This document shows, piece by piece, positions 1 through 64,000 of a stretch of 64,000 bases of DNA (its first letter is position 1; the number at the start of each line of letters is the position of its first letter). Location: contig NZ_WJFD01000005.1 in the NCBI RefSeq assembly GCF_009647655.1, positions 310,001 through 374,000 of the forward strand, read 5' to 3'. This stretch comes from Chitinophaga sp. SYP-B3965 (GTDB lineage Bacteria > Bacteroidota > Bacteroidia > Chitinophagales > Chitinophagaceae). A model generated the notes under the pieces. It saw only the letters and a list, made by a program, of their open reading frames with translations. It did no database searches and had not been told where the DNA came from. Position numbers and translations under genes: made by a program.

Positions 1-2603
1 GCCTCGCCGGTAAAGTTGCCGGTGTTACCATCAACAGCAGTTCTGCCGGTATGGGTGGCAGCACGAGAGTTGTATTGCGCGGTACCAAATCCTTAAGCTC
101 AGTTACCAGTGCTAATAATGCATTGTATGTAGTAGATGGTATTCCACTGCCTTCCCTCACCACTTCACAGCCGAATGATGTATTCTCCGGTGCAGGCCAA
201 ACAGGTGATGGTATCTCTAACATCAATCCGGAAGATATTGAATCTATTTCCGTACTGAGTGGCCCTTCTGCTGCTGCACTCTATGGCAGCCAGGCCGCTA
301 ACGGCGTAGTGATGATCACAACAAAGAAAGGCTCGAAAGATGGGTTCAGCCTCTCTGCAACTAATAGTACCACCTTCCACTCACCTTTCGTAATGCCTGA
401 TTTTCAAAACAGGTACGGATCTGAAAAAGGCAGCTATTACAGCTGGGGTGAAAAACTGGCTACACCAAGCAGTTATGATCCGAAAGATTTTTTCCAGACA
501 GGTACGAATGTGACCAATACGGTGAGCCTTTCCACAGGTAACGAAAAGAACCAGACCTATTTATCCCTGGCTGCTGTGAATGCAAGCGGTATCATCCACA
601 ACAATGATCTGGACAGATACAATTTTTCAGTAAGGAACACCAGCAAATTCCTGGACGATAAGTTCACAATGGACCTGAGCATGATGTATGTTAAACTGGA
701 AGAACAGAATATGTTGTCCCAGGGCCAGTACTTCAACCCGCTTATCCCTGTTTACCTGTTCCCACGCGGAGACGATATTTCAAAATACCAGGCTTTTGAA
801 CGTTATGATCCTATCCGCAACTTCAAAACGCAATACTGGCCTTTCGGCGATCTGGGCTTCCAGATGCAGAACCCTTACTGGATCACAGAAAGGAATATGT
901 TCACTAATAATAAGGACAGGTTCCTCGTGAGCGCTGCACTGAAATACGATGTCAACAGCTGGATCAATATAACCGGCCGTGCAAGGTTCGACCGTAATTC
1001 TGCCGTGAACGAACGCAAATATTATGCGTCCACTTCCGGTTTGTTTGCAGATGCAGCAGGTGCCTATTACAAATACAACATGAACACGCAGCAGATCTAT
1101 GCAGATGTGCTTGTGAACATAAACAGGAACTTTAACAATTTCTCCCTCAATGCCAACGTTGGTACCAGCATCCAGGATGTGAAGTATGATAATGCCAGCA
1201 TTGGTGGCGACTTGCAAAGTGTTCCCAACTTATTTACGGCCAGCAACCTGAACCTCTCCCAGATAGAAATATTCCAGGATGGTTACCATGAGCAAACGCA
1301 AGGTCTTTTTGCCAGTGCACAGATTGGTTATAAAAGCCTCGTGTTCCTGGATGTAACCGGCAGATCAGATTGGGCTTCGCCTTTGGCTAACACCAAGTCA
1401 AGTTCCTTCTTTTATCCTTCCGTAGGTTTATCCGGAGTGCTCTCTGATATCTTCGACATCCGTTCTGATGTATTGTCCTTCCTGAAGGCAAGGGTTTCTT
1501 ACAGTGAAGTAGGTAATGCTATTCCGCGTTATGTATCGATCGCCACTTTCCCGGTGATCAACGGTTATCCGCAAACCAGCACTTATCTTCCTGCAACAGA
1601 CATGGAGCCGGAAAGAACAAAATCATATGAAGCCGGTTTCAACGTTGGGCTCTTCAGAAATAAACTGAAGATAGATGCAACCGTTTACCAGTCTTCTACT
1701 TACAACCAGCTCTTCAATCCTTCGCTGTCTCCCAGTTCCGGTTACAGCAGCTTTTATGTGAATGCAGGACGGATAGATAACAAGGGCATTGAACTGTCAC
1801 TAAGCCTGAACCAGAAATTGGGTGAGGTAGACTGGACGTCCAACATCGTGTATTCTCTCAACCGCAACAAGATCAAAGCACTGCTGCCTTCTTATTATAA
1901 CAAGGAAACCGGTGAAACAGTAGCGGTAGACAGCCTGGATATGGGTGGTACTGCCAGTTATAAAATGATCCTGGTAGAAGGGGGCTCTATGGGAGATGTA
2001 TATGTAAATACATTGAAAATGGATGAACACGGTTATATCTGGGTGAACTCTACCAACTTCACGGTAGCGCCTGACCAGAACCGTTACATCAAAGCGGGTA
2101 ATGCAAATCCTGATTTCAATCTTGGTTTCCGCAACAGTTTCGCCTGGAAGAACTTCAACCTTGGCTTCCTGATCACCGGCCGCTTCGGTGGTGTAGGTGT
2201 TTCCGTTACACAAGCAGTAATGGATGCCTTCGGTGTATCTGAAGCAACGGCTAAAGCAAGAGAAGAAGGTGCTGTGGTAAATGGTTACAGGTTACCCGCG
2301 CAACAATATTATCAGACCATCGGCGGAGGTACTTCCGGTATCGGTGCCATGTATGTGTACAGCGCTACGAACATCCGTTTGGGCGAAGCATACATCGGTT
2401 ACGATGTTCCGGTGAAGAAGTTTTCGAACTGCATCAAAGGCCTGAACGTGTCTGTGATCGGCAGGAACTTGTTCATGTTCTACAACAAAGCGCCGTTTGA
2501 TCCGGAATCTACTGCCAATACCGGCACATACTACCAGGGGGTTGACTACTTTATGCAACCCAGCCTGAGAAGCATCGGTTTTGCTGCTAAACTCCGCTTT
2601 TGA
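1..2603 (+). CDS. SusC-like TonB-dependent outer-membrane receptor, 5' end outside window
   Basis: The reading frame is open from base 3, so the gene begins before the window; the first Met in frame (base 51) is not the start. The visible part opens inside the plug domain (LAGKVAGV, then the VVLRG and YVVDGIPLP motifs typical of SusC/RagA plugs). It continues as a long beta-barrel region and ends in an aromatic residue (KLRF), the usual C-terminal barrel signal. SusC proteins import oligosaccharides across the outer membrane with TonB energy, capped by a SusD lipoprotein, which follows here after 21 bp. The missing part should hold the signal peptide, the carboxypeptidase-D-like domain and the start of the plug. 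Substrate is suggested only by the downstream GH18 gene: an N-acetylglucosamine-containing glycan. Confidence 0.93.
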   Translation, partial: LAGKVAGVTINSSSAGMGGSTRVVLRGTKSLSSVTSANNALYVVDGIPLPSLTTSQPNDVFSGAGQTGDGISNINPEDIESISVLSGPSAAALYGSQAANGVVMITTKKGSKDGFSLSATNSTTFHSPFVMPDFQNRYGSEKGSYYSWGEKLATPSSYDPKDFFQTGTNVTNTVSLSTGNEKNQTYLSLAAVNASGIIHNNDLDRYNFSVRNTSKFLDDKFTMDLSMMYVKLEEQNMLSQGQYFNPLIPVYLFPRGDDISKYQAFERYDPIRNFKTQYWPFGDLGFQMQNPYWITERNMFTNNKDRFLVSAALKYDVNSWINITGRARFDRNSAVNERKYYASTSGLFADAAGAYYKYNMNTQQIYADVLVNINRNFNNFSLNANVGTSIQDVKYDNASIGGDLQSVPNLFTASNLNLSQIEIFQDGYHEQTQGLFASAQIGYKSLVFLDVTGRSDWASPLANTKSSSFFYPSVGLSGVLSDIFDIRSDVLSFLKARVSYSEVGNAIPRYVSIATFPVINGYPQTSTYLPATDMEPERTKSYEAGFNVGLFRNKLKIDATVYQSSTYNQLFNPSLSPSSGYSSFYVNAGRIDNKGIELSLSLNQKLGEVDWTSNIVYSLNRNKIKALLPSYYNKETGETVAVDSLDMGGTASYKMILVEGGSMGDVYVNTLKMDEHGYIWVNSTNFTVAPDQNRYIKAGNANPDFNLGFRNSFAWKNFNLGFLITGRFGGVGVSVTQAVMDAFGVSEATAKAREEGAVVNGYRLPAQQYYQTIGGGTSGIGAMYVYSATNIRLGEAYIGYDVPVKKFSNCIKGLNVSVIGRNLFMFYNKAPFDPESTANTGTYYQGVDYFMQPSLRSIGFAAKLRF

Positions 2604-2624
2604 TAACATTTAAGCATTAAGGTT

Positions 2625-4235
2625 ATGAAAATTACTTTTTCTACAATACAGGTATCCCTCCTGGTGCTCTTGTTACTGGGCGCAGGATGTACCAAAAACT
2701 TTAAGGACTACAATACCAATCCGCATCAGGCAACGGATGAACAGATGCAGCAGGATAACCTGTCCACCGGTTCTTTCTTCGTGCAGATGCAGAAGAACGT
2801 TTTTCCTATCGCACAGCAACCTGATTTCGGGGATGAAGTATACCAGACTTCCCAGAACCTGGTAGGAGATATTTATTCCGGTTACATGGGTGCTACCAAT
2901 AACTGGTATTCCGGTTCTAACAACACAACATACGACCTGATACCACAATGGTACGGACAAGCTTTTTCCCGCGCATTCCTGGGTATCATGCCCGGATGGA
3001 AAGCGATCAGGAAAGTAACGGAAACAGAAGCACCACAAGTATACGCGATGGCCACTATTGTAAAAGTAGAAGCCATGCATCGTGCTACAGACACATACGG
3101 CCCGCTGCCTTATCTGAATTTCGGCAATGGTGCATTGCAGAATAAATACGACAGCCAGAAGGATATCTACTACAAGTTCTTCGACGAACTGGATGAAGCA
3201 ATCGCTATCCTCACAGATTTCAATACGAGGAATCCTACAGCCACCGCATTGGATAAATACGATTTCATCTATAAGGGCAACATCCGCAGCTGGATCAAAT
3301 TTGCCAATTCACTCAAGCTGAGACTGGCTATCCGCATCGCATATGTAGAACCTGCCAAAGCAAAAGAAGAAGCAGAATCAGCTGTTAATCACCCCATCGG
3401 TGTAATGACAGATGCGGCAGATATTGCGCAATTGCAACATTCCTCCGGTTTATCCTACAACCATCCCCTGTACATCATCAGTGAAAACTTTGATGATATC
3501 AGGATGGGCGCCAACATGGAATCCTTCCTCACAGGTTACAATGATCCCCGTCTGCCTAAATACTTCAATGCAGCATCCGATGGACTTTATCATGGTATCC
3601 GCAATGGTATCACCATCACCAACAAAGCAGACTATGCAGAAGGGCCTTTCTCTAAAGTGAATATATCCGCTACTGCGCCGATCGTATGGATGAATCCAGC
3701 AGAGGTTTATTTTCTGCGGGCAGAAGGTGCATTGCGCCAATGGAACATGGGCAGCGATGCGCAGACCTTGTATGAAAGTGGTATCCGTACTTCTTTCGCT
3801 GTAAATGGTGTTACTGCTAATGCAGCTGATTACTACAGCAACAGCACCGCTATTCCAGCTGCCTATGCAGACTCAAAAAGAGCAGGTAATAACATCGCAT
3901 CACCTAATCCAACCCTTCTCAGTACCATCACTATAAAATGGGATGTTACTGCTACCACCGAGAAGAACCTGGAGCGGATCATTACACAAAAATGGATCGC
4001 TATGTTCCCGGATGGTCAGGAAGCATGGTCTGAATTCCGTCGTACAGGGTATCCTAAAGTATTTCCTGTGGTCGTGAATAACAGTAAAGGCCTTATCAAT
4101 ACAACCCTCCAGATCCGCCGTTTGCCATTTGCGGCTACGGAATACCAGACAAATCCTGCCGGAGTTACCGACGCAGCTGCTTTGTTAGGTGGTGCTGATA
4201 ATGGTGGTACGCCACTTTGGTGGGATAGAAATTAG
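2625..4235 (+). CDS. SusD/RagB-family glycan-binding lipoprotein (SusD-like_2 type)
   Basis: 536 residues. The N-terminus is a lipoprotein signal with lipobox LGAGC (Cys22), so it should be anchored and displayed at the outer membrane. The helical body with the NSLKLRLAIRIAYV segment and the WIAMFPDGQEAWSEFRRTGYP block near the C-terminus is characteristic of the SusD-like_2 group, as is the WWD ending. It partners the SusC protein encoded 21 bp upstream and caps its barrel while binding the oligosaccharide. Together with the GH18 and two DUF1735 lipoproteins downstream it forms one operon. Sequence does not define the ligand; GH18 context favours a chitobiose-core or other GlcNAc-containing glycan. 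Confidence 0.93.
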   Translation: MKITFSTIQVSLLVLLLLGAGCTKNFKDYNTNPHQATDEQMQQDNLSTGSFFVQMQKNVFPIAQQPDFGDEVYQTSQNLVGDIYSGYMGATNNWYSGSNNTTYDLIPQWYGQAFSRAFLGIMPGWKAIRKVTETEAPQVYAMATIVKVEAMHRATDTYGPLPYLNFGNGALQNKYDSQKDIYYKFFDELDEAIAILTDFNTRNPTATALDKYDFIYKGNIRSWIKFANSLKLRLAIRIAYVEPAKAKEEAESAVNHPIGVMTDAADIAQLQHSSGLSYNHPLYIISENFDDIRMGANMESFLTGYNDPRLPKYFNAASDGLYHGIRNGITITNKADYAEGPFSKVNISATAPIVWMNPAEVYFLRAEGALRQWNMGSDAQTLYESGIRTSFAVNGVTANAADYYSNSTAIPAAYADSKRAGNNIASPNPTLLSTITIKWDVTATTEKNLERIITQKWIAMFPDGQEAWSEFRRTGYPKVFPVVVNNSKGLINTTLQIRRLPFAATEYQTNPAGVTDAAALLGGADNGGTPLWWDRN

Positions 4236-4262
4236 AACGTTTAACGCTCAAATCTTGATGAG

Positions 4263-5291
4263 ATGAAAACAAAATTATTTTATTTATCGCTTCTGTGTTT
4301 AGCTGGTCTGATGACCGCCTGTGAAAAACAGAATACGCCGGAAGCTTTACAGATAGAGGTTCCACGTGCATATTCAGCACAGTATTATGCTAACCTCAGA
4401 GCATATAAGAAAACAGACCACCAGGTATTTTACGGTTGGTTTGCTGCCTATGGTAACAAAGAAGGGGTAACTGCAGATTACAAACAATCTCCTTCCTATG
4501 GTGAGCACATCGCAGGATTGCCGGACAGTCTTGATTTTTGCAGCCTGTGGAGCGGCGTACCTTCCTTAAGGAAAGGAGACTCCCTGAGTACCTATAATCC
4601 TATTGCCTACAGCGAAATGCGGTATGCGATGGAAGTAAAAGGCATTAAAATGCTGCTCCCTGAAATTACACGGATGCAGAAATATGCCTGGCTTACATTG
4701 GATGATGCCGGTATTAAGAAATATGGTGATTACCTGATAAAGATGGTGATGGATAATGATGTGGATGGTCTTGACCTCGACTATGAACCAGAAGGCGATT
4801 GGCTTACAGGAGACAAATTCCTTCAACTGGTAGTTTACATCGGGCAATACCTCGGACCTAAATCCAGCAATCCTGATAAATACCTGGTAATAGATTATTA
4901 CACACAGATACCACCAGCAGCTGTAGAGCCTTATATCAATTTCCTTGTGAACCAGTCGTACACACAAGGTACAACCTCTTCTTCCGCCACATTCTTGCAA
5001 GGCAGATACAACTCGGTGTCCTGGTGCCCTCCAAAGAAGTTCATCGTAACAGAGAACTTTGGTGAATGGTGGGAAAACGGTGGTTCTCCTTTTACAGAAG
5101 CAAATGGTAATACCCTCACAAAAGCAGGTCTCCAAATGTATTCACTGGAAGGATTTACCCGCTGGAACCCAACACAGGGAAAGAAAGGAGGCTTTGGTGC
5201 ATTCTATTTCGACAGGGATTATAACAATAGTGCAGGCCCCTATTCAACGGTGCGTAGTTGCATCCAGATCGCTAATCCGGCCGTACAATAA
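4263..5291 (+). CDS. GH18 endo-beta-N-acetylglucosaminidase-like lipoprotein
   Basis: 342 residues with a lipoprotein signal (Cys20, LMTAC). The GH18 signature DGLDLDYE is intact at residues 168-175, with Glu175 as the expected acid and Asp171/Asp173 supporting substrate-assisted catalysis. The short single-barrel form lacking a chitin-binding or insertion domain resembles the endo-beta-N-acetylglucosaminidases of Bacteroidota N-glycan loci rather than processive chitinases. It lies between SusD and two DUF1735 surface lipoproteins, a neighbourhood known from the high-mannose N-glycan locus of Bacteroides thetaiotaomicron (BT3983-BT3987 type). Likely role: cell-surface release of N-glycans at the chitobiose core before import by the upstream SusCD pair. 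Specificity between N-glycan and chitin is not settled by the motif. Confidence 0.85.
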   Translation: MKTKLFYLSLLCLAGLMTACEKQNTPEALQIEVPRAYSAQYYANLRAYKKTDHQVFYGWFAAYGNKEGVTADYKQSPSYGEHIAGLPDSLDFCSLWSGVPSLRKGDSLSTYNPIAYSEMRYAMEVKGIKMLLPEITRMQKYAWLTLDDAGIKKYGDYLIKMVMDNDVDGLDLDYEPEGDWLTGDKFLQLVVYIGQYLGPKSSNPDKYLVIDYYTQIPPAAVEPYINFLVNQSYTQGTTSSSATFLQGRYNSVSWCPPKKFIVTENFGEWWENGGSPFTEANGNTLTKAGLQMYSLEGFTRWNPTQGKKGGFGAFYFDRDYNNSAGPYSTVRSCIQIANPAVQ

Positions 5292-5317
5292 GTGTTGATC
5301 ACCTTAAAACAAACAAA

Positions 5318-6484
5318 ATGAAGAAGTTAAACTATAAAATATGGTTGATAACAGCTGCAGTGTTCTGTGTGATCGCAGTAGTTGTTCCAGCCTGCCAAAA
5401 GTATGTGGACTTTAAGGACGTGATCCTGATGACCGGTACGGAAAATGATCCGCTGGTGAAGTTCACCGTGGAGAATGCACCATCCAGCTTTTCAGTAAGT
5501 GCCACCGCTACAGCAAAAGTAGAAAGTGATATCACTGTGAATTTCGCTATTGATTCCAGCCTGGTAACAAAGTATAACAAGGAAGTGAATGCGAATTACT
5601 TCTTCCCTCCGGAAGGAAGTTATGAGCTGTCCGCCGCCAGTGGTACCATCAAAGCAGGTACACATATCTCTGAACCCGTTACCGTAAGGATCCTTTCCAC
5701 CGCCAACCTGGTAGATGGAAAACCTTACATCATTCCGGTGACCATTAAGAGCACTACAGGCTCATTAGATGTACTGGAAACTTCACGTACCATTTATCTC
5801 AAAGTGGCCCGTGTAATAGATTTCAAATCTATAGACATTTCCAGTCCAAACTTCTACGCCACGTATCCATTTACAGAACCATATAACAATGTAACGCAGT
5901 ATACTTTTGAGATCAAGTGTTATATCAACGATTGGCACACGGGTAATCCTCCTATCAGTCGTTTGTGCAACTGGGGTCCGTTGGATGAATCATTGCCTAA
6001 CCTGCTGCGTTTTGGAGAAGCTGGTAGCAAAGTGAACCAACTGCAGTGGGTATCCTCAGAAGGTAGTGTGTTTTCCACTACAGAGTTTGCTACTAAAACA
6101 TGGTACACCATTTCCTGTGTGTATGATGGAAATTCCTACAAGCTTTATATCAACGGAAAGCTGGATGGTAGTTTCGAAGGTGCAGGCAGGGTATACCAGT
6201 TTGCTATGCTGGAACTGGGTATGTCCTACAGTGGATACCAAACCTCACAGCGTTTCCTGGGTCGTACTGCTGAAGTACGTTTCTGGAGCAGGGCATTGTC
6301 TATGACAGAGATCCAGGAAGGACTCTGTGGTGTAGATGCTGCAGCTAACGGTCTGGTGGCTTATTGGAAAATGAACGAAGGCAGTGGCAATACTTTCTTC
6401 GATCGTACCGGCCACGGACGTGACCTGACATGGCCCAAGGCCGTTCTGTGGAATGCAGACAGTGACAACAAATGTGCTCAATAA
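5318..6484 (+). CDS. DUF1735 (BT_3987-like) lipoprotein with LamG-like domain
   Basis: 388 residues; lipoprotein-type signal with Cys26 (VVPAC). Residues about 35-165 match the BT_3987-like N-terminal domain pattern (PDSSLVxxYN-type loop seen here as IDSSLVTKYNKE, followed by a beta strand-rich Ig-like fold). Residues about 185-385 form a LamG/concanavalin-like jelly roll (KTWYTISCVYDGNSYKLYING, FLGRTAEVRFWSRALS, LVAYWKMNEG), a carbohydrate-binding type fold. No catalytic motif was seen, so it is probably a surface glycan-binding protein of the upstream SusCD/GH18 operon, 26 bp after the GH18 gene. The next gene has the same N-terminal domain joined to a different binding module. Confidence 0.82.
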   Translation: MKKLNYKIWLITAAVFCVIAVVVPACQKYVDFKDVILMTGTENDPLVKFTVENAPSSFSVSATATAKVESDITVNFAIDSSLVTKYNKEVNANYFFPPEGSYELSAASGTIKAGTHISEPVTVRILSTANLVDGKPYIIPVTIKSTTGSLDVLETSRTIYLKVARVIDFKSIDISSPNFYATYPFTEPYNNVTQYTFEIKCYINDWHTGNPPISRLCNWGPLDESLPNLLRFGEAGSKVNQLQWVSSEGSVFSTTEFATKTWYTISCVYDGNSYKLYINGKLDGSFEGAGRVYQFAMLELGMSYSGYQTSQRFLGRTAEVRFWSRALSMTEIQEGLCGVDAAANGLVAYWKMNEGSGNTFFDRTGHGRDLTWPKAVLWNADSDNKCAQ

Positions 6485-6498
6485 AAAAAGGATATTAC

Positions 6499-7503
6499 AT
6501 GAGGAACTCAATATATAAAAACCGCTATGCAGCACTTCTTTTACTGTCAGTATCCTTACTGGGCGCATGTAAAAAAGATGAGCTGGAATCGCAGGACCTG
6601 CTGGTGTTCATGACAGGTGAATATGGATCTTACAATAATGAGATCGTTATTCCCTTCATACATACACCCATCGATGTATCTGGCAACAGTGTTGTGAAAC
6701 TGGCTGTTTCCGCTACACGCGAAGTAGCAGCTGATGTGGATGTTACACTTACGCCAGATACCAGCCTGGTAGCACAATACAACAAGGCGAACAAAACCAA
6801 TGCCCTGGCGCTTCCTGCCAGTGCGTACAAGATCGTCAATCCGAAAAAATACAAGATCCCTTCCGGAAAGTTGTCATCAGACTCCGTAGAGATCGAGATC
6901 ACTACACCTGCAGCACTGACCAATCCTGGTGGATATATTTTACCACTCACTATCGGCAATATTGAAGGTGCAGACCGTGGTGTAAAGATCAGCGCAAACA
7001 GGCGTACTACTTATCTGTTCGTTACCTATGCCTTCAATAACGTTCAGGCTACACAGGTACCGGTTGCCGGAACACTGGGTGCAAGAACAGGTTGGGTATC
7101 ATCAGTAAGCAACACAACGGCTGGTGCTTTAGGCCCCGCAATGCTGGATGGCAGTAATACTACGTACTGGAGATCCAGTAATAGTTCTACCGCAGCAAAA
7201 TGGGTTATTATAGATATGGCATCCGTACAGGAGATCAAAGGCATCCGTATTAATCCGAATTATACGTCTGCCAATGAAAATGCTACTGCCATCACCGTTT
7301 CCACCAGTCAGGATAATATTACCTGGACGGTACAGGGTGCATGGAAAGGTACAGGACCCGCAACAGGATCTACTGCTGCAAATCCTGATCTGAAAGGCAT
7401 CAACTTTATCGCCCCGGTACAGGCACGTTATTTCCGGCTGGACATTACAGCATGGGTAAGTGGCAGCAGGGTAGGGATCGGTGAATTGAATGTGATCAAA
7501 TAG
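6499..7503 (+). CDS. DUF1735 lipoprotein with F5/8 type C (discoidin-like) domain
   Basis: 334 residues from the ATG at 6499, preferred because an AAAGGA stretch precedes it, because it gives a normal lipoprotein signal (LLGAC, Cys24), and because the upstream ATG at 6472 would overlap the previous gene. Residues about 30-175 are a second BT_3987-like domain (TPDTSLVAQYNKANKT). The C-terminal third is a discoidin/F5/8C-type carbohydrate-binding module (AMLDGSNTTYWRSS, WVIIDMASVQEIKGIRI, ARYFRLDITAW). No catalytic residues are evident; a surface glycan-binding role is likely. It is the last gene of the GH18 operon and is followed within 30 bp by a strong hairpin. Confidence 0.83.
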   Translation: MRNSIYKNRYAALLLLSVSLLGACKKDELESQDLLVFMTGEYGSYNNEIVIPFIHTPIDVSGNSVVKLAVSATREVAADVDVTLTPDTSLVAQYNKANKTNALALPASAYKIVNPKKYKIPSGKLSSDSVEIEITTPAALTNPGGYILPLTIGNIEGADRGVKISANRRTTYLFVTYAFNNVQATQVPVAGTLGARTGWVSSVSNTTAGALGPAMLDGSNTTYWRSSNSSTAAKWVIIDMASVQEIKGIRINPNYTSANENATAITVSTSQDNITWTVQGAWKGTGPATGSTAANPDLKGINFIAPVQARYFRLDITAWVSGSRVGIGELNVIK

Positions 7504-7525
7504 ACTTTAGCAGGGAATACATAAT

Positions 7526-7570
7526 AAGAAGGGCCATGTGTATTATACACTCAGGCCCTTCTTCATTTTG
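7526..7570 (+). terminator. Rho-independent-like terminator of the GH18 operon
   Basis: A perfect 10-bp stem AAGAAGGGCC / GGCCCTTCTT (7526-7535 with 7554-7563) is extended by an inner GTGT/ACAC pairing. It is followed by CATTTTG rather than a pure T-run. It lies between the last DUF1735 gene and the GH5 gene and separates the two units. Confidence 0.7.
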
Positions 7571-7622
7571 ATTAACGACGGAAATTGTATATTTTTCATT
7601 TCCACGTTAAATAGCTACCCTA

Positions 7623-8750
7623 ATGGAACGTCGTTCTTTTCTTAAAAATACCGCATTATTAACCGCAGGTTTAGGCCTTGCTGGTTCGTCAGCCTTTGCA
7701 GCAGCTGGCAACAAACTACCTAATTGGAAAGGGTTTAACCTTCTCGATTTTTTCACACCCATACCAGCAGGCACTGGTAAAAAAACAACAGAAGATCATT
7801 TCCGCTGGATGCGGGATTGGGGTTTTGATTTCGTGCGTATCCCCATCGCTTATCCCAGTTACCTGGCTTTTGACCGTAGCAAACAGATCACTCCGGAAGA
7901 AGTATATAAGATAGATCCGGAAAGAGTAGAAGCAATTGAGAAACTGGTGGCGATGGCGCATCAATACAATATGCATGTAAGCCTCAACCTTCACCGGGCG
8001 CCTGGTTATTGCATCAATGCCGGTTTCCATGAACCTTATAACTTATGGAAAGATGAAGAAGCGCAAAAGGCGTTTTATTTCCACTGGAACTTCTGGGCAA
8101 AACGATTTAAAAATATATCCGCTCAAAAGATCAGCTTTGATCTGTTGAACGAACCTGCTATGCGGGAAGATATGAATGATCAGCATTCCAGGATAACCGC
8201 CGTGCCGGGGCAGATCTATCGTAAAGTAGCGCAGGAAGCTGCAGCAGCCATCCGAAAGGAAAACCCTTCACGCCTGATCATTGCCGATGGAAATAATGTA
8301 GGTACATCCGTGATCCCGGAGATCATGGATCTGGATATTGCGCAAAGCTGTCGCGGATACCATCCGGGAAAGATCTCACATTACAAAGCCCCATGGGCCA
8401 ACAAAGATGTTGAAAACCTTCCTGAACCTAAATGGCCCGGGAAGGTGGGTAACGAATACCTGAGCAGAGAAATGCTGGAAAAGCATTACCAGCCATGGAT
8501 AGATCTGGTGAAAAAAGGAGTAGGTGTACATTGCGGAGAATGTGGCTGCTGGAATAAAACGCCGCATGCCGTTTTCCTGGCCTGGTTCGGTGATGTACTG
8601 GATATCCTGCAAAGTAATAAGATCGGTTTTGGGTTATGGGAATTCAGTGGAGATTTTGGTGTGCTCAATTCCCGCAGGGCGGATGTGCAGTATGAAGATT
8701 GGTACGGACAGAAATTAGACAGAAAACTACTCACATTACTACAAAAATAA
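7623..8750 (+). CDS. GH5-family glycoside hydrolase with Tat signal
   Basis: 375 residues. The N-terminus is a twin-arginine signal (ERRSFLKN followed by a hydrophobic run to AFAAA), so the folded enzyme is likely exported. The cellulase-type TIM barrel shows WMRDWGFDFVRIP near residue 65, NLHRAPG at about 123, the acid/base motif LLNEP with Glu177, the HP pair in GYHPG at about 247, and a probable nucleophile Glu306 in HCGECG. A WEFSGDFG strand closes the barrel. The family cleaves beta-linked glucans, mannans or related glycosides; substrate cannot be deduced. It starts a unit with the isomerase-like gene 4 bp downstream. It might belong functionally with the upstream N-glycan locus, but the terminator in between argues for separate transcription. 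Confidence 0.86.
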   Translation: MERRSFLKNTALLTAGLGLAGSSAFAAAGNKLPNWKGFNLLDFFTPIPAGTGKKTTEDHFRWMRDWGFDFVRIPIAYPSYLAFDRSKQITPEEVYKIDPERVEAIEKLVAMAHQYNMHVSLNLHRAPGYCINAGFHEPYNLWKDEEAQKAFYFHWNFWAKRFKNISAQKISFDLLNEPAMREDMNDQHSRITAVPGQIYRKVAQEAAAAIRKENPSRLIIADGNNVGTSVIPEIMDLDIAQSCRGYHPGKISHYKAPWANKDVENLPEPKWPGKVGNEYLSREMLEKHYQPWIDLVKKGVGVHCGECGCWNKTPHAVFLAWFGDVLDILQSNKIGFGLWEFSGDFGVLNSRRADVQYEDWYGQKLDRKLLTLLQK

Positions 8751-8754
8751 TACT

Positions 8755-9612
8755 ATGGCCATTTCCAGACGCAGGTTCCTTCAACAAACGGGCCTTCTTT
8801 CCGGTGGATTATTACTGCATTCCACAGGTTTCGCAGCCATGAATAAAAGACCAATCGGCCTGCAACTATGGACACTCCGAAAAGAATTAACTGGTGATGT
8901 TCCCGATGTGATTGCGAAAGTAGCAGCAGCCGGTTATACGGACCTTGAGACATTTGGAGGTGGCGGAGATTTCTTCCGGATGAAACCTGCTGCTTTCAGG
9001 AAATTACTGGATGATCAGGGACTCGTGTCTTCCAGCGGCCACTATTACTACCCACCGGATGAAACATTCGATGGTTTGATAAAAGAATTTATTACAGCCG
9101 CAGGCATCCTGCAACAAAAATACATCGTTATACCAGCTATGCCAGCTGAGTTGTATAAAACGGTTGATGGACTAAAAAGAGGTGCCGCGCAACTTAACAG
9201 GGCAGGACGGTTATGCCGCGAAGCTAACCTGCAATTAGCTTATCACAATCATGCTTTCGAGTTCGCCACATTTGGATCACAAACAGGATATGACATTTTG
9301 CTGGCAGAAACAGATCCAACCCTCGTGAAGATGGAATTGGATATCTATTTTGCTGTTCAGGCAGGACAAGATCCAATAGCCTTATTCAATAAAGCCCCCG
9401 GCCGTTTTGCCCTACTGCATATGAAAGATATGGACAAACAGAACCCTGATCTGAATACAGAAGTAGGCAGCGGGAAGATCGATTTCAAAAACATCTTTCA
9501 GCATATCCGTGCTGCCGGGGTAGATCGTATTTTTGTTGAACAGGAAGATTTTGCGATGGACCCTTATCAGAGTTTGCGGAAAAGTGCGGATTATGTCAAA
9601 AAGCTACTGTAA
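8755..9612 (+). CDS. Exported sugar-phosphate-isomerase/epimerase-like protein (xylose-isomerase-like TIM barrel)
   Basis: 285 residues, beginning with a Tat-type signal (SRRRFLQQTG plus hydrophobic stretch). The body is an AP-endonuclease-2/xylose-isomerase-like TIM barrel: IGLQLWTLR at the start, LAYHNHAFEF, MELDIYFAVQAG, LLHMKDMD and FVEQEDF, which supply the His, Asp and Glu ligands used for a divalent metal. Members epimerize or isomerize free sugars or keto-sugars; Tat-exported relatives are common in Bacteroidota beside Gfo/Idh oxidoreductases. It starts 4 bp after the GH5 stop, so the two are co-transcribed. The exact substrate is unknown. Confidence 0.82.
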   Translation: MAISRRRFLQQTGLLSGGLLLHSTGFAAMNKRPIGLQLWTLRKELTGDVPDVIAKVAAAGYTDLETFGGGGDFFRMKPAAFRKLLDDQGLVSSSGHYYYPPDETFDGLIKEFITAAGILQQKYIVIPAMPAELYKTVDGLKRGAAQLNRAGRLCREANLQLAYHNHAFEFATFGSQTGYDILLAETDPTLVKMELDIYFAVQAGQDPIALFNKAPGRFALLHMKDMDKQNPDLNTEVGSGKIDFKNIFQHIRAAGVDRIFVEQEDFAMDPYQSLRKSADYVKKLL

Positions 9613-9936
9613 GCAGGGGCTTTATCGATGACAAAGAGATACGAAGTGATACAAATATGTTTGTGTTTTTAGCGCCATTTTATCTATATCCTAGCCCTTT
9701 CGAAAAACTTTGTTTTTAAGTATCAATTACTTACCTTGTATATGTAAGCCTCAAACCCACGTATGATGAAGAAGATGTACTATTTCTTCCCAGAAGATTT
9801 AATGATATAATCCAAGGTTTATTTTAATCATTACCCGGCCTCTTAAGATGAAGTGTTACTCATGTTTCGAGAACTATTTTGAACAAATAGAATCCTGCAT
9901 TTTAATAACATAACAATTTTCATTCAACCATCCCTT
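9613..9936. other. A+T-rich intergenic region before the defence-like pair
   Basis: This 324-bp stretch has no supported gene. It holds a candidate promoter (listed separately) and two tiny ORFs beginning ATG at 9763 (15 codons) and 9848 (21 codons, with a CxxC). Neither can be supported as a gene. No tRNA, terminator or obvious direct repeat marking an insertion edge was seen. Confidence 0.6.
9709..9739 (+). promoter_or_regulatory. Candidate Bacteroidota-type promoter for the BrxD-BrxHI pair
   Basis: TTTG at 9709-9712 and TACCTTGT at 9732-9739, spaced by 19 bp, resemble the Bacteroidota -33 TTTG / -7 TAnnTTTG promoter with mismatches in the last two positions of the -7 element. The implied leader would be near 190 nt, which is long, so support is modest. 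Confidence 0.35.
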
Positions 9937-12798
9937 ATGAAACTATTGCAAATTCTTGAGAACTATGATATTGCTTTGTTAGACCAACTTTCTACAGATA
10001 AAATTGATGAAGCCATTAACCTAAGATTACCCCAGGCAGTTATTGTACAGGAAATTATCTCAGCTTTAAGCTCTCAGTCTTATATATCAAATAAGATCCT
10101 TTATGGCAAGCCTCCTACATTCGCCATCCTAAACTTAATCCTCCAATCTCCTGACTTCATGGTTGAAGTAGAAGGTTTTCGAACAAGGGTTTTGGATTAT
10201 ATAAAGGAACTCTCCACAAGGGCCGCTCAAAATAGAACTTCCCAGGAGAAGAATGCTCAACTCTATGTAAAAATCCTAAGAAAGGCTTGGGAGAACGATG
10301 GCTTGATTGACAAGAGTGAAGCACATATCCTTGAATTGGTGAAACAAGAACTTGGTATCTGGGATCGGGAGCATTTCACGCTAATACATGATGAATCGAT
10401 TATTAGTATGTGGGATATTGACCAGGAGTATTATCAGGTAAGAAACCAATTACTCACAACGGGAATAATACTTACCCATGAGAATAAATATGTTATCGCC
10501 GATGAAGTAGCCATTCAGATCAGGAAGTCGCTTGGGATTGACATTATGGATGATTCTTACAAAAGACTTCTAGCCAGCCTAAGTAAAGAAGACATGACCG
10601 TGGCATTAAATTATTACCAGCTAAATGTCACTGGTTCAAAGGATATTCTTATTGAAAGATTATTAAATAGTTTGATTCCACCAGCAGAAATGTTAGGGTT
10701 GTTTCATTTGGAAGATTTGCGTGAACTCTGCAGGAGGAAAAACATTCAGGTTAGCGGCGCAAAAAACATGGTGATTGCCAACATTATCCAATTTTTTGAC
10801 GAGGATCTGGATTTGCATGCGAATCAAAAAGATGATACACCACCCTTACCCCCCGAACCTGAGTTAAGAGAAATGGACCAGGAAATCTATGGAAAAATAT
10901 TGGCAAATCTTACTGGTCAGCAGCTGTATGATATCCTGAATCAAAATGTGCTAATGACCAGTGGTTCTAAAGATGAGAAAATACGGCGTATTCTTGATAG
11001 CCATCTTTCAGAAAGATCGGTATTTCATTATCTTCGGAAAGAAGATTTGGGACAGCTATGCAGGAAATTCGGTTTCCCCGTTTCAGGATCTAAACAAGAA
11101 CTGATTGACCGTGTTTTGGATTATGTTCCTTCTCCCTCTACGCCCCCTGTCACGCTGCAATCAGATCAGAGTATATCAATTGTAGAAAACATCCCAGCTA
11201 TCCAGGTGTCAGATAGACGCGAGATTCAGGTTAATGCAGACCCTGTTGCTTTTCCTCCAAATTGGGACGAAATCAATTCCATGTTCACAGATCTGGAGCA
11301 GGATGAAAAAATTGTTCTGGCGATTTTAAAGGAAGCAAAATCCATTACTGAACAGGACCTATCACGAATTGTCGTTAAATATAAACTTGGCTGGTTCCTT
11401 CATAAAGCGCACATGGCAGAACTAATGGCTAAACTTAAGAGAGATAAGAAACCTTACATTCAAATAAAAAGTGTTCAAAACGCTAATATATACCAGTGGG
11501 TAGCCAATGAAAATTCAGATGATGGAGTCCTGGAAAAAAGATCTGCCCGTGACATTATTGATGCTTTACGCCATGGAGTTGTTCCCCGGCATAACTTGGG
11601 CTTGTTGATGGTTGGTCAGCAGACTGCGAGGAATCATTTATCAGAGATATTATTGGAGGTTAATTCGAACAAATCTCATTTCAAATTTATCAGAGGACAA
11701 TATGGATCTGGTAAAACTTTTCTTTGTTCATGGTTGAAAGAGTTCGCCTTAAGTAATGAGTTTGCTGTTTCATTCATGAATATCAGCCATGATCAACCGC
11801 TGTCAGATCTACCCATCTTCTTTTCCGGTATGATTAATGGATTGCGAACACCTGAGAAAACGGATTCGAGTTCTTTGGTCGACATTCTTGAATCATGGTT
11901 ATTGAATATTCATAATAAAACGGCAAAGCTAGAAGGCGTAGGTATAGCTCAGGCTGGTGGTCAGCATAATTTAAGTACGAGTGTTCAAAAATCTATTGAG
12001 GTAGAACTAGCTAATCTGAGTGACATCGAACCGGGGTTTTCAATGGCAATGAGAGCATTTTATGAGGGTAAAGTTAAAGGAGATATGGAATTGGTCTCTA
12101 ATGCTGTTGCATGGATTACAGGTAGCCGGGCACTTTCATCCCAGGCTTTGAGAGATATTGGGGTTAAAGGATATCTGGAAGCAAACAACGTATTTCCGAG
12201 GATGCGTGCCATTTTGGAAATTATTAGTGGTGCCCGCTATAAAGGGTTGCTTCTTTTGGTTGATGAATTGGAGCTTGTTCGTAAATTCCCACATGTACGC
12301 CAACGGGAACAGGCACTGGAAACGCTTCGATTGCTTATTGATGAAGCGGGAAGGAATGCACTTCCGGGATGCTTGGTCATATTTACGGGAACAGATGAGT
12401 TCTTCGAGGATGAACGTTATGGACTCAAAAGCTATGAGGCATTGGCAGAGCGGGTAATGACTCCTTTCACCCATGAAAGCTTCGTTAGTATGAGACAGCC
12501 TATTATTAGCTTGGAATCTCTTGATCAACAAAGGCTAACGAGTGTGCTTGTGAAAATTCGTGATTTGTATGGCATTGCCTATAGCTGGGATGCTAAGCAG
12601 TTTGCGGATGATGAAGTCATCGTGAAGCTGATCGAGGAATGGACGGTGTTTGGAGAAGAGAACATCGATAGGAAACCAAGGCCAGTTTTGAGGGAGTTTA
12701 TACAGATGCTTGATTTGTGTGAAGAGAATAAAGGGGTAAACCTTTCCCAGTTTTTAAAGAAGCCAAAACTATCTGAGTCTACATTCAACACAAATTAA
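9937..12798 (+). CDS. BrxD-like (DUF2791-type) P-loop ATPase with SAP-like repeats
   Basis: 953 residues. The C-terminal half is a P-loop ATPase of the BREX BrxD type: Walker A GQYGSGKT at 587-594, Walker B LLLLVDE at 771-777, and the late ENIDRKPRPVLREFIQMLD block. The N-terminal half is unusual. A helical, TerB-like segment lies near 106-150 (AWENDGLIDKSEA). Four SAP-like helix-extended-helix units follow at about 214-245, 255-288, 325-356 and 365-398, each with a xGSKxxLIxRxL or SGAKN-type core. A winged-helix-like segment lies near 452-525. SAP motifs usually bind A+T-rich DNA. The helicase gene starts 10 bp downstream. BrxD and BrxHI are known accessory partners in some BREX phage-defence systems; here they stand alone. 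Base composition is visibly more A+T-rich than the flanks, suggesting acquisition. The role in defence is inferred. Confidence 0.72.
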   Translation: MKLLQILENYDIALLDQLSTDKIDEAINLRLPQAVIVQEIISALSSQSYISNKILYGKPPTFAILNLILQSPDFMVEVEGFRTRVLDYIKELSTRAAQNRTSQEKNAQLYVKILRKAWENDGLIDKSEAHILELVKQELGIWDREHFTLIHDESIISMWDIDQEYYQVRNQLLTTGIILTHENKYVIADEVAIQIRKSLGIDIMDDSYKRLLASLSKEDMTVALNYYQLNVTGSKDILIERLLNSLIPPAEMLGLFHLEDLRELCRRKNIQVSGAKNMVIANIIQFFDEDLDLHANQKDDTPPLPPEPELREMDQEIYGKILANLTGQQLYDILNQNVLMTSGSKDEKIRRILDSHLSERSVFHYLRKEDLGQLCRKFGFPVSGSKQELIDRVLDYVPSPSTPPVTLQSDQSISIVENIPAIQVSDRREIQVNADPVAFPPNWDEINSMFTDLEQDEKIVLAILKEAKSITEQDLSRIVVKYKLGWFLHKAHMAELMAKLKRDKKPYIQIKSVQNANIYQWVANENSDDGVLEKRSARDIIDALRHGVVPRHNLGLLMVGQQTARNHLSEILLEVNSNKSHFKFIRGQYGSGKTFLCSWLKEFALSNEFAVSFMNISHDQPLSDLPIFFSGMINGLRTPEKTDSSSLVDILESWLLNIHNKTAKLEGVGIAQAGGQHNLSTSVQKSIEVELANLSDIEPGFSMAMRAFYEGKVKGDMELVSNAVAWITGSRALSSQALRDIGVKGYLEANNVFPRMRAILEIISGARYKGLLLLVDELELVRKFPHVRQREQALETLRLLIDEAGRNALPGCLVIFTGTDEFFEDERYGLKSYEALAERVMTPFTHESFVSMRQPIISLESLDQQRLTSVLVKIRDLYGIAYSWDAKQFADDEVIVKLIEEWTVFGEENIDRKPRPVLREFIQMLDLCEENKGVNLSQFLKKPKLSESTFNTN

Positions 12799-12808
12799 TA
12801 TCCCTGAT

Positions 12809-14983
12809 ATGTCGCTGAATAAATTACACCCCAGATTGCAAGATTATGTAAAAGATCAAAAATGGAATGATTTAAGACCTATACAAAAAGCGGCATTCGA
12901 TCCTATTCATGAGGGGAAAAGTTGCATCATAGAAGCCCCTACGTCCGGAGGAAAGACGGAAGCTGTTTTATTCCCATTATTGACCCGTATCTCAGCATCA
13001 AAATCATCAGGCTTTAAAGTCCTGTATATAGCTCCATTAAAGGCATTGCTAAATGATCTTGCATTAAGGGTAATTCCCTATGCGAAAATGTGTTACATGG
13101 AAGCATTTAAATGGCATGGGGATGTAAGCCAGGGTGAAAAAGTACAGCAAATGCTTTTTCCTTCTGATATTCTTTTGACAACACCCGAATCTATTGAGGC
13201 CATTCTACTTCGGAAATCTAATTGGGTGGAAGTTTTTAAGAACCTGGAGACAATTGTGATAGATGAAGCGCATTATTTTGCTCTTACTGAACGCGGGTCC
13301 CATCTGATATCCCTTTTGGAGAGGATTGAAACAGATATAAAGAAACAACCACAGCGTATAGCGGTTACAGCAACCATTGGTAATCCACATGAATTATTAA
13401 GCTGGTTGATGGGTAAAAGGGCAGGAGGTGAAAGTATTCAAGCTAGTAGTGAGGTTGAAAAAGAGAGGGATTTTAAGGTTCATTATTTTATGGAGGAAAA
13501 TCCCGAACGTCCTATGCTTCAGGATAGTTTATATACTATGTTGGGGCAAAAAGATAAGTCAATTGTCTTTGAACGTTCTCGTTCCTGGACGGAAGAAACT
13601 GCAGCAAGGATAAATGAACGGAACCTCGCGAGTCAGACGCGGTCTCCTGTGAGGGTTAGAACTCACCATTCATCGATCAGCAAGCGATTAAGAGAGGAGG
13701 CTGAAAGCTCTATTAAGAAGAAAACTGAAATGTCGATTGATGCTATAATTAGCACTTCTACTTTAGAATTGGGAATCGATATTGGGGATCTCGATCAGGT
13801 AATACAAATTGGAGGATTAAATAGTTCTGGCTCTTTTCTTCAGCGTGTTGGCAGAACTGGTCGAAGAAAGGACCGTCCACAGTATTTTAGAGGGTTATGT
13901 ACAGAGGCGGATGAATTAGTACTGCTGACTGGTTGTGTTAGCCTTGGGTTGCAGCGTAATTCAGAGAATATCTTGTTTCCAAAGAGAGCCTTCCATATTC
14001 TTGCTCACCAGATTATATGTCTTTCCCTCCAAAAATTTGGTGCTACAGCTGAGCACATGTGGGAAATTCTGTCCGGAGCCTCCTGTTTCTCGAAAATAAC
14101 CAGAGAAGAATTCGACATGTTAGTTAATAATATGTTACAAGATGATTTCCTGCGGCTTGCTGGCGGAAATGTATTATTGGTTAGTAATAGAACAGAAAAG
14201 GAGTTTCTACGGGCCAACTGGAAGAGACTTTTCGCCATTTTTGATACAGGTCCAATGTATAATGTCGTGGATGGGAAAAGGATTATAGGAACACTTGATT
14301 CGGGATTTGCCTTAATACAGCAATTGCCGTTTGTATTTGTATTGGGAGGTCAGGAATGGAACGCACTCAAAATTGACCATGAGATGCAACAGGTATCAGT
14401 GGAAAGGAATGAAACTGGAAAGGCCCCCAAATGGAAAGCAATAAGCAGTTATGATATACCATTTGAATTAGCACAAGAGATTGGTAGGGTCTTGATGAGT
14501 GATACAATTCTTGATTTTCTTGATCAGCCAGCTCAGCGAATGATGGAGGCTGAGCGTAACGCACACTATCATCTAAACTGGAATAGCCGGAAATGGATAT
14601 TCGATTCATCAGAGATAGATGGGAGAATTTATCTCTGGACCTTTGCCGGCGACAAGATTAATCGGACTATATCTAATCTTCTTTGTACAAAAACGGAATT
14701 AGAACCGGATTATGATTATAAGAAGGTTATTCTTGATTTTGGAAAAAAGGAGCCAATGTCTATAACTGATATTGGCAACCTTATTTTGTCCCTAAAATCT
14801 AGGACCGAACAAGATCTTAGGGAACTAATAGAGCCTAATATAGATGTCAAATGGTTTTCTAAGTTTTCTGAATGTCTGCCACCTTCATTGGCCAAGAAAA
14901 CGATTTGCGAAAAAGGGTTTGATTTTCAGGGAACTATCCGGGAATTAAATAAGATAAGTTTCGACCATGCCCCTGCAAATTAA
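12809..14983 (+). CDS. BrxHI/Lhr-like superfamily 2 DNA helicase
   Basis: 724 residues. SF2 motifs are complete: Q-like RPIQKAAF, motif I APTSGGKT (43-50), motif II DEAH (152-155), motif III TAT (187-189), motif V STLELGIDIGDLD near 313-325 and motif VI QRVGRTGRR (345-353). The APTSGGKTEA and TLELGIDIGDLD wording is that of Lhr-type helicases, to which BREX BrxHI belongs; the protein is about half the length of full Lhr and ends with a moderate C-terminal extension (WH-like and unassigned). It is translated 10 bp after the BrxD-like ATPase, so the two probably form a complex or pathway that processes invading DNA. It ends 10 bp from the stop of the convergent FG-GAP gene. A purely repair role cannot be excluded. 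Confidence 0.8.
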   Translation: MSLNKLHPRLQDYVKDQKWNDLRPIQKAAFDPIHEGKSCIIEAPTSGGKTEAVLFPLLTRISASKSSGFKVLYIAPLKALLNDLALRVIPYAKMCYMEAFKWHGDVSQGEKVQQMLFPSDILLTTPESIEAILLRKSNWVEVFKNLETIVIDEAHYFALTERGSHLISLLERIETDIKKQPQRIAVTATIGNPHELLSWLMGKRAGGESIQASSEVEKERDFKVHYFMEENPERPMLQDSLYTMLGQKDKSIVFERSRSWTEETAARINERNLASQTRSPVRVRTHHSSISKRLREEAESSIKKKTEMSIDAIISTSTLELGIDIGDLDQVIQIGGLNSSGSFLQRVGRTGRRKDRPQYFRGLCTEADELVLLTGCVSLGLQRNSENILFPKRAFHILAHQIICLSLQKFGATAEHMWEILSGASCFSKITREEFDMLVNNMLQDDFLRLAGGNVLLVSNRTEKEFLRANWKRLFAIFDTGPMYNVVDGKRIIGTLDSGFALIQQLPFVFVLGGQEWNALKIDHEMQQVSVERNETGKAPKWKAISSYDIPFELAQEIGRVLMSDTILDFLDQPAQRMMEAERNAHYHLNWNSRKWIFDSSEIDGRIYLWTFAGDKINRTISNLLCTKTELEPDYDYKKVILDFGKKEPMSITDIGNLILSLKSRTEQDLRELIEPNIDVKWFSKFSECLPPSLAKKTICEKGFDFQGTIRELNKISFDHAPAN

Positions 14984-14993
14984 GTAGTGTATA

Positions 14994-16103
14994 TTATCTA
15001 ACCTGCTCAAAGAAATACACTCCTTTCTTATTTGAAGTAATAACATCCTTCAACCCATCACCATTTATATCCTCCACCACAAAACTATTCCCGATCCCGG
15101 AATCATTATCGATCTCATGTGCTATCCAGGCAGGAGATTTCCCAGGTTTGTATTCAAACCAATATAACACAGCAGGATCAAGTGCCCCGGGATCTTTTTC
15201 ATTATGAGCGCCAAAACGTTTGCCGGTAATAAGATCAGGGTGGCCATCGTTGTTGATATCTTCGAAAGCCATGGCATGCGTTTGAGAAAATTGCATACTG
15301 ATTTCGTGCGTAGTAAAACCCTGAGCCTGCTGTTCATGCCACCAGATGCCATAATCATGTGCGGATGAACTGACTACATCAACATCCCCGTCTCCATCCG
15401 CATCCAGTACAAACATATTACCACAATCTTTTCCAAGATTGGCAGCATGGAAGGTCCAATCGGTTTGTTTTGGATCAGCAGGAGCTTCCCACCAGCCGGA
15501 AGTGATGATCACATCCTTTCTGCCATCTTTATTCATATCTCCCCAACCAAGACCATGTGTATAGCGGTTAGTAGCCCTGAGGCTGTCTCTGCTGATGATA
15601 TTCCTTGTCCAGGTTGTATCACCTTTCAGCCATAAAACCTGCCGCGCTTTAGAATCGTTACAGATGAGGTCCTTTTTCCCATCGAGGTCTACATCTACCA
15701 GGATAGGCGTTTCAATGCCTGCAGATTGCAGGATAACACGTGATTTCCAGAGGGTGTTCTTCTTGCCCGGATTCTCATACCATACGCAAATACCACCCGG
15801 TTGGTCAAATCGGATGAGGTCAACCCATCCATCATTATTTACATCCGTACAGAAGTTCAGGAAACTGGTACTATAACGGGGTACAGGATTCAGGGTATCT
15901 GCATGAATGAGATGGCGTTTCCAGGTGGGGGCTTCAAACCAGTAAATGCCAGCCAGGATATCTGTTTTGCCATCATTGTTCACATCACCGGTGGCAGCGC
16001 CTTCTGAGATGAAAGTGCTACTGATGGTATGTTTCTTAAACGTAACCTGTGCCTGCACTGCATGACTGAACAATAAGAAGCTAAAGAATAGGATCGTTTT
16101 CAT
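14994..16103 (-). CDS. Secreted FG-GAP/VCBS repeat beta-propeller protein
   Basis: 369 residues with a cleavable signal peptide (hydrophobic core, AVQAQ cleavage region). Seven calcium-loop repeats of the D-x-[DN]-x-DG-x-x-D form are visible (DVNNDGKTDI, DVNNDGWVDL, DVDLDGKKDL, DMNKDGRKDV, DADGDGDVDV, DINNDGHPDL, DINGDGLKDV), as in integrin-like FG-GAP propellers. No catalytic residues are recognisable. Such proteins in Bacteroidota are periplasmic or secreted and of unknown ligand, often beside sugar loci. It is convergent with the helicase gene and divergent from the acyltransferase gene, with only 45 bp between the two starts. Confidence 0.8.
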   Translation of the reverse strand: MKTILFFSFLLFSHAVQAQVTFKKHTISSTFISEGAATGDVNNDGKTDILAGIYWFEAPTWKRHLIHADTLNPVPRYSTSFLNFCTDVNNDGWVDLIRFDQPGGICVWYENPGKKNTLWKSRVILQSAGIETPILVDVDLDGKKDLICNDSKARQVLWLKGDTTWTRNIISRDSLRATNRYTHGLGWGDMNKDGRKDVIITSGWWEAPADPKQTDWTFHAANLGKDCGNMFVLDADGDGDVDVVSSSAHDYGIWWHEQQAQGFTTHEISMQFSQTHAMAFEDINNDGHPDLITGKRFGAHNEKDPGALDPAVLYWFEYKPGKSPAWIAHEIDNDSGIGNSFVVEDINGDGLKDVITSNKKGVYFFEQVR

Positions 16104-16148
16104 AATAGCTTAAAGTAATTATAAAAATCCATATTTTGGGTAGTAACT

Positions 16149-17294
16149 ATGGAACATTCAACATCGCAGAATGGAAAGCTTGCCGGGCTGGATCATTTGA
16201 GAGCATTAGCCATTATCGCCGTATTGTTTTACCATTACCGGATGTTTAAACACCCCGAATGGTTAGACAAAATAATGGGTTTTGGCTGGACGGGTGTGGA
16301 TCTGTTCTTTGTATTAAGTGGTTACCTGATCTCCTCACAGTTGTTTGCAAGCATAGCCGCGGGAAAACCCATATCCTTACCGGAGTTTTTTATTAAGCGG
16401 TTTTTCAGGATAATACCTGCTTATCTCGTAGTTCTGGCCATTTACTTTTTAATCCCCGCATTCCATGAAAAGGAAGCGCTACCGCCACTCTGGAAGTTTT
16501 TAACCTTTACACAGAACTTTGGTTTTGATATTAAGAACTTCGGCACCTTTTCACATGTATGGTCATTGTGTGTGGAGGAGCATTTCTATTTACTGTTCCC
16601 GCTGGTGTTATTTTTCAACCCTACAAAAAGGGGAGGGCTATTATTGCTGGGCGTATTGATCCTGGGTTTTATAGCAAGACTATTCACCTGGTATACCCTC
16701 GTTGCTCCTGAAATTGGAAGTGAAACCTTTGGAATCACCTGGTACAAACATATCTACTATCCTACTTACAATCGGCTGGATGGTTTGCTAGCCGGTGTTT
16801 CCATTGCTGCCTTATTTACATTCAGGCCATTAGTGAAGGAGCGGATAACGAAATATGGAAATGTAATTTTAGTGTTGGGAATATTGGTACTAACCGCTGC
16901 CTGGTTTCTCTGTGAAGATCAGAAAACCTTTTCTGCATCTATATTCGGATTCCCATTAGTATCAGCCGGTTTTGGATTATTAGTAGTGGCCGCCCTAAGC
17001 CCTAACTGTATTTTATATAAGTATAACAGCCGCTTTACTGCCTTGATAGCCAAATTATCCTTTGGGCTTTATCTCATACATAAAGGCGTTATTCACCTGA
17101 TACAACCCTTGTTTGCAGAAATGGGTTTTGCCCCAAAAGGGAATCTAATGTTCCTGATGTGCTTAATAGGAGCTGTAATTGCTGCGTTAATATTAAATAA
17201 AACGGTAGAAGCGCCTTTTTTACGGCTTAGATCTAAACTGCTGGCTAAATCTCCAGTAACTCACACGGACCAACTTTCAAAAATTCCGCAATAG
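16149..17294 (+). CDS. Acyltransferase family 3 integral membrane protein
   Basis: 381 residues with about ten hydrophobic segments. The opening LDHLRALAIIAVLFYHYRMF, the GWTGVDLFFVLSGYLIS block and the WSLCVEEHFYLLFPL block are hallmarks of acyltransferase-3 (OatA/NodX-like) proteins, which move acetyl or other acyl groups across the membrane onto surface sugars. The catalytic-type His lies in FYHYR. A TATTTTGG element ends 10 bp before the start, so the transcript may have almost no leader. Its 3' end overlaps the convergent XRE gene by 50 bp. Acceptor unknown; the gene has no obvious link to the neighbouring catabolic regulon. Confidence 0.87.
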   Translation: MEHSTSQNGKLAGLDHLRALAIIAVLFYHYRMFKHPEWLDKIMGFGWTGVDLFFVLSGYLISSQLFASIAAGKPISLPEFFIKRFFRIIPAYLVVLAIYFLIPAFHEKEALPPLWKFLTFTQNFGFDIKNFGTFSHVWSLCVEEHFYLLFPLVLFFNPTKRGGLLLLGVLILGFIARLFTWYTLVAPEIGSETFGITWYKHIYYPTYNRLDGLLAGVSIAALFTFRPLVKERITKYGNVILVLGILVLTAAWFLCEDQKTFSASIFGFPLVSAGFGLLVVAALSPNCILYKYNSRFTALIAKLSFGLYLIHKGVIHLIQPLFAEMGFAPKGNLMFLMCLIGAVIAALILNKTVEAPFLRLRSKLLAKSPVTHTDQLSKIPQ

Positions 17295-17451
17295 CATATA
17301 ATTCATCCAGGCGAGGCTGCCTGGAATTCGTAGCCCAACTGGACACAGTCTGTGGATTGATCTGCAGATGTTCAGCCAACTCTTTACTGGTCTTATGTTT
17401 AAGAGCCAGCATAGCCTTGATACGATTATATGTGCGCTTGCTTTCAGGCAT
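17245..17451 (-). CDS. Small XRE/Cro-type helix-turn-helix regulator
   Basis: 68 residues from the ATG at 17449-17451. An in-frame GTG 24 bp upstream (17475) would place the candidate -7 element inside the gene, so the ATG is preferred. The protein is nearly all HTH: RIKAMLALKHKTSKELAEHLQ then NPQTVSSWATNSRQP and LDELYAIAEFLKV, the XRE layout of helices 2 to 5. It likely dimerises only through this domain. The 3' end overlaps the acyltransferase gene by 50 bp. Repeated GCACAA/TTGTGC words and a palindrome upstream suggest it regulates itself and the small gene at 17621. Confidence 0.8.
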   Translation of the reverse strand: MPESKRTYNRIKAMLALKHKTSKELAEHLQINPQTVSSWATNSRQPRLDELYAIAEFLKVGPCELLEI

Positions 17452-17458
17452 GATGGCG

Positions 17459-17466
17459 CAAATATA
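17459..17466 (-). promoter_or_regulatory. Candidate -7 element of the XRE gene
   Basis: Read on the minus strand this is TATATTTG, an exact match to the Bacteroidota TAnnTTTG -7 element, 7 bases before the ATG at 17451. A transcript would be leaderless or nearly so. No well-spaced -33 element was found. Confidence 0.35.
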
Positions 17467-17471
17467 AAACG

Positions 17472-17602
17472 GCACAAATTATCACTATCGCTGGTGAATA
17501 GCACAATAGTTCGATTAAATAGTACCAAAAGTACTAAATTATAAATATTGGTGGACTTTAACCCAAATGTCGTAATTTCGAAATTGTGCGAAAATACACA
17601 AT
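17472..17602. promoter_or_regulatory. Repeated GCACAA/TTGTGC words and palindromes between the XRE gene and the 17621 gene
   Basis: GCACAA occurs at 17472-17477 and 17501-17506, and its complement TTGTGC at 17584-17589. The last lies in the inverted repeat ATTGTG-N8-CACAAT (17583-17602). A second inverted repeat AGTAC-N5-GTACT sits at 17521-17535. The arrangement fits operators for the adjacent XRE regulator; this is inference from position and symmetry. Confidence 0.35.
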
Positions 17603-17620
17603 AATTAATATTTCCTCCCC

Positions 17621-17860
17621 ATGAAAGAAAGAGAAGAATACCTGAAAACCGTCAGCAGCTTCTATTCATTATTTGGTGAAACCACGGAACTGCGGCATGC
17701 GTTATGGCCACTGATCGTTGCTACAATAGGAAGCAGTTATTTTGAGGATCTGGATGTATCCGAAAAAGAAAAAGTATTCATTGCCTACAATGAACTACTC
17801 AAATTTACAGAAGCCGCCTGCCATTTATTACAAGAGGATATTATGAACTACCGTCATTAA
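17621..17860 (+). CDS. Small hypothetical protein, helical
   Basis: 79 residues, not recognised. It is rich in charged and aromatic residues and should be largely helical (EREEYLKTVSSFYSLF, SEKEKVFIAYNELLKF, CHLLQED). No signal peptide, membrane segment or metal motif was seen. It is divergent from the small XRE gene and preceded by candidate operator repeats, so it may be a target of that regulator. The size and pairing would fit a toxin-antitoxin-like or signalling partner, but no family resemblance supports that. The ATG at 17621 follows a TTTCCTCCCC stretch with no clear ribosome-binding site, as is common in this phylum. Confidence 0.6.
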   Translation: MKEREEYLKTVSSFYSLFGETTELRHALWPLIVATIGSSYFEDLDVSEKEKVFIAYNELLKFTEAACHLLQEDIMNYRH

Positions 17861-17926
17861 ATACCACCACAAAAAAAATCCCCAAATCGAACTTTCCTAT
17901 AAATAATTCATTTAAATGAGTATTTT

Positions 17927-17940
17927 CGGGTACGTTACCG
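17927..17940 (+). promoter_or_regulatory. LacI-regulon operator copy 1, before the NRAMP-like operon
   Basis: CGGGTACGTTACCG, 32 bp before the ATG at 17973, preceded by TATTTT as in copies before 28949 and 47826. It is an imperfect palindrome centred on ACGT and differs by one base from copies at 28832 and 51659. Confidence 0.7.
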
Positions 17941-17972
17941 AAATCTTCATTTCTCATATCATTTCATACAAT

Positions 17973-19199
17973 ATGGCAGATCAGAAACAATCAAATGTCC
18001 TCTCCTGGCTCAAAGGTCTCGGCCCCGGATTAATCATCGCCGCCCTGGTCTTCGGCCCCAGCAAAATGACCATCACCTCCAAGCTGGGCGCCAATTACGG
18101 CTTCTCCCTCTTATGGATCATTGCGGTAGCTATCTTCTTCATGATAATATTCACCAACATGTCCGCAAGGATAGGTTACGCCACACAACAATCCCTGCTC
18201 AGCAGCATAAAAGCCCGTTGGGGTAAAGGCGCGGGAATTATCATCGGCATCGGCGTTTTCCTGGTCTGCACTTCCTTCCAGGCAGGTAACTCAGTAGGAG
18301 TAGGAGTTGCCCTGGCGGAACTGACACACACTTCCACCACACCCTGGATCATCGTTTTTAATATAATAAGCATCAGCCTCCTTTTCTTCAGAGGTTTCTA
18401 TAAAGTATTGGAATGGCTGATGATTGCCCTGATAGGCCTGATGTTACTATCTTTTATTGTAACAGTATTCCTCATCAGTCCTGATCTGTCAGCAACAGCT
18501 GCGGGTTTCATCCCATCCATGCCGGCAGGATCACAGGGGCTTGTAATTGCATTTATGGCTTCCTGCTTTTCGATCGTAGGCGCATTCTACCAGTCTTACC
18601 TCGTACAGGAAAGAAGACGCATTCAGCAGGAGAAACAACTGGAACAAAAGAAAAGAAGCGACAGCGTAACAGGTATCATCATCCTGGGTTTCATGAGCGC
18701 CATTGTTTTGATCTGCGCAGCTTCTATCCTGCATCCCAGGAACATCAACGTAAATACTGCATCAGATATGTCACTTGCCCTGGAGCCACTCTTTGGCAGT
18801 TACGCCTCCGGTTTATTCCTGATAGGGCTGTTCGGCGCTTCTTTCTCTTCCATTATCGGTAATGCAGGCGTAGGCGGACTCTTATTAGGAGACGCCTTAG
18901 GTTACGGTAACAATTTCAGCTCAAAAAGCATCCGTTTCTTCATAGCGTTAGTAATGTTAGCCGGAGCCATCATTGCTATTGCCTTCGGAAAGCTGCCATT
19001 GGAACTTATCGTATTCGCACAAAGCGTAACCATTTTTATCGTACCCGTGGTGGGCATTGCCATGTATCTCATCGCTAATGATGAAAAACTCATGGGAAAA
19101 GACAAGAACAGCAGTTTCGTAAAAGTAGCAGGCGCCATAGGATTGCTTGTTATTATCACACTGGCTGTAATCAATTTTAAAGACATCTTCCTGAAATAA
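17973..19199 (+). CDS. NRAMP-fold transporter lacking the metal-binding signatures
   Basis: 408 residues from the ATG at 17973; the longer frame from 17916 would run through the candidate operator and is rejected. About eleven membrane segments align with NRAMP/SLC11 proteins (GPGLIIAALVFGP, KLGANYGFSLLWII). The canonical TM1 motif DPGN is replaced by GPSK at 28-31, and the TM6 MPH motif is absent from the corresponding region (about 194-211, FMASCFSIVGAFYQSYLVQ). Both the Asp and Met that bind Mn/Fe in classical NRAMPs are therefore missing. The gene leads an operon with an SDR, a DapA-type aldolase and an M20 amidohydrolase (11-bp, 3-bp and 6-bp gaps), so an organic or otherwise non-classical substrate is plausible. 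Function is inferred. Confidence 0.78.
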   Translation: MADQKQSNVLSWLKGLGPGLIIAALVFGPSKMTITSKLGANYGFSLLWIIAVAIFFMIIFTNMSARIGYATQQSLLSSIKARWGKGAGIIIGIGVFLVCTSFQAGNSVGVGVALAELTHTSTTPWIIVFNIISISLLFFRGFYKVLEWLMIALIGLMLLSFIVTVFLISPDLSATAAGFIPSMPAGSQGLVIAFMASCFSIVGAFYQSYLVQERRRIQQEKQLEQKKRSDSVTGIIILGFMSAIVLICAASILHPRNINVNTASDMSLALEPLFGSYASGLFLIGLFGASFSSIIGNAGVGGLLLGDALGYGNNFSSKSIRFFIALVMLAGAIIAIAFGKLPLELIVFAQSVTIFIVPVVGIAMYLIANDEKLMGKDKNSSFVKVAGAIGLLVIITLAVINFKDIFLK

Positions 19200-19210
19200 A
19201 AAAGTAATAA

Positions 19211-20218
19211 ATGGAAAAGATTTATCAGGCCATGATAGCGCCTTCTGCTGAACTCGTAAACGATATCGCCCGTATAGAAGGAGACATCATTTTACTGGGC
19301 GTTGGTGGCAAAATGGGCCCTGCTATGGCAAGACTGGCAAAAGCAGCAGTAGACAAAGCCGGCATCAATAAAAAGATCATCGGCATTTCCCGTTTTTCAG
19401 AAACCGGCTTACAGGCAGAGTTAAACAGTTTAGGCATTGAAACGATACAGGCCAATTTATTGAATGATGCTGAATTGCAAAACCTCCCCACTGCTAAGAA
19501 TATGATCTACCTGGCAGGCCAGAAGTTTGGCACAACCGGCAAAGAGTCCTACACCTGGGCAATGAACACCTACCTGCCGGGAAGAGTAGCAGAAAAATAC
19601 CGGGATGCAAGGATCGTGGCCTTTTCCACAGGCAACGTGTACCCGCTTTCTCCTGTAATAAAAGGCGGCCTCGCAGAAGATAATCCTGCGGCTCCATTAG
19701 GAGAATATGCACAATCCTGCCTTGGAAGGGAAAGGATGTTCCAGTACTTTTCATCTATCTATGGAACACCTTTATGCATCTACCGGCTCAACTATGCAAA
19801 CGATGTGAGTTACGGTGTATTACTGGAAATAGCCAAAGCCGTAAATGAACAACGGGAGATCGATCTCCGGATGGGACATGTGAATGTGATCTGGCAGGGA
19901 GATGCAAATGAGATTGCTATCCGCGCACTGCTGCATTGTTCTACACCAGCAAAGATCCTGAACGTATCAGGACCGGAAACTGTGCCTGTCCGTTGGCTGG
20001 CAGCTGAATTCGGCAAAAGGTTGAACAAACAGCCCATCCTGGTGAATGAAGAACAGCCGGATGCGTTACTGAGCAATTCAGCGGAATGTTTCAAACTGTT
20101 CGGTTACCCGCATGTAACCCTGAAACAAATGATAGACCTCATCGCAGGATGGGTAGAAACAGGAGGCAAAACTTTGAATAAACCAACACATTTCCAGGAA
20201 AGGGAAGGAAATTTCTAG
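19211..20218 (+). CDS. NAD-dependent epimerase/dehydratase (extended SDR) with altered active site
   Basis: 335 residues. An N-terminal Rossmann motif is present (LGVGGKMG, 29-36), followed by the SDR substrate region with FSTGNVYP at 138-145. The catalytic Tyr is likely Tyr166 in EYAQSC, but the usual YxxxK Lys is Cys170. The C-terminal SGPETVPVRWLAAEFG block is typical of the nucleoside-sugar epimerase group. The enzyme probably oxidises or dehydrates a sugar or sugar acid, perhaps by an atypical mechanism. It lies between the NRAMP-like transporter (11 bp) and the DapA-like aldolase (3 bp), and should feed or receive the aldolase substrate. Confidence 0.75.
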   Translation: MEKIYQAMIAPSAELVNDIARIEGDIILLGVGGKMGPAMARLAKAAVDKAGINKKIIGISRFSETGLQAELNSLGIETIQANLLNDAELQNLPTAKNMIYLAGQKFGTTGKESYTWAMNTYLPGRVAEKYRDARIVAFSTGNVYPLSPVIKGGLAEDNPAAPLGEYAQSCLGRERMFQYFSSIYGTPLCIYRLNYANDVSYGVLLEIAKAVNEQREIDLRMGHVNVIWQGDANEIAIRALLHCSTPAKILNVSGPETVPVRWLAAEFGKRLNKQPILVNEEQPDALLSNSAECFKLFGYPHVTLKQMIDLIAGWVETGGKTLNKPTHFQEREGNF

Positions 20219-20221
20219 ATT

Positions 20222-21244
20222 ATGGCACAGTTAAAAGAAAATATAAAAGCCCTTCTGCAAAAAGGCGCATTCATCCCGGCACACCCGCTGGCGCTGAATG
20301 AAGATCTCTCCATAGATGAAAAAAGCCAGCGCAGGTTAACGAGGTATTACATGGCAAGCGGGGTAGATGGAGTGGCAGTAGGTGTGCACACCACGCAATT
20401 TGAGATCCGTCAGCCGGAATTTAACTATCTTGAACCTGTATTAAGAATGGCAGCAGAAGAGGTAGGGGACAGGCCACTGATTAAAGTAGCAGGTATTTGC
20501 GGACCGCTGGAAAGTGCTGTAAAGGATGCAAAGCTTGCAAACAAATACGGATACGACTTAGGCCTGTTAAGTATGGGCGGTTTGCAATCCCTCACAGAAG
20601 AGGAATTAATAGAAAGAACAAAAGCCATTGCAGACATGATCCCCGTTTTCGGTTTCTATCTGCAACCTGCTGTAGGCGGCCGTGTGCTGAGTTATGATTT
20701 CTGGAAGGCTTTTGCAGCGATCCCGAATGTTCAGGCCATTAAAGTGGCCGCTTTCAATCGCTACCAGACCCTGGACGTGGTAAGGGCCATTTGTGATACA
20801 GATCGTGCAGATGAAATTGTACTTTACACCGGTAATGATGATAATATTGTGGCGGACCTGGTAACGCCCTATCGTTTTGACAAAAGTGAGAAACGATTTA
20901 CAGGAGGCCTGCTGGGCCACTATGCAGTATGGACGCATAAGTCTGTAGAGTTGTTCAGGCAGATCAGAGATGGTAATACAGACCTGGATACTTTGCTGGC
21001 AACCGGAATAGAAGTAACAGACATGAATGCTGCCATCTTCGATCCAAAACATGCATTTAAAGGATGCATCGCTGGTATTCATGAAGTATTGAGGAGGCAG
21101 GGCCTGATGAAAGGCATCTGGTGCCTGAACCCGCATGAGCAACTTTCTCCCGGGCAGGCAGAAGAAATTACAAGAGTAGTGAATGCATATCCTCACCTGG
21201 TAGAGGATGAGTTCGTGAAGAAATTCTTAGAAACTGACCATTGA
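20222..21244 (+). CDS. DapA/N-acetylneuraminate-lyase superfamily aldolase or dehydratase
   Basis: 340 residues, a class I TIM-barrel of the dihydrodipicolinate synthase family. The Schiff-base Lys is probably Lys174 (AIKVAAFN), and the conserved Tyr is Tyr146 (GFYLQP). The pyruvate-binding GTTGE-type motif is replaced by VGVHTTQFE near residue 55, which departs from true DapA. Family members cleave or dehydrate keto-sugar acids (KDG, KDPG, sialic acid) or related compounds. Position in an operon after an SDR and before an M20 amidohydrolase, under a sugar-type operator, argues for catabolism rather than lysine biosynthesis. Confidence 0.82.
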   Translation: MAQLKENIKALLQKGAFIPAHPLALNEDLSIDEKSQRRLTRYYMASGVDGVAVGVHTTQFEIRQPEFNYLEPVLRMAAEEVGDRPLIKVAGICGPLESAVKDAKLANKYGYDLGLLSMGGLQSLTEEELIERTKAIADMIPVFGFYLQPAVGGRVLSYDFWKAFAAIPNVQAIKVAAFNRYQTLDVVRAICDTDRADEIVLYTGNDDNIVADLVTPYRFDKSEKRFTGGLLGHYAVWTHKSVELFRQIRDGNTDLDTLLATGIEVTDMNAAIFDPKHAFKGCIAGIHEVLRRQGLMKGIWCLNPHEQLSPGQAEEITRVVNAYPHLVEDEFVKKFLETDH

Positions 21245-21250
21245 TTTGAT

Positions 21251-22432
21251 ATGTTACTGGAAGAGATTAAAAAATTGTCCGCATCCATTTTCCCGGAGGT
21301 GATAAAGGACCGGCGGCATCTGCATGCAAATCCGGAGTTGTCTTTCCATGAACACGAAACATGTGCTTATGTGAAAAAGGCATTGAGCGATCTGGGTATT
21401 GAATGGACGCCTGTGGCTGAAACCGGTGTTCTGGCTTTAATAAAAGGAGAACTGCCTTCTGAAAAAGTAGTAGCGCTGCGTGCGGACATGGACGCATTGC
21501 CCATCACAGAAAGTAATGAGCTGCCTTATGTGTCCCTGCAAAAAGGTGTCATGCATGCCTGCGGTCATGATGCACATACTGCTTCCTTATTGGGCACTGC
21601 AAAGATCCTCCAATCTCTCAAACATTTATTCGGCGGCACTGTAAAGCTGTTATTCCAACCCGGAGAAGAAAAATTACCAGGAGGTGCAACCCTCATGATC
21701 CGGGATGGTGTTTTACAAAACCCGGCACCTGTTGCAGTCGTAGGGCAACACGTAATGCCTTCCATTCCGGTAGGAAAGATCGGTATCAGGAAAGGAAAGT
21801 TCATGGCTTCCATGGATGAGATCACCCTGCACATTTACGGCAGGGGAGGCCATGGTGCGCAACCACATCTGAATATTGATCCTGTAGCCATTGCTTCACA
21901 GGTTATTGTGTCTTTACAGCAGATAGTGAGCAGGGCGGCTAATCCATCCACCCCCAGCGTATTATCATTTGGCCGTTTTATTGCAGACGGAGCAGTGAAT
22001 GTGATCCCTGATTCCGTTTATATAGAAGGTACCTTCCGTACCATGAATGAAGAATGGAGAGAGGAAGCGCATCAGCGGATCCGTAAGATCATAGAAGGTA
22101 TTGTGGAAGCAATGGGAGGGACTTGTCAACTTAACATCCGCAAAGGTTATCCTGCGTTGGTGAATGAGGAAACCCTCACCACCAACGTGATAACTTACAT
22201 AGAAGAATATGCGGGAAAAGAAAATATCATAGACCTGGATATCTGGATGGCCTCAGAAGATTTTGCCTATTACGGCAGAGAGCTTCCAGCCTGTTTCTAT
22301 TTACTGGGCGTGGGAAACGTTGAACGAAACATCACTGCTTCCCTGCATACACCCGGTTTTAATATTGATGAAGACGCACTTCGTTTAAGTCCTGGCCTGA
22401 TGGCATACATTGCCATCAAAGCCTTAGCGTAA
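21251..22432 (+). CDS. M20D-family amidohydrolase (N-acyl amino acid/hippurate hydrolase-like)
   Basis: 393 residues. Metal and catalytic motifs are clear: MHACGHDAHT with Cys104, His106 and His109, the QPGEE motif with Glu139-Glu140, and the late ASEDFAYY and HTPGF blocks. The inserted dimerization domain lies roughly at 180-290. Relatives remove acyl groups from amino acids, indole-acetyl conjugates or similar amides in the cytoplasm; no signal peptide is present. It is the last gene of the operon begun by the NRAMP-like transporter, 6 bp after the aldolase. Its end overlaps the convergent gene by 9 bp. A role in removing an N-acyl group from the imported compound is an inference. Confidence 0.87.
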   Translation: MLLEEIKKLSASIFPEVIKDRRHLHANPELSFHEHETCAYVKKALSDLGIEWTPVAETGVLALIKGELPSEKVVALRADMDALPITESNELPYVSLQKGVMHACGHDAHTASLLGTAKILQSLKHLFGGTVKLLFQPGEEKLPGGATLMIRDGVLQNPAPVAVVGQHVMPSIPVGKIGIRKGKFMASMDEITLHIYGRGGHGAQPHLNIDPVAIASQVIVSLQQIVSRAANPSTPSVLSFGRFIADGAVNVIPDSVYIEGTFRTMNEEWREEAHQRIRKIIEGIVEAMGGTCQLNIRKGYPALVNEETLTTNVITYIEEYAGKENIIDLDIWMASEDFAYYGRELPACFYLLGVGNVERNITASLHTPGFNIDEDALRLSPGLMAYIAIKALA

Positions 22433-23902
22433 CTTTTGTTCCCATTTCAACAACCGCGCACAAAATACAAATGACTCTTCCTGCTTGCAGAGGTAAGCCT
22501 GTTTGATAACAGTAAATACTTTTTCATTTCCGGGCGCCAGTTCCAGCCAGCCATGCAGCTGGTTAAAATAGGCCGGATGAGCAGGCCCTGATCCATCAAC
22601 CCTTCTTCTCATATCACAACCATCTGGTGTCATTACATTCACCAAAAGCGTATTAGCAAAACGTTTCAGGTCAGTATTGTCAAATACTACTCCCTGTTTT
22701 GAAGCCTCCGCGATCATGGCGATATCCAATATCCCGTGAGATACATCTTCCGTTATCGCGTAAGGTTTGAAAACCTTTACATTGAAGGAAATATTATCTG
22801 CCGGCTGCCATCCTGTTGTGGTCATCGGCTCAAACCAGTAATTCCACTGGTAAAGATCCTTTTCGGAATCATACCGTAAACGGTTCTTGAACATCCTGCA
22901 GATCTTTTCCGCTTTCTCTTTGTACACCTGTTTACCAGTTAAGCGATGTAAAGCCAGCATGGCACATACTTGCCTGGCCTGGAAATTGAAAGGTGCTCCC
23001 ACATTATCCGCAGGAAAGGATTCTCCTTTCTCGCAGGTGAGGAAGTAACCTTCATTTTTCCCCGGCCCTTCCCGCCAGAGCCGTTTAATGATATCATCAT
23101 AGGAAGAAGTTGCCGCAACAATGAAGCTATCTGCAGCCGGTACCAAAGACGCTAAAGCAGGGTTCTTTTTTACATGCTCCGCAAAACGCAGCATCGGTTG
23201 ATAGATAACGCCATAATACCCGCTATACGCTAATGGAACAGGGTGCAGTGTAATCGTCTGTGCAGCAAGCGTCCCCTTCTTCTGTACCTTCACACGGATC
23301 AGGTTTGATTTATCTGTATACTCACCAGCCGCACAGGAATATGGAGCGATGGGATCATTGATCACCTTTTCAACAAAGCGCGCATCTGAAGGATCAAGGC
23401 TCAAACCCGTAAAGGTTTCTTTCCTTTTAAAGAATTTATTATTCACCACCACCGTGAATGATCCGTTGTCGGGAATCACTTCAACGGTGGTTTGATTATT
23501 ATAAGCGGAAGGAGTAGAACGTACATCGATAATATCACCCAGTTTCCCGGTAGCTACCACATATTTGGAAGCCATGCTCCATCCCGGTCTTATTTTCCCC
23601 GAGCCGTCTGCTATATTACGCCTGTCGTCCCGGTGAGAAAGTAACTGTTGCCCGCGGCGGGCTAATATTTCCAGGTAATGAGGATCATTGGTGGCTTCAT
23701 ACATATCTGCCAGTGCATGCAGCGTAGGTGATTCATTCCAGGCCAAAGTACTGGCATCCGGGCTTCTTACCCAGGGATCTCCTGCAGGAAGTTTAGCCAG
23801 TAATTCATCTGCCCGTTCACGTGAAATGATTGACGGCGGAGAAGGTTTGAATGCTACAAGCCAGCATGCGCAGAGTATTAATATGGATTTGGTAGTTGGC
23901 AT
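22424..23902 (-). CDS. Secreted alpha/alpha-barrel-like protein of unknown function
   Basis: 492 residues from the ATG at 23902, chosen because the longer frame (to 23998) overlaps the HiPIP gene while this start leaves an 11-bp gap and gives a signal-like N-terminus (TKSILILCACWLVAF). I do not recognise the family with confidence. The sequence is helix-rich with LADMYEATNDPHYLEILARRG and LALHRLTGKQVYKEKAEKIC repeats that resemble the alpha/alpha toroids of polysaccharide lyases, unsaturated glucuronyl hydrolases and related epimerases. A beta-rich insert lies at about 130-230. It is the last gene of the minus-strand operon after the propeller dehydrogenase-like gene and the HiPIP, so a sugar-related periplasmic role is likely. 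Confidence 0.65.
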   Translation of the reverse strand: MPTTKSILILCACWLVAFKPSPPSIISRERADELLAKLPAGDPWVRSPDASTLAWNESPTLHALADMYEATNDPHYLEILARRGQQLLSHRDDRRNIADGSGKIRPGWSMASKYVVATGKLGDIIDVRSTPSAYNNQTTVEVIPDNGSFTVVVNNKFFKRKETFTGLSLDPSDARFVEKVINDPIAPYSCAAGEYTDKSNLIRVKVQKKGTLAAQTITLHPVPLAYSGYYGVIYQPMLRFAEHVKKNPALASLVPAADSFIVAATSSYDDIIKRLWREGPGKNEGYFLTCEKGESFPADNVGAPFNFQARQVCAMLALHRLTGKQVYKEKAEKICRMFKNRLRYDSEKDLYQWNYWFEPMTTTGWQPADNISFNVKVFKPYAITEDVSHGILDIAMIAEASKQGVVFDNTDLKRFANTLLVNVMTPDGCDMRRRVDGSGPAHPAYFNQLHGWLELAPGNEKVFTVIKQAYLCKQEESFVFCARLLKWEQKLR

Positions 23903-23913
23903 AGGTGTATGAG

Positions 23914-24261
23914 TTATTCCGCTTCTGTAAGCGGAGCATAATAAGTACAGTATCCTTCTACTTCCACAGGTCCTTTGAATAAGGAGCAGCTGCCGCAATG
24001 TTCATCCTTGCCTGGCGGAAGGTATAGTTTGCAGTTGCCGCACTTGCTATCCGGGATAGGTGATTTCTCTACATACCCCAGCCTTTTCCTTTTCTCTATT
24101 TCTTCAGGGCTCACGCCGGAAAGATCTTTGCAGTCGGTCGGTTTCTTTTCCTCTGTAGCAGGTTTCTTGCCATCCCCGCAACTGCTGATCATAAAAGCAC
24201 CACCCAACAGCAGGCCGCCAAGGCTCATGGCGTTCTTGATAAAATGTCTGCGCGTATTCAT
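23914..24261 (-). CDS. High-potential iron-sulfur protein (HiPIP), Tat-exported lipoprotein
   Basis: 115 residues. Twin-arginine motif TRRHFIKN with a hydrophobic run ending in a possible lipobox ISSC (Cys28). The C-terminal part carries the four cluster cysteines in the HiPIP arrangement: CGNC, then CGSC after twelve residues, then a Cys in GYCTYY near the end (one of the five is not a ligand). HiPIPs are small soluble or tethered [4Fe-4S] electron carriers in the periplasm. It is sandwiched in an operon between a dehydrogenase-like propeller lipoprotein (5-bp gap) and an unknown secreted protein (11-bp gap), making it the natural electron acceptor for that propeller enzyme. This pairing is inference. 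Confidence 0.83.
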   Translation of the reverse strand: MNTRRHFIKNAMSLGGLLLGGAFMISSCGDGKKPATEEKKPTDCKDLSGVSPEEIEKRKRLGYVEKSPIPDSKCGNCKLYLPPGKDEHCGSCSLFKGPVEVEGYCTYYAPLTEAE

Positions 24262-24266
24262 CTTAC

Positions 24267-26396
24267 TTATTTTGTAGAAGCAACCAGTTTCTTCAGATTA
24301 TCAATAGTTTCTACCGTAATATTTTTCAGACCGGATTTAACGGAACCCAGTTCTTTTTTCAGTTCAGCGGAAATGGTAGTAGACTTTTCCCATCCATTCA
24401 CAAATCCTTTTATAGCGATCGCCTGTCTCTTGTTAAAAACCATGCCCGGTTGATCCAGCAGGGAAACGAATTGCGCCAGCTGTGCTTTATCATTCCTGTT
24501 ACCGATCACATAACTGCAATCATGAATGAAAACATTCGGCAGTTTAGTAGAGTCAGAAGCAATACTGCTTTTAAATAAAGCACTCAGCATGGCAGGAGCA
24601 GATCCTGCATTGGAACTAAGTACTGCCATCTGGATCTCCCTGTAGTTTCCGTAATGTTCCATCACCTGTACAAGTGCAGGAGTTACCTGCGGCGCATTAA
24701 ATTGACCAAGGCTTAAAGCAGTCTGTAAAGTGAGTTTTGCGGAGCTTCCCTTTGCCAAAGAAACCAGCTCAGGTAACAGCTCAGGATAACGTTCAGCAAG
24801 TATGACTGCATGTTCTTTTACATCATTGGAACTGTCTGCCAACGCTTCTTTTACGATACCTGCATTCAGTGCATCAAAAGCTTCCAGCACATACAATGCA
24901 TGCAAACGTGCCCGCGGATCAGCGCTCTGGAGGAACACGTTCTGTAAAGCAGGGATCACCGTTTTATCCTGTCTTTCTACCAGCAGGCGGTGTGCCTGTA
25001 ATGCATACCATTGGTTAGGATGAGCGAAAAGTTGTACCAGGCTGTCGCTGCTGGCTTTGCTTAATGCAGGGCTTGCTTTCTTATAAGTGCCGCCTGCAGG
25101 CATCACTCTGTAAATACGGCCTTTGTCAGATCCTTTATAGAAATCCATATCCGCTTTCAGATCATCAGGAATAGACACAGGTGTTTCAATATGCTGACGA
25201 TAATAATCCAGCACATAAAGATATCCATCAGGCCCTACGGAAAAATTAACGGGGCGGAACCAGTTGTCTTTAGAGTAGATAAACTCCCTTTTTGCTTCTT
25301 CTGCAGAACGTTTTGCCGTAAAGTATATGCTATCAGGATAAGATACCAGGATATCCCTGTGTACAAGGTTACCTGCTACTTCAGCGGTAAAGATGTTACC
25401 GTAGAATTGTTTAGGCAATGCATCGCCATTATAAAAAGTACCGCCTGATGCGCCGGTAAAATGATCTCTTTCATATTCTACACGTTTCAGCTTCTTTTCC
25501 TGGAACTCCTGGTTCCTTCTCTTCGTTCTTTCTGCTCTCCACCAGGGAGTAGCAGATTCCTGGAACATGATAGGATCATGATCGGAAATGTTTTTGATAG
25601 AACGGGTGGAAGGAAGGAAAGCATGACGATGCGTGTAGCGCCATGGTATCAGTATCTGTTGAATGTGAATGGAGTTTTCCGTTACAAACCTGTTGCGGTA
25701 TTCATCCAGTGCCTGGCCAAACTGCCCGGGGCCTGTTTCCAGTTCAAAAAGCCCACGATCCAGGCGGAACCTGAAATCAGCTCCTTTAACGGAAAGGGGA
25801 GGAGTGCCTGGTTTCTCTTTAAAGGTAACGTTACCGTCCTGACCCCTGTTATTGGCATATATCCAGTTATCAACACCAAAGCGGAGGTTAGTGATCTGTG
25901 TTTCAGGATTGTCTTTGAAGAAACCACTGAAGAGCACTTCCCGCGTGTCTGCTACAAAGTCTCCCGTAGTATCTTTCATGTAAAGGATCTCCGGTGCAGC
26001 GGTTACCAGCAAACCTCCTTTCCAGGGCAGCACGCTGGTGCCTTCTGATAATTTATCTGCAAACACAATAGAAGTGTCCGCTTTACCATCACCATCCAGA
26101 TCACGGAGCACAAGGATATGCCCTTTTTCTGTTCCCGGTGCTGGTTTATCAGGATAGTCGGACATCACTACCACGTAGCAATTGCCGTCTGCATCAAATT
26201 CCATGGTAACGGGATCGGTAACAAGCGGCTCTGCAGCAAACAGCTCCACTTTCAGCCCATCAATGACCTTGATGCTTTCCAATGCCTCTTCCGGCGTAAG
26301 AGGACCAGGATACTTTTCTTTGTTTTTACAACCACCGAGGGTGATCAGGAACGCAGCTAAGACAACGCCGGCGTTCAGTTTGAACGTATTCCGCAT
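24267..26396 (-). CDS. Membrane-bound dehydrogenase-type propeller lipoprotein with HEAT-like repeats
   Basis: 709 residues from the ATG at 26396, which gives a lipoprotein signal (LGGC, Cys23); a longer frame to 26456 adds no plausible signal. Residues about 35-480 form the beta-propeller of the planctomycete-type putative membrane-bound dehydrogenase group (FAAEPLVTDPVTMEFDADG, LRDLDGDGKAD, ITNLRFGVDNWIYANNRG, GPDGYLYVLDYYRQHIE). The C-terminal third is alpha-helical with HEAT-like repeats (DPRARLHALYVLEAFDALN). Many relatives end in a CxxCH haem domain; none is present here, and a HiPIP is encoded 5 bp downstream instead. Probable role: oxidation of a sugar in the periplasm. Divergent from 26626, with a LacI-type operator copy between them. 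Confidence 0.78.
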   Translation of the reverse strand: MRNTFKLNAGVVLAAFLITLGGCKNKEKYPGPLTPEEALESIKVIDGLKVELFAAEPLVTDPVTMEFDADGNCYVVVMSDYPDKPAPGTEKGHILVLRDLDGDGKADTSIVFADKLSEGTSVLPWKGGLLVTAAPEILYMKDTTGDFVADTREVLFSGFFKDNPETQITNLRFGVDNWIYANNRGQDGNVTFKEKPGTPPLSVKGADFRFRLDRGLFELETGPGQFGQALDEYRNRFVTENSIHIQQILIPWRYTHRHAFLPSTRSIKNISDHDPIMFQESATPWWRAERTKRRNQEFQEKKLKRVEYERDHFTGASGGTFYNGDALPKQFYGNIFTAEVAGNLVHRDILVSYPDSIYFTAKRSAEEAKREFIYSKDNWFRPVNFSVGPDGYLYVLDYYRQHIETPVSIPDDLKADMDFYKGSDKGRIYRVMPAGGTYKKASPALSKASSDSLVQLFAHPNQWYALQAHRLLVERQDKTVIPALQNVFLQSADPRARLHALYVLEAFDALNAGIVKEALADSSNDVKEHAVILAERYPELLPELVSLAKGSSAKLTLQTALSLGQFNAPQVTPALVQVMEHYGNYREIQMAVLSSNAGSAPAMLSALFKSSIASDSTKLPNVFIHDCSYVIGNRNDKAQLAQFVSLLDQPGMVFNKRQAIAIKGFVNGWEKSTTISAELKKELGSVKSGLKNITVETIDNLKKLVASTK

Positions 26397-26502
26397 TATG
26401 AATTGAGTTTGTGTATTTGATTGATAAGCCCCTGTTATTTTTTTAAACTGAAGCAAAATTTGCTTGCTTTTAAAACTTATTACTGCTAGATTTGTCCAAC
26501 TC

Positions 26503-26516
26503 CGTTAACGTACACG
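26503..26516 (-). promoter_or_regulatory. LacI-regulon operator copy 2, between divergent operons
   Basis: Plus strand CGTTAACGTACACG; read on the minus strand CGTGTACGTTAACG. It lies about 107 bp from the start at 26396 and 109 bp from the start at 26626, so it could control both directions. Confidence 0.65.
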
Positions 26517-26625
26517 AATATATAGCTAAATTTTCAACACTAGGTAGCGTAAGCCCTTCAAAACCAAAAATATTTTTGAAGGATGCTGCGCAGAGAATGT
26601 ATTTCACACAGCTTATAGTACAACC

Positions 26626-28770
26626 ATGAAAAATAAGGAGGAAAACAGCAGGCGGGCTTTTATCCGCTCAATTTCATTAACAGGTTTGGGTATGGGAGTG
26701 ATGCAAACACTTCCGCTGTCAGTAATAGGAGCGTCCCCAGCAGGGCAGCCCTCTATCGGAGGAATAGGCGCGGCGCAATCCGCACAGATCCTCACAGGGC
26801 CGGATGTACCATTTATCCCCCGCCGCCTGGGGTCATGGTGGAATACCCTGGAAGACCTGCTCTGGTCGCAGAAAAAGATCACAGATAAGATCAAAAGACG
26901 GGCCGCAGGTTTTGCAGAAGCGAATATTGATACAGCCGTCAATTTCGGCTTCCACATTCGTTTCGACTTCGCAAATTATTTCACACAGCTGCACGGTTAC
27001 TTTGCCCAGGTACGAGAAGAATTACATAAATATGATATCAAGTATATAGAGCATTATTCCTGTAACCACGTAGAACGTCCACGTGGCGAAGCGGAATTTA
27101 AGAAACTGCACAGGAACCACCGGCATCACACCCTGCTCTTCCATGATCCCATAGCAGCCGCACACGCACAGTATGAAGGGTATTTTTTTAATGACCTCTG
27201 TGAAGTAGACCTTAGGGATGGAAGTCGCGGATATGCCCGCCAGTACCAGTTGGAAGCCTTTTGCCATAATAATCCCGGCTTCAGGGACATGCACCGTAAA
27301 TACCTGCAAAGACTGGATAAAGAAGTAGGGTATGATGGTTACCAGGTAGATGATATGTGTACTTATGCAGGTCTCACTACATGCGGCTGTACCCATTGCA
27401 GGGAAAGATTTAAAAGAGATTACGGGCATGTGATCCCGCCCTTTGCAGATAAAAGTTTCTTTGGAGATACCAACAAACCCATGTTGCAATGGGGTAATTA
27501 TGAAAACCCCGTGTTCCGCGACTGGCTGAAAATGAAGGATGATAGTGTAGCGGATCATGTAAAGATGGTGAAAGAAACAATCGGCAAAAAACCTTTGATG
27601 ACCTGCTGTTCCAGCACCGGCCCGGTAGCATTAAATGCTATTTCGCTCAACCTGGAAAGGATGGCGCCACATGTGGATTTTTTCATGCTGGAAAATGTAG
27701 GCACTAATATCAAGTCCGTAAACTGGTTGGAAAAAGATGCGGAAGCACTGCAACAGAAAGATATTGCCGCTAAAAGAGGAGCAGCCCCCACTATTGCCTG
27801 TAGTTATACTATTTATAAAGAAGGAGGATACCTGGGCTGGGGCCTCGCCAGGTTCTGGGGAGTGGCAGACTGGGCCAGCACCTTGCAATACAGGCTGGAA
27901 GAAGATCCTGTAGATAGCATAGAAATGGAAGACGCCATCCGCGATCCGAATAACTGGGAAGTGAAACATAGCCCGCTGGATTTTATAGAAGGAAAAGATC
28001 TCGTAGAAGTAAGACTGGTCAACAACAATTATAACAGGGCCAATGGCTGGAAAGGAACAGACGGGAAGGAACACTGGGATAAAGTGAGAGCATGGTCAGA
28101 GCAGTTTATAAAGAGTAATATAGGATACCGTTTCCTGCGCGCCGAAGAACTGGCAGATGCAACTGCACTGCTGGCAGAAAAAACACCGCTGGTACTGGAT
28201 AGCATGGCTTGTGTATCTGATGCGCAATTTAAAAGCCTGCAACAATTCCTCGCCAAAGGAGGTTATGCTTTCCTGGCATTACCATTTGGTACGCATGATG
28301 AAAAAGGCCACAAACGCAGTAAACCGCTTGCAGATCAATTGCACGGAAAAGGGCTGCATATCGTACAAACAGCCACAAGCGGCCACGTGGTGGAAATGCT
28401 GATCAAAAAAGGACTGATCAAACCAGCTATCCAACAAACAGGAGGTGATAAAGGATGGGCTGTAAGGGGCAGGGATCATAAGGGAAAAACAGTCCTGCAC
28501 TTTATGAATACAGCCATGGTAGCTGTTCCGCATCCAACTGTTAAGGACACCGGCAATAATCCCATCCTGGTGGATATAAATTCCGCCATCAAAAATAATG
28601 CACTTGTTTTTGAAGTGGATACGAGAAAAATCCCTCTTTCCGCGCTTAACATCCTGAGCCCGGAACTGAAAGACCGCAAAATACCCGTGGAAATTACCTG
28701 GAAAAGTAAGAACAGCGCTACCCTCAAAGTGAACCTGGAAGGAGTGAAAGTCTATGCAGTAGCCGAATGA
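26626..28770 (+). CDS. Tat-exported TIM-barrel glycoside-hydrolase-like protein
   Basis: 714 residues with a Tat signal (SRRAFIRS followed by a hydrophobic stretch and ASP-type cleavage region). The first half reads as a TIM barrel of the hypothetical-glycosidase type (GHL6-like): HYSCNHVERPRG, YDGYQVDDMCTY with an acidic pair at the end of a strand, and KPLMTCCSSTGP. A CGCTHCRERF motif near residue 250 could bind metal or form disulfides. A GH42-like Rossmann trimerization region follows (APLVLDSMACVSDAQ-like segment, QFLAKGGYAFLALPFG), then a small beta domain. Catalytic assignment is uncertain. It is divergent from the dehydrogenase-like operon and shares its operator, so it should be co-induced. 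Confidence 0.68.
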   Translation: MKNKEENSRRAFIRSISLTGLGMGVMQTLPLSVIGASPAGQPSIGGIGAAQSAQILTGPDVPFIPRRLGSWWNTLEDLLWSQKKITDKIKRRAAGFAEANIDTAVNFGFHIRFDFANYFTQLHGYFAQVREELHKYDIKYIEHYSCNHVERPRGEAEFKKLHRNHRHHTLLFHDPIAAAHAQYEGYFFNDLCEVDLRDGSRGYARQYQLEAFCHNNPGFRDMHRKYLQRLDKEVGYDGYQVDDMCTYAGLTTCGCTHCRERFKRDYGHVIPPFADKSFFGDTNKPMLQWGNYENPVFRDWLKMKDDSVADHVKMVKETIGKKPLMTCCSSTGPVALNAISLNLERMAPHVDFFMLENVGTNIKSVNWLEKDAEALQQKDIAAKRGAAPTIACSYTIYKEGGYLGWGLARFWGVADWASTLQYRLEEDPVDSIEMEDAIRDPNNWEVKHSPLDFIEGKDLVEVRLVNNNYNRANGWKGTDGKEHWDKVRAWSEQFIKSNIGYRFLRAEELADATALLAEKTPLVLDSMACVSDAQFKSLQQFLAKGGYAFLALPFGTHDEKGHKRSKPLADQLHGKGLHIVQTATSGHVVEMLIKKGLIKPAIQQTGGDKGWAVRGRDHKGKTVLHFMNTAMVAVPHPTVKDTGNNPILVDINSAIKNNALVFEVDTRKIPLSALNILSPELKDRKIPVEITWKSKNSATLKVNLEGVKVYAVAE

Positions 28771-28831
28771 ACATTATTTTTTTAAGAAATCAACAAAAAG
28801 GATAACTAGGAATCATATTTTTTGTTATTTT

Positions 28832-28845
28832 CGGGTACGTTAACG
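28832..28845 (+). promoter_or_regulatory. LacI-regulon operator copy 3, before the first aminotransferase operon
   Basis: CGGGTACGTTAACG, directly after TTATTTT, 103 bp before the ATG at 28949. Identical over 14 bp to the copy at 51659. Confidence 0.75.
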
Positions 28846-28948
28846 GTCAACCAGAATAGGACAATAAAGGGAGTTATTTTAAAGCGATGCGGGCACGCCC
28901 TTCATCATCCTGAAAGAAAACTTTTATCAAAATCATAAACACATTCAA

Positions 28949-30301
28949 ATGGGTCACACTTCACGAAGGGAGTTTATCCGGCAGGGTTCATTAGGAACAG
29001 CCGGGATCTTATTTGCATCTGGCCTAATCAATAGCTCGTTTGCATCATCTGTTAGCCGTACACCCGCTATTCTGGGTGGCAGTCCTATGTGGACAGCCGC
29101 AAGTTGGGTAAAATGGCCAATGTGGGTGCAAAGCGAAGATGAAAAAGTATTGCTGGACAGTATCCGCAGTGGTGTATGGTCCCGTGCAAAACTCGTAGAT
29201 GAGTTTGAAAGTAAATGGGCCGCTACGATCGGCACCAAAAGATGTCTCACTGTTTCCAATGGTACAAACGCATTGATCACTGCTATCAATCGGTTTGACA
29301 TTGGCGCAGGAGATGAAGTGATAACGACTCCCTATACCTTCATTGCTTCCGTACAGGCCATCCTGGCAAATAATGCCATGCCTGTATTTGCAGACATCGA
29401 TCCGGCTACCTATCAGATAGATCCTGTAAAACTGGAAAGCAAAATAACCAAACGCACAAAAGCCATCCTGGTAGTGCATATTTTGGGCCTGCCCGCAGAC
29501 ATGGACAAGATCATGAGCATTGCCCGTAAGCATAACCTGATCGTAATAGAAGATGCCTGTCAGGCACACCTCGCGGAATATGATAACAAGAGAGTAGGAT
29601 CTATTGGAGACGCAGGCTGTTTCAGCTTCCAGAACTCCAAGAACCTTCCCATCGGTGAAGGCGGCGCTATTGTATCTAACAATGAAAAGTTCATAGACGA
29701 TTGTTTTGCCGCACATAACCTCGGTTATGCTTATGGTACCTCCACCGGTGCCGTGGCAGGGGATAGTTTCATGAAAGCCTCTAAGATAAGGTTAACAGAA
29801 TACGCAGCAGCTATTGGACTGGCACAATTAAAAAGAGTAGAGGAGCAAACCAAAACCCGCCATGAAAATGCGAAATACCTCTCTTCTATGCTGAAAGAGA
29901 TAGATGGTATTACGCCTATCAAACTATACGACAAAGTAACACAGGGTGCATACCACCTCTATTCCTTCCGCTACGATGCCGCGAAATTCAAGGGATTGAG
30001 CAGAGCAAAATTCCTGGAGGCCCTGCGCAAAGAAGGCCTGCCATGTTCCGGCGGCTACAAAGTAATGCATACCCAGGCGTTCATGCAAGACGCATTTAAC
30101 TCCCGTGTGTATAAAAGTTTCTACTCCAGGAAAATGCTGGACTTCGAAGATTACAAACAACGCAACAATTGCCCTGAAAACGAACACCTCTGTAACGACG
30201 CCGTTTGGCTGCTGCAGAATGTTCTGCTCGGTTCCCGTCAGGATATGGAAGGGATTGCAACCGTTATCAAAAACATCAGCAAAAACGCTGACAAGATCTA
30301 A
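28949..30301 (+). CDS. Tat-exported DegT/DnrJ/EryC1-family PLP aminotransferase (copy 1)
   Basis: 450 residues. The N-terminus is a convincing Tat signal (SRREFIRQGSLGTAGI then hydrophobic). The rest is a full-length DegT-type sugar aminotransferase fold: SNGTNAL phosphate-binding loop near 103-109, Asp202 in IEDACQAH for the pyridine nitrogen, and the PLP Lys at Lys231 (FQNSKNLPIGEGG). Family members aminate or deaminate keto-sugars, normally in the cytoplasm on nucleotide sugars. Export of a folded PLP enzyme is unusual. It heads an operon with a propeller protein, a ceramidase-fold protein and a TIM-barrel lipoprotein. A second, diverged copy lies at 48879 with another ceramidase-fold gene. 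Likely action: periplasmic deamination or amination of a keto/amino sugar. Confidence 0.85.
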   Translation: MGHTSRREFIRQGSLGTAGILFASGLINSSFASSVSRTPAILGGSPMWTAASWVKWPMWVQSEDEKVLLDSIRSGVWSRAKLVDEFESKWAATIGTKRCLTVSNGTNALITAINRFDIGAGDEVITTPYTFIASVQAILANNAMPVFADIDPATYQIDPVKLESKITKRTKAILVVHILGLPADMDKIMSIARKHNLIVIEDACQAHLAEYDNKRVGSIGDAGCFSFQNSKNLPIGEGGAIVSNNEKFIDDCFAAHNLGYAYGTSTGAVAGDSFMKASKIRLTEYAAAIGLAQLKRVEEQTKTRHENAKYLSSMLKEIDGITPIKLYDKVTQGAYHLYSFRYDAAKFKGLSRAKFLEALRKEGLPCSGGYKVMHTQAFMQDAFNSRVYKSFYSRKMLDFEDYKQRNNCPENEHLCNDAVWLLQNVLLGSRQDMEGIATVIKNISKNADKI

Positions 30302-30326
30302 TCAGTAAAGGATTTAAAAAATATTC

Positions 30327-31664
30327 ATGCAAGTAGAAAAGAAAAGTGAGCAATCCATACTAGAGCCTTATAGTGCACAAGAAGAAAAACTGATCGCCAA
30401 AACATATGATTCCGGATTTGAGTTTGCGCATGACTCTTACAATGCGATAACAGTAGCGGGTGACGGAAGAGTGTATTACGTATTGTCCTCAGAAAAACAC
30501 GATGTGGCAGGAAGGATCTATGTATTTGATCCGGAGAATGGTACCACTACCTTATTAGGTGATCTCACAGAGATCTGTGGTGAGAAAGGGGAGCAGTTTA
30601 TTTCACAGGGAAAAAGCCATGTGGAGTTTTTTGAAAGAGGGACTAAATTATATTTTTCCACGCACGTGGGATTTTATGAATTGATAGATGGGATGGACCG
30701 CCTGCCGGTAAATGCACCGGCCTCTTATAAGTTGTACAAAGGTGGTCATATCCTGTGTTACGATATGAGCACCGGCAAATTTGAGGACCTGGCCATCATC
30801 CCTAACGGGGAAGGCGCCGTGTCTATGACTATGGATGTGGAGCGTGGGAATGTGTATTGCATCTCCTGGCCTGCCGGTAATTTCATCCATTTTAATGTGG
30901 ATTCAGGAGAGCTGAATCAGTTGGGTGCAACCGCAGAGAAAGGAGAAGGAGGAACACCCGGAACTGATTTCCGTTCCCTCTGCCGCTCTCTCTTTGTAGA
31001 CCCGCGGAGTGGTATAGCTTATTTCTCTACAGCAGATGGCGACATTTATAGCTATTCGCCGGAAAAGATACAGCTGAAGAAACTGGAAGAAGTAGATCTG
31101 CGGATCGATTATTTTGGAAAATACAGTCCGGAGCAACCCGGCAGTATGGGATACAACTGGCGTAAGATCTGCTGGCATGAAGAAGATGAAATGGCTTACG
31201 GTGTGCATGGTAATTCAGGTTACCTCTTCAAATTTGATCCCGTTGCACAGAAGATAGAATTGATAGAAAGGATCACATCAGATCTTTCCCGGAAGAGCGG
31301 TATGTATGATCAGTTCAGTTACGGATACCTTGGTTTTCAGCTGGGGCCGGATAAAGAAACGATCTATTACCTCACAGGAGGTCCTATCTATGTGAATGGT
31401 AAAAGGGTAGGAGGTCTTAACCAGATTGCGAAAGGCGCTGCGAAAGGATTGGAGAACCTGCACCTGGTTACTTACCACATCCCTTCTGCAAAATATACAG
31501 ACCATGGTCCGATATTTTACGAGAATGGAGACCGGCCGCTGTATGTGAATTCAATTGCCGTGGCAGCAGATGGTACCATCTACACCCTGGCACGTATTAA
31601 CAGGAATGGAAAAATAATTACAGACCTGATCAGTATTCCTAATCCACTCATGAATCCTGCATAA
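30327..31664 (+). CDS. Beta-propeller protein without signal peptide, unknown function
   Basis: 445 residues starting 25 bp after the aminotransferase. It is rich in repeated strand-turn units of the kind V-x-G-D-G-R-V-Y-Y-V-L, YVFDPENGTTTLLGDL, GNVYCISWPAGNFIHFN, YFSTADGDIYSYSPE and AADGTIYTLARI, giving an estimated six- or seven-bladed propeller. I do not recognise the family. No signal peptide or lipobox is visible, so it should be cytoplasmic, unlike its neighbours. The stop codon TAA overlaps the next ATG by one base, showing tight coupling with the ceramidase-fold protein. A lyase, lactonase or isomerase acting on a sugar acid would fit the fold and context but is not supported by motifs. 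Confidence 0.65.
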   Translation: MQVEKKSEQSILEPYSAQEEKLIAKTYDSGFEFAHDSYNAITVAGDGRVYYVLSSEKHDVAGRIYVFDPENGTTTLLGDLTEICGEKGEQFISQGKSHVEFFERGTKLYFSTHVGFYELIDGMDRLPVNAPASYKLYKGGHILCYDMSTGKFEDLAIIPNGEGAVSMTMDVERGNVYCISWPAGNFIHFNVDSGELNQLGATAEKGEGGTPGTDFRSLCRSLFVDPRSGIAYFSTADGDIYSYSPEKIQLKKLEEVDLRIDYFGKYSPEQPGSMGYNWRKICWHEEDEMAYGVHGNSGYLFKFDPVAQKIELIERITSDLSRKSGMYDQFSYGYLGFQLGPDKETIYYLTGGPIYVNGKRVGGLNQIAKGAAKGLENLHLVTYHIPSAKYTDHGPIFYENGDRPLYVNSIAVAADGTIYTLARINRNGKIITDLISIPNPLMNPA

Positions 31665-32989
31665 TGAAGAAATATATCCTGTTCATATGGCTCGTGTTGC
31701 TGCAGCAGATCGCTTCTGCCGCTTATATCAAAGTAGGTATAGGCAGGATCGTGATCACACCGGACTTACCATTCCAGCTGACTGGTTATGCCGGGCGGGA
31801 CACACTGGCCACGCAAAAAGCACACGATCTGTGGGCTAAGGCCATGGTGATAGAGGAGAATCCTTCCAACAGGATCGTTATTGTTACAACAGATGTACTG
31901 GGCCTCACACCTGCTATTTCAGAAGCAGCGGCACAAAGGCTCATGGCAAAATACGGTATCACCCGTTCGCAGATCATGTTCAATTCCTCGCATACACATG
32001 CAGGCCCTATGATCTGGCCAGCGCTGAGTATGATCGGAGATTATGACAGCACTGCCATCAAAGGTTTTACGAAATATGCGATGGGACTTACCGATAAACT
32101 GGTAGCGGTAGTAGATATGGCCATGCAGAGCTTAACTCCCATGCAGCTCAGTTATGGGAACGGATCTGCAGAGTTTGCCATCAATCGCCGCAAAGCTCCG
32201 GGCAGAGCGGATCATGTAGATCATGATGTACCTGTACTCGTTGCAAAAGATGCGCAGGGAAAAGAAAAAGCGATCCTGTTCGGTTATGCCTGTCACAACA
32301 CAACATTAACAGGAACCAATAATATTATAAGCGGAGACTATGCGGGTTATGCGCAGATTGAACTGGAAAAGAAATATCCTGGCGCTACCGCCCTCTTTTT
32401 CATTGGATGCGCCGGCGATCAGAACCCCTCTCCGAGAGGCACCATAGCACTGGCGGAACAACATGGCCAGGAACTGGCAACAGCCGTAGAAAAAGTGCTT
32501 GGTGGAAAAACAACGAACGTCGGCGCGCCATTGCGCAGCGCATTTGTAAAAGCAGAGCTCCCTTACGAGCCCGTAAAAACAGAAACCATCCAACAGGAAT
32601 TATTGAATGGCAATAAGTACGAAAAGAGAAGAGCGAAGCTGATCATGGAAGCCTCCAACAAAGGATGGGATATCTCCAATCACAGCTATCCCGTACAGGC
32701 CATGCGCATCGGGAATAAACTAACCCTGCTGTCCCTGAGCGGAGAAGCAGTCGTAGATTATTCCCTGAATGCAAAAAAGCGATATGCCGGCGAACAACTA
32801 TTTGTAGCGGGATATTGCAACCAGGTAGTTTGTTATATACCTACTGAAAAGATATTGGAAGAAGGAGGGTACGAGGCAGTGTCTAATATGATGTATTACG
32901 GCATGCCCGGCCCCTTCAGTAAAAGCGTGGAAAAGAAAGTGAATACTGCTATTCAGCAGGTCATGCAAAAAGTAGGCGTTAGTAAGTAA
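31664..32989 (+). CDS. Neutral/alkaline ceramidase-fold secreted protein (copy 1)
   Basis: 441 residues with a cleavable signal peptide (WLVLLQQIASAA). The N-terminal domain of neutral ceramidases is recognisable: GIGRIVITPD start, NSSHTHAGP with His110/His112, YACHNTTL with His211, and FIGCAGDQNPSP. True neutral ceramidases have GDVSPN with a conserved Ser at the last motif; here it reads GDQNPS, so the Ser is replaced by Asn. Length is shorter than ceramidases (about 650-750 residues) because the C-terminal Ig-like domain is missing. It is probably a zinc amide hydrolase of the periplasm, perhaps an N-deacylase of amino sugars. It is one base-overlapped with the propeller gene and paired with the exported aminotransferase. 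Confidence 0.75.
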   Translation: MKKYILFIWLVLLQQIASAAYIKVGIGRIVITPDLPFQLTGYAGRDTLATQKAHDLWAKAMVIEENPSNRIVIVTTDVLGLTPAISEAAAQRLMAKYGITRSQIMFNSSHTHAGPMIWPALSMIGDYDSTAIKGFTKYAMGLTDKLVAVVDMAMQSLTPMQLSYGNGSAEFAINRRKAPGRADHVDHDVPVLVAKDAQGKEKAILFGYACHNTTLTGTNNIISGDYAGYAQIELEKKYPGATALFFIGCAGDQNPSPRGTIALAEQHGQELATAVEKVLGGKTTNVGAPLRSAFVKAELPYEPVKTETIQQELLNGNKYEKRRAKLIMEASNKGWDISNHSYPVQAMRIGNKLTLLSLSGEAVVDYSLNAKKRYAGEQLFVAGYCNQVVCYIPTEKILEEGGYEAVSNMMYYGMPGPFSKSVEKKVNTAIQQVMQKVGVSK

Positions 32990-33006
32990 GCAATAAATAT
33001 TTTCAC

Positions 33007-33882
33007 ATGCTACAGAAACTCTTTTTTTTCACCTGCCTGCTGGCGCTCACCGCCTGTTCTAACAGGAAGATCGCGCAACAACAGGTTGCAGACAAGTCCC
33101 TGAAGAATACCTATGGGACGTACGCTGCGCCACCACGCCTCCCTGGTGGACGTGTCAACCAAACTCAACTACTGGCAGAACTGAAAGAGATCAACGCCAC
33201 CACCTACAACTGGCTGATCTGGATGAATGAAAATGATTGGGACGATCTCCAGATCTTCCTCCCCCTGGCAAAAAAACAGGGCTTGAAAGTATGGGTAAGC
33301 CTGGTGCCACCCAGTGAATCAAAACCAATTGCAAAACGTTCCTCTGAGCCCTATCAGATGGATTACAAAACCTGGGCTACCGCTATCGCACGTTTGAGTG
33401 TAAAATATCCAAACCTGGTAGCCTGGAGTATAGACGACTTTGCACACAACCTGAAAACTTTTACAAGGTCATACACGGATTCCTGCCTGAAAGGTGCAAG
33501 AGCGATCAATCCGAACCTGGCATTTGTACCCTGTATCTATTACCGCCAGATCAATCCAACCCTCGCTGCTAATTATGGGGATCTGCTGGATGGTATTTTA
33601 TTTCCTTACAGAGCGCAGTCTGCCGGAGATAACTTAACCAATCCCGCATTGGTGGAAACAGAGATAGCAGCCATCCGTAAACTATTCAGAAAAGATCTCC
33701 CGGTATTCGTAGATATATATGCAACAGGCCATTCAAGATTAGGTGAATCAACAGCGGATTATGTGAAAGATGTACTTGCTTTCAGCAAACAATACGCTGA
33801 CGGAGTACTGATCTACTGTCACCAGGATCCGGTGAGGAATGCTGCAAAATATAACATTATCAGAGAAGGGTTAAACAGATAA
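33007..33882 (+). CDS. TIM-barrel glycosidase-like lipoprotein
   Basis: 291 residues with a lipobox at LTAC (Cys17). The body reads as a small TIM barrel: INATTYNWLIWMNENDWDD, GLKVWVSLVPPSES, NLVAWSIDDFAHNLKTF with an acidic pair after strand 4, VPCIYYRQ, LDGILFPYRAQ and LPVFVDIYATGHS. This pattern resembles the DUF4434/GHL-like glycosidase clan, but no family can be named with confidence. It is the last gene of the aminotransferase-propeller-ceramidase-fold operon, 17 bp after the ceramidase-fold gene. Likely a periplasmic or surface enzyme acting on the same glycan. Confidence 0.65.
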   Translation: MLQKLFFFTCLLALTACSNRKIAQQQVADKSLKNTYGTYAAPPRLPGGRVNQTQLLAELKEINATTYNWLIWMNENDWDDLQIFLPLAKKQGLKVWVSLVPPSESKPIAKRSSEPYQMDYKTWATAIARLSVKYPNLVAWSIDDFAHNLKTFTRSYTDSCLKGARAINPNLAFVPCIYYRQINPTLAANYGDLLDGILFPYRAQSAGDNLTNPALVETEIAAIRKLFRKDLPVFVDIYATGHSRLGESTADYVKDVLAFSKQYADGVLIYCHQDPVRNAAKYNIIREGLNR

Positions 33883-33960
33883 GGAATTCATTTTTGGTCC
33901 AGCCATTATTACAATACGCAATATCTAACCGTCTTAGTCTATTCATCTTGCATTCATTGT

Positions 33961-33974
33961 CGTGTACGTACCCG
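33961..33974 (-). promoter_or_regulatory. LacI-regulon operator copy 4, before the second SusCD operon
   Basis: Plus strand CGTGTACGTACCCG; minus reading CGGGTACGTACACG. It lies 41 bp before the SusC ATG at 34016. Outer CG pairs and the ACGT centre are kept. Confidence 0.68.
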
Positions 33975-34015
33975 TAGTAGTAAGGCCAACATTTACTTAA
34001 AACAACTATTCTGCT

Positions 34016-37000
34016 ATGGAACGAAAGTGTAATTTCCTTCAAGCCGCACTTCTATTTGCATTGTCATTCATTGCGCTGATGCCGCTACTGTCAAAGGCAC
34101 AGACGCAAACGCAAACGTCACCTGTAGTAACCGGAAGGGTACTGGAAACAGGAACAAATCTCTCAATGCCCGGCGTAACGATCGCCGTGAAGGGCACCAA
34201 CCGTAAAGTTTATTCAGATGACAATGGCCGGTATTCCATCAATGCCGGACCAACGGACGTACTCATCTTTTCCTTCCTCAGTATGGAAACAACTGAGTTA
34301 AAGGTGAATGGCCGTGCTATTGTCAACCTCACCATGATCCCCAAGGAAGAAGCTTTGGGAGAAGTAGTGGTGATCGGTTACAACACCGTAAGAAAAAGGG
34401 ACCTCACCGGTTCAGTAAGCGTAGTGAATGTAAAAGATATGTCCAAAGCGCCAGTTGGATCTTTTGCAGAAGCACTCGCCGGTCGTGTAGCTGGTGTACA
34501 GGTATCCAGTAATGATGGTCAGCCCGGAGGTGCTGTGAACATTGTTATCCGCGGAGCCGGATCACTCACAAACAGCGTTCAGCCTTTGTATGTGATAGAT
34601 GGTTTCCCTGCGGACGATTTCGATCCTGCCACCCTGAACCCGGACGACATTGAATCGATGACCATCTTAAAAGATGCATCTTCAACTGCCATCTATGGAT
34701 CAAGAGCTGCCAACGGCGTAGTACTGATCCAAACTAAAAAAGGCAAACTTGGCAGGCCTGTTGTGTCTTTAGGTGCTTCCAGTGGTTTCCAGACGGGAAG
34801 AAAAGAGATAGAACTCATGAGCCCCTACGAGTACATCAGGTATCAGCTGGAAAGGTTTCCTACCGGCGGTGAAGGATGGCGCTATCTTGCAGGGGGTAAA
34901 ACACTGGATGATTACAAAAACGTGGAAGGCGTAAATTTCCAGGACCACGTTTTCACACAAGGCAAGATAAATATCTACAACCTTGCTGTGAGAGGTGGAA
35001 ACGAACAGACGAAATATTCCATTTCAGGTTCCCTCTTTGATCAGCAGGGTGTTGTAATTAATACCGGGCTCAAAAGATACACCGCCAGGATGACGCTGGA
35101 TCATACCATCAGTAACCGTATCAGGGCAAACTTCACCGCTGGTTATTCAGACGTTACGCAATGGGGCCAGGTGATCAACAGTACGCCTACCGGTAACACT
35201 TCCAGCTACGTGATGTTCCGTACATGGGCATACAGGCCTATCGGTTTCCCTGATACCGGTGAGGACCTGCTGGCAGAAGAGGCAGATGGAGATGCCGTAA
35301 ATGCCAGCGATTTCAGGATCAATCCTGTTATAGATCTGCAGAATCAATATCAGTATGATTACACCGGCGTGCTGGAAGGTTTGGGAAGTGTGAGTGTGGA
35401 TATCATAGATGGTCTCGTACTGAAACTGGGAGGCGGGATCAGGAAAACCAGCGGAACGGCGGAAAGGTTCTACAATTCAAAAACAAGTAAAGGAAGCCCT
35501 TCCAATCCTAACAACAATGAAGGGATCAATGGCTCCCTTGCGCATAATTTTATCAATAGCTGGTCCAGCGAAAATACCCTTACCTATAATAAGACATTCA
35601 ATAAGAAACACACGATCGCTGCGCTTGGGCTGATAAGTTTGCAAAAAACAGTATACAGGTCTGATGGTTTCTCTTCCAAACTATTGCCAAATGAAAGCCT
35701 GGGTATTGCAGGGCTAAATGAGGGAATTCCTTATAACCCCGTTGCAACTACTTCTTATAATACCCGTAATTCTTTTGGTGGAAGGATCGATTACAATTAT
35801 GATTCCCGCTATTTGATCACCGTCAATTTCCGGGCGGATGGTTCTTCCAAATTTGCACCCAAAAACAGATGGGGATATTTCCCCGGAGCTTCTGCTGCCT
35901 GGAATATGCACAACGAGGCATTCCTGAAGGACCATCCCGTGATCAGTACTTCAAAGATCAGAGGTAGTTATGGGATATTAGGAAATGACAGGGTGGGAGA
36001 CTTCAGTTATATTTCACAACTCACTACCTCTATCTCCGGATACTCCTTTAATAACGGCACACCATTGCTGGCTGTATACCAGAATAACCTGGGTAATGAG
36101 GATCTGACCTGGGAATCAACCACTTCCATGGACGTCGATTATCAACTTGGGTTGTTCAAGAACAGGATAGAGTTAACAGCAGGCGTGTATAAAAAGACAA
36201 CAGATCACCTGCTGCTGAATGCACAATTGCCACCCACCGCAGGTTTCGCCACTGCCTATAAGAATATCGGGAAGATGGAGAACAAAGGATTTGAGTTCTC
36301 GCTGAATGCACGTGTTATTGAATCAAAAGACTTCAGATGGGAAAGCAGTGTCAACATTACCTTCAACAGAAATAAAGTACTCGGGCTTACAGAAGGGCAA
36401 CGTTCTTTGGACAATGCAGTTGCTACAGACGTAAACTATAGTGATAACCTTTACACCGCTACCATTGGTCAGCCTGCTGGCATGATGGTAGGATATATCT
36501 GGGAAGGAAATTACCAGTACAGTGATTTTGATAGTCCGGCTCCCGGGGTTTACCTCCTGAAAGCAGAGGTACCCGCTAATGGTAAAGCACGTAATGTGAT
36601 ACTACCGGGAGACATCAAATACAAAGACCTGAATGGAGATGGTATTGTGAATGCAGATGATAAAACCATCATTGGCAGAGGCCTCCCCATTCATTACGGT
36701 GGCTTTGTAAATAATTTCAGCTACAAAGGATTTAGCCTGAACGTTTTCTTTCAATGGTCTTATGGCAATGATATCTACAATGCCAATCGCATCACTTTTG
36801 AAGGAAATACCAATGGCAGAAGGAACATGAATCAGTTTGCGAGTTACGTAAACAGATGGAGTCCTGAGAACCAGACCAATGAAAATTTCAGAGCAGGTGG
36901 AGAAGGGCCGATCGGGTATCATTCTACCAAATACCTGGAAGATGGATCCTACCTGCGCCTGAAAACATTGTCCCTGGATTATGCATTGCCGCAGCAGATC

Positions 37001-37186
37001 ATCAAAAGAGCATTCATGACAGGCTTATCCCTGAATGTGGCCATGCAGAACGTTTTTACGTGGACAAAGTACACAGGGCTTGATCCTGAAGTATCTACCC
37101 GGGGTGGCGTTCTTACACCCGGTTATGATTACTCTGCCTATCCGCAGGCAAGGACCATCACCTTTGGCCTGAAAGCTAATTTCTAA
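34016..37186 (+). CDS. SusC-like TonB-dependent receptor (complete)
   Basis: 1056 residues. Signal peptide (FALSFIALMPLLSKAQ), then a carboxypeptidase-D-like domain (VTGRVLETGTNLSMPGVTI), then the TonB box/plug with VVVIGYNTVRKRDLTGSV, ALAGRVAGVQVSS, NIVIRGAGS and LYVIDGFPADDF, then a 22-strand barrel region ending in LKANF. It takes up oligosaccharides over the outer membrane with SusD, which is encoded 21 bp downstream. It leads a long operon (to 46556) with an FucP-like permease, NagA- and NagB-like enzymes, an enolase-superfamily enzyme and two amidohydrolases, pointing to an amino-sugar-containing glycan as ligand. The operator copy 41 bp upstream suggests LacI repression. Confidence 0.93.
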   Translation: MERKCNFLQAALLFALSFIALMPLLSKAQTQTQTSPVVTGRVLETGTNLSMPGVTIAVKGTNRKVYSDDNGRYSINAGPTDVLIFSFLSMETTELKVNGRAIVNLTMIPKEEALGEVVVIGYNTVRKRDLTGSVSVVNVKDMSKAPVGSFAEALAGRVAGVQVSSNDGQPGGAVNIVIRGAGSLTNSVQPLYVIDGFPADDFDPATLNPDDIESMTILKDASSTAIYGSRAANGVVLIQTKKGKLGRPVVSLGASSGFQTGRKEIELMSPYEYIRYQLERFPTGGEGWRYLAGGKTLDDYKNVEGVNFQDHVFTQGKINIYNLAVRGGNEQTKYSISGSLFDQQGVVINTGLKRYTARMTLDHTISNRIRANFTAGYSDVTQWGQVINSTPTGNTSSYVMFRTWAYRPIGFPDTGEDLLAEEADGDAVNASDFRINPVIDLQNQYQYDYTGVLEGLGSVSVDIIDGLVLKLGGGIRKTSGTAERFYNSKTSKGSPSNPNNNEGINGSLAHNFINSWSSENTLTYNKTFNKKHTIAALGLISLQKTVYRSDGFSSKLLPNESLGIAGLNEGIPYNPVATTSYNTRNSFGGRIDYNYDSRYLITVNFRADGSSKFAPKNRWGYFPGASAAWNMHNEAFLKDHPVISTSKIRGSYGILGNDRVGDFSYISQLTTSISGYSFNNGTPLLAVYQNNLGNEDLTWESTTSMDVDYQLGLFKNRIELTAGVYKKTTDHLLLNAQLPPTAGFATAYKNIGKMENKGFEFSLNARVIESKDFRWESSVNITFNRNKVLGLTEGQRSLDNAVATDVNYSDNLYTATIGQPAGMMVGYIWEGNYQYSDFDSPAPGVYLLKAEVPANGKARNVILPGDIKYKDLNGDGIVNADDKTIIGRGLPIHYGGFVNNFSYKGFSLNVFFQWSYGNDIYNANRITFEGNTNGRRNMNQFASYVNRWSPENQTNENFRAGGEGPIGYHSTKYLEDGSYLRLKTLSLDYALPQQIIKRAFMTGLSLNVAMQNVFTWTKYTGLDPEVSTRGGVLTPGYDYSAYPQARTITFGLKANF

Positions 37187-37207
37187 ACCTCGCTTAAAAT
37201 CTCAAGT

Positions 37208-39046
37208 ATGAAAATCAAATATTTCATTTTGTTGAGTTTTATATCAATATTAACAGGGTCCTGTAACAAATTCCTGGATACAAAACCAAAAGATGCTCTC
37301 TTCCCGGGAGGTTATTATAAAACAGAAGCAGAACTGGATTATGCACTGGCTGCCGTTTATTCCAGCCTGGGTGCAGATGGTATATATGGTAATAACGCAC
37401 TTTACCTCTTGGGCTGGTCCGGAGATGAAGGTTTTATGAACCGTTCTTCCATTCCGGTGGGAGCCTTCCGCCTGAACCATGTCCCTGGTGATCAATACAT
37501 ATTGGCATTTTGGAGAGAATGTTACAATGGCCTTAACAGGGCTAACTCCTTATTGGAAAGTGTAAATAACAATCCTGCCATTCCGGAGGTGAAAAGAAAT
37601 ACCGTTAAAGGAGAAGCACTTTTCCTCAGGGCTTATTTTCACTTTTTGCTAGTACAGAATTTTGGCGGAGTTCCGCTGAAGCTGGGATCAGTTAAGTCCG
37701 CTATAGATGTACATATTCCCAAAAATACCATCAAAGAAGTATATGATCAGATAGTGAAAGATATGACAGAGGCGGAACCGCTTGTTGGAGATATCAGCAG
37801 TTATGGTTTTGGCGGCCGTGTTTCAAAATCTGCTATTCGCGGTATGCTGATGCGTGTGAACCTGTATATGGCAGGTTTCCCCCTGAAAGATGTAACACGT
37901 TACCAGGAAGTGCTCAACTGGGGAAAGAAAATAATGGAAGACGGATTGGCAGCACACCGCATGAATCCAAGTTATTCCAACATCTTCATCACGCTCGCCT
38001 CGGAGAAATATGATATCAAAGAAAGCATCTGGGAAATTGAATTCATTGGTAACGGAACAGAAGCGTACGCAGAAACCGGCAGGAATGGATGGATCAATGG
38101 CATTTCTACTCCCAATACCAACACGGGCAGGTCAGATGGATATATGACCTATACCGCCAAGTTGTACAATAGCTATGAAGCCGGTGACCTGAGAAAGTTC
38201 TGGAATATCCCGTTTTTCAATTATGCTGCATTACCTGCCGCCAGTGGTGTGAAAACATTGATCGCTGAGATTCCGCTGGAAGCTACCAAATACTCAAGAA
38301 CACCAGGCAAGTTCAGAAGAGAGTTTGAAACACAGATCCCTAAATATGCTACCCGTTCACCCATCAATGTGCAGTTGTTGCGGTATACAGATGTGTTGCT
38401 CATGTATGCAGAAGCTTTGAACGAATTACAGGGCCCTACCACAGAAGCAGTGGGCCTGGTTAACCAGGTAAGGCGCAGAGGCTGGTCTACCGGAGTGAAG
38501 AGTTTCATCGTTGCAAATGGCGGCAGCGGATATACCACAGCACCAACAGTAACCATCTCTGCCGGTAATGGAAGCTCCGCTACAGCAAAGGCTACAGTTG
38601 CAGGAGGTGTGGTAACCAAAATAGATCTGGACAGGGACGCTACAGGCATTGAATTTTTCCAGGCAGGTAAATATACAGCTGCACCAACAGTCACCTTAAG
38701 TGGTGGAGGGGGAACAGGCGCACAGGCAACTGCTACCATTTGGGTACCGGAAGATGCAGATGTAAAACCTGCATTCACTGCATCCAAAGAAACATTCCGG
38801 AAATTCCTCCAGGATGAACGCCTGCGGGAACTCAACTTTGAGAACATTCGCCGGTCAGATCTGGTACGTTGGGAAATATATGAACAAACACACCGCGATA
38901 TGGCATCTATTATGACAGTAGATATTCCCGGTAATGTTTTCATCTCCTATTATTCCAACATGGAAGTGCCGAAACATTTGTTCCTCCCCATTCCCAGTGC
39001 TGAAATGGTGACGAATAATAAAATGGTACAGAACACCGGTTGGTAA
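37208..39046 (+). CDS. RagB/SusD-family lipoprotein with an inserted beta-repeat segment
   Basis: 612 residues; lipobox LTGSC (Cys19). It has classical RagB/SusD features: GEALFLRAYFHFLLVQNFGGVPL, RYTDVLLMYAEALNE, NQVRRRG, and the late FRKFLQDERLRELNFE block. Between the last two blocks, at about 432-512, lies an insertion with two Gly/Thr-rich units (GSGYTTAPTVTISAGNGSSA and KYTAAPTVTLSGGGGTGAQA), a pattern known from adhesin and tail-fibre-like beta repeats, not from SusD. The frame is intact on both sides, so the protein is probably functional with an added surface loop domain. It partners the SusC gene 21 bp upstream. Confidence 0.9.
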   Translation: MKIKYFILLSFISILTGSCNKFLDTKPKDALFPGGYYKTEAELDYALAAVYSSLGADGIYGNNALYLLGWSGDEGFMNRSSIPVGAFRLNHVPGDQYILAFWRECYNGLNRANSLLESVNNNPAIPEVKRNTVKGEALFLRAYFHFLLVQNFGGVPLKLGSVKSAIDVHIPKNTIKEVYDQIVKDMTEAEPLVGDISSYGFGGRVSKSAIRGMLMRVNLYMAGFPLKDVTRYQEVLNWGKKIMEDGLAAHRMNPSYSNIFITLASEKYDIKESIWEIEFIGNGTEAYAETGRNGWINGISTPNTNTGRSDGYMTYTAKLYNSYEAGDLRKFWNIPFFNYAALPAASGVKTLIAEIPLEATKYSRTPGKFRREFETQIPKYATRSPINVQLLRYTDVLLMYAEALNELQGPTTEAVGLVNQVRRRGWSTGVKSFIVANGGSGYTTAPTVTISAGNGSSATAKATVAGGVVTKIDLDRDATGIEFFQAGKYTAAPTVTLSGGGGTGAQATATIWVPEDADVKPAFTASKETFRKFLQDERLRELNFENIRRSDLVRWEIYEQTHRDMASIMTVDIPGNVFISYYSNMEVPKHLFLPIPSAEMVTNNKMVQNTGW

Positions 39047-39066
39047 TCACCTAAAAAAATAAAGAC

Positions 39067-40140
39067 ATGCAACATAAATTCTTGTGGTTAATATGCATGG
39101 GCCTTGTTTTGGGCGCATGCACCGATAAGCTGGGTGATCTGGAAGATCCGGCATTCGATGTAAAAGTCACGAAAACAACCTTTAAAGTAAATGAACCGGT
39201 AACTTTCACTATCTCCGGCATACAGGATAATATCTCCTTGTATTCAGGAGAAGGGTTTAACGATTACGTGTTTAAAGACGATCGTAAAATAGTGATCACC
39301 GGTAAAGGAGCAACACTGGATTTTGGTACCCAGTTGGCCGGCACCGGTACGCAAACAGGTCAGATTTCTTTTTGGCTGTCAGACAACTACAATGGCCAGA
39401 ATGATTTTGCCAGCGTAAAAGCAGCAGCCTGGACGGATATAACCAGCAATTTCGCGCTGGCTACTACAACCACTACCAACGTAGCCTCCGGTAAACTGGA
39501 TATCAGCACCTGGATAGATTCGGACAAACCCGTTTACCTCGGCATTAAATACATTACTAAACCCCAGGCCGTAAATGGCCTCGCGCGGGTATGGTGGGTT
39601 CAGAACATGGCAGTAAGGAGCAAAGCACCCTTTGTAGGAGCAAAAGAACTGCTGATTGCAGATCAGGAAACGATCGGTTTCAGAACCATCAACCAGTTTC
39701 CTTTAGATGCACCTGCACAGAATACCATTATTGCATCCAGGGCCACTTTGCTGGGAAACAAGTATAAGAATCCAACTGATTCCATCTACAATCCTAATTA
39801 TTCTGTCTACGATCCTAATAATGCTATCTATATTCCTGGCAGCCCAACGTACCAGCCATCAGCCAGGGTTCCCGTGTTCGTTCCATACGATCCGGCAAGC
39901 CCTTACAATGATCCGCTGACAGAAACATGGGTGATCTCAAAACCGCTTCAGGGGGATACCGTAAGCCTGGGGCCGGACAGGGCTATTTCTGTGAAGGGCA
40001 TCAATACGGATGCTGTGGATGAATACATTTATACTTATAAAACTCCTGGAAATTATAAAGTTTATTTCATAGCTTATAACCATAATAAGGACGGAGTAAA
40101 AACAGTGGTGAAGCAGATCGATCTGACCATCACACCCTGA
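39067..40140 (+). CDS. Surface lipoprotein, DUF5017-like with C-terminal PKD-like region
   Basis: 357 residues; lipobox LGAC (Cys18). The N-terminal part (VKVTKTTFKVNEPVTFTISG, SLYSGEGFNDY, ISFWLSDNYNGQND) matches the general pattern of DUF5017-like glycan-binding lipoproteins encoded after SusD. A short tandem of Y-x-P-N units at about 238-265 (IYNPNYSVYDPNNAIYIPG) forms a possible linker. The C-terminus resembles a PKD/Ig-like fold (YTYKTPGNYKVYFIAYNHNKDG). No catalytic motif was seen. It follows SusD by 20 bp and should be a surface glycan-binding accessory to this SusCD pair. Confidence 0.72.
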   Translation: MQHKFLWLICMGLVLGACTDKLGDLEDPAFDVKVTKTTFKVNEPVTFTISGIQDNISLYSGEGFNDYVFKDDRKIVITGKGATLDFGTQLAGTGTQTGQISFWLSDNYNGQNDFASVKAAAWTDITSNFALATTTTTNVASGKLDISTWIDSDKPVYLGIKYITKPQAVNGLARVWWVQNMAVRSKAPFVGAKELLIADQETIGFRTINQFPLDAPAQNTIIASRATLLGNKYKNPTDSIYNPNYSVYDPNNAIYIPGSPTYQPSARVPVFVPYDPASPYNDPLTETWVISKPLQGDTVSLGPDRAISVKGINTDAVDEYIYTYKTPGNYKVYFIAYNHNKDGVKTVVKQIDLTITP

Positions 40141-40155
40141 TTAAAAAAATGACGA

Positions 40156-41505
40156 ATGAGTAAAAGCGCAAAAATTTCCGTTGAATCACTCAGCCGTAAG
40201 CAGGTGGTGATTTCCATTGCCATCATCGGCGTGATGTTCTTCATGTTTGGATTCGTATCATGGGTGAATGCTATCCTGATCCCGTATTTCAAGATAGCTT
40301 GCGAGTTAAGTCATTCACAGGCATACCTGGTTACGTTTGCTTTCTACATTTCCTATTTTATTATGTCCGTGCCCGCTTCCTATCTGTTGAAGGCAACGGG
40401 TTTTAAGAAAGGAATGATGGTGGGCTTCTGGATCATGGCAGTGGGGGCATTCCTCTTTGTACCGGCAGCGGCTACACGCACCTATGCCATTTTCCTGGCT
40501 GCATTGTTCATACTGGGCACAGGGCTTGCTATCCTGCAAACGGCCGCCAATCCTTATATCACCATATTAGGGCCAAAGGAAAGAGCGGCACAGCGGATCA
40601 GCATCATGGGTATTTGCAATAAAGCAGCAGGTATCCTGGCGCCACTGATCTTTGCAGCAGTGGTACTGAAAGCTACGGATACAGACCTGTTTAAACAGCT
40701 GCCAACGATGGATGCTATCCAGAAAGCGGCAGCATTGGATGAACTGATCAGCCGGGTAATAGTACCTTACATCTGTGTAGGTATTTTCCTTTTCCTGCTG
40801 GGCCTCATGATCCGCTTTTCTCCGTTGCCGGATATTGATACAGATGAAGAATCGCCGGAACAGCAACGTGCGAATGAAGGCAAGTCAAAGATCATGCAGT
40901 TCCCGCACCTGGTGCTGGGTGCCATCGCTATATTTTTGCATGTAGGTACCCAGGTGATTGCCATAGATACCATTATCGGTTATGCAGGTTCAATGAACAT
41001 CTCCCTGCTGGAAGCAAAAGTATTTCCTTCTTATACTTTGTTCTGCACCATTTGCGGATACTTGATAGGGATCATTATTATTCCCCGCTTCATCAGCCAG
41101 GTGAATGCATTGCGCGTTTGCACCATCCTGGGAACCATCTTTTCATTGCTCATTATTTTCACAAAAGGGCAGGTGAATTTCCTTGGGCATAACGCAGATG
41201 TTTCCATCTGGTTCATCGTATTGCTGGGTCTTGCCAACTCATTGATCTGGGCAGGCATATGGCCCCTGGCGCTGGATGGTTTGGGCAAGTTTACAAAAAT
41301 AGGTGCATCCGTACTGATCATGGGATTGTGTGGTAATGCCATCCTCCCGCAGATCTATGGATTGCTGGCAGATACACGTGGTCTCAGGGAAGCTTACTGG
41401 GTATTGATCCCTTGTTATGCTTACCTGATGTTCTACGCTATTTACGGTCATCGCATCAGGCATTGGTCAACCAGCAGAAGTGAAGGAAAAGTAGCTATTC
41501 AATAA
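40156..41505 (+). CDS. FucP/NagP-like sugar:H+ symporter (MFS)
   Basis: 449 residues with about twelve membrane segments. The opening MFFMFGFVSWVNAILIPYFK, the YLLKATGFKKGM loop after TM2/3 and LQTAANPYITILGP are features of the FHS (fucose/glucose/galactose/GlcNAc) symporter group in MFS. It moves a monosaccharide from periplasm to cytoplasm. Its direct neighbours, NagA- and NagB-like genes, suggest the cargo is an N-acetylated amino sugar, as with NagP of other proteobacteria and Bacteroidota. No sugar kinase is encoded in this operon, so phosphorylation must come from elsewhere. The gene lies 15 bp after the DUF5017-like gene. Confidence 0.87.
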   Translation: MSKSAKISVESLSRKQVVISIAIIGVMFFMFGFVSWVNAILIPYFKIACELSHSQAYLVTFAFYISYFIMSVPASYLLKATGFKKGMMVGFWIMAVGAFLFVPAAATRTYAIFLAALFILGTGLAILQTAANPYITILGPKERAAQRISIMGICNKAAGILAPLIFAAVVLKATDTDLFKQLPTMDAIQKAAALDELISRVIVPYICVGIFLFLLGLMIRFSPLPDIDTDEESPEQQRANEGKSKIMQFPHLVLGAIAIFLHVGTQVIAIDTIIGYAGSMNISLLEAKVFPSYTLFCTICGYLIGIIIIPRFISQVNALRVCTILGTIFSLLIIFTKGQVNFLGHNADVSIWFIVLLGLANSLIWAGIWPLALDGLGKFTKIGASVLIMGLCGNAILPQIYGLLADTRGLREAYWVLIPCYAYLMFYAIYGHRIRHWSTSRSEGKVAIQ

Positions 41506-41511
41506 AGAGGA

Positions 41512-42699
41512 ATGAAATTAAGAAAGATCTATAACGGCCGCATTGTTACACCTGCTAAAGTGATCCCGAACGGATCAATACTCATCAGGGGTGATAAAAT
41601 TGTGGCAGTGCAGGAAGGGAATATAACAGCAGAAGGAGCAGAAGAGTGGGATGCAAATGGCAACTACGTGATGCCCGGTTTTATTGATATCCATGTACAC
41701 GGTGGCGGTGGCCATGATTTTATGGATGGTGATGAGGATGGCTTTGAAAAAATAGCCACCACACATCTGCAATATGGCACAACAGCCATGCTGCCCACCA
41801 CTCTTACAAGTGACAAAGCAGGCATCCTGGAAACAGTACAATGTTACCAGCGTGCCGCCGCCAAAAATAAAACCGGCGCACAATTCCTGGGCATGCACCT
41901 GGAAGGCCCGTATTTTTCCATGCAGCAGCGCGGCGCACAGGATCCTGAATTTATTCGTAACCCGGATCCTGCGGAATATGAAGAGATCACAAAAGCAGCG
42001 GACGGCGCTATCAAAAGATGGAGTGCTGCACCAGAATTACCAGGTGCCAATGCATTTGCACGTTTCCTGGTAAAAAATGGCATCCTGGCTTCACTGGCAC
42101 ATACAGATGCTATCTATGAAGAAGCGCTGGAAGGATTTAAGAACGGTTACACACTGGCCACACATTTATATTCCGGCATGTCCGTTGTTACACGCAGAAA
42201 TGCTTTCCGTTTTGCCGGGGTGATAGAAACCGCTTTTTTACTCGATGAAATGGATGTGGAGATCATTGCGGACGGGAAACATTTGCCTGCGCCGCTGTTG
42301 AAACTCATCTATAAAATAAAAGGCCCCGGCCGCATAGCACTCATCACAGATGCCATGCGGGGTGCGGCCATGCCGGAAGGGGATAGTATCCTGGGCAACA
42401 GAAGGTCCGGCATGAAAGTGATCATTGAAGATGGTGTAGCAAAACTGCCGGACAGAACTGCATTTGCAGGAAGTGTGGCCACCGCGAACCAATTGGTACG
42501 CAACATGGTGACCATGGCAGAAGTGCCGGTACATGAAGCCGTACAAATGATGACATCCACACCTGCCCGCATACTGGGAGTGGAAAACAGGAAAGGCCGG
42601 TTAACGGAAGGTTTGGATGCAGACATTACCATTTGTGATGGTGCTTTCAATGTGCAGGCCGTGATGGTAATGGGTGAATTTTTATATAAGAAATCATGA
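41512..42699 (+). CDS. nagA: N-acetylglucosamine-6-phosphate deacetylase-like (NagA family)
   Basis: 395 residues. Amidohydrolase fold with metal motif DIHVHGGGG, MHLEGPYFS with the Glu ligand, SLAHTDAIYEEA and THLYSGMS with the His ligands, and the catalytic Asp in LITDAMRGA. The last part returns to the urease-like beta domain. The typical NagA HLFNAMS motif reads HLYSGMS, so the Asn is missing and the acyl or sugar specificity may differ from GlcNAc-6-P. Expected reaction: removal of the N-acetyl group from an amino-sugar 6-phosphate in the cytoplasm. It starts 6 bp after the permease and its stop overlaps the NagB-like start (ATGA). Confidence 0.85.
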   Translation: MKLRKIYNGRIVTPAKVIPNGSILIRGDKIVAVQEGNITAEGAEEWDANGNYVMPGFIDIHVHGGGGHDFMDGDEDGFEKIATTHLQYGTTAMLPTTLTSDKAGILETVQCYQRAAAKNKTGAQFLGMHLEGPYFSMQQRGAQDPEFIRNPDPAEYEEITKAADGAIKRWSAAPELPGANAFARFLVKNGILASLAHTDAIYEEALEGFKNGYTLATHLYSGMSVVTRRNAFRFAGVIETAFLLDEMDVEIIADGKHLPAPLLKLIYKIKGPGRIALITDAMRGAAMPEGDSILGNRRSGMKVIIEDGVAKLPDRTAFAGSVATANQLVRNMVTMAEVPVHEAVQMMTSTPARILGVENRKGRLTEGLDADITICDGAFNVQAVMVMGEFLYKKS

Positions 42700-43442
42700 T
42701 ACGGAAATTTAAGAAAGACAAACTGGAAGTAAGGCTGTATGAAGATCGTGCCACGTCTGGCAAAGATGCAGCCCGTTGTGCAGTAGAAAAAGTGCAGGAA
42801 CTGCTGGCCGTTCAACCGGAGGTGAATATCATCTTTGCAGCGGCACCATCACAGAACGAATTCCTGGAAGCATTCAGCAAAGCGCCATTGGAATGGGAAC
42901 GGATCAATGCTTTCCATATGGATGAATACATTGGACTGGAAACAGGCGCAGCAGAGCGTTTTGGCAGTTTCCTCTATAAAGCCATATTTGGTAAAGTACC
43001 CTTCCGCTCCGTTCATTACCTGAACGGGAACGAAGAAGATGTAACAAGATATGCGGCCCTGCTGGCGCAATATCCCACAGATATTGTATGCATGGGCATT
43101 GGAGAGAATGCACACATTGCATTCAACGATCCGCCCGTGGCAGATTTTAATGATCCATACAAAGTAAAAGTAGTAGAGCTGGATGAAGTATGCAGAGTAC
43201 AGCAGGTGAATGATAAATGTTTTGACACATTGGAAGATGTACCAACACATGCGATCACATTAACTATTCCGGCATTGATGGCCGCCCGTTTTGTGTATTG
43301 CATTGTGCCCGGTCCTACAAAAGCTGTTGCAGTGTACAATACACTGAACGGAGTAATAAGGGAATCCGTCCCCGCAACTGCACTCAGGGAACATGAAAAT
43401 GCCATTCTGTTCATTGATCAGAAAAGTGGAAGCATGCTTTAA
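42696..43442 (+). CDS. Glucosamine-6-phosphate deaminase-like protein (NagB family)
   Basis: 248 residues, slightly shorter than E. coli NagB (266). The FHMDEYIGL motif keeps the catalytic Asp of MDEYVGL. The second catalytic block reads GIGENAHIAFNDP rather than GVGNDGHIAFNEP: the His is kept, but the NagB Asp141 is Asn and Glu148 is Asp. The fold is otherwise of the NagB/6-phosphogluconolactonase type. It would convert an amino-sugar 6-phosphate to a keto-sugar phosphate plus ammonia, after NagA. The changed residues suggest a different substrate isomer. The start overlaps the NagA stop by four bases, so translation is coupled. Confidence 0.8.
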   Translation: MIRKFKKDKLEVRLYEDRATSGKDAARCAVEKVQELLAVQPEVNIIFAAAPSQNEFLEAFSKAPLEWERINAFHMDEYIGLETGAAERFGSFLYKAIFGKVPFRSVHYLNGNEEDVTRYAALLAQYPTDIVCMGIGENAHIAFNDPPVADFNDPYKVKVVELDEVCRVQQVNDKCFDTLEDVPTHAITLTIPALMAARFVYCIVPGPTKAVAVYNTLNGVIRESVPATALREHENAILFIDQKSGSML

Positions 43443-43457
43443 TACATACACCAGTAT

Positions 43458-44828
43458 ATGGACAGAAGAGGATTTGTGAAAAATACCGGCTTACTGGCCA
43501 TGATGTTTAATCTGCCAATAGATAAACAGACGGAACCATTCATGAAAACGATCAGGGTTGTACATACGGGCGCAGAATTTGAACGGGAGAAACTGAACGG
43601 CCCCTTTGGCTTTAAGGGAGGTTATCTCTCTGAGCTCTGGCAGGCCGTGTCAAAACTGAAGTCTGCTTCCGGTGAAAGTGCCATTGGCATCGCAACACAA
43701 AGTATCCTTTACGCAGATGCGGACCTGTTTGTGGATAATACAGAAACCGGCGGTAATGCCCTGATGTTCGTGCTGGTCAATGAAGCTTTGAAGCTGGTAA
43801 AAGAAACACCCTTTCAGCATCCGGTAGAACTGATGGAAAAGATCATGCCCGCGTTGCAAAAAGCAGCCGTGCGGGTGACCGGAAAGAAAGACCTGAATCA
43901 GAATTTTATCTACAATGCCCTGGTAAGCATAGACAATGCTGCCTGGTTATTATACGCAAAAGAGAATGGCTTCACTTCCTTTGATGCCATGGTGCCAACG
44001 CCCTACCGGCGGGCACTGCAACATCATAACAAGCGGATCGCCATTATGTACCAGGTGCCATATGATATGCCCATGAGCAACCTGGTGAATGCTATGAAAG
44101 AAGGCTACTTTGTTATAAAAATTAAAACCGGTTTCCCGGGTTCGCAGGAAGTGATGCTGGAACGTGATATGGAAAGGCTGACGCAGATCCACCAGACACT
44201 GAAAGATTACAGAACACCGCATACGCCAAATGGCAAACTCATTTACACAATGGATGCCAACGGCCGGTACGAAAAGAAATCACTACTGATAAAGTACCTG
44301 GACCATGCAAAGAAGATCGGCGCATTTGACCAGGTATTAGTATATGAAGAACCATTCGTAGAATCCAATAACGAACATGTAGGAGACCTCGGCATCCGCA
44401 TTGCTGCAGACGAAAGTGTACATGTGGTGGCTGATGCAGAGAAAAGGATAGCACAGGGATACAGCGCATTGGTATTGAAAGGCATAGCAAAAACATTGAG
44501 CCAGTCCATGAAGATTGCCACCTTTGCGCAGGAGAAGAATATTCCCTGCCTCTGTGCAGACCTCACCGTAAATCCCGTACTGGTAGAATGGCATAAGAAC
44601 CTGGCAGCAAGAATAGCGCCCTTCCCCGTTATAGGGATGGGACTGATGGAAACCAACGGAGACCTCAACTATGAAAATTGGGAGAAGATGATCGCTTACC
44701 AGCAATTGGCAGGCGCATCCTGGATGCAGCGAAAGAAGGGGATATTTGAACTGGACGAGGATTTTTACAACACCAGCGGTGGCATTTTTGGAGTGCCCCG
44801 CCATTATGAAGAGATGTTCATTTCTTAA
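43458..44828 (+). CDS. Enolase-superfamily protein (mandelate racemase / Ala-Glu epimerase-like)
   Basis: 456 residues. Barrel residues of the muconate-lactonizing group are complete: KIK with Lys221/Lys223, metal ligands Asp266 (TMDANGRY), Glu297/298 (YEEPF) and Asp318-Glu319 (AADES), and the second base Lys341 (VLKGIAK). This pair of Lys bases is typical of racemases, epimerases and cycloisomerases, including L-Ala-D/L-Glu epimerase. The N-terminus (DRRGFVKN plus a short hydrophobic run) looks like a weak Tat signal, so the location could be periplasmic. It follows the NagB-like gene by 15 bp and precedes two amidohydrolases by 11 bp. Substrate not known. Confidence 0.8.
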   Translation: MDRRGFVKNTGLLAMMFNLPIDKQTEPFMKTIRVVHTGAEFEREKLNGPFGFKGGYLSELWQAVSKLKSASGESAIGIATQSILYADADLFVDNTETGGNALMFVLVNEALKLVKETPFQHPVELMEKIMPALQKAAVRVTGKKDLNQNFIYNALVSIDNAAWLLYAKENGFTSFDAMVPTPYRRALQHHNKRIAIMYQVPYDMPMSNLVNAMKEGYFVIKIKTGFPGSQEVMLERDMERLTQIHQTLKDYRTPHTPNGKLIYTMDANGRYEKKSLLIKYLDHAKKIGAFDQVLVYEEPFVESNNEHVGDLGIRIAADESVHVVADAEKRIAQGYSALVLKGIAKTLSQSMKIATFAQEKNIPCLCADLTVNPVLVEWHKNLAARIAPFPVIGMGLMETNGDLNYENWEKMIAYQQLAGASWMQRKKGIFELDEDFYNTSGGIFGVPRHYEEMFIS

Positions 44829-44839
44829 AAATAGCAAAC

Positions 44840-45781
44840 ATGTCAAATTCAATGGACAGGCGGAACTTCGTCAGGAACATGGCTGTATCTGCCTCCGGGA
44901 TCATCCTGGGCAGTAGCATGCTGGCATCAGCGGAAGCAGAAGCTGCTGCCACCACCCAGCTCAGTTCACCGGAAGGCCGGATCAAAAAGATGTTTTCGTA
45001 CAGGAAATTAGATGCGCATGTGCATCTGGGCCTCTCTGCTGACCTGCCGGAAGTAAATGTTGATTTTGCAGACAGGTTGGGAATAGAGAAGATGTTCCTT
45101 TCAAAACCTGTTACAAGAGGATTGGGCACGCCGGATGAATTCCGCGCCTGTAATGATGTGATCCTGGCAGCCATGAAGAAATACCCGGATAAACTGGCGG
45201 GCATGCTTACCCTCAATCCGCAATACGGAAAGGAATCGCTGGAAGAGATCAAACGTTGCGTGGGAGAAGGAATGGTGGGCGTGAAAGTGTATTACCAGGT
45301 AAAGATCAATGATCCTTTATTCTACCCGATCGTGGAAAAACTGATAGACCTGAAAATGATCATGCTGATGCATGCGGAAGCTACACTGGGTATTGCCGGT
45401 TACCGTATGAAGTACGATCAGAAGATAAAGCCAATGGCTTCCATTCCTGAAAACTTTGTGGACATAGCAGCCAGGTACCCTGAGGCCATGTTCCAGTATG
45501 CACACACAGGCGGCGGCCCCGATTGGGAATATGCCTGCAAAGCTTTACGCAACAGCCCCAATGTATATGTGGATGTTTCCGGCAGTAACAACGAAAACAA
45601 CATGGTGGAGTTTGCAGTAGCCACGTTGGGTATAGACAGAGTGTTCTTTGGTTCGGACAATATGTATTACCAGTCCGTAGGTAAGATCATGGACGCTCGT
45701 TTAACAGAGGAACAGAAAAAGAAGATCTTCTTCGATAATTATAATAACATCCTGAAAAAAGGAGGCTATCATGTTAATTGA
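44840..45781 (+). CDS. Tat-exported amidohydrolase (PF04909 type)
   Basis: 313 residues with a Tat signal (DRRNFVRN, hydrophobic run, ASAEAEA cleavage region). The amidohydrolase-2 TIM barrel keeps the metal motif DAHVHLG, the His of LMHAEA and AHTGG, and the catalytic Asp in FFGSDN. Members hydrolyse lactones or decarboxylate and hydrate ring compounds; lactonase activity on sugar acids is frequent in such loci. Its last 11 bases overlap the next gene, which encodes a second, motif-poor homologue. It probably acts in the periplasm next to the exported aminotransferases and oxidoreductase. Confidence 0.83.
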   Translation: MSNSMDRRNFVRNMAVSASGIILGSSMLASAEAEAAATTQLSSPEGRIKKMFSYRKLDAHVHLGLSADLPEVNVDFADRLGIEKMFLSKPVTRGLGTPDEFRACNDVILAAMKKYPDKLAGMLTLNPQYGKESLEEIKRCVGEGMVGVKVYYQVKINDPLFYPIVEKLIDLKMIMLMHAEATLGIAGYRMKYDQKIKPMASIPENFVDIAARYPEAMFQYAHTGGGPDWEYACKALRNSPNVYVDVSGSNNENNMVEFAVATLGIDRVFFGSDNMYYQSVGKIMDARLTEEQKKKIFFDNYNNILKKGGYHVN

Positions 45782-46556
45782 TATAAATTCATTTGTAGGC
45801 CACTGGCCTTTCAAACGCCTGCATAGTAATAATTGTGACGGCCTGTTGGAAAGGATGAATGAATACGGTGTGGATCTTTCCGTCGTCACCAATCTTCATG
45901 GCATATTCTACAAGAATACCCAGTCTGCCAACGAAGAACTGTATGAGGAAATACGTGCAAAGAAAGCATACAAGAACCGTTTCCTGCCTTTCGGCATCAT
46001 CAATCCCATCTACGCTGGCTGGAAAGATGATTTCAAAACATGTGTGGAACAGTTTGGAATGAAAGGTATCCGTGTATTTCCCGGGTATCATGATTATGCC
46101 ATTGACGATCCTAATCTGATAGAACTGGTGAAAATGGCCAGGGATAAAGATGTGGCCATTGCCCTCACCATGCGCATCGTGGATGTGCGCCAGCGTTCCT
46201 GGATGGACCTGCCAACGGAATGGGGATTGAAAGATTACCTGCCATTGCTAAAAGCAGTACCCGATGCCAAATATATGTTGCTGAACCTGGCCACAGGCAT
46301 AGCCCTCACACCGGAAGAAGAAGCACTGATCAAAAACACCAATGTACTGTTCGATACCTCCGGCCGCCATATCGTTAATTTCCCCAACGTTTTCAAACGG
46401 TTCGGAAAAGAGCGTTTCGCTTTCGGTACCCACTTCCCGGTACTGGATTATTACACCGGCCTGTTGCGGATTGAATCATTACGCAAGGAAGAAGCCAGCG
46501 AGGCAGACAGGGCTTTGTTCTGTTCCGGCAACGCCAGCAGGTTCCTGAAGTTATAA
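45771..46556 (+). CDS. Amidohydrolase-family homologue with degenerate metal site
   Basis: 261 residues, without signal peptide. The PF04909-like fold is suggested by MLIDINSFVGHWPF, GIINPIYAGWKDDF, GMKGIRVFPGYHDY and the C-terminal ALFCSGNASRFLKL. The usual DxHxH metal motif reads DINSFVG, and the usual FGSD-x-P block reads FGTHFPV, so the strand-1 His pair and the catalytic Asp both appear lost. The gene overlaps the Tat-exported amidohydrolase by 11 bp. It may be a structural partner, an enzyme with a different mechanism, or a cytoplasmic counterpart. It ends the long SusCD operon. Confidence 0.72.
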   Translation: MLIDINSFVGHWPFKRLHSNNCDGLLERMNEYGVDLSVVTNLHGIFYKNTQSANEELYEEIRAKKAYKNRFLPFGIINPIYAGWKDDFKTCVEQFGMKGIRVFPGYHDYAIDDPNLIELVKMARDKDVAIALTMRIVDVRQRSWMDLPTEWGLKDYLPLLKAVPDAKYMLLNLATGIALTPEEEALIKNTNVLFDTSGRHIVNFPNVFKRFGKERFAFGTHFPVLDYYTGLLRIESLRKEEASEADRALFCSGNASRFLKL

Positions 46557-46605
46557 ATTTGCTTTATTTGAGAAGGAATGATACTTTCATGTATTAACCC
46601 CAGGT

Positions 46606-46619
46606 TGGGAGCGTACACG
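46606..46619 (-). promoter_or_regulatory. LacI-regulon operator-like copy 5, before the regulator gene
   Basis: Minus reading CGTGTACGCTCCCA, 36 bp before the lacI-type ATG. The left half (CGTGTACG) fits the consensus, the right half does not. The same TGGGAGCGTAC word recurs at 51680. Position suggests autoregulation. Confidence 0.45.
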
Positions 46620-46655
46620 TAATTATGTTAATTTTGCCGTTAACTACCATTAACC

Positions 46656-47735
46656 ATGAAACTATCAAATAAAGACAATAAGAATAACCAGCTGTCTGGT
46701 ATCAAGGAAATTGCCCGGAGGGCCAATGTGTCCATTGCAACAGTAGATCGTGTGATCCACGACAGAACAGGCATTGCGAAGAAAACGAAAGAGAAGATCC
46801 TGGATATTATCAAGGAATTAAACTACCAGCCTAATATCCACGCGCGGCGCCTGGCCCTGGCAAAACAGTTCAGGATAGCTACCCTCATTCCCCAGCGGTC
46901 CAAAGAAACCAGCTATTGGGAAGGCCCGCTGAAAGGAATAGATACCGCTTCTGCGGAAATAAGCCAGTATGGCGTAGTATTAGAGAAGTTCTTTTATGAC
47001 CAGGATTCCATTTCCTCTTTCCAGCACCAGGCAAACCTGCTGCTGAAAAGCAAACCGGACGGTATCCTGCTGGCACCCTCTTTTATTGAAGAATCCGTGA
47101 GTTTTGTACAGAAGTGCCAGAAACAGAACATCCCGTATGTGCTGATAGATTCAGACCTCCCGGCAGAAGGCAGCCTGGCCTACATTGGCCCTAACCTGAA
47201 TGCCAGCGGTAACTTGTCTGCACACCTCATCAGTTACCTGATCGGGAAGAACGACAGTATCCTGATCGTAAACATCTCCAAAGAACTGGACGATCAGCAC
47301 CATCTGTTGAAGAAAGAAGAAGGTTTCAGGAACTATTTCCGTACCCACCGCTGGGATAACAAGATCCTGAAGATCAATATCAACAAAACAGATCCTAAAT
47401 CCATAGAAAAAGGACTGTCCAATGTTTTCAAGGAAAACCCGGGTATCAAAGTAGTGTTCGTCACTAATTCCAGGGTATCCAATGTGGCCGCATTTGTAAA
47501 AGACCTGGACAGAAAAGTGATCCTGGTGGGCTACGACTTTGTAAACGAGAATATTGAATACATAGAAAAGGGAGTGATCGATTTCCTGATCTGCCAGAAA
47601 CCACTGGAACAGGCCTATAAAGGGGTAATGACCATCTATCAGCATCTGGCGGCGGTTTCCGCACCAGTAGAGAAGGTCACTTTTATGCCAATTGATATCA
47701 TCACACGGGAGAATTACAAGTTTTACAATTATTAA
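46656..47735 (+). CDS. LacI-family transcriptional regulator
   Basis: 359 residues. N-terminal LacI-type HTH at about 15-60 (GIKEIARRANVSIATVDRVI, then the KTKEKILDIIKELNYQPN hinge region). The rest is a periplasmic-binding-protein type effector domain (FRIATLIPQ, DGILLAPSF, NIPYVLIDSDLP, GYDFVNENIEYI, DFLICQKPLEQAYKG) related to sugar-binding LacI/RbsB-like sensors. It lies alone between two operons and is the only sugar-type regulator in the 18-57 kb region. Seven copies of a CG-centred palindrome, the shape that LacI proteins bind, precede most operons here, one of them 36 bp before this gene. It is therefore the likely repressor of the whole locus and of itself. Confidence 0.9.
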   Translation: MKLSNKDNKNNQLSGIKEIARRANVSIATVDRVIHDRTGIAKKTKEKILDIIKELNYQPNIHARRLALAKQFRIATLIPQRSKETSYWEGPLKGIDTASAEISQYGVVLEKFFYDQDSISSFQHQANLLLKSKPDGILLAPSFIEESVSFVQKCQKQNIPYVLIDSDLPAEGSLAYIGPNLNASGNLSAHLISYLIGKNDSILIVNISKELDDQHHLLKKEEGFRNYFRTHRWDNKILKININKTDPKSIEKGLSNVFKENPGIKVVFVTNSRVSNVAAFVKDLDRKVILVGYDFVNENIEYIEKGVIDFLICQKPLEQAYKGVMTIYQHLAAVSAPVEKVTFMPIDIITRENYKFYNY

Positions 47736-47784
47736 GTAACACCGGAATATTTTATAAGTACATTATTAATTTTTGTGTATTTTA

Positions 47785-47798
47785 CGGGTACGTAAACG
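47785..47798 (+). promoter_or_regulatory. LacI-regulon operator copy 6, before the oxidoreductase operon
   Basis: CGGGTACGTAAACG, 27 bp before the ATG at 47826, following TATTTTA. It differs by one base from the copies at 28832 and 51659. Confidence 0.7.
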
Positions 47799-47825
47799 GA
47801 GCCTTTCACTAAACAGCTTATAACG

Positions 47826-48863
47826 ATGCAAAAGAATCATCCGAGGAGACAATTCATTAAACAGACATTATTTGCAGGCATCGGTGCAGGCATGCTTTCC
47901 CAGTTGCCTTTCCAGGCATTTGCCACCTCATCTGCAACCGCAGAAACAGGAAAACGAATTGGCATCATTGGGCTGGATACTTCTCACAGCGTCGCTTTCA
48001 CCAATCTGCTGAATAGCCCGGAAGCAGGAGATAAGTTCAAAGGATATAAAGTAGTGGCCGCTTATCCTTACGGCAGTAAAGACATAGAAACCAGTGCCAG
48101 CAGGATTCCGGATTACATCAACCAGGTAAAAGCAAAAGGTGTGCAGATCACCGCTTCCATTGCTGAAATGCTCAGCCAGGTAGATGTGGTAATGCTGGAA
48201 ACAAATGATGGCCGCATGCATTATGCACAGGCTATGGAAGTGATCAAAGCCGGCAAAAAAGTATTCATCGACAAACCACTGGCCAATAGCATGAAAGACG
48301 CCATCGGCATCTTCAAAGCAGCCAAAGAAAATAATGTACCCGTTTTCTCTTCTTCTTCCCTTCGTTTTACTGCAGGCATGGAAGAGGTAAAGAGCGGTAA
48401 GAAGATAGGCAAGATCATTGGGGCGGATGCTTACAGCCCCGCTAAACTGGAAAAAACACATATCGACTTTTACTGGTACGGTATTCACGGCGTAGAAATG
48501 TTGTTCACTGCCATGGGCACCGGTTGCAAAACCGTAACACGTTTTTACCAGGATAATATGGACGTTGTGGTAGGCGTCTGGGAAGACGGCCGGATAGGTA
48601 CCTTCAGGGGAACCCGCGCCGGTAAAGCACTATACGGTGGCACCATCTTTGGCGAGAATGGCAATGCTACCTATGGTGCTTATTCCTACGAAGGCCTGTT
48701 AAATGAGATCATCTTGTTTTTTGAAACAGGCACGCCACCCGTACAGGCAGCAGAAACATTAGAGATCTGCGCTTTCATTGAAGCCGCACAGAAAAGTAAA
48801 TTGAATGGAGGAAAACCCGTGAGCATGCAGGAAATATTCAGACATTATAATTACAAGCCTTAG
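47826..48863 (+). CDS. Tat-exported Gfo/Idh/MocA-family oxidoreductase
   Basis: 345 residues. Twin-arginine signal (HPRRQFIKQTLFAGIG and hydrophobic run to AFA). A Rossmann motif RIGIIGLDTSHS begins at 44, and the family EKP motif appears as FIDKP (Lys150-Pro151). The C-terminal barrel domain has HIDFYWYGIHGVEML with the usual paired His. Exported members such as glucose-fructose oxidoreductase hold NADP(H) tightly and cycle it internally, which allows periplasmic action. It starts the operon with the second exported aminotransferase (15-bp gap) and second ceramidase-fold protein. Oxidation of a sugar hydroxyl to a ketone before transamination, or the reverse, would fit. Confidence 0.85.
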   Translation: MQKNHPRRQFIKQTLFAGIGAGMLSQLPFQAFATSSATAETGKRIGIIGLDTSHSVAFTNLLNSPEAGDKFKGYKVVAAYPYGSKDIETSASRIPDYINQVKAKGVQITASIAEMLSQVDVVMLETNDGRMHYAQAMEVIKAGKKVFIDKPLANSMKDAIGIFKAAKENNVPVFSSSSLRFTAGMEEVKSGKKIGKIIGADAYSPAKLEKTHIDFYWYGIHGVEMLFTAMGTGCKTVTRFYQDNMDVVVGVWEDGRIGTFRGTRAGKALYGGTIFGENGNATYGAYSYEGLLNEIILFFETGTPPVQAAETLEICAFIEAAQKSKLNGGKPVSMQEIFRHYNYKP

Positions 48864-48878
48864 TAAAATAATCGTCAC

Positions 48879-50231
48879 ATGCCTAACAAAGGATTTGGTC
48901 GCCGTAAATTCATCGGTACACTTACCGCAGTCTCTCTTGGAGGAATGATACCACAGGTCTTTGCTGCAAATAAAGTCAGTGATAAACTGGCTGCATTGGG
49001 AGGTGAACCTGTAAGGTCTAAAACTAAGAAGTGGCCGAAATGGCCATATGTGGATGACAGGATGATCGAAGAGATTGTGAAAACCACCAAAAGTGGTAAA
49101 TGGAGCAGGATCAATGCTCCAGTAGATGGACAGGTGGCTACTTTCGAAAAACAGTTTGCCAGCTTAACCGGCGCCAAATACTGCATCGGCACAGGTTCCG
49201 GCACACAGGCATTGGCTATTGCCGTAGAAGCTTTAGGCATAGGCCCTGGTGATGAAGTGATCACTTCCCCTTACACAGATTTCGGTACCGTATCTGCAAT
49301 CCTCACCAGCAGAGCTTTACCAGTATTAGCAGATCTGGATCCTGCTTCTTACCAGCTGGATCCGGATGATGTGAAACGCAAGATCAATTCCGCTACAAAA
49401 GCAATTCTCCCCGTGCACATGATGGGCCTGCCCGCAGATATGGACAAGATCATGGCCATGGCACAACAACATAAACTGAAAGTAATTGAAGATGCCTGCC
49501 AGGCAGCACTTGCTAAGTTCCGTGGAAAAACATTAGGCACCCTTGGAGACCTGGGCTGCATTAGCTTCCAGGCCAGTAAAGCCCTGGCCTGCGGAGAAGG
49601 TGGTGCCATCATTGGCAATGATGAACAACTGATGGACCAATGTTTTACTGTACACAATCACGGTACAACAAAGAAAGGTAAACACACCACCATCGGCCCT
49701 AAGAACAGGATGAATGAATTTGAAGGCGCTATCCTCAACGGTCAGTTGCCAACTGCTGTAGAACGTTTCGAATTACGTAACAAGAACGCCACTTACCTCA
49801 ACGAAAAACTAAAAGGCTTCAAAGGGCTGGTACCGCAGAAAATGTATGCAGGTACAGAAAGCGGCGGTTATTACAACTACGCCATGTCCTATAAGAAAGA
49901 ACATTTTGCAGGCGCTACCCGTCAGCAATTCCTGAAAGCCATAGTGGCAGAAGGTGTTCCCTTCAGTCCGTATATTCCTAATGGTTTGCACAGGGAAGCA
50001 TGGATAGATCATATCCTTACCCTGAATGAATATAAAAAGATGTTCCCCGCTGCACGTTTAAAGCAATACAGGGAACAGATGTCGTCGCTTCCGGGCTGTG
50101 ATACCGTGTGCGACGAAATGGTGGCCATGCATGGCTCCGGCTCATTGATAGCCACCACCGCAGATATGGACGATATTATTAACGCTGTGATGAAAGTTTA
50201 TGATCAGCGGGAACAACTGAAGAATTTATGA
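48879..50231 (+). CDS. Tat-exported DegT/DnrJ/EryC1-family PLP aminotransferase (copy 2)
   Basis: 450 residues, the same length as copy 1. Tat signal GRRKFIGTLTAVSLGGMI with AFA-type end at VFAA. Motifs of the DegT fold: GSGTQAL near 107-113, Asp205 in VIEDACQAA, PLP Lys234 in FQASKALACGEGG. It shares the PYT-x-F-x-x-V and LPADMDKIMxxAxxH blocks with copy 1, so the two are paralogues, but differ at the substrate side. It lies 15 bp after a Gfo/Idh/MocA gene, the same enzyme pair (oxidation then transamination) used in 3-amino-3-deoxyglucose formation by NtdC/NtdA, though those are cytoplasmic. The stop overlaps the next start by four bases. Confidence 0.85.
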   Translation: MPNKGFGRRKFIGTLTAVSLGGMIPQVFAANKVSDKLAALGGEPVRSKTKKWPKWPYVDDRMIEEIVKTTKSGKWSRINAPVDGQVATFEKQFASLTGAKYCIGTGSGTQALAIAVEALGIGPGDEVITSPYTDFGTVSAILTSRALPVLADLDPASYQLDPDDVKRKINSATKAILPVHMMGLPADMDKIMAMAQQHKLKVIEDACQAALAKFRGKTLGTLGDLGCISFQASKALACGEGGAIIGNDEQLMDQCFTVHNHGTTKKGKHTTIGPKNRMNEFEGAILNGQLPTAVERFELRNKNATYLNEKLKGFKGLVPQKMYAGTESGGYYNYAMSYKKEHFAGATRQQFLKAIVAEGVPFSPYIPNGLHREAWIDHILTLNEYKKMFPAARLKQYREQMSSLPGCDTVCDEMVAMHGSGSLIATTADMDDIINAVMKVYDQREQLKNL

Positions 50232-51571
50232 AACGTATCCTGAGCATTTGCATCATTATCCTATGTTGTCACATCACTACAAAAGCAGCAGATACTTTAA
50301 AAGTATGCAGCTTTGATGTGGATGCCACACCACCGGTGGGCTCTTCATTGGTATACGATAAAATGACCAATAGCTGGGACCAGAGCCTGCGTGCTAAAGG
50401 GATCGTTCTCACCGGAGCCGGAAAACCCATTGTGCTCTGTGCCATAGACTGGATAGGCATTGCCAATGAAGGATATGATGAATTCCGGAAAGCCATTGCC
50501 GAAGCAGCCGGCACTACACCAGACAGGGTTGCGTTGCATGCATTACACCAGCACGATGCGCCTGTTTGTGATTTCGGCGCAGAGGCATGGTTGAAAAAAG
50601 AAGGCATGAACCTGCAGGGCTTTGAAGGGACTTTCGCCCGCGAAGTGATCAGCAGGTTAAAAGTAGCCATAACAGGATCACTGAAAAATGCACAACCTGT
50701 TACACATATTGGTCTCGGTAAAGCAGAAGTATATAAAGTGGCATCCAACCGCCGCATCCTGGGAGAAGATGGAAAAGTGATCGCCTCCCGTACCTCTGCC
50801 ACAAAGGATTCAAGCATAAGGGCAAAACCGGAAGGACTGATAGATCCTATTGTATCGCTCATCAGTTTCTGGAACAATAATAAACCGTTAGCCGTACTAA
50901 GTTATTACGCCACACATCCGCAAAGTTATTACCGCACAGGAGTAGCTAATCCTGATATTCCAGGCGTAGCAAGGTTCTTCCGCCAGCTGGCTGTACCGGA
51001 TGCATTACATCTGCATTTCAACGGAGCCGGTGGAAATATAACAGTAGGGAAGTACAATGATGGTGCGAAGGAAAACCGTTTGCTGATGGCAGAGCGCCTC
51101 GCAGATGGCATGTTAAGAGCATGGCAGCAAACAAAAAAAGAAAAGATCACCGCAGCAGATGTAAAATGGGCATCATTGCCAGTAGCGCTGCCCATCAAAT
51201 CAAGTCTCAACGGCCTGTCGGAGCTATTACATAAAGAAACCAGCGTTTTCGTTGCCAACAACGCATCCAAGCAGGTGTTCATGGAAAGGGCTAAACAGGG
51301 AAAGAAAATAGATATCAGTTGTTTACAAATAGGCAGTGCACGTTTAATGCATCTGCCGGGTGAATGTTTTATTGAATACCAATTGGCAGCCAAAGCAATG
51401 CGTCCTGATCTCTTTGTGACCGTGGCTGCTTATGGAGATTATGGGCCGGGATATATAGGAACGGCAGAAGCTTACAATGAAGGAGGATACGAAACCGGCC
51501 AGGCATCAGCAGTTACAGCAGAAACGGAGAAAGTACTGCTGAACGCCATGAAGCAATTACTACGTAAATAA
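50228..51571 (+). CDS. Neutral/alkaline ceramidase-fold secreted protein (copy 2)
   Basis: 447 residues; signal peptide (ICIIILCCHITTKAAD). The neutral ceramidase N-terminal fold is visible as FDVDATPPVGS, ALHALHQHDAP (His pair), SYYATHPQSYY and HFNGAGGNITVG. As in copy 1, the ceramidase Ser motif GDVSPN is not present; the corresponding block reads GGNITV. The C-terminal Ig-like domain of ceramidases is missing. Probably a metal-dependent hydrolase of the periplasm with non-lipid substrate. It overlaps the aminotransferase gene by four bases (ATGA), and this pairing of aminotransferase and ceramidase-fold protein repeats the arrangement at 28949-32989. Confidence 0.72.
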   Translation: MKRILSICIIILCCHITTKAADTLKVCSFDVDATPPVGSSLVYDKMTNSWDQSLRAKGIVLTGAGKPIVLCAIDWIGIANEGYDEFRKAIAEAAGTTPDRVALHALHQHDAPVCDFGAEAWLKKEGMNLQGFEGTFAREVISRLKVAITGSLKNAQPVTHIGLGKAEVYKVASNRRILGEDGKVIASRTSATKDSSIRAKPEGLIDPIVSLISFWNNNKPLAVLSYYATHPQSYYRTGVANPDIPGVARFFRQLAVPDALHLHFNGAGGNITVGKYNDGAKENRLLMAERLADGMLRAWQQTKKEKITAADVKWASLPVALPIKSSLNGLSELLHKETSVFVANNASKQVFMERAKQGKKIDISCLQIGSARLMHLPGECFIEYQLAAKAMRPDLFVTVAAYGDYGPGYIGTAEAYNEGGYETGQASAVTAETEKVLLNAMKQLLRK

Positions 51572-51658
51572 GAACGATCCATATCAACAGGAAAATACCA
51601 GTACAGTAAAGATCAAGATTAGCTAGTTTATACGATAAGGAAACATTTATTCATTTTA

Positions 51659-51693
51659 CGGGTACGTTAACGTCCCCCATGGGAGCGTACTGT
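51659..51693 (+). promoter_or_regulatory. LacI-regulon operator copy 7 with adjacent half-site, before the third SusCD pair
   Basis: CGGGTACGTTAACG at 51659-51672, following CATTTTA, 64 bp before the ATG at 51737. A second element TGGGAGCGTAC at 51680-51690 matches the word before the LacI gene at 46606. Two nearby sites could support cooperative binding. Confidence 0.72.
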
Positions 51694-51736
51694 CAACCAG
51701 GATCAGTTTAAATAATTAACCAAAATTGAAAGTATT

Positions 51737-54700
51737 ATGGCTGTAAACTATCTGTTGAGCGCAGGATGTTATTTCCCTACAGCTCGCAGTTATTCCCGAA
51801 TGTTACGCAAATTGGCAGGATACATCCTGCCAATCCTTCTCCTGCTCTGTTCATATGCCAACGCACAGGATCACCCCGTAAAAGGAGTGGTGAACGGAGA
51901 AGACGGTAAACCAATGCCTGGCGTAACCATTCTCCTCAAAGGAGGAGACCGCCATGCTATTACGGACGAGAACGGTCGTTTTAGTATCCCCGCTAGCACC
52001 AATGCTGTATTGGTTTTCACCTTCACCGGTTACGAGAAAAAAGAAGTGCCGGTGAACGGACAGGCAGAACTCACCGTAAACCTTGCACCCTCCGTTACCG
52101 CATTGGAAACAGTGGTGGTAACGGCCCTCGGTCTGGAACGTAAGAAAAAGACATTGACTTACAGCACGCAGGGCGTCAGCGCAAAAGAACTCACGGAAGC
52201 AAGAGAACTCAACATGGTGAATGCCCTGCAGGGTAAAGTAGCCGGGTTGAATATCAGTTCCGGTTCCACCGGTGTCGGTTCACAGGCAAGAGTGATCCTG
52301 CGCGGTAACAGATCTATCAGTGGTAACAGCCAGCCTTTGTATGTAATAGATGGAGTAGTTACACGTGCCAGCCCTGCGGATATTAATACAGATAACATCG
52401 CTTCCCTGAATGTGCTGAAAGGAGCCAATGCTGCTGCATTATACGGTAGCGCAGGACAAAATGGTGTGATCGTGATCGAAACAAAAAAAGGAAGGCAGGG
52501 CGTGAATGTAAGTGTGAATTCCACCTACATGGTAGAAACACCTATTCATTCCACCCCTTATCAATATGAATATGGACAAGGGGTTACGAATACTTTCCTC
52601 AAAACATCAGAATCTTCCTGGGGCCCCAAAATGGATGGCCGCATGGTAGATACCTGGTCGCTGGACCCAGCAGATGCCGGTAAACAATACAATTATCTGC
52701 CGGACAAAAAAGCAAGAGAGAACATCTACAACAACGGCAGTAATTTTGCCACCAACCTTTCTGTAAGCACCGGTTCCGAGAAATCAAAAACCCTCTTCAC
52801 GTACACGCATACCAGCGGAGATGGTATATTGCCCGGCAATGAGCTCTCCCGCCACAATGCAGCATTACGTGTTACCAACCAACTCACAAAGAAACTAACG
52901 CTGGATACCAAACTGGATTACATGAAGCAAAAGATCGATAACCAGCTGGATGAAGGAGAGTCCTCCTTTAACCCGCTGCGCCAGATCGCTACCATGCCTT
53001 CCAGTATCAGGGACCAGGAAGTAACACATTTTGAATATAAAGATCCAGCCCTGGGTGTGATGAAACAGAATTACTGGAGCCCTGGTACTGTAACAGGCGC
53101 CAATCCTTACTGGGCATTATTGCGCAACCTGCGTTATAATAAAGTAGATCGCTTAATGGGCCTCGTATCTCTTTCTTATCAATTTTCAGAAGACTTCCGC
53201 GTAATGGTACGGGGATCATTTGACGGAGAGAACAATTCACAGGAAGAAAAATCCTTTTACGGCACCTATCGTGATCCTTCCGGCAGATACGCTGTGGGAA
53301 AAGGTTCTGCACTGTTGCTGAATGGAGACTTCCTGCTGAGTTATAAAAAACAACTAAATAAAGACTGGTCAATCGGCGCAAATGCCGGTGGAGAAATAAG
53401 GAACACCACCGGAGATGCATTGACTGCTAATACCGGCACAGGTATGAGCGTACCTAATTTCTTTGCACTGTCCAATATCTCATTAGCAGCCATAGCCGCT
53501 TACAACCCGGTTGTGGAAATGGAAACACAGTCCCTGTATGCAAATGCACAAGTGGGATGGAAAGATGCCATCTTCCTGGAATTAACGGGCAGGAATGATT
53601 GGAGTTCTACATTAGCCGCAAATAACCGCTCGTATTTTTATCCGTCAGCGGGTATCAGTGCAGTGCTGTCAGAACTGGTGAAGCTGCCGGAAGCCATTAC
53701 GTACCTGAAACTGAGAGGTTCCCTGGCACAAGTGGGTAACGGAGCTTCACCCGGACTGTTGCAACGTTTTGCTGCCAGCGCCCCGGGAGGTAACCTGGGC
53801 TATTTATCACTCAGTTCCACTTTACCCAACAAAAACCTGAAACCAGAGATCACCCGTTCCACAGAAGCAGGCCTTGAATTAAGACTGTTCAAAGATCGTA
53901 TAAGCCTGGACGTTACAGCCTATCAAACCAATACCAGCAATCAGATCTTTTTGCAGGCATTACCTGTTGGCAGCGGCGCCCAGAGTTTATATACCAATGG
54001 CGGGGATGTAAGGAACAAGGGTATTGAAGTGATCCTGAATACTACACCCGTAAGATCAGGTGATTTTAGCTGGGACCTCAATTTCAATTTCGCAAAGAAC
54101 GATAACGTAGTAATAGAATTATCTGATGCCATTCCTTCCCTCATAGTAGGAGGTGATACTTACATGCGGAATTTTGTGCTGGAAGAAGGAAGGCCCTTCG
54201 GCCAGATCTACGGAAAAGGTTTTGTGCGCGATAGCAAAGGCCGTGTAATAGTAGGCACCAATGGCCTGCCGCAAACCACACCGGGAAAAACAGTTTTACT
54301 GGGTAACGTAAATCCAGACTGGACAGGCGGTATTTCTACTTCTGTCGCTTACAAGAACTGGAGCCTTGGGGCCGTGGTTAGCCACAAACAGGGTGGGGAC
54401 ATTGCTTCCTTCACAGATGCTATCCTTTATGGAGAAGGTTTAACAGAAGAAACACTGCAAGGCAGAGAAGGCGGTTTGTTGTTCGGAAAGAATATCCTCA
54501 CGCAATATGCTTCCGCCAGACCAGATGGATCAGAGAACACGCAGGCAGTGACTTCACAGCAGTTATGGCAATTCCTGGGAGGAAGAACGGCACCGGTAGG
54601 AGAGATGTTCATGCGCAAAGCCACCAATACCCGTTTGCGGGAATTTACACTGGGATACCAGCTGCCGGCTTCTCTTTTCAACAGAGGTCCGCTGGCATCT

Positions 54701-54868
54701 ATACAGGTATCACTGGTAGGCCGGAATCTTTTCTTCTTCCACAGAGCAGCGGAAGGGCTTGATCCTGATTACACGCAAGGTACCGGAACTATTTCCGAAG
54801 GTTTCCAGTCGTTTGCATTGCCGCCGACCCGTTCATTTGGTGCCAACATTAAGATCAACTTTAAATAG
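51737..54868 (+). CDS. SusC-like TonB-dependent receptor (third pair)
   Basis: 1043 residues from the ATG at 51737; an internal Met at residue 22 (51800) gives a tighter signal peptide (KLAGYILPILLLLCSYANAQ) and could be the true start. Domain order: carboxypeptidase-D-like (VKGVVNGEDGKPMPGVTILL), plug (ALGLERKKKTLTYSTQGV, ALQGKVAGLNISS, RVILRGNRS, LYVIDGVV), beta-barrel, final ANIKINFK. It imports an oligosaccharide with the SusD encoded 6 bp downstream. Only these two genes are in the unit; the operator copy 64 bp upstream links it to the LacI regulon, so it may take a variant of the same glycan as the pair at 34016. Confidence 0.92.
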   Translation: MAVNYLLSAGCYFPTARSYSRMLRKLAGYILPILLLLCSYANAQDHPVKGVVNGEDGKPMPGVTILLKGGDRHAITDENGRFSIPASTNAVLVFTFTGYEKKEVPVNGQAELTVNLAPSVTALETVVVTALGLERKKKTLTYSTQGVSAKELTEARELNMVNALQGKVAGLNISSGSTGVGSQARVILRGNRSISGNSQPLYVIDGVVTRASPADINTDNIASLNVLKGANAAALYGSAGQNGVIVIETKKGRQGVNVSVNSTYMVETPIHSTPYQYEYGQGVTNTFLKTSESSWGPKMDGRMVDTWSLDPADAGKQYNYLPDKKARENIYNNGSNFATNLSVSTGSEKSKTLFTYTHTSGDGILPGNELSRHNAALRVTNQLTKKLTLDTKLDYMKQKIDNQLDEGESSFNPLRQIATMPSSIRDQEVTHFEYKDPALGVMKQNYWSPGTVTGANPYWALLRNLRYNKVDRLMGLVSLSYQFSEDFRVMVRGSFDGENNSQEEKSFYGTYRDPSGRYAVGKGSALLLNGDFLLSYKKQLNKDWSIGANAGGEIRNTTGDALTANTGTGMSVPNFFALSNISLAAIAAYNPVVEMETQSLYANAQVGWKDAIFLELTGRNDWSSTLAANNRSYFYPSAGISAVLSELVKLPEAITYLKLRGSLAQVGNGASPGLLQRFAASAPGGNLGYLSLSSTLPNKNLKPEITRSTEAGLELRLFKDRISLDVTAYQTNTSNQIFLQALPVGSGAQSLYTNGGDVRNKGIEVILNTTPVRSGDFSWDLNFNFAKNDNVVIELSDAIPSLIVGGDTYMRNFVLEEGRPFGQIYGKGFVRDSKGRVIVGTNGLPQTTPGKTVLLGNVNPDWTGGISTSVAYKNWSLGAVVSHKQGGDIASFTDAILYGEGLTEETLQGREGGLLFGKNILTQYASARPDGSENTQAVTSQQLWQFLGGRTAPVGEMFMRKATNTRLREFTLGYQLPASLFNRGPLASIQVSLVGRNLFFFHRAAEGLDPDYTQGTGTISEGFQSFALPPTRSFGANIKINFK

Positions 54869-54874
54869 ATAAAG

Positions 54875-56437
54875 ATGAAAAAGTATTTCTTTCTTTTCAT
54901 GGCCACGCTAACACTGCTAAGCTGCACGAAAAGGTTCGACGAAATGAACACGCCGGAAAACCTGCTTCCTGAAAACGAGATCAGCGCAGCACTCATAGGC
55001 CAGTCATTTGCCTTTTCTCAGTATCATGGATTATGTGCCGTATATGTGGAAGTAGGCCAGACATTACACGCAGATATTTACGCGCAATATTTCGCTTCCG
55101 TGCCGGCAGCTTTCAGTACAGAGCAGTTTATTCCAAATGGCTCCTGGACAGATCTTTTCTGGAAGGACTTCTATGTGAATGCCGCACCGCAATTATGGCT
55201 CACAGAAAAAGTGACAAAAGAAAATAACATGCTGGTAGCAAACGCTATCGCAAAAATTTGGCGCGTAGTGATCTACAGCCGGATGACAGATTATTTTGGT
55301 CCCGTTATCTACTCCCACTTCGGAGAGCAAACACAAAGTGTACCTTATGATGCACAGGAAGATATCTACAATGATTTCTTCAAAACACTGGACGAAGCAT
55401 CTGCTGTATTAAAACAAAACCCCGGCGGCAACGGTTTCGCCGCCCACGATCAGGTCTATGCCGGCAGCGCAGACAAATGGCTGAAACTCGCCAACTCCCT
55501 CCGCCTCCGTTTTGCTTTGCGCATCGCTTACGCTGATGCTGCCAGAGCAAAAACAGAAGCAGAGAAAGCAGTGACAGATGGCGTGATCCTCACCAATGTG
55601 GACAATGCGAATGTGCTCACTACTACTAACAGCGTGAACATCCTTTCGCGCATCACTTACCTGATAGATTTCCGGGCCAGCACAAGTTTGATCAGCACCT
55701 TGAAAGGTTACAACGATCCAAGGTTATCTGATTATTTATCTCCTGCGGTAACCGGTGGCCAGTACACCGGTATCCGTAATGGTTTACCGGCAGTAGAAAG
55801 AGGTACCCAACTGGCTAACCTCAATTCCTTTGTAGGCACAAAATGGTTGTCGCCAGACAGGAAAGGAACGCTTACACCTAACCGTGTACTGTCTGCTGCG
55901 GAAGTAGCTTTCCTGAAAGCAGAAGGTGCATTGAGAGGATGGAGCATGGGTGGCACGCCGAAAGATCTGTACAACCAGGGGATTGCGCTTTCTCTTGCAG
56001 AACGTGTAGCAGCATCTCCCACACAGATCACAGCTTATCAAACCAGTACAACATTACCTGCACCGGTAACAGATAAATGGAACACACCCGCAATGAGTGA
56101 TATTCCTGTGTTATATGATGAGGTTGGTACTTTTGAAAGAAGGCTGGAGCAGATCATCACGCAGAAATGGCTGGCCCTTTATCCTGATGGATGGGAAGCC
56201 TGGTCAGAACGCAGACGAACAGGATATCCAAGAGGATATGCATTGATCGCTTCAGAGAGCCCGAATATCACCAGAACGCAATTGGTGAGAAGGGTAACCT
56301 ATCCGCCGGTGGAAATATCCACTAACAGGGCTGCTTATGATGCAGCAGTAGGTATGTTGAAAGGGGCGGATGAAAACTTTACAAGAGTATGGTGGGATAA
56401 AAAGCCTATAGCTGATTATCCGCTGCCTACTAATTGA
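54875..56437 (+). CDS. SusD/RagB-family lipoprotein (SusD-like_2 type, third pair)
   Basis: 520 residues with lipobox LLSC (Cys17). The SusD-like_2 pattern is clear: KIWRVVIYSRMTDYFGPVIYS, NSLRLRFALRIAYADAARAKTEA, and the C-terminal EQIITQKWLALYPDGWEAWSE block with the WWD near the end, as in the SusD at 2625. It forms the surface lid of the SusC encoded 6 bp upstream. It ends its transcription unit, and a hairpin terminator follows 41 bp after the stop. Ligand unknown; regulation by the LacI operator upstream of SusC is inferred. Confidence 0.92.
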   Translation: MKKYFFLFMATLTLLSCTKRFDEMNTPENLLPENEISAALIGQSFAFSQYHGLCAVYVEVGQTLHADIYAQYFASVPAAFSTEQFIPNGSWTDLFWKDFYVNAAPQLWLTEKVTKENNMLVANAIAKIWRVVIYSRMTDYFGPVIYSHFGEQTQSVPYDAQEDIYNDFFKTLDEASAVLKQNPGGNGFAAHDQVYAGSADKWLKLANSLRLRFALRIAYADAARAKTEAEKAVTDGVILTNVDNANVLTTTNSVNILSRITYLIDFRASTSLISTLKGYNDPRLSDYLSPAVTGGQYTGIRNGLPAVERGTQLANLNSFVGTKWLSPDRKGTLTPNRVLSAAEVAFLKAEGALRGWSMGGTPKDLYNQGIALSLAERVAASPTQITAYQTSTTLPAPVTDKWNTPAMSDIPVLYDEVGTFERRLEQIITQKWLALYPDGWEAWSERRRTGYPRGYALIASESPNITRTQLVRRVTYPPVEISTNRAAYDAAVGMLKGADENFTRVWWDKKPIADYPLPTN

Positions 56438-56477
56438 TATGTGGCAAGAACAAAATAGCGTATAAGAATAATGTAAC

Positions 56478-56510
56478 GGACTGCTTCATTTGGGAGCAGT
56501 CCCTTTTTTT
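56478..56510 (+). terminator. Rho-independent terminator after the third SusCD pair
   Basis: Stem GGACTGCT / AGCAGTCC (56478-56485 with 56495-56502) followed by seven T residues (56504-56510). It also marks the boundary with the convergent RibD-like gene. Confidence 0.85.
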
Positions 56511-57033
56511 ACCCAACCTTATCATAATTCAACATCAGCACCCCCATCTTAGAAGACTTCACCTCATTCAACTTCAACCCAACCCTTTCCTGGATATCCT
56601 TAAACAAAGGTTTCCCCGCCCCCAGGATAACCGGAAACACCGCCAGCCTGAAAACATCCACCAACCCCGCGTTCATAAAACTCGTAATAAGCTGCCCGCC
56701 ACCATACAGCCAGATATCTTTCCCCGGCTGTTGTAAAATTTCGGGCACGTCATTCATAGTAGTTTTTGTATGAGAGAAAACATACTTTTTCTTGCTATGA
56801 ATAGCCTGATACAACTCCTGTATCATCGGAGGTGCATTTTCATCCGGCTGAAAATTCCCCCAGAGATCATAACTCTTTCGCCCATAAAAGATAGTGTCAA
56901 TGCTGGAAAGAAGTTCTCCAAAAGTGTTATCGAAAGTGGCATCAGGATCTTCACTGATCCAGTCAATTTCTCCGTTAGGCCCTTCAATGAAGCCATCGAG
57001 GGTTACTGCTAAGTCTAAGATGATTTTTCTCAT
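56509..57033 (-). CDS. Dihydrofolate-reductase-fold / RibD C-terminal-like protein
   Basis: 174 residues, cytoplasmic. The opening KIILDLAVTLDGFIEGPNGEIDW, the TIFYGRKSYDLW block, KYVFSHTKT and DIWLYGGGQLITSFMNAGLVD are characteristic of the small RibD_C-type reductase group in Bacteroidota. These are NADPH-dependent reductases of unknown substrate; the group is not true folate DHFR. The stop codon sits at the T-run of the terminator of the plus-strand SusCD operon, so the gene is convergent. No link to the catabolic regulon is apparent. Confidence 0.88.
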   Translation of the reverse strand: MRKIILDLAVTLDGFIEGPNGEIDWISEDPDATFDNTFGELLSSIDTIFYGRKSYDLWGNFQPDENAPPMIQELYQAIHSKKKYVFSHTKTTMNDVPEILQQPGKDIWLYGGGQLITSFMNAGLVDVFRLAVFPVILGAGKPLFKDIQERVGLKLNEVKSSKMGVLMLNYDKVG

Positions 57034-57188
57034 GAGGATAATGGGTTAAAGTTTACTGTCATCAATATACGGAAATAACTTATTCCCTCCCCATTTTGAG
57101 TGATCCCGCTTACCACATCCGGGGATTGTACAAGGAACTATCCAACCCCATCTTTGCATCATTATTTAAAGAACCCCAAATATTACAC

Positions 57189-57983
57189 ATGAAACAACTC
57201 ACATTCGGCGTAGTGTTCCTGCTCGGCCTTGTACAGGTCAGTTGCGAAAAGGATAACGACGACCATTACGAAGCACCTCCAAAAGTGAAGATGAATGTTT
57301 TTCAATCTGCAGGAGACAGTGCCACGATTGTTACCCAGATCAACAACTTCCGCACACAGATCGGCGATCCGGTAAATAATGTACCCGGTGTTACAGTTGG
57401 CAGGAGAGAAGTGAACTGGGATGGCGTACCGCCTAATTTCACTAATAACGATCAGTTCCCGGCGGACTTCTTCAATCTCACAGATCCCGCCGGAGCAAAC
57501 GGCCGTAAAAGAGGATTGGTATACACCGCCGCCAGTTTGCCTTTAAGACTGGATAGCACCAGTTTCTCACAGCTGGATGTTTCTTATGCAGATGAATTCA
57601 TCCCCTTCAGCCAAAAGAAACTCCTCATTTCTACCAGCTCCAATGTTTCAGAGGTAGAATTTAAAGTAGCCGGCACCAATACAAATGCCTTTGTAAAAGG
57701 TTTCGGCATCATCTTCTCTGACGTGGATGATGCTAATTCCACTTCCCTGGAATTCTTTAACGGCAACACGAGCCTGGGGGTAGTGAAAGCCCCAGTCAAA
57801 AAACCGGGGGCAGCTTTCTCCTTCCTCGGCGTCTTTTTCCCTGAATCACAGGTGACCCGGATCAGAATAACTGCCGGTAACGCTAAACTGGCCGCTGGCG
57901 TAAAAGACCTCAGCGACGGTGGCACCAAGGACCTGGTAGCATATGACGACTTCTTTTACAGCGAACCGCTGGCTCTCCAATAA
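57189..57983 (+). CDS. Hypothetical surface lipoprotein, jelly-roll-like
   Basis: 264 residues from the ATG at 57189, which gives a lipoprotein signal (VQVSC, Cys19); the longer frame begins with TTG and carries no signal. The family is not recognised. The mature part is beta-rich, with FRTQIGDPVNNVPGVT, REVNWDGVP, PFSQKKLLISTSSNVSEVEF, GFGIIFSDVDDANSTSLEFF and RIRITAGNAKLAAG blocks, which resemble a PEP-CTERM-like or discoidin-like sandwich often found in extracellular proteins. It is alone, divergent from the RibD-like gene and followed by a strong 13-bp hairpin just before the sensor-kinase gene. Confidence 0.68.
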   Translation: MKQLTFGVVFLLGLVQVSCEKDNDDHYEAPPKVKMNVFQSAGDSATIVTQINNFRTQIGDPVNNVPGVTVGRREVNWDGVPPNFTNNDQFPADFFNLTDPAGANGRKRGLVYTAASLPLRLDSTSFSQLDVSYADEFIPFSQKKLLISTSSNVSEVEFKVAGTNTNAFVKGFGIIFSDVDDANSTSLEFFNGNTSLGVVKAPVKKPGAAFSFLGVFFPESQVTRIRITAGNAKLAAGVKDLSDGGTKDLVAYDDFFYSEPLALQ

Positions 57984-57996
57984 AGCTGAACCCCAA

Positions 57997-58028
57997 AAAC
58001 GCTATCCCCACATTTGGGGATGGCGTTT
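57997..58028 (+). terminator. Long hairpin after the lipoprotein gene, possible terminator, contains a palindrome shared with two other promoters
   Basis: A 13-bp stem (57997-58009 with 58016-58028, one T-G wobble) with a 6-base loop ACATTT. No T-run follows, so termination is not certain. Its core ATCCCC-N6-GGGGAT (58004-58021) recurs at 61096-61113 and 61820-61836, hence it may also be an operator for the downstream two-component genes. Confidence 0.5.
58004..58021 (+). promoter_or_regulatory. ATCCCC-N6-GGGGAT palindrome 1, before the sensor-kinase gene
   Basis: Perfect 6-bp arms ATCCCC and GGGGAT with spacer ACATTT, 60 bp before the ATG at 58082. The other copies precede the response-regulator gene and the alpha/beta-hydrolase gene. 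Confidence 0.5.
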
Positions 58029-58081
58029 AACACCAAATACCGGGATTTTTGTATTTTTAGACGTTATCTACAAACCCCGGC

Positions 58082-61000
58082 ATGTTCAGCAGGTTATTAC
58101 ACACCGCTCTTTTCCTCATTTACAGCGCATGGCTCTCTGCGCAGAACCCCCAGCTGATCTTCTCCCGGCTCAACATACAGGACGGTCTTTCGCATAATAA
58201 AGTGAATTGCATCCTGCAGGATAAAAGAGGATTTATATGGATGGGAACAGAAGATGGTTTGAACCGCTTCGATGGAAAGTACTTTACCCTTTTCAGGAAC
58301 ACACCCGGCAACACCACTACCATCTCAGGAAATATTATTACCTCCCTGCTGGAAGATGAAGAGGGCGTATTATGGATCGGTTCCGCAGATGCTGGTCTCA
58401 CAAGATATGATCACCGCCTGCCCGCCGCACAGCAATTCAGGCAATACCGTCATGTGCCGAAAGACAGCTCGTCTATCCCCATCAATATTATCAATGCCAT
58501 TACACAGGATCATGCCGGTTATCTCTGGCTGGCCACCGGGGGCAACAGGGTACTGCGTTTTTCTAAACAAACAGGAACATTTGATGAACCGGTAAAAGAA
58601 GGCACCCGTTATGCCTTGTCCCTTGTAATGGATAATAGTGATACACTCTGGGTAGGCCGGCAGGGAGGGGGGATGCTGAAAGTGAATACCCATGATCTCA
58701 AATACAACATGGATCGCCGTTACAGTGATCTCTATGCAGACCTTCCGCATGCATCCGTAAGTTCTTTGTATAAAGACAAACAGGGAAATATCTGGTTTGG
58801 ATCATGGGATAAAATACTGTACCGTTTTGATATGCAGTTAAAACAGGAACAGGCTTTTACCACACCCGCAGATGAAATATTGTCTTTTGCAGAAGATACC
58901 ACCGGCACGATCTGGATGGGAGGGAAGAGCAAGGGCTTATTTATCTACGATAAAGAAAAGAACAGTTTTACCAATCTCCGTTACGATCCTGCCCTGGAGG
59001 GCACTATCATAGATGACCGCATCAATTGCATCTACGTGGGAAGAGATGGAATGGTATGGCTGGGCACCAATCGTGGCGTAAGTATTTACAACCCATCCCA
59101 GCAACCTTTTTCACAGCAGTTCCTGGATAAAAATGGAAAAGATCTGAAAATATACGATCTCCAAAGTGTGAACGGAGACCAGTGGGTAGGCACCAGCGAC
59201 GGATTATACATCAGGATAAAAGGTGCCACCACATTCCGGCATGTTCCCTTACAATACAAAGGCCACCCGCTGGCCGTATCGAAAATATTCCGGGATGACG
59301 ATGGTACCCTCTACCTGGGTACCAATTTTACTTTGTTCATCTGTGATCCTGAAAATTTTACATTATCACTACTGCCCAATACGGAAAAAGATCCTGTGAT
59401 CTATAACATTATAGACTCCCGCATTGTATCCATTATCAAAGATACCATTGCAAACCACCCTGTGCTGATCACAGTACCTTACGGTCATTTCATAGCGTAT
59501 TACGACTTCGTTACCCAACGCTGGACCTCCCGGGAAGACACTACCATGAACATCATCAAACGGTTCAATTTATCAGATCACCTGATCAGGAAACTCTATA
59601 AAACGCCCCTTGGCAACATCTGGATGGCCACTGCCAAAGCAGGTCTTGGCGAATGGAAAAAGGATTCATGGCCTTATGTGGAATACCATAGCGCCCTCAG
59701 CAATAATAATGTATACGATATGGCGGAAGATCCCTCCGGCAAATTGTGGGTGAGCACTTACGGCGGAGGTTTGAACCATTTTGATCCCCAAACAGATACT
59801 TTCACGCATATCGCCGCATCCAGCAATCTGCTGGAAGGATTACAGCTGGACGGATGGCAAAACGTGTGGATGGTGAGTAATGGACACCTGCATAAATACG
59901 ATCCTTATATAGAAACCTATTCCACCTACCAGCTGCCGGATCTCGAAAAATCAGGCGGCGTAAGCGGAAGCATCTTTAAGGATACAGACGGCCAGATGTA
60001 TGTAGCCGGGAATAACTACGTGGTAGCTTTTCGCCCGGAAAAGATCAGGGAAGAAAGAAAGTACCCCAAAGTGTTCTTTACAGATTTCCTCATATTCAAT
60101 GCCTCCTACAGTGAACGGCTGAAAGAAAAAGAGATCAGGCTGCCACATAATAAAAACTATTTCACCTTCACTTTCTCCGCCCCGGAATTTATGCAGCGCA
60201 ATACCATCTACGCTTATATGCTGGAAGGTTTTGATAAAGACTGGATAGAAGCAGGAGACCGTAACTACGCCAGCTATTCCAACCTGGATGGTGGTTATTA
60301 CACCCTGAAAGTAAAAGCCAGCAGCAGTAAAGGCAACTGGGGAAATGAATATGCCGCCATCCGCATTCGTATCATACCACCTTTCTGGAAAGCATGGTGG
60401 TTTTTCCTGCTCTGCGCAGCCACTATTGCTGCCACCACTTACGCCATCTACCGTTACCGCATCAATGAACTGCTGGACAGGCAAGCCATTCGTAACAAGA
60501 TTGCACAGGACCTTCATGATAACGTTGGCTCTACATTAAGCAGTATCGGCGTATACAGCGAAGTAGCGCAGATCTACCTCCAGCAGCAAAAGAACACCGA
60601 TCTGAAAAGCACACTGGAAAAGATCCGCGATGCCTGCGGTGAAATGATCAGTGAACTCAGTGATACCGTATGGACCATCAACCCGCGTAATGATCATATG
60701 AGCACCATCCTGCAAAGAATGGACTCTTTTGCCCGGCCATTGCTCAAAGCACAGGATGTAGACTTCCACATGAACTTCGATATAGATATCACAAGGTTGA
60801 ACCTGGAAATGACGAAAAGAAAGAACTTCTACCTCATCTTCAAAGAGGCCGTAAGCAATGCTTACAAATACGCACAATGCAAGAACCTTTGGGTAGATGT
60901 AAAAGAAGGCCAGCATTTCCTGCAACTGATCGTGCGGGACGACGGGCAGGGCTTTGATCCAGGAAGAGTAAAGTCGGCCAATACGCTCTCCGGTAATGGC

Positions 61001-61105
61001 TTGCGGAATATGCAGCGGAGGGCAAAGGAAATGAAAGGGGAATGTGTGATCAGCAGTATCCCGGGAGAGGGAACTACCCTTACTTTAAGGTTTCCTATCC
61101 CCTGA
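58082..61105 (+). CDS. Propeller-type sensor histidine kinase (Reg_prop, Y_Y_Y, HisKA_3)
   Basis: 1007 residues. A signal peptide is followed by the two-propeller sensor region (repeated GFIWMGTEDGLNRFDG, GVLWIGSADAGLTRYD, GNIWFGSWDKILYRFD units, about 25-660), a Y_Y_Y domain (about 675-760), one membrane segment (about 770-795), and a HisKA_3 domain with the phosphorylated His812 (AQDLHDNVGSTLSSI). It ends with a HATPase domain (NAYKYA, DDGQGFDPG, GNGLRNM, GEGTTLTLRF). It is not a hybrid: no receiver or AraC output follows, and the NarL-type regulator is encoded 56 bp downstream. Sensors of this type detect extracytoplasmic oligosaccharides or envelope cues. Preceded by the GGGGAT palindrome shared with its regulator. 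Confidence 0.93.
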   Translation: MFSRLLHTALFLIYSAWLSAQNPQLIFSRLNIQDGLSHNKVNCILQDKRGFIWMGTEDGLNRFDGKYFTLFRNTPGNTTTISGNIITSLLEDEEGVLWIGSADAGLTRYDHRLPAAQQFRQYRHVPKDSSSIPINIINAITQDHAGYLWLATGGNRVLRFSKQTGTFDEPVKEGTRYALSLVMDNSDTLWVGRQGGGMLKVNTHDLKYNMDRRYSDLYADLPHASVSSLYKDKQGNIWFGSWDKILYRFDMQLKQEQAFTTPADEILSFAEDTTGTIWMGGKSKGLFIYDKEKNSFTNLRYDPALEGTIIDDRINCIYVGRDGMVWLGTNRGVSIYNPSQQPFSQQFLDKNGKDLKIYDLQSVNGDQWVGTSDGLYIRIKGATTFRHVPLQYKGHPLAVSKIFRDDDGTLYLGTNFTLFICDPENFTLSLLPNTEKDPVIYNIIDSRIVSIIKDTIANHPVLITVPYGHFIAYYDFVTQRWTSREDTTMNIIKRFNLSDHLIRKLYKTPLGNIWMATAKAGLGEWKKDSWPYVEYHSALSNNNVYDMAEDPSGKLWVSTYGGGLNHFDPQTDTFTHIAASSNLLEGLQLDGWQNVWMVSNGHLHKYDPYIETYSTYQLPDLEKSGGVSGSIFKDTDGQMYVAGNNYVVAFRPEKIREERKYPKVFFTDFLIFNASYSERLKEKEIRLPHNKNYFTFTFSAPEFMQRNTIYAYMLEGFDKDWIEAGDRNYASYSNLDGGYYTLKVKASSSKGNWGNEYAAIRIRIIPPFWKAWWFFLLCAATIAATTYAIYRYRINELLDRQAIRNKIAQDLHDNVGSTLSSIGVYSEVAQIYLQQQKNTDLKSTLEKIRDACGEMISELSDTVWTINPRNDHMSTILQRMDSFARPLLKAQDVDFHMNFDIDITRLNLEMTKRKNFYLIFKEAVSNAYKYAQCKNLWVDVKEGQHFLQLIVRDDGQGFDPGRVKSANTLSGNGLRNMQRRAKEMKGECVISSIPGEGTTLTLRFPIP

Positions 61106-61113
61106 TTTGGGGA
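61096..61113 (+). promoter_or_regulatory. ATCCCC-N6-GGGGAT palindrome 2, at the end of the kinase gene
   Basis: Perfect 6-bp arms with spacer TGATTT, overlapping the kinase stop codon and 48 bp before the ATG of the response regulator. The CAGATTTG element at 61150-61157 could be a -7 box with a nearly leaderless transcript. Confidence 0.5.
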
Positions 61114-61161
61114 TGTTATTTCGGTAATTTTAACGGAACTTTATATAAACAGATTTGTCAC

Positions 61162-61809
61162 ATGAGCCTGAGGATTGCCATATTCGACGATAATAAGAAC
61201 ATCCGGGAAAGCATCAGTTTGCTGCTTTCTACCGTTCCCCAGTTTGAAGTGGTGGGCTCCTTTTCTCATGTATTAGATTGTGTGGAAGATGTAAAGGAAT
61301 GTAAACCGGATATCATCCTCATGGATATAGAAATGCCGGGTATGACAGGGATCGAAGCCGTAGTAAAGATCAAAAAAGAATTCCCGCAGATCCAGGTCCT
61401 CATGCAAACTGTTTTTGAAGATGACGATCGTGTATTTGATTCCATCTGCAGCGGCGCATCCGGATATATCCTCAAGAATTTCCTGCATACCAAACTATTG
61501 GATTCCATCCAGGAGTTGCAATACGGTGGCTCTCCCATGAGTCCATCCATAGCCAGGAAAGTGCTCAACAAAATGCAAACCGTAGCCACGCATATTCGTC
61601 CTGAAGAAAAAATAGATTATCAGCTCACCCCCCGCGAAAAAGAAGTATTATCCGCCCTCGTGAATGGCCTCAGTTATAAAATGATTGCCGCAGAACTCAC
61701 CATCAGCTATGAAACCGTTCGTTCACATGTAAAAAAGATCTACGAGAAACTCCATGTAGCCTCTCTTACCGAAGTAGTGGCAAAAGCCATCAATAACCGC
61801 ATTGTGTAA
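61162..61809 (+). CDS. NarL/FixJ-family response regulator
   Basis: 215 residues from the ATG at 61162; the longer frame starts inside the kinase gene. The receiver domain opens with IAIFDDNKNIRES and holds the phospho-acceptor Asp55 (IILMDIEMPG), with Lys in YILKNF. The output is a LuxR-type HTH at about 153-198 (LTPREKEVLSALVNG, TISYETVRSHVKKIYEKL). It should be phosphorylated by the HisKA_3 kinase encoded directly upstream. Likely targets are promoters with the ATCCCC-N6-GGGGAT palindrome found before the kinase gene, this gene and the alpha/beta-hydrolase gene, which would imply positive autoregulation. Target assignment is inference. Confidence 0.93.
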   Translation: MSLRIAIFDDNKNIRESISLLLSTVPQFEVVGSFSHVLDCVEDVKECKPDIILMDIEMPGMTGIEAVVKIKKEFPQIQVLMQTVFEDDDRVFDSICSGASGYILKNFLHTKLLDSIQELQYGGSPMSPSIARKVLNKMQTVATHIRPEEKIDYQLTPREKEVLSALVNGLSYKMIAAELTISYETVRSHVKKIYEKLHVASLTEVVAKAINNRIV

Positions 61810-61819
61810 ACTTATCTGA

Positions 61820-61888
61820 TACCCACATTAGGGGATATATAATACCTGCTTGCGGGATTGCCGGGTTATGCCCATGAAAGTACTTTTG
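61820..61888 (+). promoter_or_regulatory. Palindrome 3 plus Bacteroidota promoter before the alpha/beta-hydrolase gene
   Basis: ATACCC-N6-GGGGAT (61820-61836, one mismatch from the other copies) precedes a well-formed promoter: ATTG at 61857-61860, 20 bp, then TACTTTTG at 61881-61888, an exact TAnnTTTG -7 box. The palindrome lies about 20 bp before the -33 element, a position suited to an activator. Confidence 0.55.
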
Positions 61889-61917
61889 CAGCATTGTTTG
61901 ACTTCAAAAATACTGCA

Positions 61918-62811
61918 ATGAATAATCGTAATCTTTTGCTGATGGCTTCTTGCGTGATCAGCAGCCACCTGACTTTTGCACAGGCTATCTATGATGAAAC
62001 ATTCATGGAGTTGCCCATCGTTAAGAACATTCAGCTTTCCACAGGTGTGGAAATACAGTATGTGGAACAGGGAGCCGTTTCCGGCACGCCTGTTATCTTT
62101 CTCCATGGCTTTACAGATTCATGGTATTCCTACGAAAAAGCCATGATGCATTTACCCTTTTCCATTCATGCATATGTGCTTTCCCAACGCGGTCACGGCC
62201 TTTCATCCAAACCCCAAAAAGGATATAAGCCAGAAGATTTCACTGCGGATGTAGAAGCCTTCATGAAAGAACTGGAGATCCCTTCCGCCATTATCGTAGG
62301 CCATTCCATGGGTTCCGTTATTGCCCAGCGTTTTGCGATTGATCATCCTGAACGCACCAGGGCCCTGGTGCTGATAGGGGCGTTTGCCAACATTAAAAAG
62401 AATCCCGGCATCGTGGAATTCGGCAAAATAGTGGAACAGTTGCAGGACCCCATCGATTCCGTTTTTGTGCATGAATTTCAGAAAGGTACACTGGCCAAAG
62501 AACTGGACGGAATGGAACTGCATACTTATGTATCAGAAAGCAGGCTGGTACCCGCAAGGGTCTGGAAAGAATTAATGTACGGCCTGATGGATGTGGATTA
62601 TGAGAAGGAATTGAAAAAGGTAAAAGCACCCGCACTGATCCTGTATGGTGATAAGGATATGATAGTGCCGGAATCAGACCAGCAGGTATTGGCAGGCGCC
62701 CTGAAGAACAGTACTCGCATCACCTACAAGGGAACTGGCCACGGCCTGCATTGGGAAGAACCAGAACGCTTCGCAGAAGATTTATGTCATTTTATTAGTA
62801 AATTGCCATGA
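61918..62811 (+). CDS. Secreted alpha/beta hydrolase
   Basis: 297 residues from the ATG at 61918, which gives a signal peptide (LLLMASCVISSHLTFAQ); the longer frame starting at 61858 would sit across the promoter. The catalytic triad is complete: oxyanion motif FLHGFTDSW, nucleophile Ser130 in GHSMGS, Asp in YGDKDMIVP and His in TGHGLHWEEP. Relatives include epoxide hydrolases, haloalkane dehalogenases, esterases and lactonases; the substrate cannot be read off. It follows the two-component system and shares its palindrome, so it may be the output gene of that system. Confidence 0.88.
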   Translation: MNNRNLLLMASCVISSHLTFAQAIYDETFMELPIVKNIQLSTGVEIQYVEQGAVSGTPVIFLHGFTDSWYSYEKAMMHLPFSIHAYVLSQRGHGLSSKPQKGYKPEDFTADVEAFMKELEIPSAIIVGHSMGSVIAQRFAIDHPERTRALVLIGAFANIKKNPGIVEFGKIVEQLQDPIDSVFVHEFQKGTLAKELDGMELHTYVSESRLVPARVWKELMYGLMDVDYEKELKKVKAPALILYGDKDMIVPESDQQVLAGALKNSTRITYKGTGHGLHWEEPERFAEDLCHFISKLP

Positions 62812-62902
62812 AGATTATTGTAAGTATCTGTATTGCGTGGCATTACCCCAGCCTGATTGATTTTAACGCCAATATTTAATAAAATAAATCCCCCCTCCTT
62901 CG

Positions 62903-63669
62903 ATGAAACTGTATGCATTATTGATCCCATTATTTCTACTTGGCATCTGGAAAGCCATCTCTTCCAAAGAACTGCCCGTCTCCAAAAGAACATTTATGTA
63001 TTGCGCACCTTCCTTTGATCCCGATATCTGGAAAAAAGGAGATGCTCCCTTACTGAAAGGTTTAGGGAAAACACATTACAAAGTAAACACCCGCTCTGCC
63101 AAAGCACAGCAATTCTTCGATCAGGGCCTTACACTCACATACGGTTTCAATCATGGCGAAGCATACCGTTCTTTCAAAACAACGCTGAAACATGATTCCA
63201 CCTGTGCCATGGCTTATTGGGGAATTGCAATGGTATTAGGCCCTAATTACAATGCACCCCTCATCCCGGCGAGCCTTGCAGATATCAACGCAGCCATTGA
63301 CAATGCCGTTAAATATTCGGAGGGTGGAAGTCCGGAAGAGAAAGCACTCATACATACGATGACGAAACGTTTTCCAAAAGAAGAAGTAAAAGACATGACC
63401 CCGTATTATGAAGCTTATGCACAGGCATTAAAAGAAGCCCATCTGCAATTCCCGGCAGACATGGATATTGCCACTATTTATGCAGATGCATTAATGAACC
63501 TGCATCCCTGGGACCTCTGGTTAAAAGGCGGCACGCCACAGGCTGGGCACTCAAAGGATTGTTCAACAGCCTGAAAGGACAAGGAAAGGAAACCGCGGCA
63601 GTAAGTAAACGATTTAACGAAGCCTGGAAGTATGCCGATATGGAAATACAAAGCTCCAGGAAATTTTAA
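62903..63669 (+). pseudogene. TPR-type secreted protein, internally deleted and frameshifted
   Basis: The N-terminal 212 codons (signal peptide, TPR-like SAKAQQFFDQGLTLTYGFNHG, HDSTCAMAYWGIAMVLGPNYN) match the start of a longer family of about 550-600 residues with TPR repeats. After LWLKGGTPQ the frame runs into a premature stop (63574). A different frame from 63544 (WALKGLFNSLKGQGKETAAV, ending in SSRKF, stop 63667-63669) reads as the natural C-terminus of such a protein. The middle of the gene is therefore missing and the two ends are joined out of frame. This points to one deletion and not to a sequencing slip. The remnant probably yields no functional protein. Confidence 0.75.
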
Positions 63670-63679
63670 CACACCCGTA

Positions 63680-63711
63680 GGACTGTTCGCTAAAGAGCAG
63701 TCCTTTTTTTT
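63680..63711 (+). terminator. Rho-independent terminator after the TPR remnant
   Basis: Stem GGACTGTTC / GAGCAGTCC (63680-63688 with 63695-63703, one wobble) followed by eight T residues (63704-63711). It also contains the stop codon of the convergent GNAT gene. The sequence resembles the terminator at 56478. Confidence 0.85.
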
Positions 63712-64000
63712 ATCAGCCAGAAAGAGATCTTCCTGCGTGTCACAAATCCCAACCGTTCATACAACCCAATAGCTCTTTCATTACTTTCGGATACATGCAG
63801 AAAGGGAATGATCCCTGCCGCCAGGTTACGGTTCACGAGATGGGTGATTAAGTGCCGCGCATATTTACGTCCTGCAAATTCAGGGAGGGTAACGATAGCA
63901 CTCAATTCCGTTAATCCATCCAAACGCATTCGTTCTCCCGCCATCGCTACCAGCTGCTCATCCTGCCTGATACCAAAATAATTACCCATACGTTGAGTGC
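63690..64000 (-). CDS. GNAT-family N-acetyltransferase, 5' end outside window
   Basis: The minus-strand frame is open to the window edge, so the start lies beyond base 64000; the Met at 63989 is probably internal. The visible part holds the C-terminal half of a GNAT fold: GIRQDEQLVAMAGERM, ELSAIVTLPEFAGRKYARHL with the acetyl-CoA-binding loop (R/Q-x-x-G-x-A variant GRKYAR), and the final HVSESNERAIGLYERLGF, the classical C-terminal motif. It is of the FR47-like group. The stop codon lies within the loop of the convergent terminator. Substrate unknown. Confidence 0.85.
   Translation of the reverse strand, partial: TQRMGNYFGIRQDEQLVAMAGERMRLDGLTELSAIVTLPEFAGRKYARHLITHLVNRNLAAGIIPFLHVSESNERAIGLYERLGFVTRRKISFWLIKKRTAL

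What the first reader, a model, noticed from the sequence alone, without database searches (positions are those of the whole stretch)
9937..14983. Stand-alone BrxD-BrxHI-like pair with a four-SAP-repeat DNA-binding front half
Seen: a P-loop ATPase of BrxD type with Walker A at 587-594 and Walker B at 771-777, a TerB-like segment, four SAP-like units and a winged-helix-like segment, followed 10 bp later by a BrxHI/Lhr-like helicase. Known: BrxD and BrxHI occur as accessory genes of some BREX phage-defence systems, together with PglX-type methyltransferase, PglZ and BrxC/PglY. None of those is present within 50 kb downstream or 10 kb upstream here. Inference: a compact two-gene defence module where the SAP front replaces the missing DNA-recognition parts. 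It is A+T-richer than its surroundings and sits between unrelated sugar genes.
Basis: partly seen in the sequence, partly recalled or inferred. Interest (0 to 1): 0.75.

Follow-up and report, generated by a model that had tools for sequence, protein, structure and literature searches.

The report
Two-gene ATPase–helicase cassette, SAP front
A Chitinophaga bacterium carries a mobile two-gene cassette, a DNA-binding ATPase fused to extra reader domains plus its partner helicase, that looks like a third relative of two known anti-virus systems; its defence role is inferred from relatives and patchy spread, and has not been tested.

Summary
ORF 9937-12798 (953 aa) is a BrxD-type ATPase with an added ~530-residue front: a winged-helix-like region with a weakly TerB-like insert, four SAP units in two pairs, and a second winged helix. 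ORF 12809-14983 is a BrxHI-type helicase. No BREX core relatives lie in the window or in 13 related loci. This is not Shango by the tests run: no SngA is detected, and a 37-row tree puts seven fused pairs in their own clade, outside 22 Shango and 7 BREX pairs. The full-length fused gene occurs in 9 of 79 genomes of the genus (own included) and sporadically beyond, mostly at differing sites, with one empty allele and one 86-residue remnant: gained and lost, not a fixed repair gene. The first ~290 residues recur on two single-gene proteins of the same phylum whose other end is possibly a FokI-like nuclease, so the front may be a portable DNA-targeting module. Best reading: an unnamed third lineage of the BrxD-BrxHI engine, probably anti-invader. 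Function untested.

The parts
9937..12798 (+). Gene 1: front module fused to a BrxD-type AAA+ ATPase, 953 aa
9970..10542 (+). Residues 12-202: winged-helix-like fold with a helical insert
   Evidence: AF2 of residues 1-292, mean pLDDT 89.4; VIA matches: TFIIH p52 6tru_A Z 8.6, 99 residues, rmsd 4.7; ORC2 1w5t_A (its residues 296-401) Z 7.4, 92 residues, rmsd 3.0. Foldseek alone gave nothing at E <= 0.001
10237..10416 (+). TerB-like helical insert, residues about 101-160
   Evidence: weak: hhalign to SngA lands on its TerB region, E 0.0024, probability 12%; no Pfam TerB hit
10564..10677 (+). SAP unit 1 (residues 210-247)
10699..10806 (+). SAP unit 2 (255-290)
10891..11004 (+). SAP unit 3 (319-356); units 3-4 are a duplicate of units 1-2
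11023..11130 (+). SAP unit 4 (363-398)
   Evidence: best Pfam SAP stretch 366-397
11251..11511 (+). Second winged helix (439-525)
   Evidence: AF2 secondary structure; VIA 7z1o_O Z 6.8, 5gpy_A Z 6.6
11533..12759 (+). BrxD-type ORC/Cdc6-like AAA+ ATPase (533-941)
   Evidence: Pfam 1.5e-96; best VIA match Aeropyrum ORC2 1w5t_A Z 8.1, 223 residues, rmsd 5.3, on a low-confidence model
11695..11718 (+). Walker A GQYGSGKT (587-594)
12247..12267 (+). Walker B LLLLVDE (771-777)
12809..14983 (+). Gene 2: BrxHI/Lhr-like helicase, 724 aa
   Evidence: PADLOC BrxHI 6.7e-160, SngC 4.8e-132
12875..13387 (+). DEAD/DEAH helicase core, domain 1
   Evidence: PTSGGKT and DEAH motifs
13532..13867 (+). Helicase C-terminal domain
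   Evidence: QRVGRTGR motif
13958..14416 (+). Lhr winged-helix domain
   Evidence: PF19306 2.4e-6, 27.5 bits against a cut-off of 27

Best explanation
This is a mobile, self-contained two-gene anti-invader cassette and a third lineage of the BrxD-BrxHI engine beside BREX-2/6 and Shango. Shown: domain make-up, ATPase and helicase motifs in the copies checked, tight linkage of the two genes, patchy gain and loss, own clade, and sharing of the first ~290 residues with putative nuclease proteins. Inferred: the front (winged helix with TerB-like insert, two SAP pairs, second winged helix) selects foreign or abnormal DNA. This places the ORC/Cdc6-like ATPase on DNA, where it oligomerises and loads or switches on the helicase; the helicase then unwinds or strips the target and blocks its replication. 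No nuclease domain was detected in either gene by Pfam, so any degradation would be left to host enzymes.
For: ATPase and helicase are relatives of the corresponding proteins of two defence systems, one of them tested against phages (Shango, PMC10250203, passages). Combined tree of 37 rows: fused 7 at 100/100, BREX 7 at 99/98, Shango 22 at 100/100. Spread: 9 of 79 genomes of the genus, own included, carry it full length, 1 more a remnant; 3 besides the own genome of 294 in a family draw; 1 besides the own of 395 in a phylum draw. The helicase follows the fused gene directly in the window and in 13 of 14 related loci; the 14th is the remnant, and in L033 the helicase is two overlapping ORFs. 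Among 13 loci only two pairs of loci share a neighbour at 50% identity or more. Empty allele: G044 against G061, matching flank blocks 93-96% identical, 5,397 bp with the pair in place of 628 bp. Remnant: G069 keeps only the first 86 codons at the site that holds the pair in G016 and G017. Front on stand-alone 516-aa proteins in G159 and G170 (1.2e-23, 2.0e-20; hit back 8.3e-15), whose C-terminal half weakly resembles FokI in one of the two (0.0051, 16.7 bits against a cut-off of 25) and shares an ADG...LLWDNK pattern with an archaeal homologue. Neighbours: among 112 ORFs within 6 kb of 12 pairs, PADLOC families PDC-S27, PDC-S23, PDC-S05, PD-T7-4 and SoFic match strongly; 85 control ORFs gave four ZorB-named (MotB) models only.
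Against: No phage data exist for this lineage. The window's neighbours seen one by one are carbohydrate, FG-GAP, acyltransferase and transport genes, not defence genes. The neighbour support is soft: PDC families are only candidates, PDC-S27 occurs in 11 of 12 and PDC-S23 in 9 of 12 of these genomes, and the PDC-S23 gene beside the G044 pair has a counterpart in the empty allele, so it belongs to the old flank. The G044/G061 comparison also shows further indels nearby, so it is not a single clean event. No relative in IMG/VR viral contigs; integrases next to the pair were not looked for systematically. Oligomerisation and helicase loading are borrowed from ORC/Cdc6 and from a suggestion in PMC12839542. 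The TerB assignment is weak. BREX sampling in the tree is small (7, all from plasmids), and the program warned that the long fused and Shango stems meet.
Confidence: 0.6

Rival explanations
1. A DNA-repair or replication-restart cassette of the cell: the SAP/winged-helix front recognises damaged DNA and the Lhr-like helicase processes it; not immunity.
For: The helicase also resembles Lhr and ligase-associated repair helicases (NCBIfam TIGR04121 6.3e-71, well below its cut-off). SAP domains and ORC-like ATPases are common in repair and replication (recalled).
Against: Full-length gene absent from 70 of 79 genomes of the genus, one of which holds a remnant; differing sites, an empty allele and a remnant. 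The best-scoring PADLOC families are those of defence systems.
Confidence: 0.15
2. A derived Shango: SngA fused to SngB with SAP units added, working exactly like Shango.
For: SngB and SngC models match. The fused front (~530 aa) is as long as the SngA model (528 positions), though SngA genes seen here run from 426 to 1120 aa (a 356-aa one at a contig end left aside). The best alignment of the first 292 residues to SngA falls on its TerB region. Three-gene Shango-like sets occur in the same genus.
Against: No SngA match at E <= 10 in the front half, while the same model finds SngA in the 4 plasmid Shango first genes tested that carry TerB_N. TerB_N and TerB_C are not found in the front. The fused clade lies outside all 22 Shango pairs. 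BrxD and BrxHI models score higher than SngB and SngC (270 against 197, 532 against 440 bits). hhalign of the whole front gives probability 0.04% to the second Shango group's first gene and 3.1%, at another place, to the first group's. No SngA relative by tblastn in 14 fused loci.
Confidence: 0.15
3. A plasmid or integrative-element exclusion system: the pair attacks incoming plasmid or conjugative DNA rather than phage.
For: Relatives of the ATPase lie on many plasmids (690 of 72,556 records), as competition genes of mobile elements often do. The SAP-nuclease relatives lie near integrases in two of three loci (not every ORF of the third was scanned).
Against: No direct evidence. The front half was found in no plasmid record and the fused protein in no viral contig.
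Confidence: 0.1

Closest known systems
Shango (SngA-SngB-SngC)
   Same: An ATPase of the BrxD/SngB family followed directly by an Lhr-like helicase; compact, with no methyltransferase or PglZ; a first component (here fused) that shares at most a TerB-like element.
   Different: Three genes there, two here. Of 8 Shango first genes scanned, 8 carry TerB_C and 4 TerB_N; here neither, but winged helices and four SAP units. ATPase and helicase form separate clades.
BREX type 2 / Pgl (and type 6): BrxD-BrxHI dyad
   Same: Best-scoring PADLOC models for both proteins (BrxD 1e-80, BrxHI 6.7e-160); tight gene pair in the same order.
   Different: No relative of PglX, PglY or PglZ queries in 14 fused loci, while they ring in 7 of 7 BREX loci (part of these are self-matches); BrxD is fused to a ~530-residue front; separate clade; score under the NCBI cut-off for BrxD (268 against 350 bits).
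Single-gene TerB-like/SAP proteins with a possible FokI-like nuclease end (G159, G170; and, through them, Natrinema versiforme plasmid pNVE500)
   Same: The first ~290 residues align end to end (25% identity in G159/G170; 19% in Natrinema, which is found by the G159 protein at 2e-18).
   Different: Single gene; one SAP pair (Pfam finds no SAP in Natrinema); a possible PD-(D/E)XK end in place of the second SAP pair, second winged helix, ATPase and helicase partner.

Membership tests
BREX type 2 | PglZ phosphatase/nuclease gene in the locus | tested here: not met
   No PglZ relative in the window. The genome has one PglZ-domain ORF, 532 aa on contig C10; a 517-540-aa one occurs in 13 of 13 genomes searched, so it looks like a conserved chromosomal gene, PorX-like by recall
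BREX type 2 | PglX methyltransferase and PglY (BrxC) in the locus | tested here: not met
   tblastn of BREX-2/6 PglX and PglY against the window and 13 fused loci: none; rings in the BREX loci. One BrxC_BrxD match in the genome. PglX not searched genome-wide
BREX type 2 | PglW kinase in the locus | not tested
   no PglW query was run; none among the six neighbours scanned
BREX type 2 | BrxD meets NCBI's curated BrxD cut-off | tested here: not met
   268.4 against 350 bits
BREX type 2 | BrxHI-type helicase next to BrxD | tested here: met
   6.7e-160, 10 bp downstream
Shango | SngA (TerB protein) present | tested here: not met
   No SngA at E <= 10 in the front; no SngA relative in 14 fused loci; none in own genome (whose built-in control did not ring); the model detects SngA in other loci
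Shango | ATPase and helicase belong to the SngB/SngC clades | tested here: not met
   Fused clade separate from 22 Shango pairs, 100/100
Shango | Anti-phage activity | not testable with these tools
   needs a phage challenge
SAP domain proteins | SAP domain over the curated cut-off | tested here: met
   PF02037 56.1 bits against 23.9
BrxC/BrxD-type P-loop ATPases | Pfam BrxC_BrxD over the cut-off with Walker A and B | tested here: met
   324 bits against 22.2; motifs in 12 of 12 copies
ORC/Cdc6-type AAA+ fold | clear fold match | tested here: inconclusive
   best VIA match ORC2 Z 8.1 on a model of mean pLDDT 56; the placement of BrxD in this clade is from PMC12839542 (passages)
TerB domain proteins | TerB fold or family match | tested here: inconclusive
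   No Pfam hit, hhalign probability 12%, no TerB chain among the fold matches listed

The most novel reading that the evidence does not exclude
The BrxD-BrxHI dyad is a general immune engine whose target-selecting front is exchanged in evolution: the BREX core genes, the TerB proteins of Shango, repeat proteins in Deinococcus, and here a fused winged-helix/TerB-like/four-SAP reader. The same reader is wired elsewhere, in the same phylum and by descent in an archaeon, to a FokI-like nuclease. It would thus be an autonomous invader-DNA recognition module, and the pair a third, unnamed immune system.
Probability: 0.4. Interest if true: 0.75.

Novelty: new variant of a known kind. Interest (0 to 1): 0.6.

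Why it matters
How BrxD and BrxHI contribute to BREX-2, and how Shango works, was not settled in the papers seen here. The shared front on putative nuclease proteins gives an independent handle on what is recognised.

Tried and rejected
Rejected: BREX remnant (no PglX/PglY/PglZ relatives, separate clade); fixed chromosomal repair gene; simple SngA-SngB fusion. The A+T-richness argument for recent transfer was dropped as not general.

Led nowhere: the whole-protein AF2 model was poor (mean pLDDT 56). Foldseek on the 1-292 model had no hit at E <= 0.001. IMG/VR scans with the fused alignment and with the nuclease relative confirmed no relative. The nuclease end had no PDB sequence match at E <= 10. 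The helicase search of the phage collection gave 10 records, 9 of them partial matches. Paper searches (listings) and passages of five papers (PMC12839542, PMC10250203, PMC10952713, PMC11096173, PMC12458937) showed no description of this architecture. The library holds open-licence papers only, so one elsewhere could describe it.

Limits: tallies families, not members; 69 matched, 25 were shown, so the number of neighbour genes with a defence match is unknown, and the three 'mad2' members were not counted as defence. In one search, 104 Pfam families matched and 25 were shown. Control ORFs came from six loci around the FG-GAP gene. From, the 20 strong unfused places were examined; G447 and four weak places were not. 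Of 20 BrxD-only places in the genus 6 were examined. Natrinema: Pfam finds no domain at E <= 0.1. L182 and L047 were left out of the combined tree because only their ATPase had been extracted. G045 has a second PglZ-domain ORF (794 aa), not examined.
Full report
Observation. Two co-directional genes, 9937-12798 and 12809-14983, lie 10 bp apart. The first gives Pfam BrxC_BrxD at 533-941 (1.5e-96) and SAP (2.5e-15; two stretches on their own at E <= 1), three stretches at E <= 10 when the front half is scanned alone. The second gives DEAD, Helicase_C and a borderline Lhr winged helix. PADLOC ranks BrxD (1e-80) above SngB (1.4e-58) for the first, and BrxHI (6.7e-160) above SngC (4.8e-132) for the second. 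Walker motifs are found in 12 of 12 aligned copies, window included; helicase motifs in 7 of 7 helicases checked, with DETH for DEAH in one. The window's genus is taken as Chitinophaga because contigs of same-genus genomes G044, G032 and G016 have exactly the lengths of contigs named C. rupis, C. oryziterrae and C. filiformis.

Front half. Residues 1-292 were modelled at mean pLDDT 89.4 with an alignment that held two divergent relatives; the whole protein only at 56. Residues 12-202 look like a winged helix interrupted by a helical insert: TFIIH p52 6tru_A Z 8.6 over 99 residues, Aeropyrum ORC2 1w5t_A Z 7.4 over 92 residues at 3.0 A. These are suggestive only: Foldseek gave nothing at E <= 0.001, and the tool warns that such Z values can be common. 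The insert carries a DGxID..E pattern that hhalign aligns with the TerB region of SngA, weakly. Four SAP units follow in two pairs; pair 2 duplicates pair 1 (110 against a shuffled maximum of 52 in 1000). A second winged helix at 439-525 has weak fold matches.

Not BREX, not Shango. The genome holds one BrxC_BrxD match and one PglZ-domain ORF, on another contig. tblastn with PglX, PglY, PglZ and SngA queries from BREX and Shango loci finds nothing in the 64-kb window or in 13 fused loci, and rings in 10 of 10 control loci, partly as self-matches. Shango, validated in Pseudomonas (PMC10250203, passages), is the known compact system with a related ATPase-helicase pair. In a phylum draw of 395 genomes, 26 had a BrxC_BrxD match; the 20 strong unfused places were examined, and 20 of 20 are three-gene sets with a SngA or SngA-like gene before the ATPase. 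Of 20 BrxD-only places in the genus, the 6 examined are three-gene sets too, and 4 of 4 first genes tested there carry TerB_C. In the combined tree the fused pairs (7 rows, 100/100) stand apart from BREX (7 rows, 99/98) and Shango (22 rows, 100/100); the single-protein trees agree that the fused copies are one group outside Shango. The root is not known, and the program warned of long branches meeting.

Distribution. Full-length fused genes: 9 of 79 genomes of the genus, own included, plus one 86-residue remnant in G069; 3 besides the own of 294 in a family draw, one of them on two contigs; 1 besides the own of 395 in a phylum draw. Named relatives include Chitinophaga rupis, C. oryziterrae, C. 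filiformis, Flavihumibacter cheonanensis and an Ignavibacteria MAG (11 loci from 32 pattern matches). The helicase follows directly in the window and in 13 of 14 related loci, the 14th being the remnant. Among 13 loci compared pairwise for neighbours within 6 kb, only two pairs of loci share any at 50% identity or more: G016/G017 (same site) and the window/G044 (one FG-GAP gene). G044 and G061 share flank blocks at 93-96% identity; 5,397 bp with the pair stand in place of 628 bp, with further indels a little way off. G069 keeps only the first 86 codons at the site where G016 and G017 hold the pair. This is gain and loss, as expected of immune cassettes and not of a core repair gene.

Portable front. 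A profile of the front found two single-gene 516-aa proteins (1.2e-23, 2.0e-20); one of them, used as query, finds the window back (8.3e-15 for the first SAP pair, 7.5e-5 for the second). Their C-terminal half has a sub-threshold FokI match in one of two and an ADG...LLWDNK pattern shared with a Natrinema plasmid protein. That is a PD-(D/E)XK-like signature as I recall it; no PDB sequence match backs it, and Pfam finds no domain in the Natrinema protein. In a family search around one of them 2 of 92 genomes have it. The front thus appears with two different effectors, the main reason to call it a targeting module.

Neighbourhood. Among 112 ORFs within 6 kb of 12 pairs, strong PADLOC matches include PDC-S27, PDC-S23, PDC-S05, PD-T7-4 and SoFic; 85 control ORFs gave four ZorB-named (MotB) models. 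PDC-S27 is the direct divergent neighbour in G062, whose locus also holds a Fic ORF; PDC-S23 is the neighbour in G044. These families are partly candidates, occur in 11 and 9 of the 12 genomes searched, and members could not be counted one by one, so this is weak support. The six window neighbours scanned one by one are not defence genes.

Mechanism. A 2026 survey suggests that BrxD may load or activate BrxHI, as replicative loaders do, and describes BrxD as lacking added DNA-binding domains (PMC12839542, passages). Here such domains are fused on. The simplest model: the front reads DNA, the AAA+ part assembles there, the helicase is loaded, and the invader's DNA is unwound or its replication blocked. 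Domain content is shown; every functional step is inferred. No nuclease domain was detected in either gene by Pfam, unlike the possible one in the single-gene relatives.

Verdict. Real, not BREX and not Shango by the tests run; a third lineage with a new front; probably anti-invader. New variant of a known kind.

Noticed in passing
L075 (Deinococcus psychrotolerans plasmid) 2987-15140: Two BrxD-helicase dyads in tandem with different first genes (an 851-aa LRV/HEAT protein plus a 451-aa protein; a 585-aa protein); both helicases carry the same protein accession.
   Followed up: partly
L151 1959-8935: Three SngA-like genes in a row before one SngB-SngC pair, as if the front component had been multiplied.
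   Followed up: no
L041-L046, L150, L152-L154: A divergent Shango group in the phylum: 4 of 4 first genes tested carry TerB_C but no TerB_N, and the ATPase and helicase form their own clade.
   Followed up: partly
L033 9997-12145: The helicase of one relative (G032) reads as two overlapping ORFs, i.e. a frame break or an assembly error.
   Followed up: no
L066 6003-10005 and L163 1740-7482: The SAP/FokI-like proteins lie within a few kb of a phage-type integrase in a bacterium and of a site-specific integrase in an archaeal plasmid, suggesting mobile elements.
   Followed up: partly
G000:C10:224418-224996: A PglZ-domain ORF of 517-540 aa is present in 13 of 13 genomes searched; probably the PorX-type regulator (recalled), a trap for BREX annotation by PglZ alone.
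   Followed up: no
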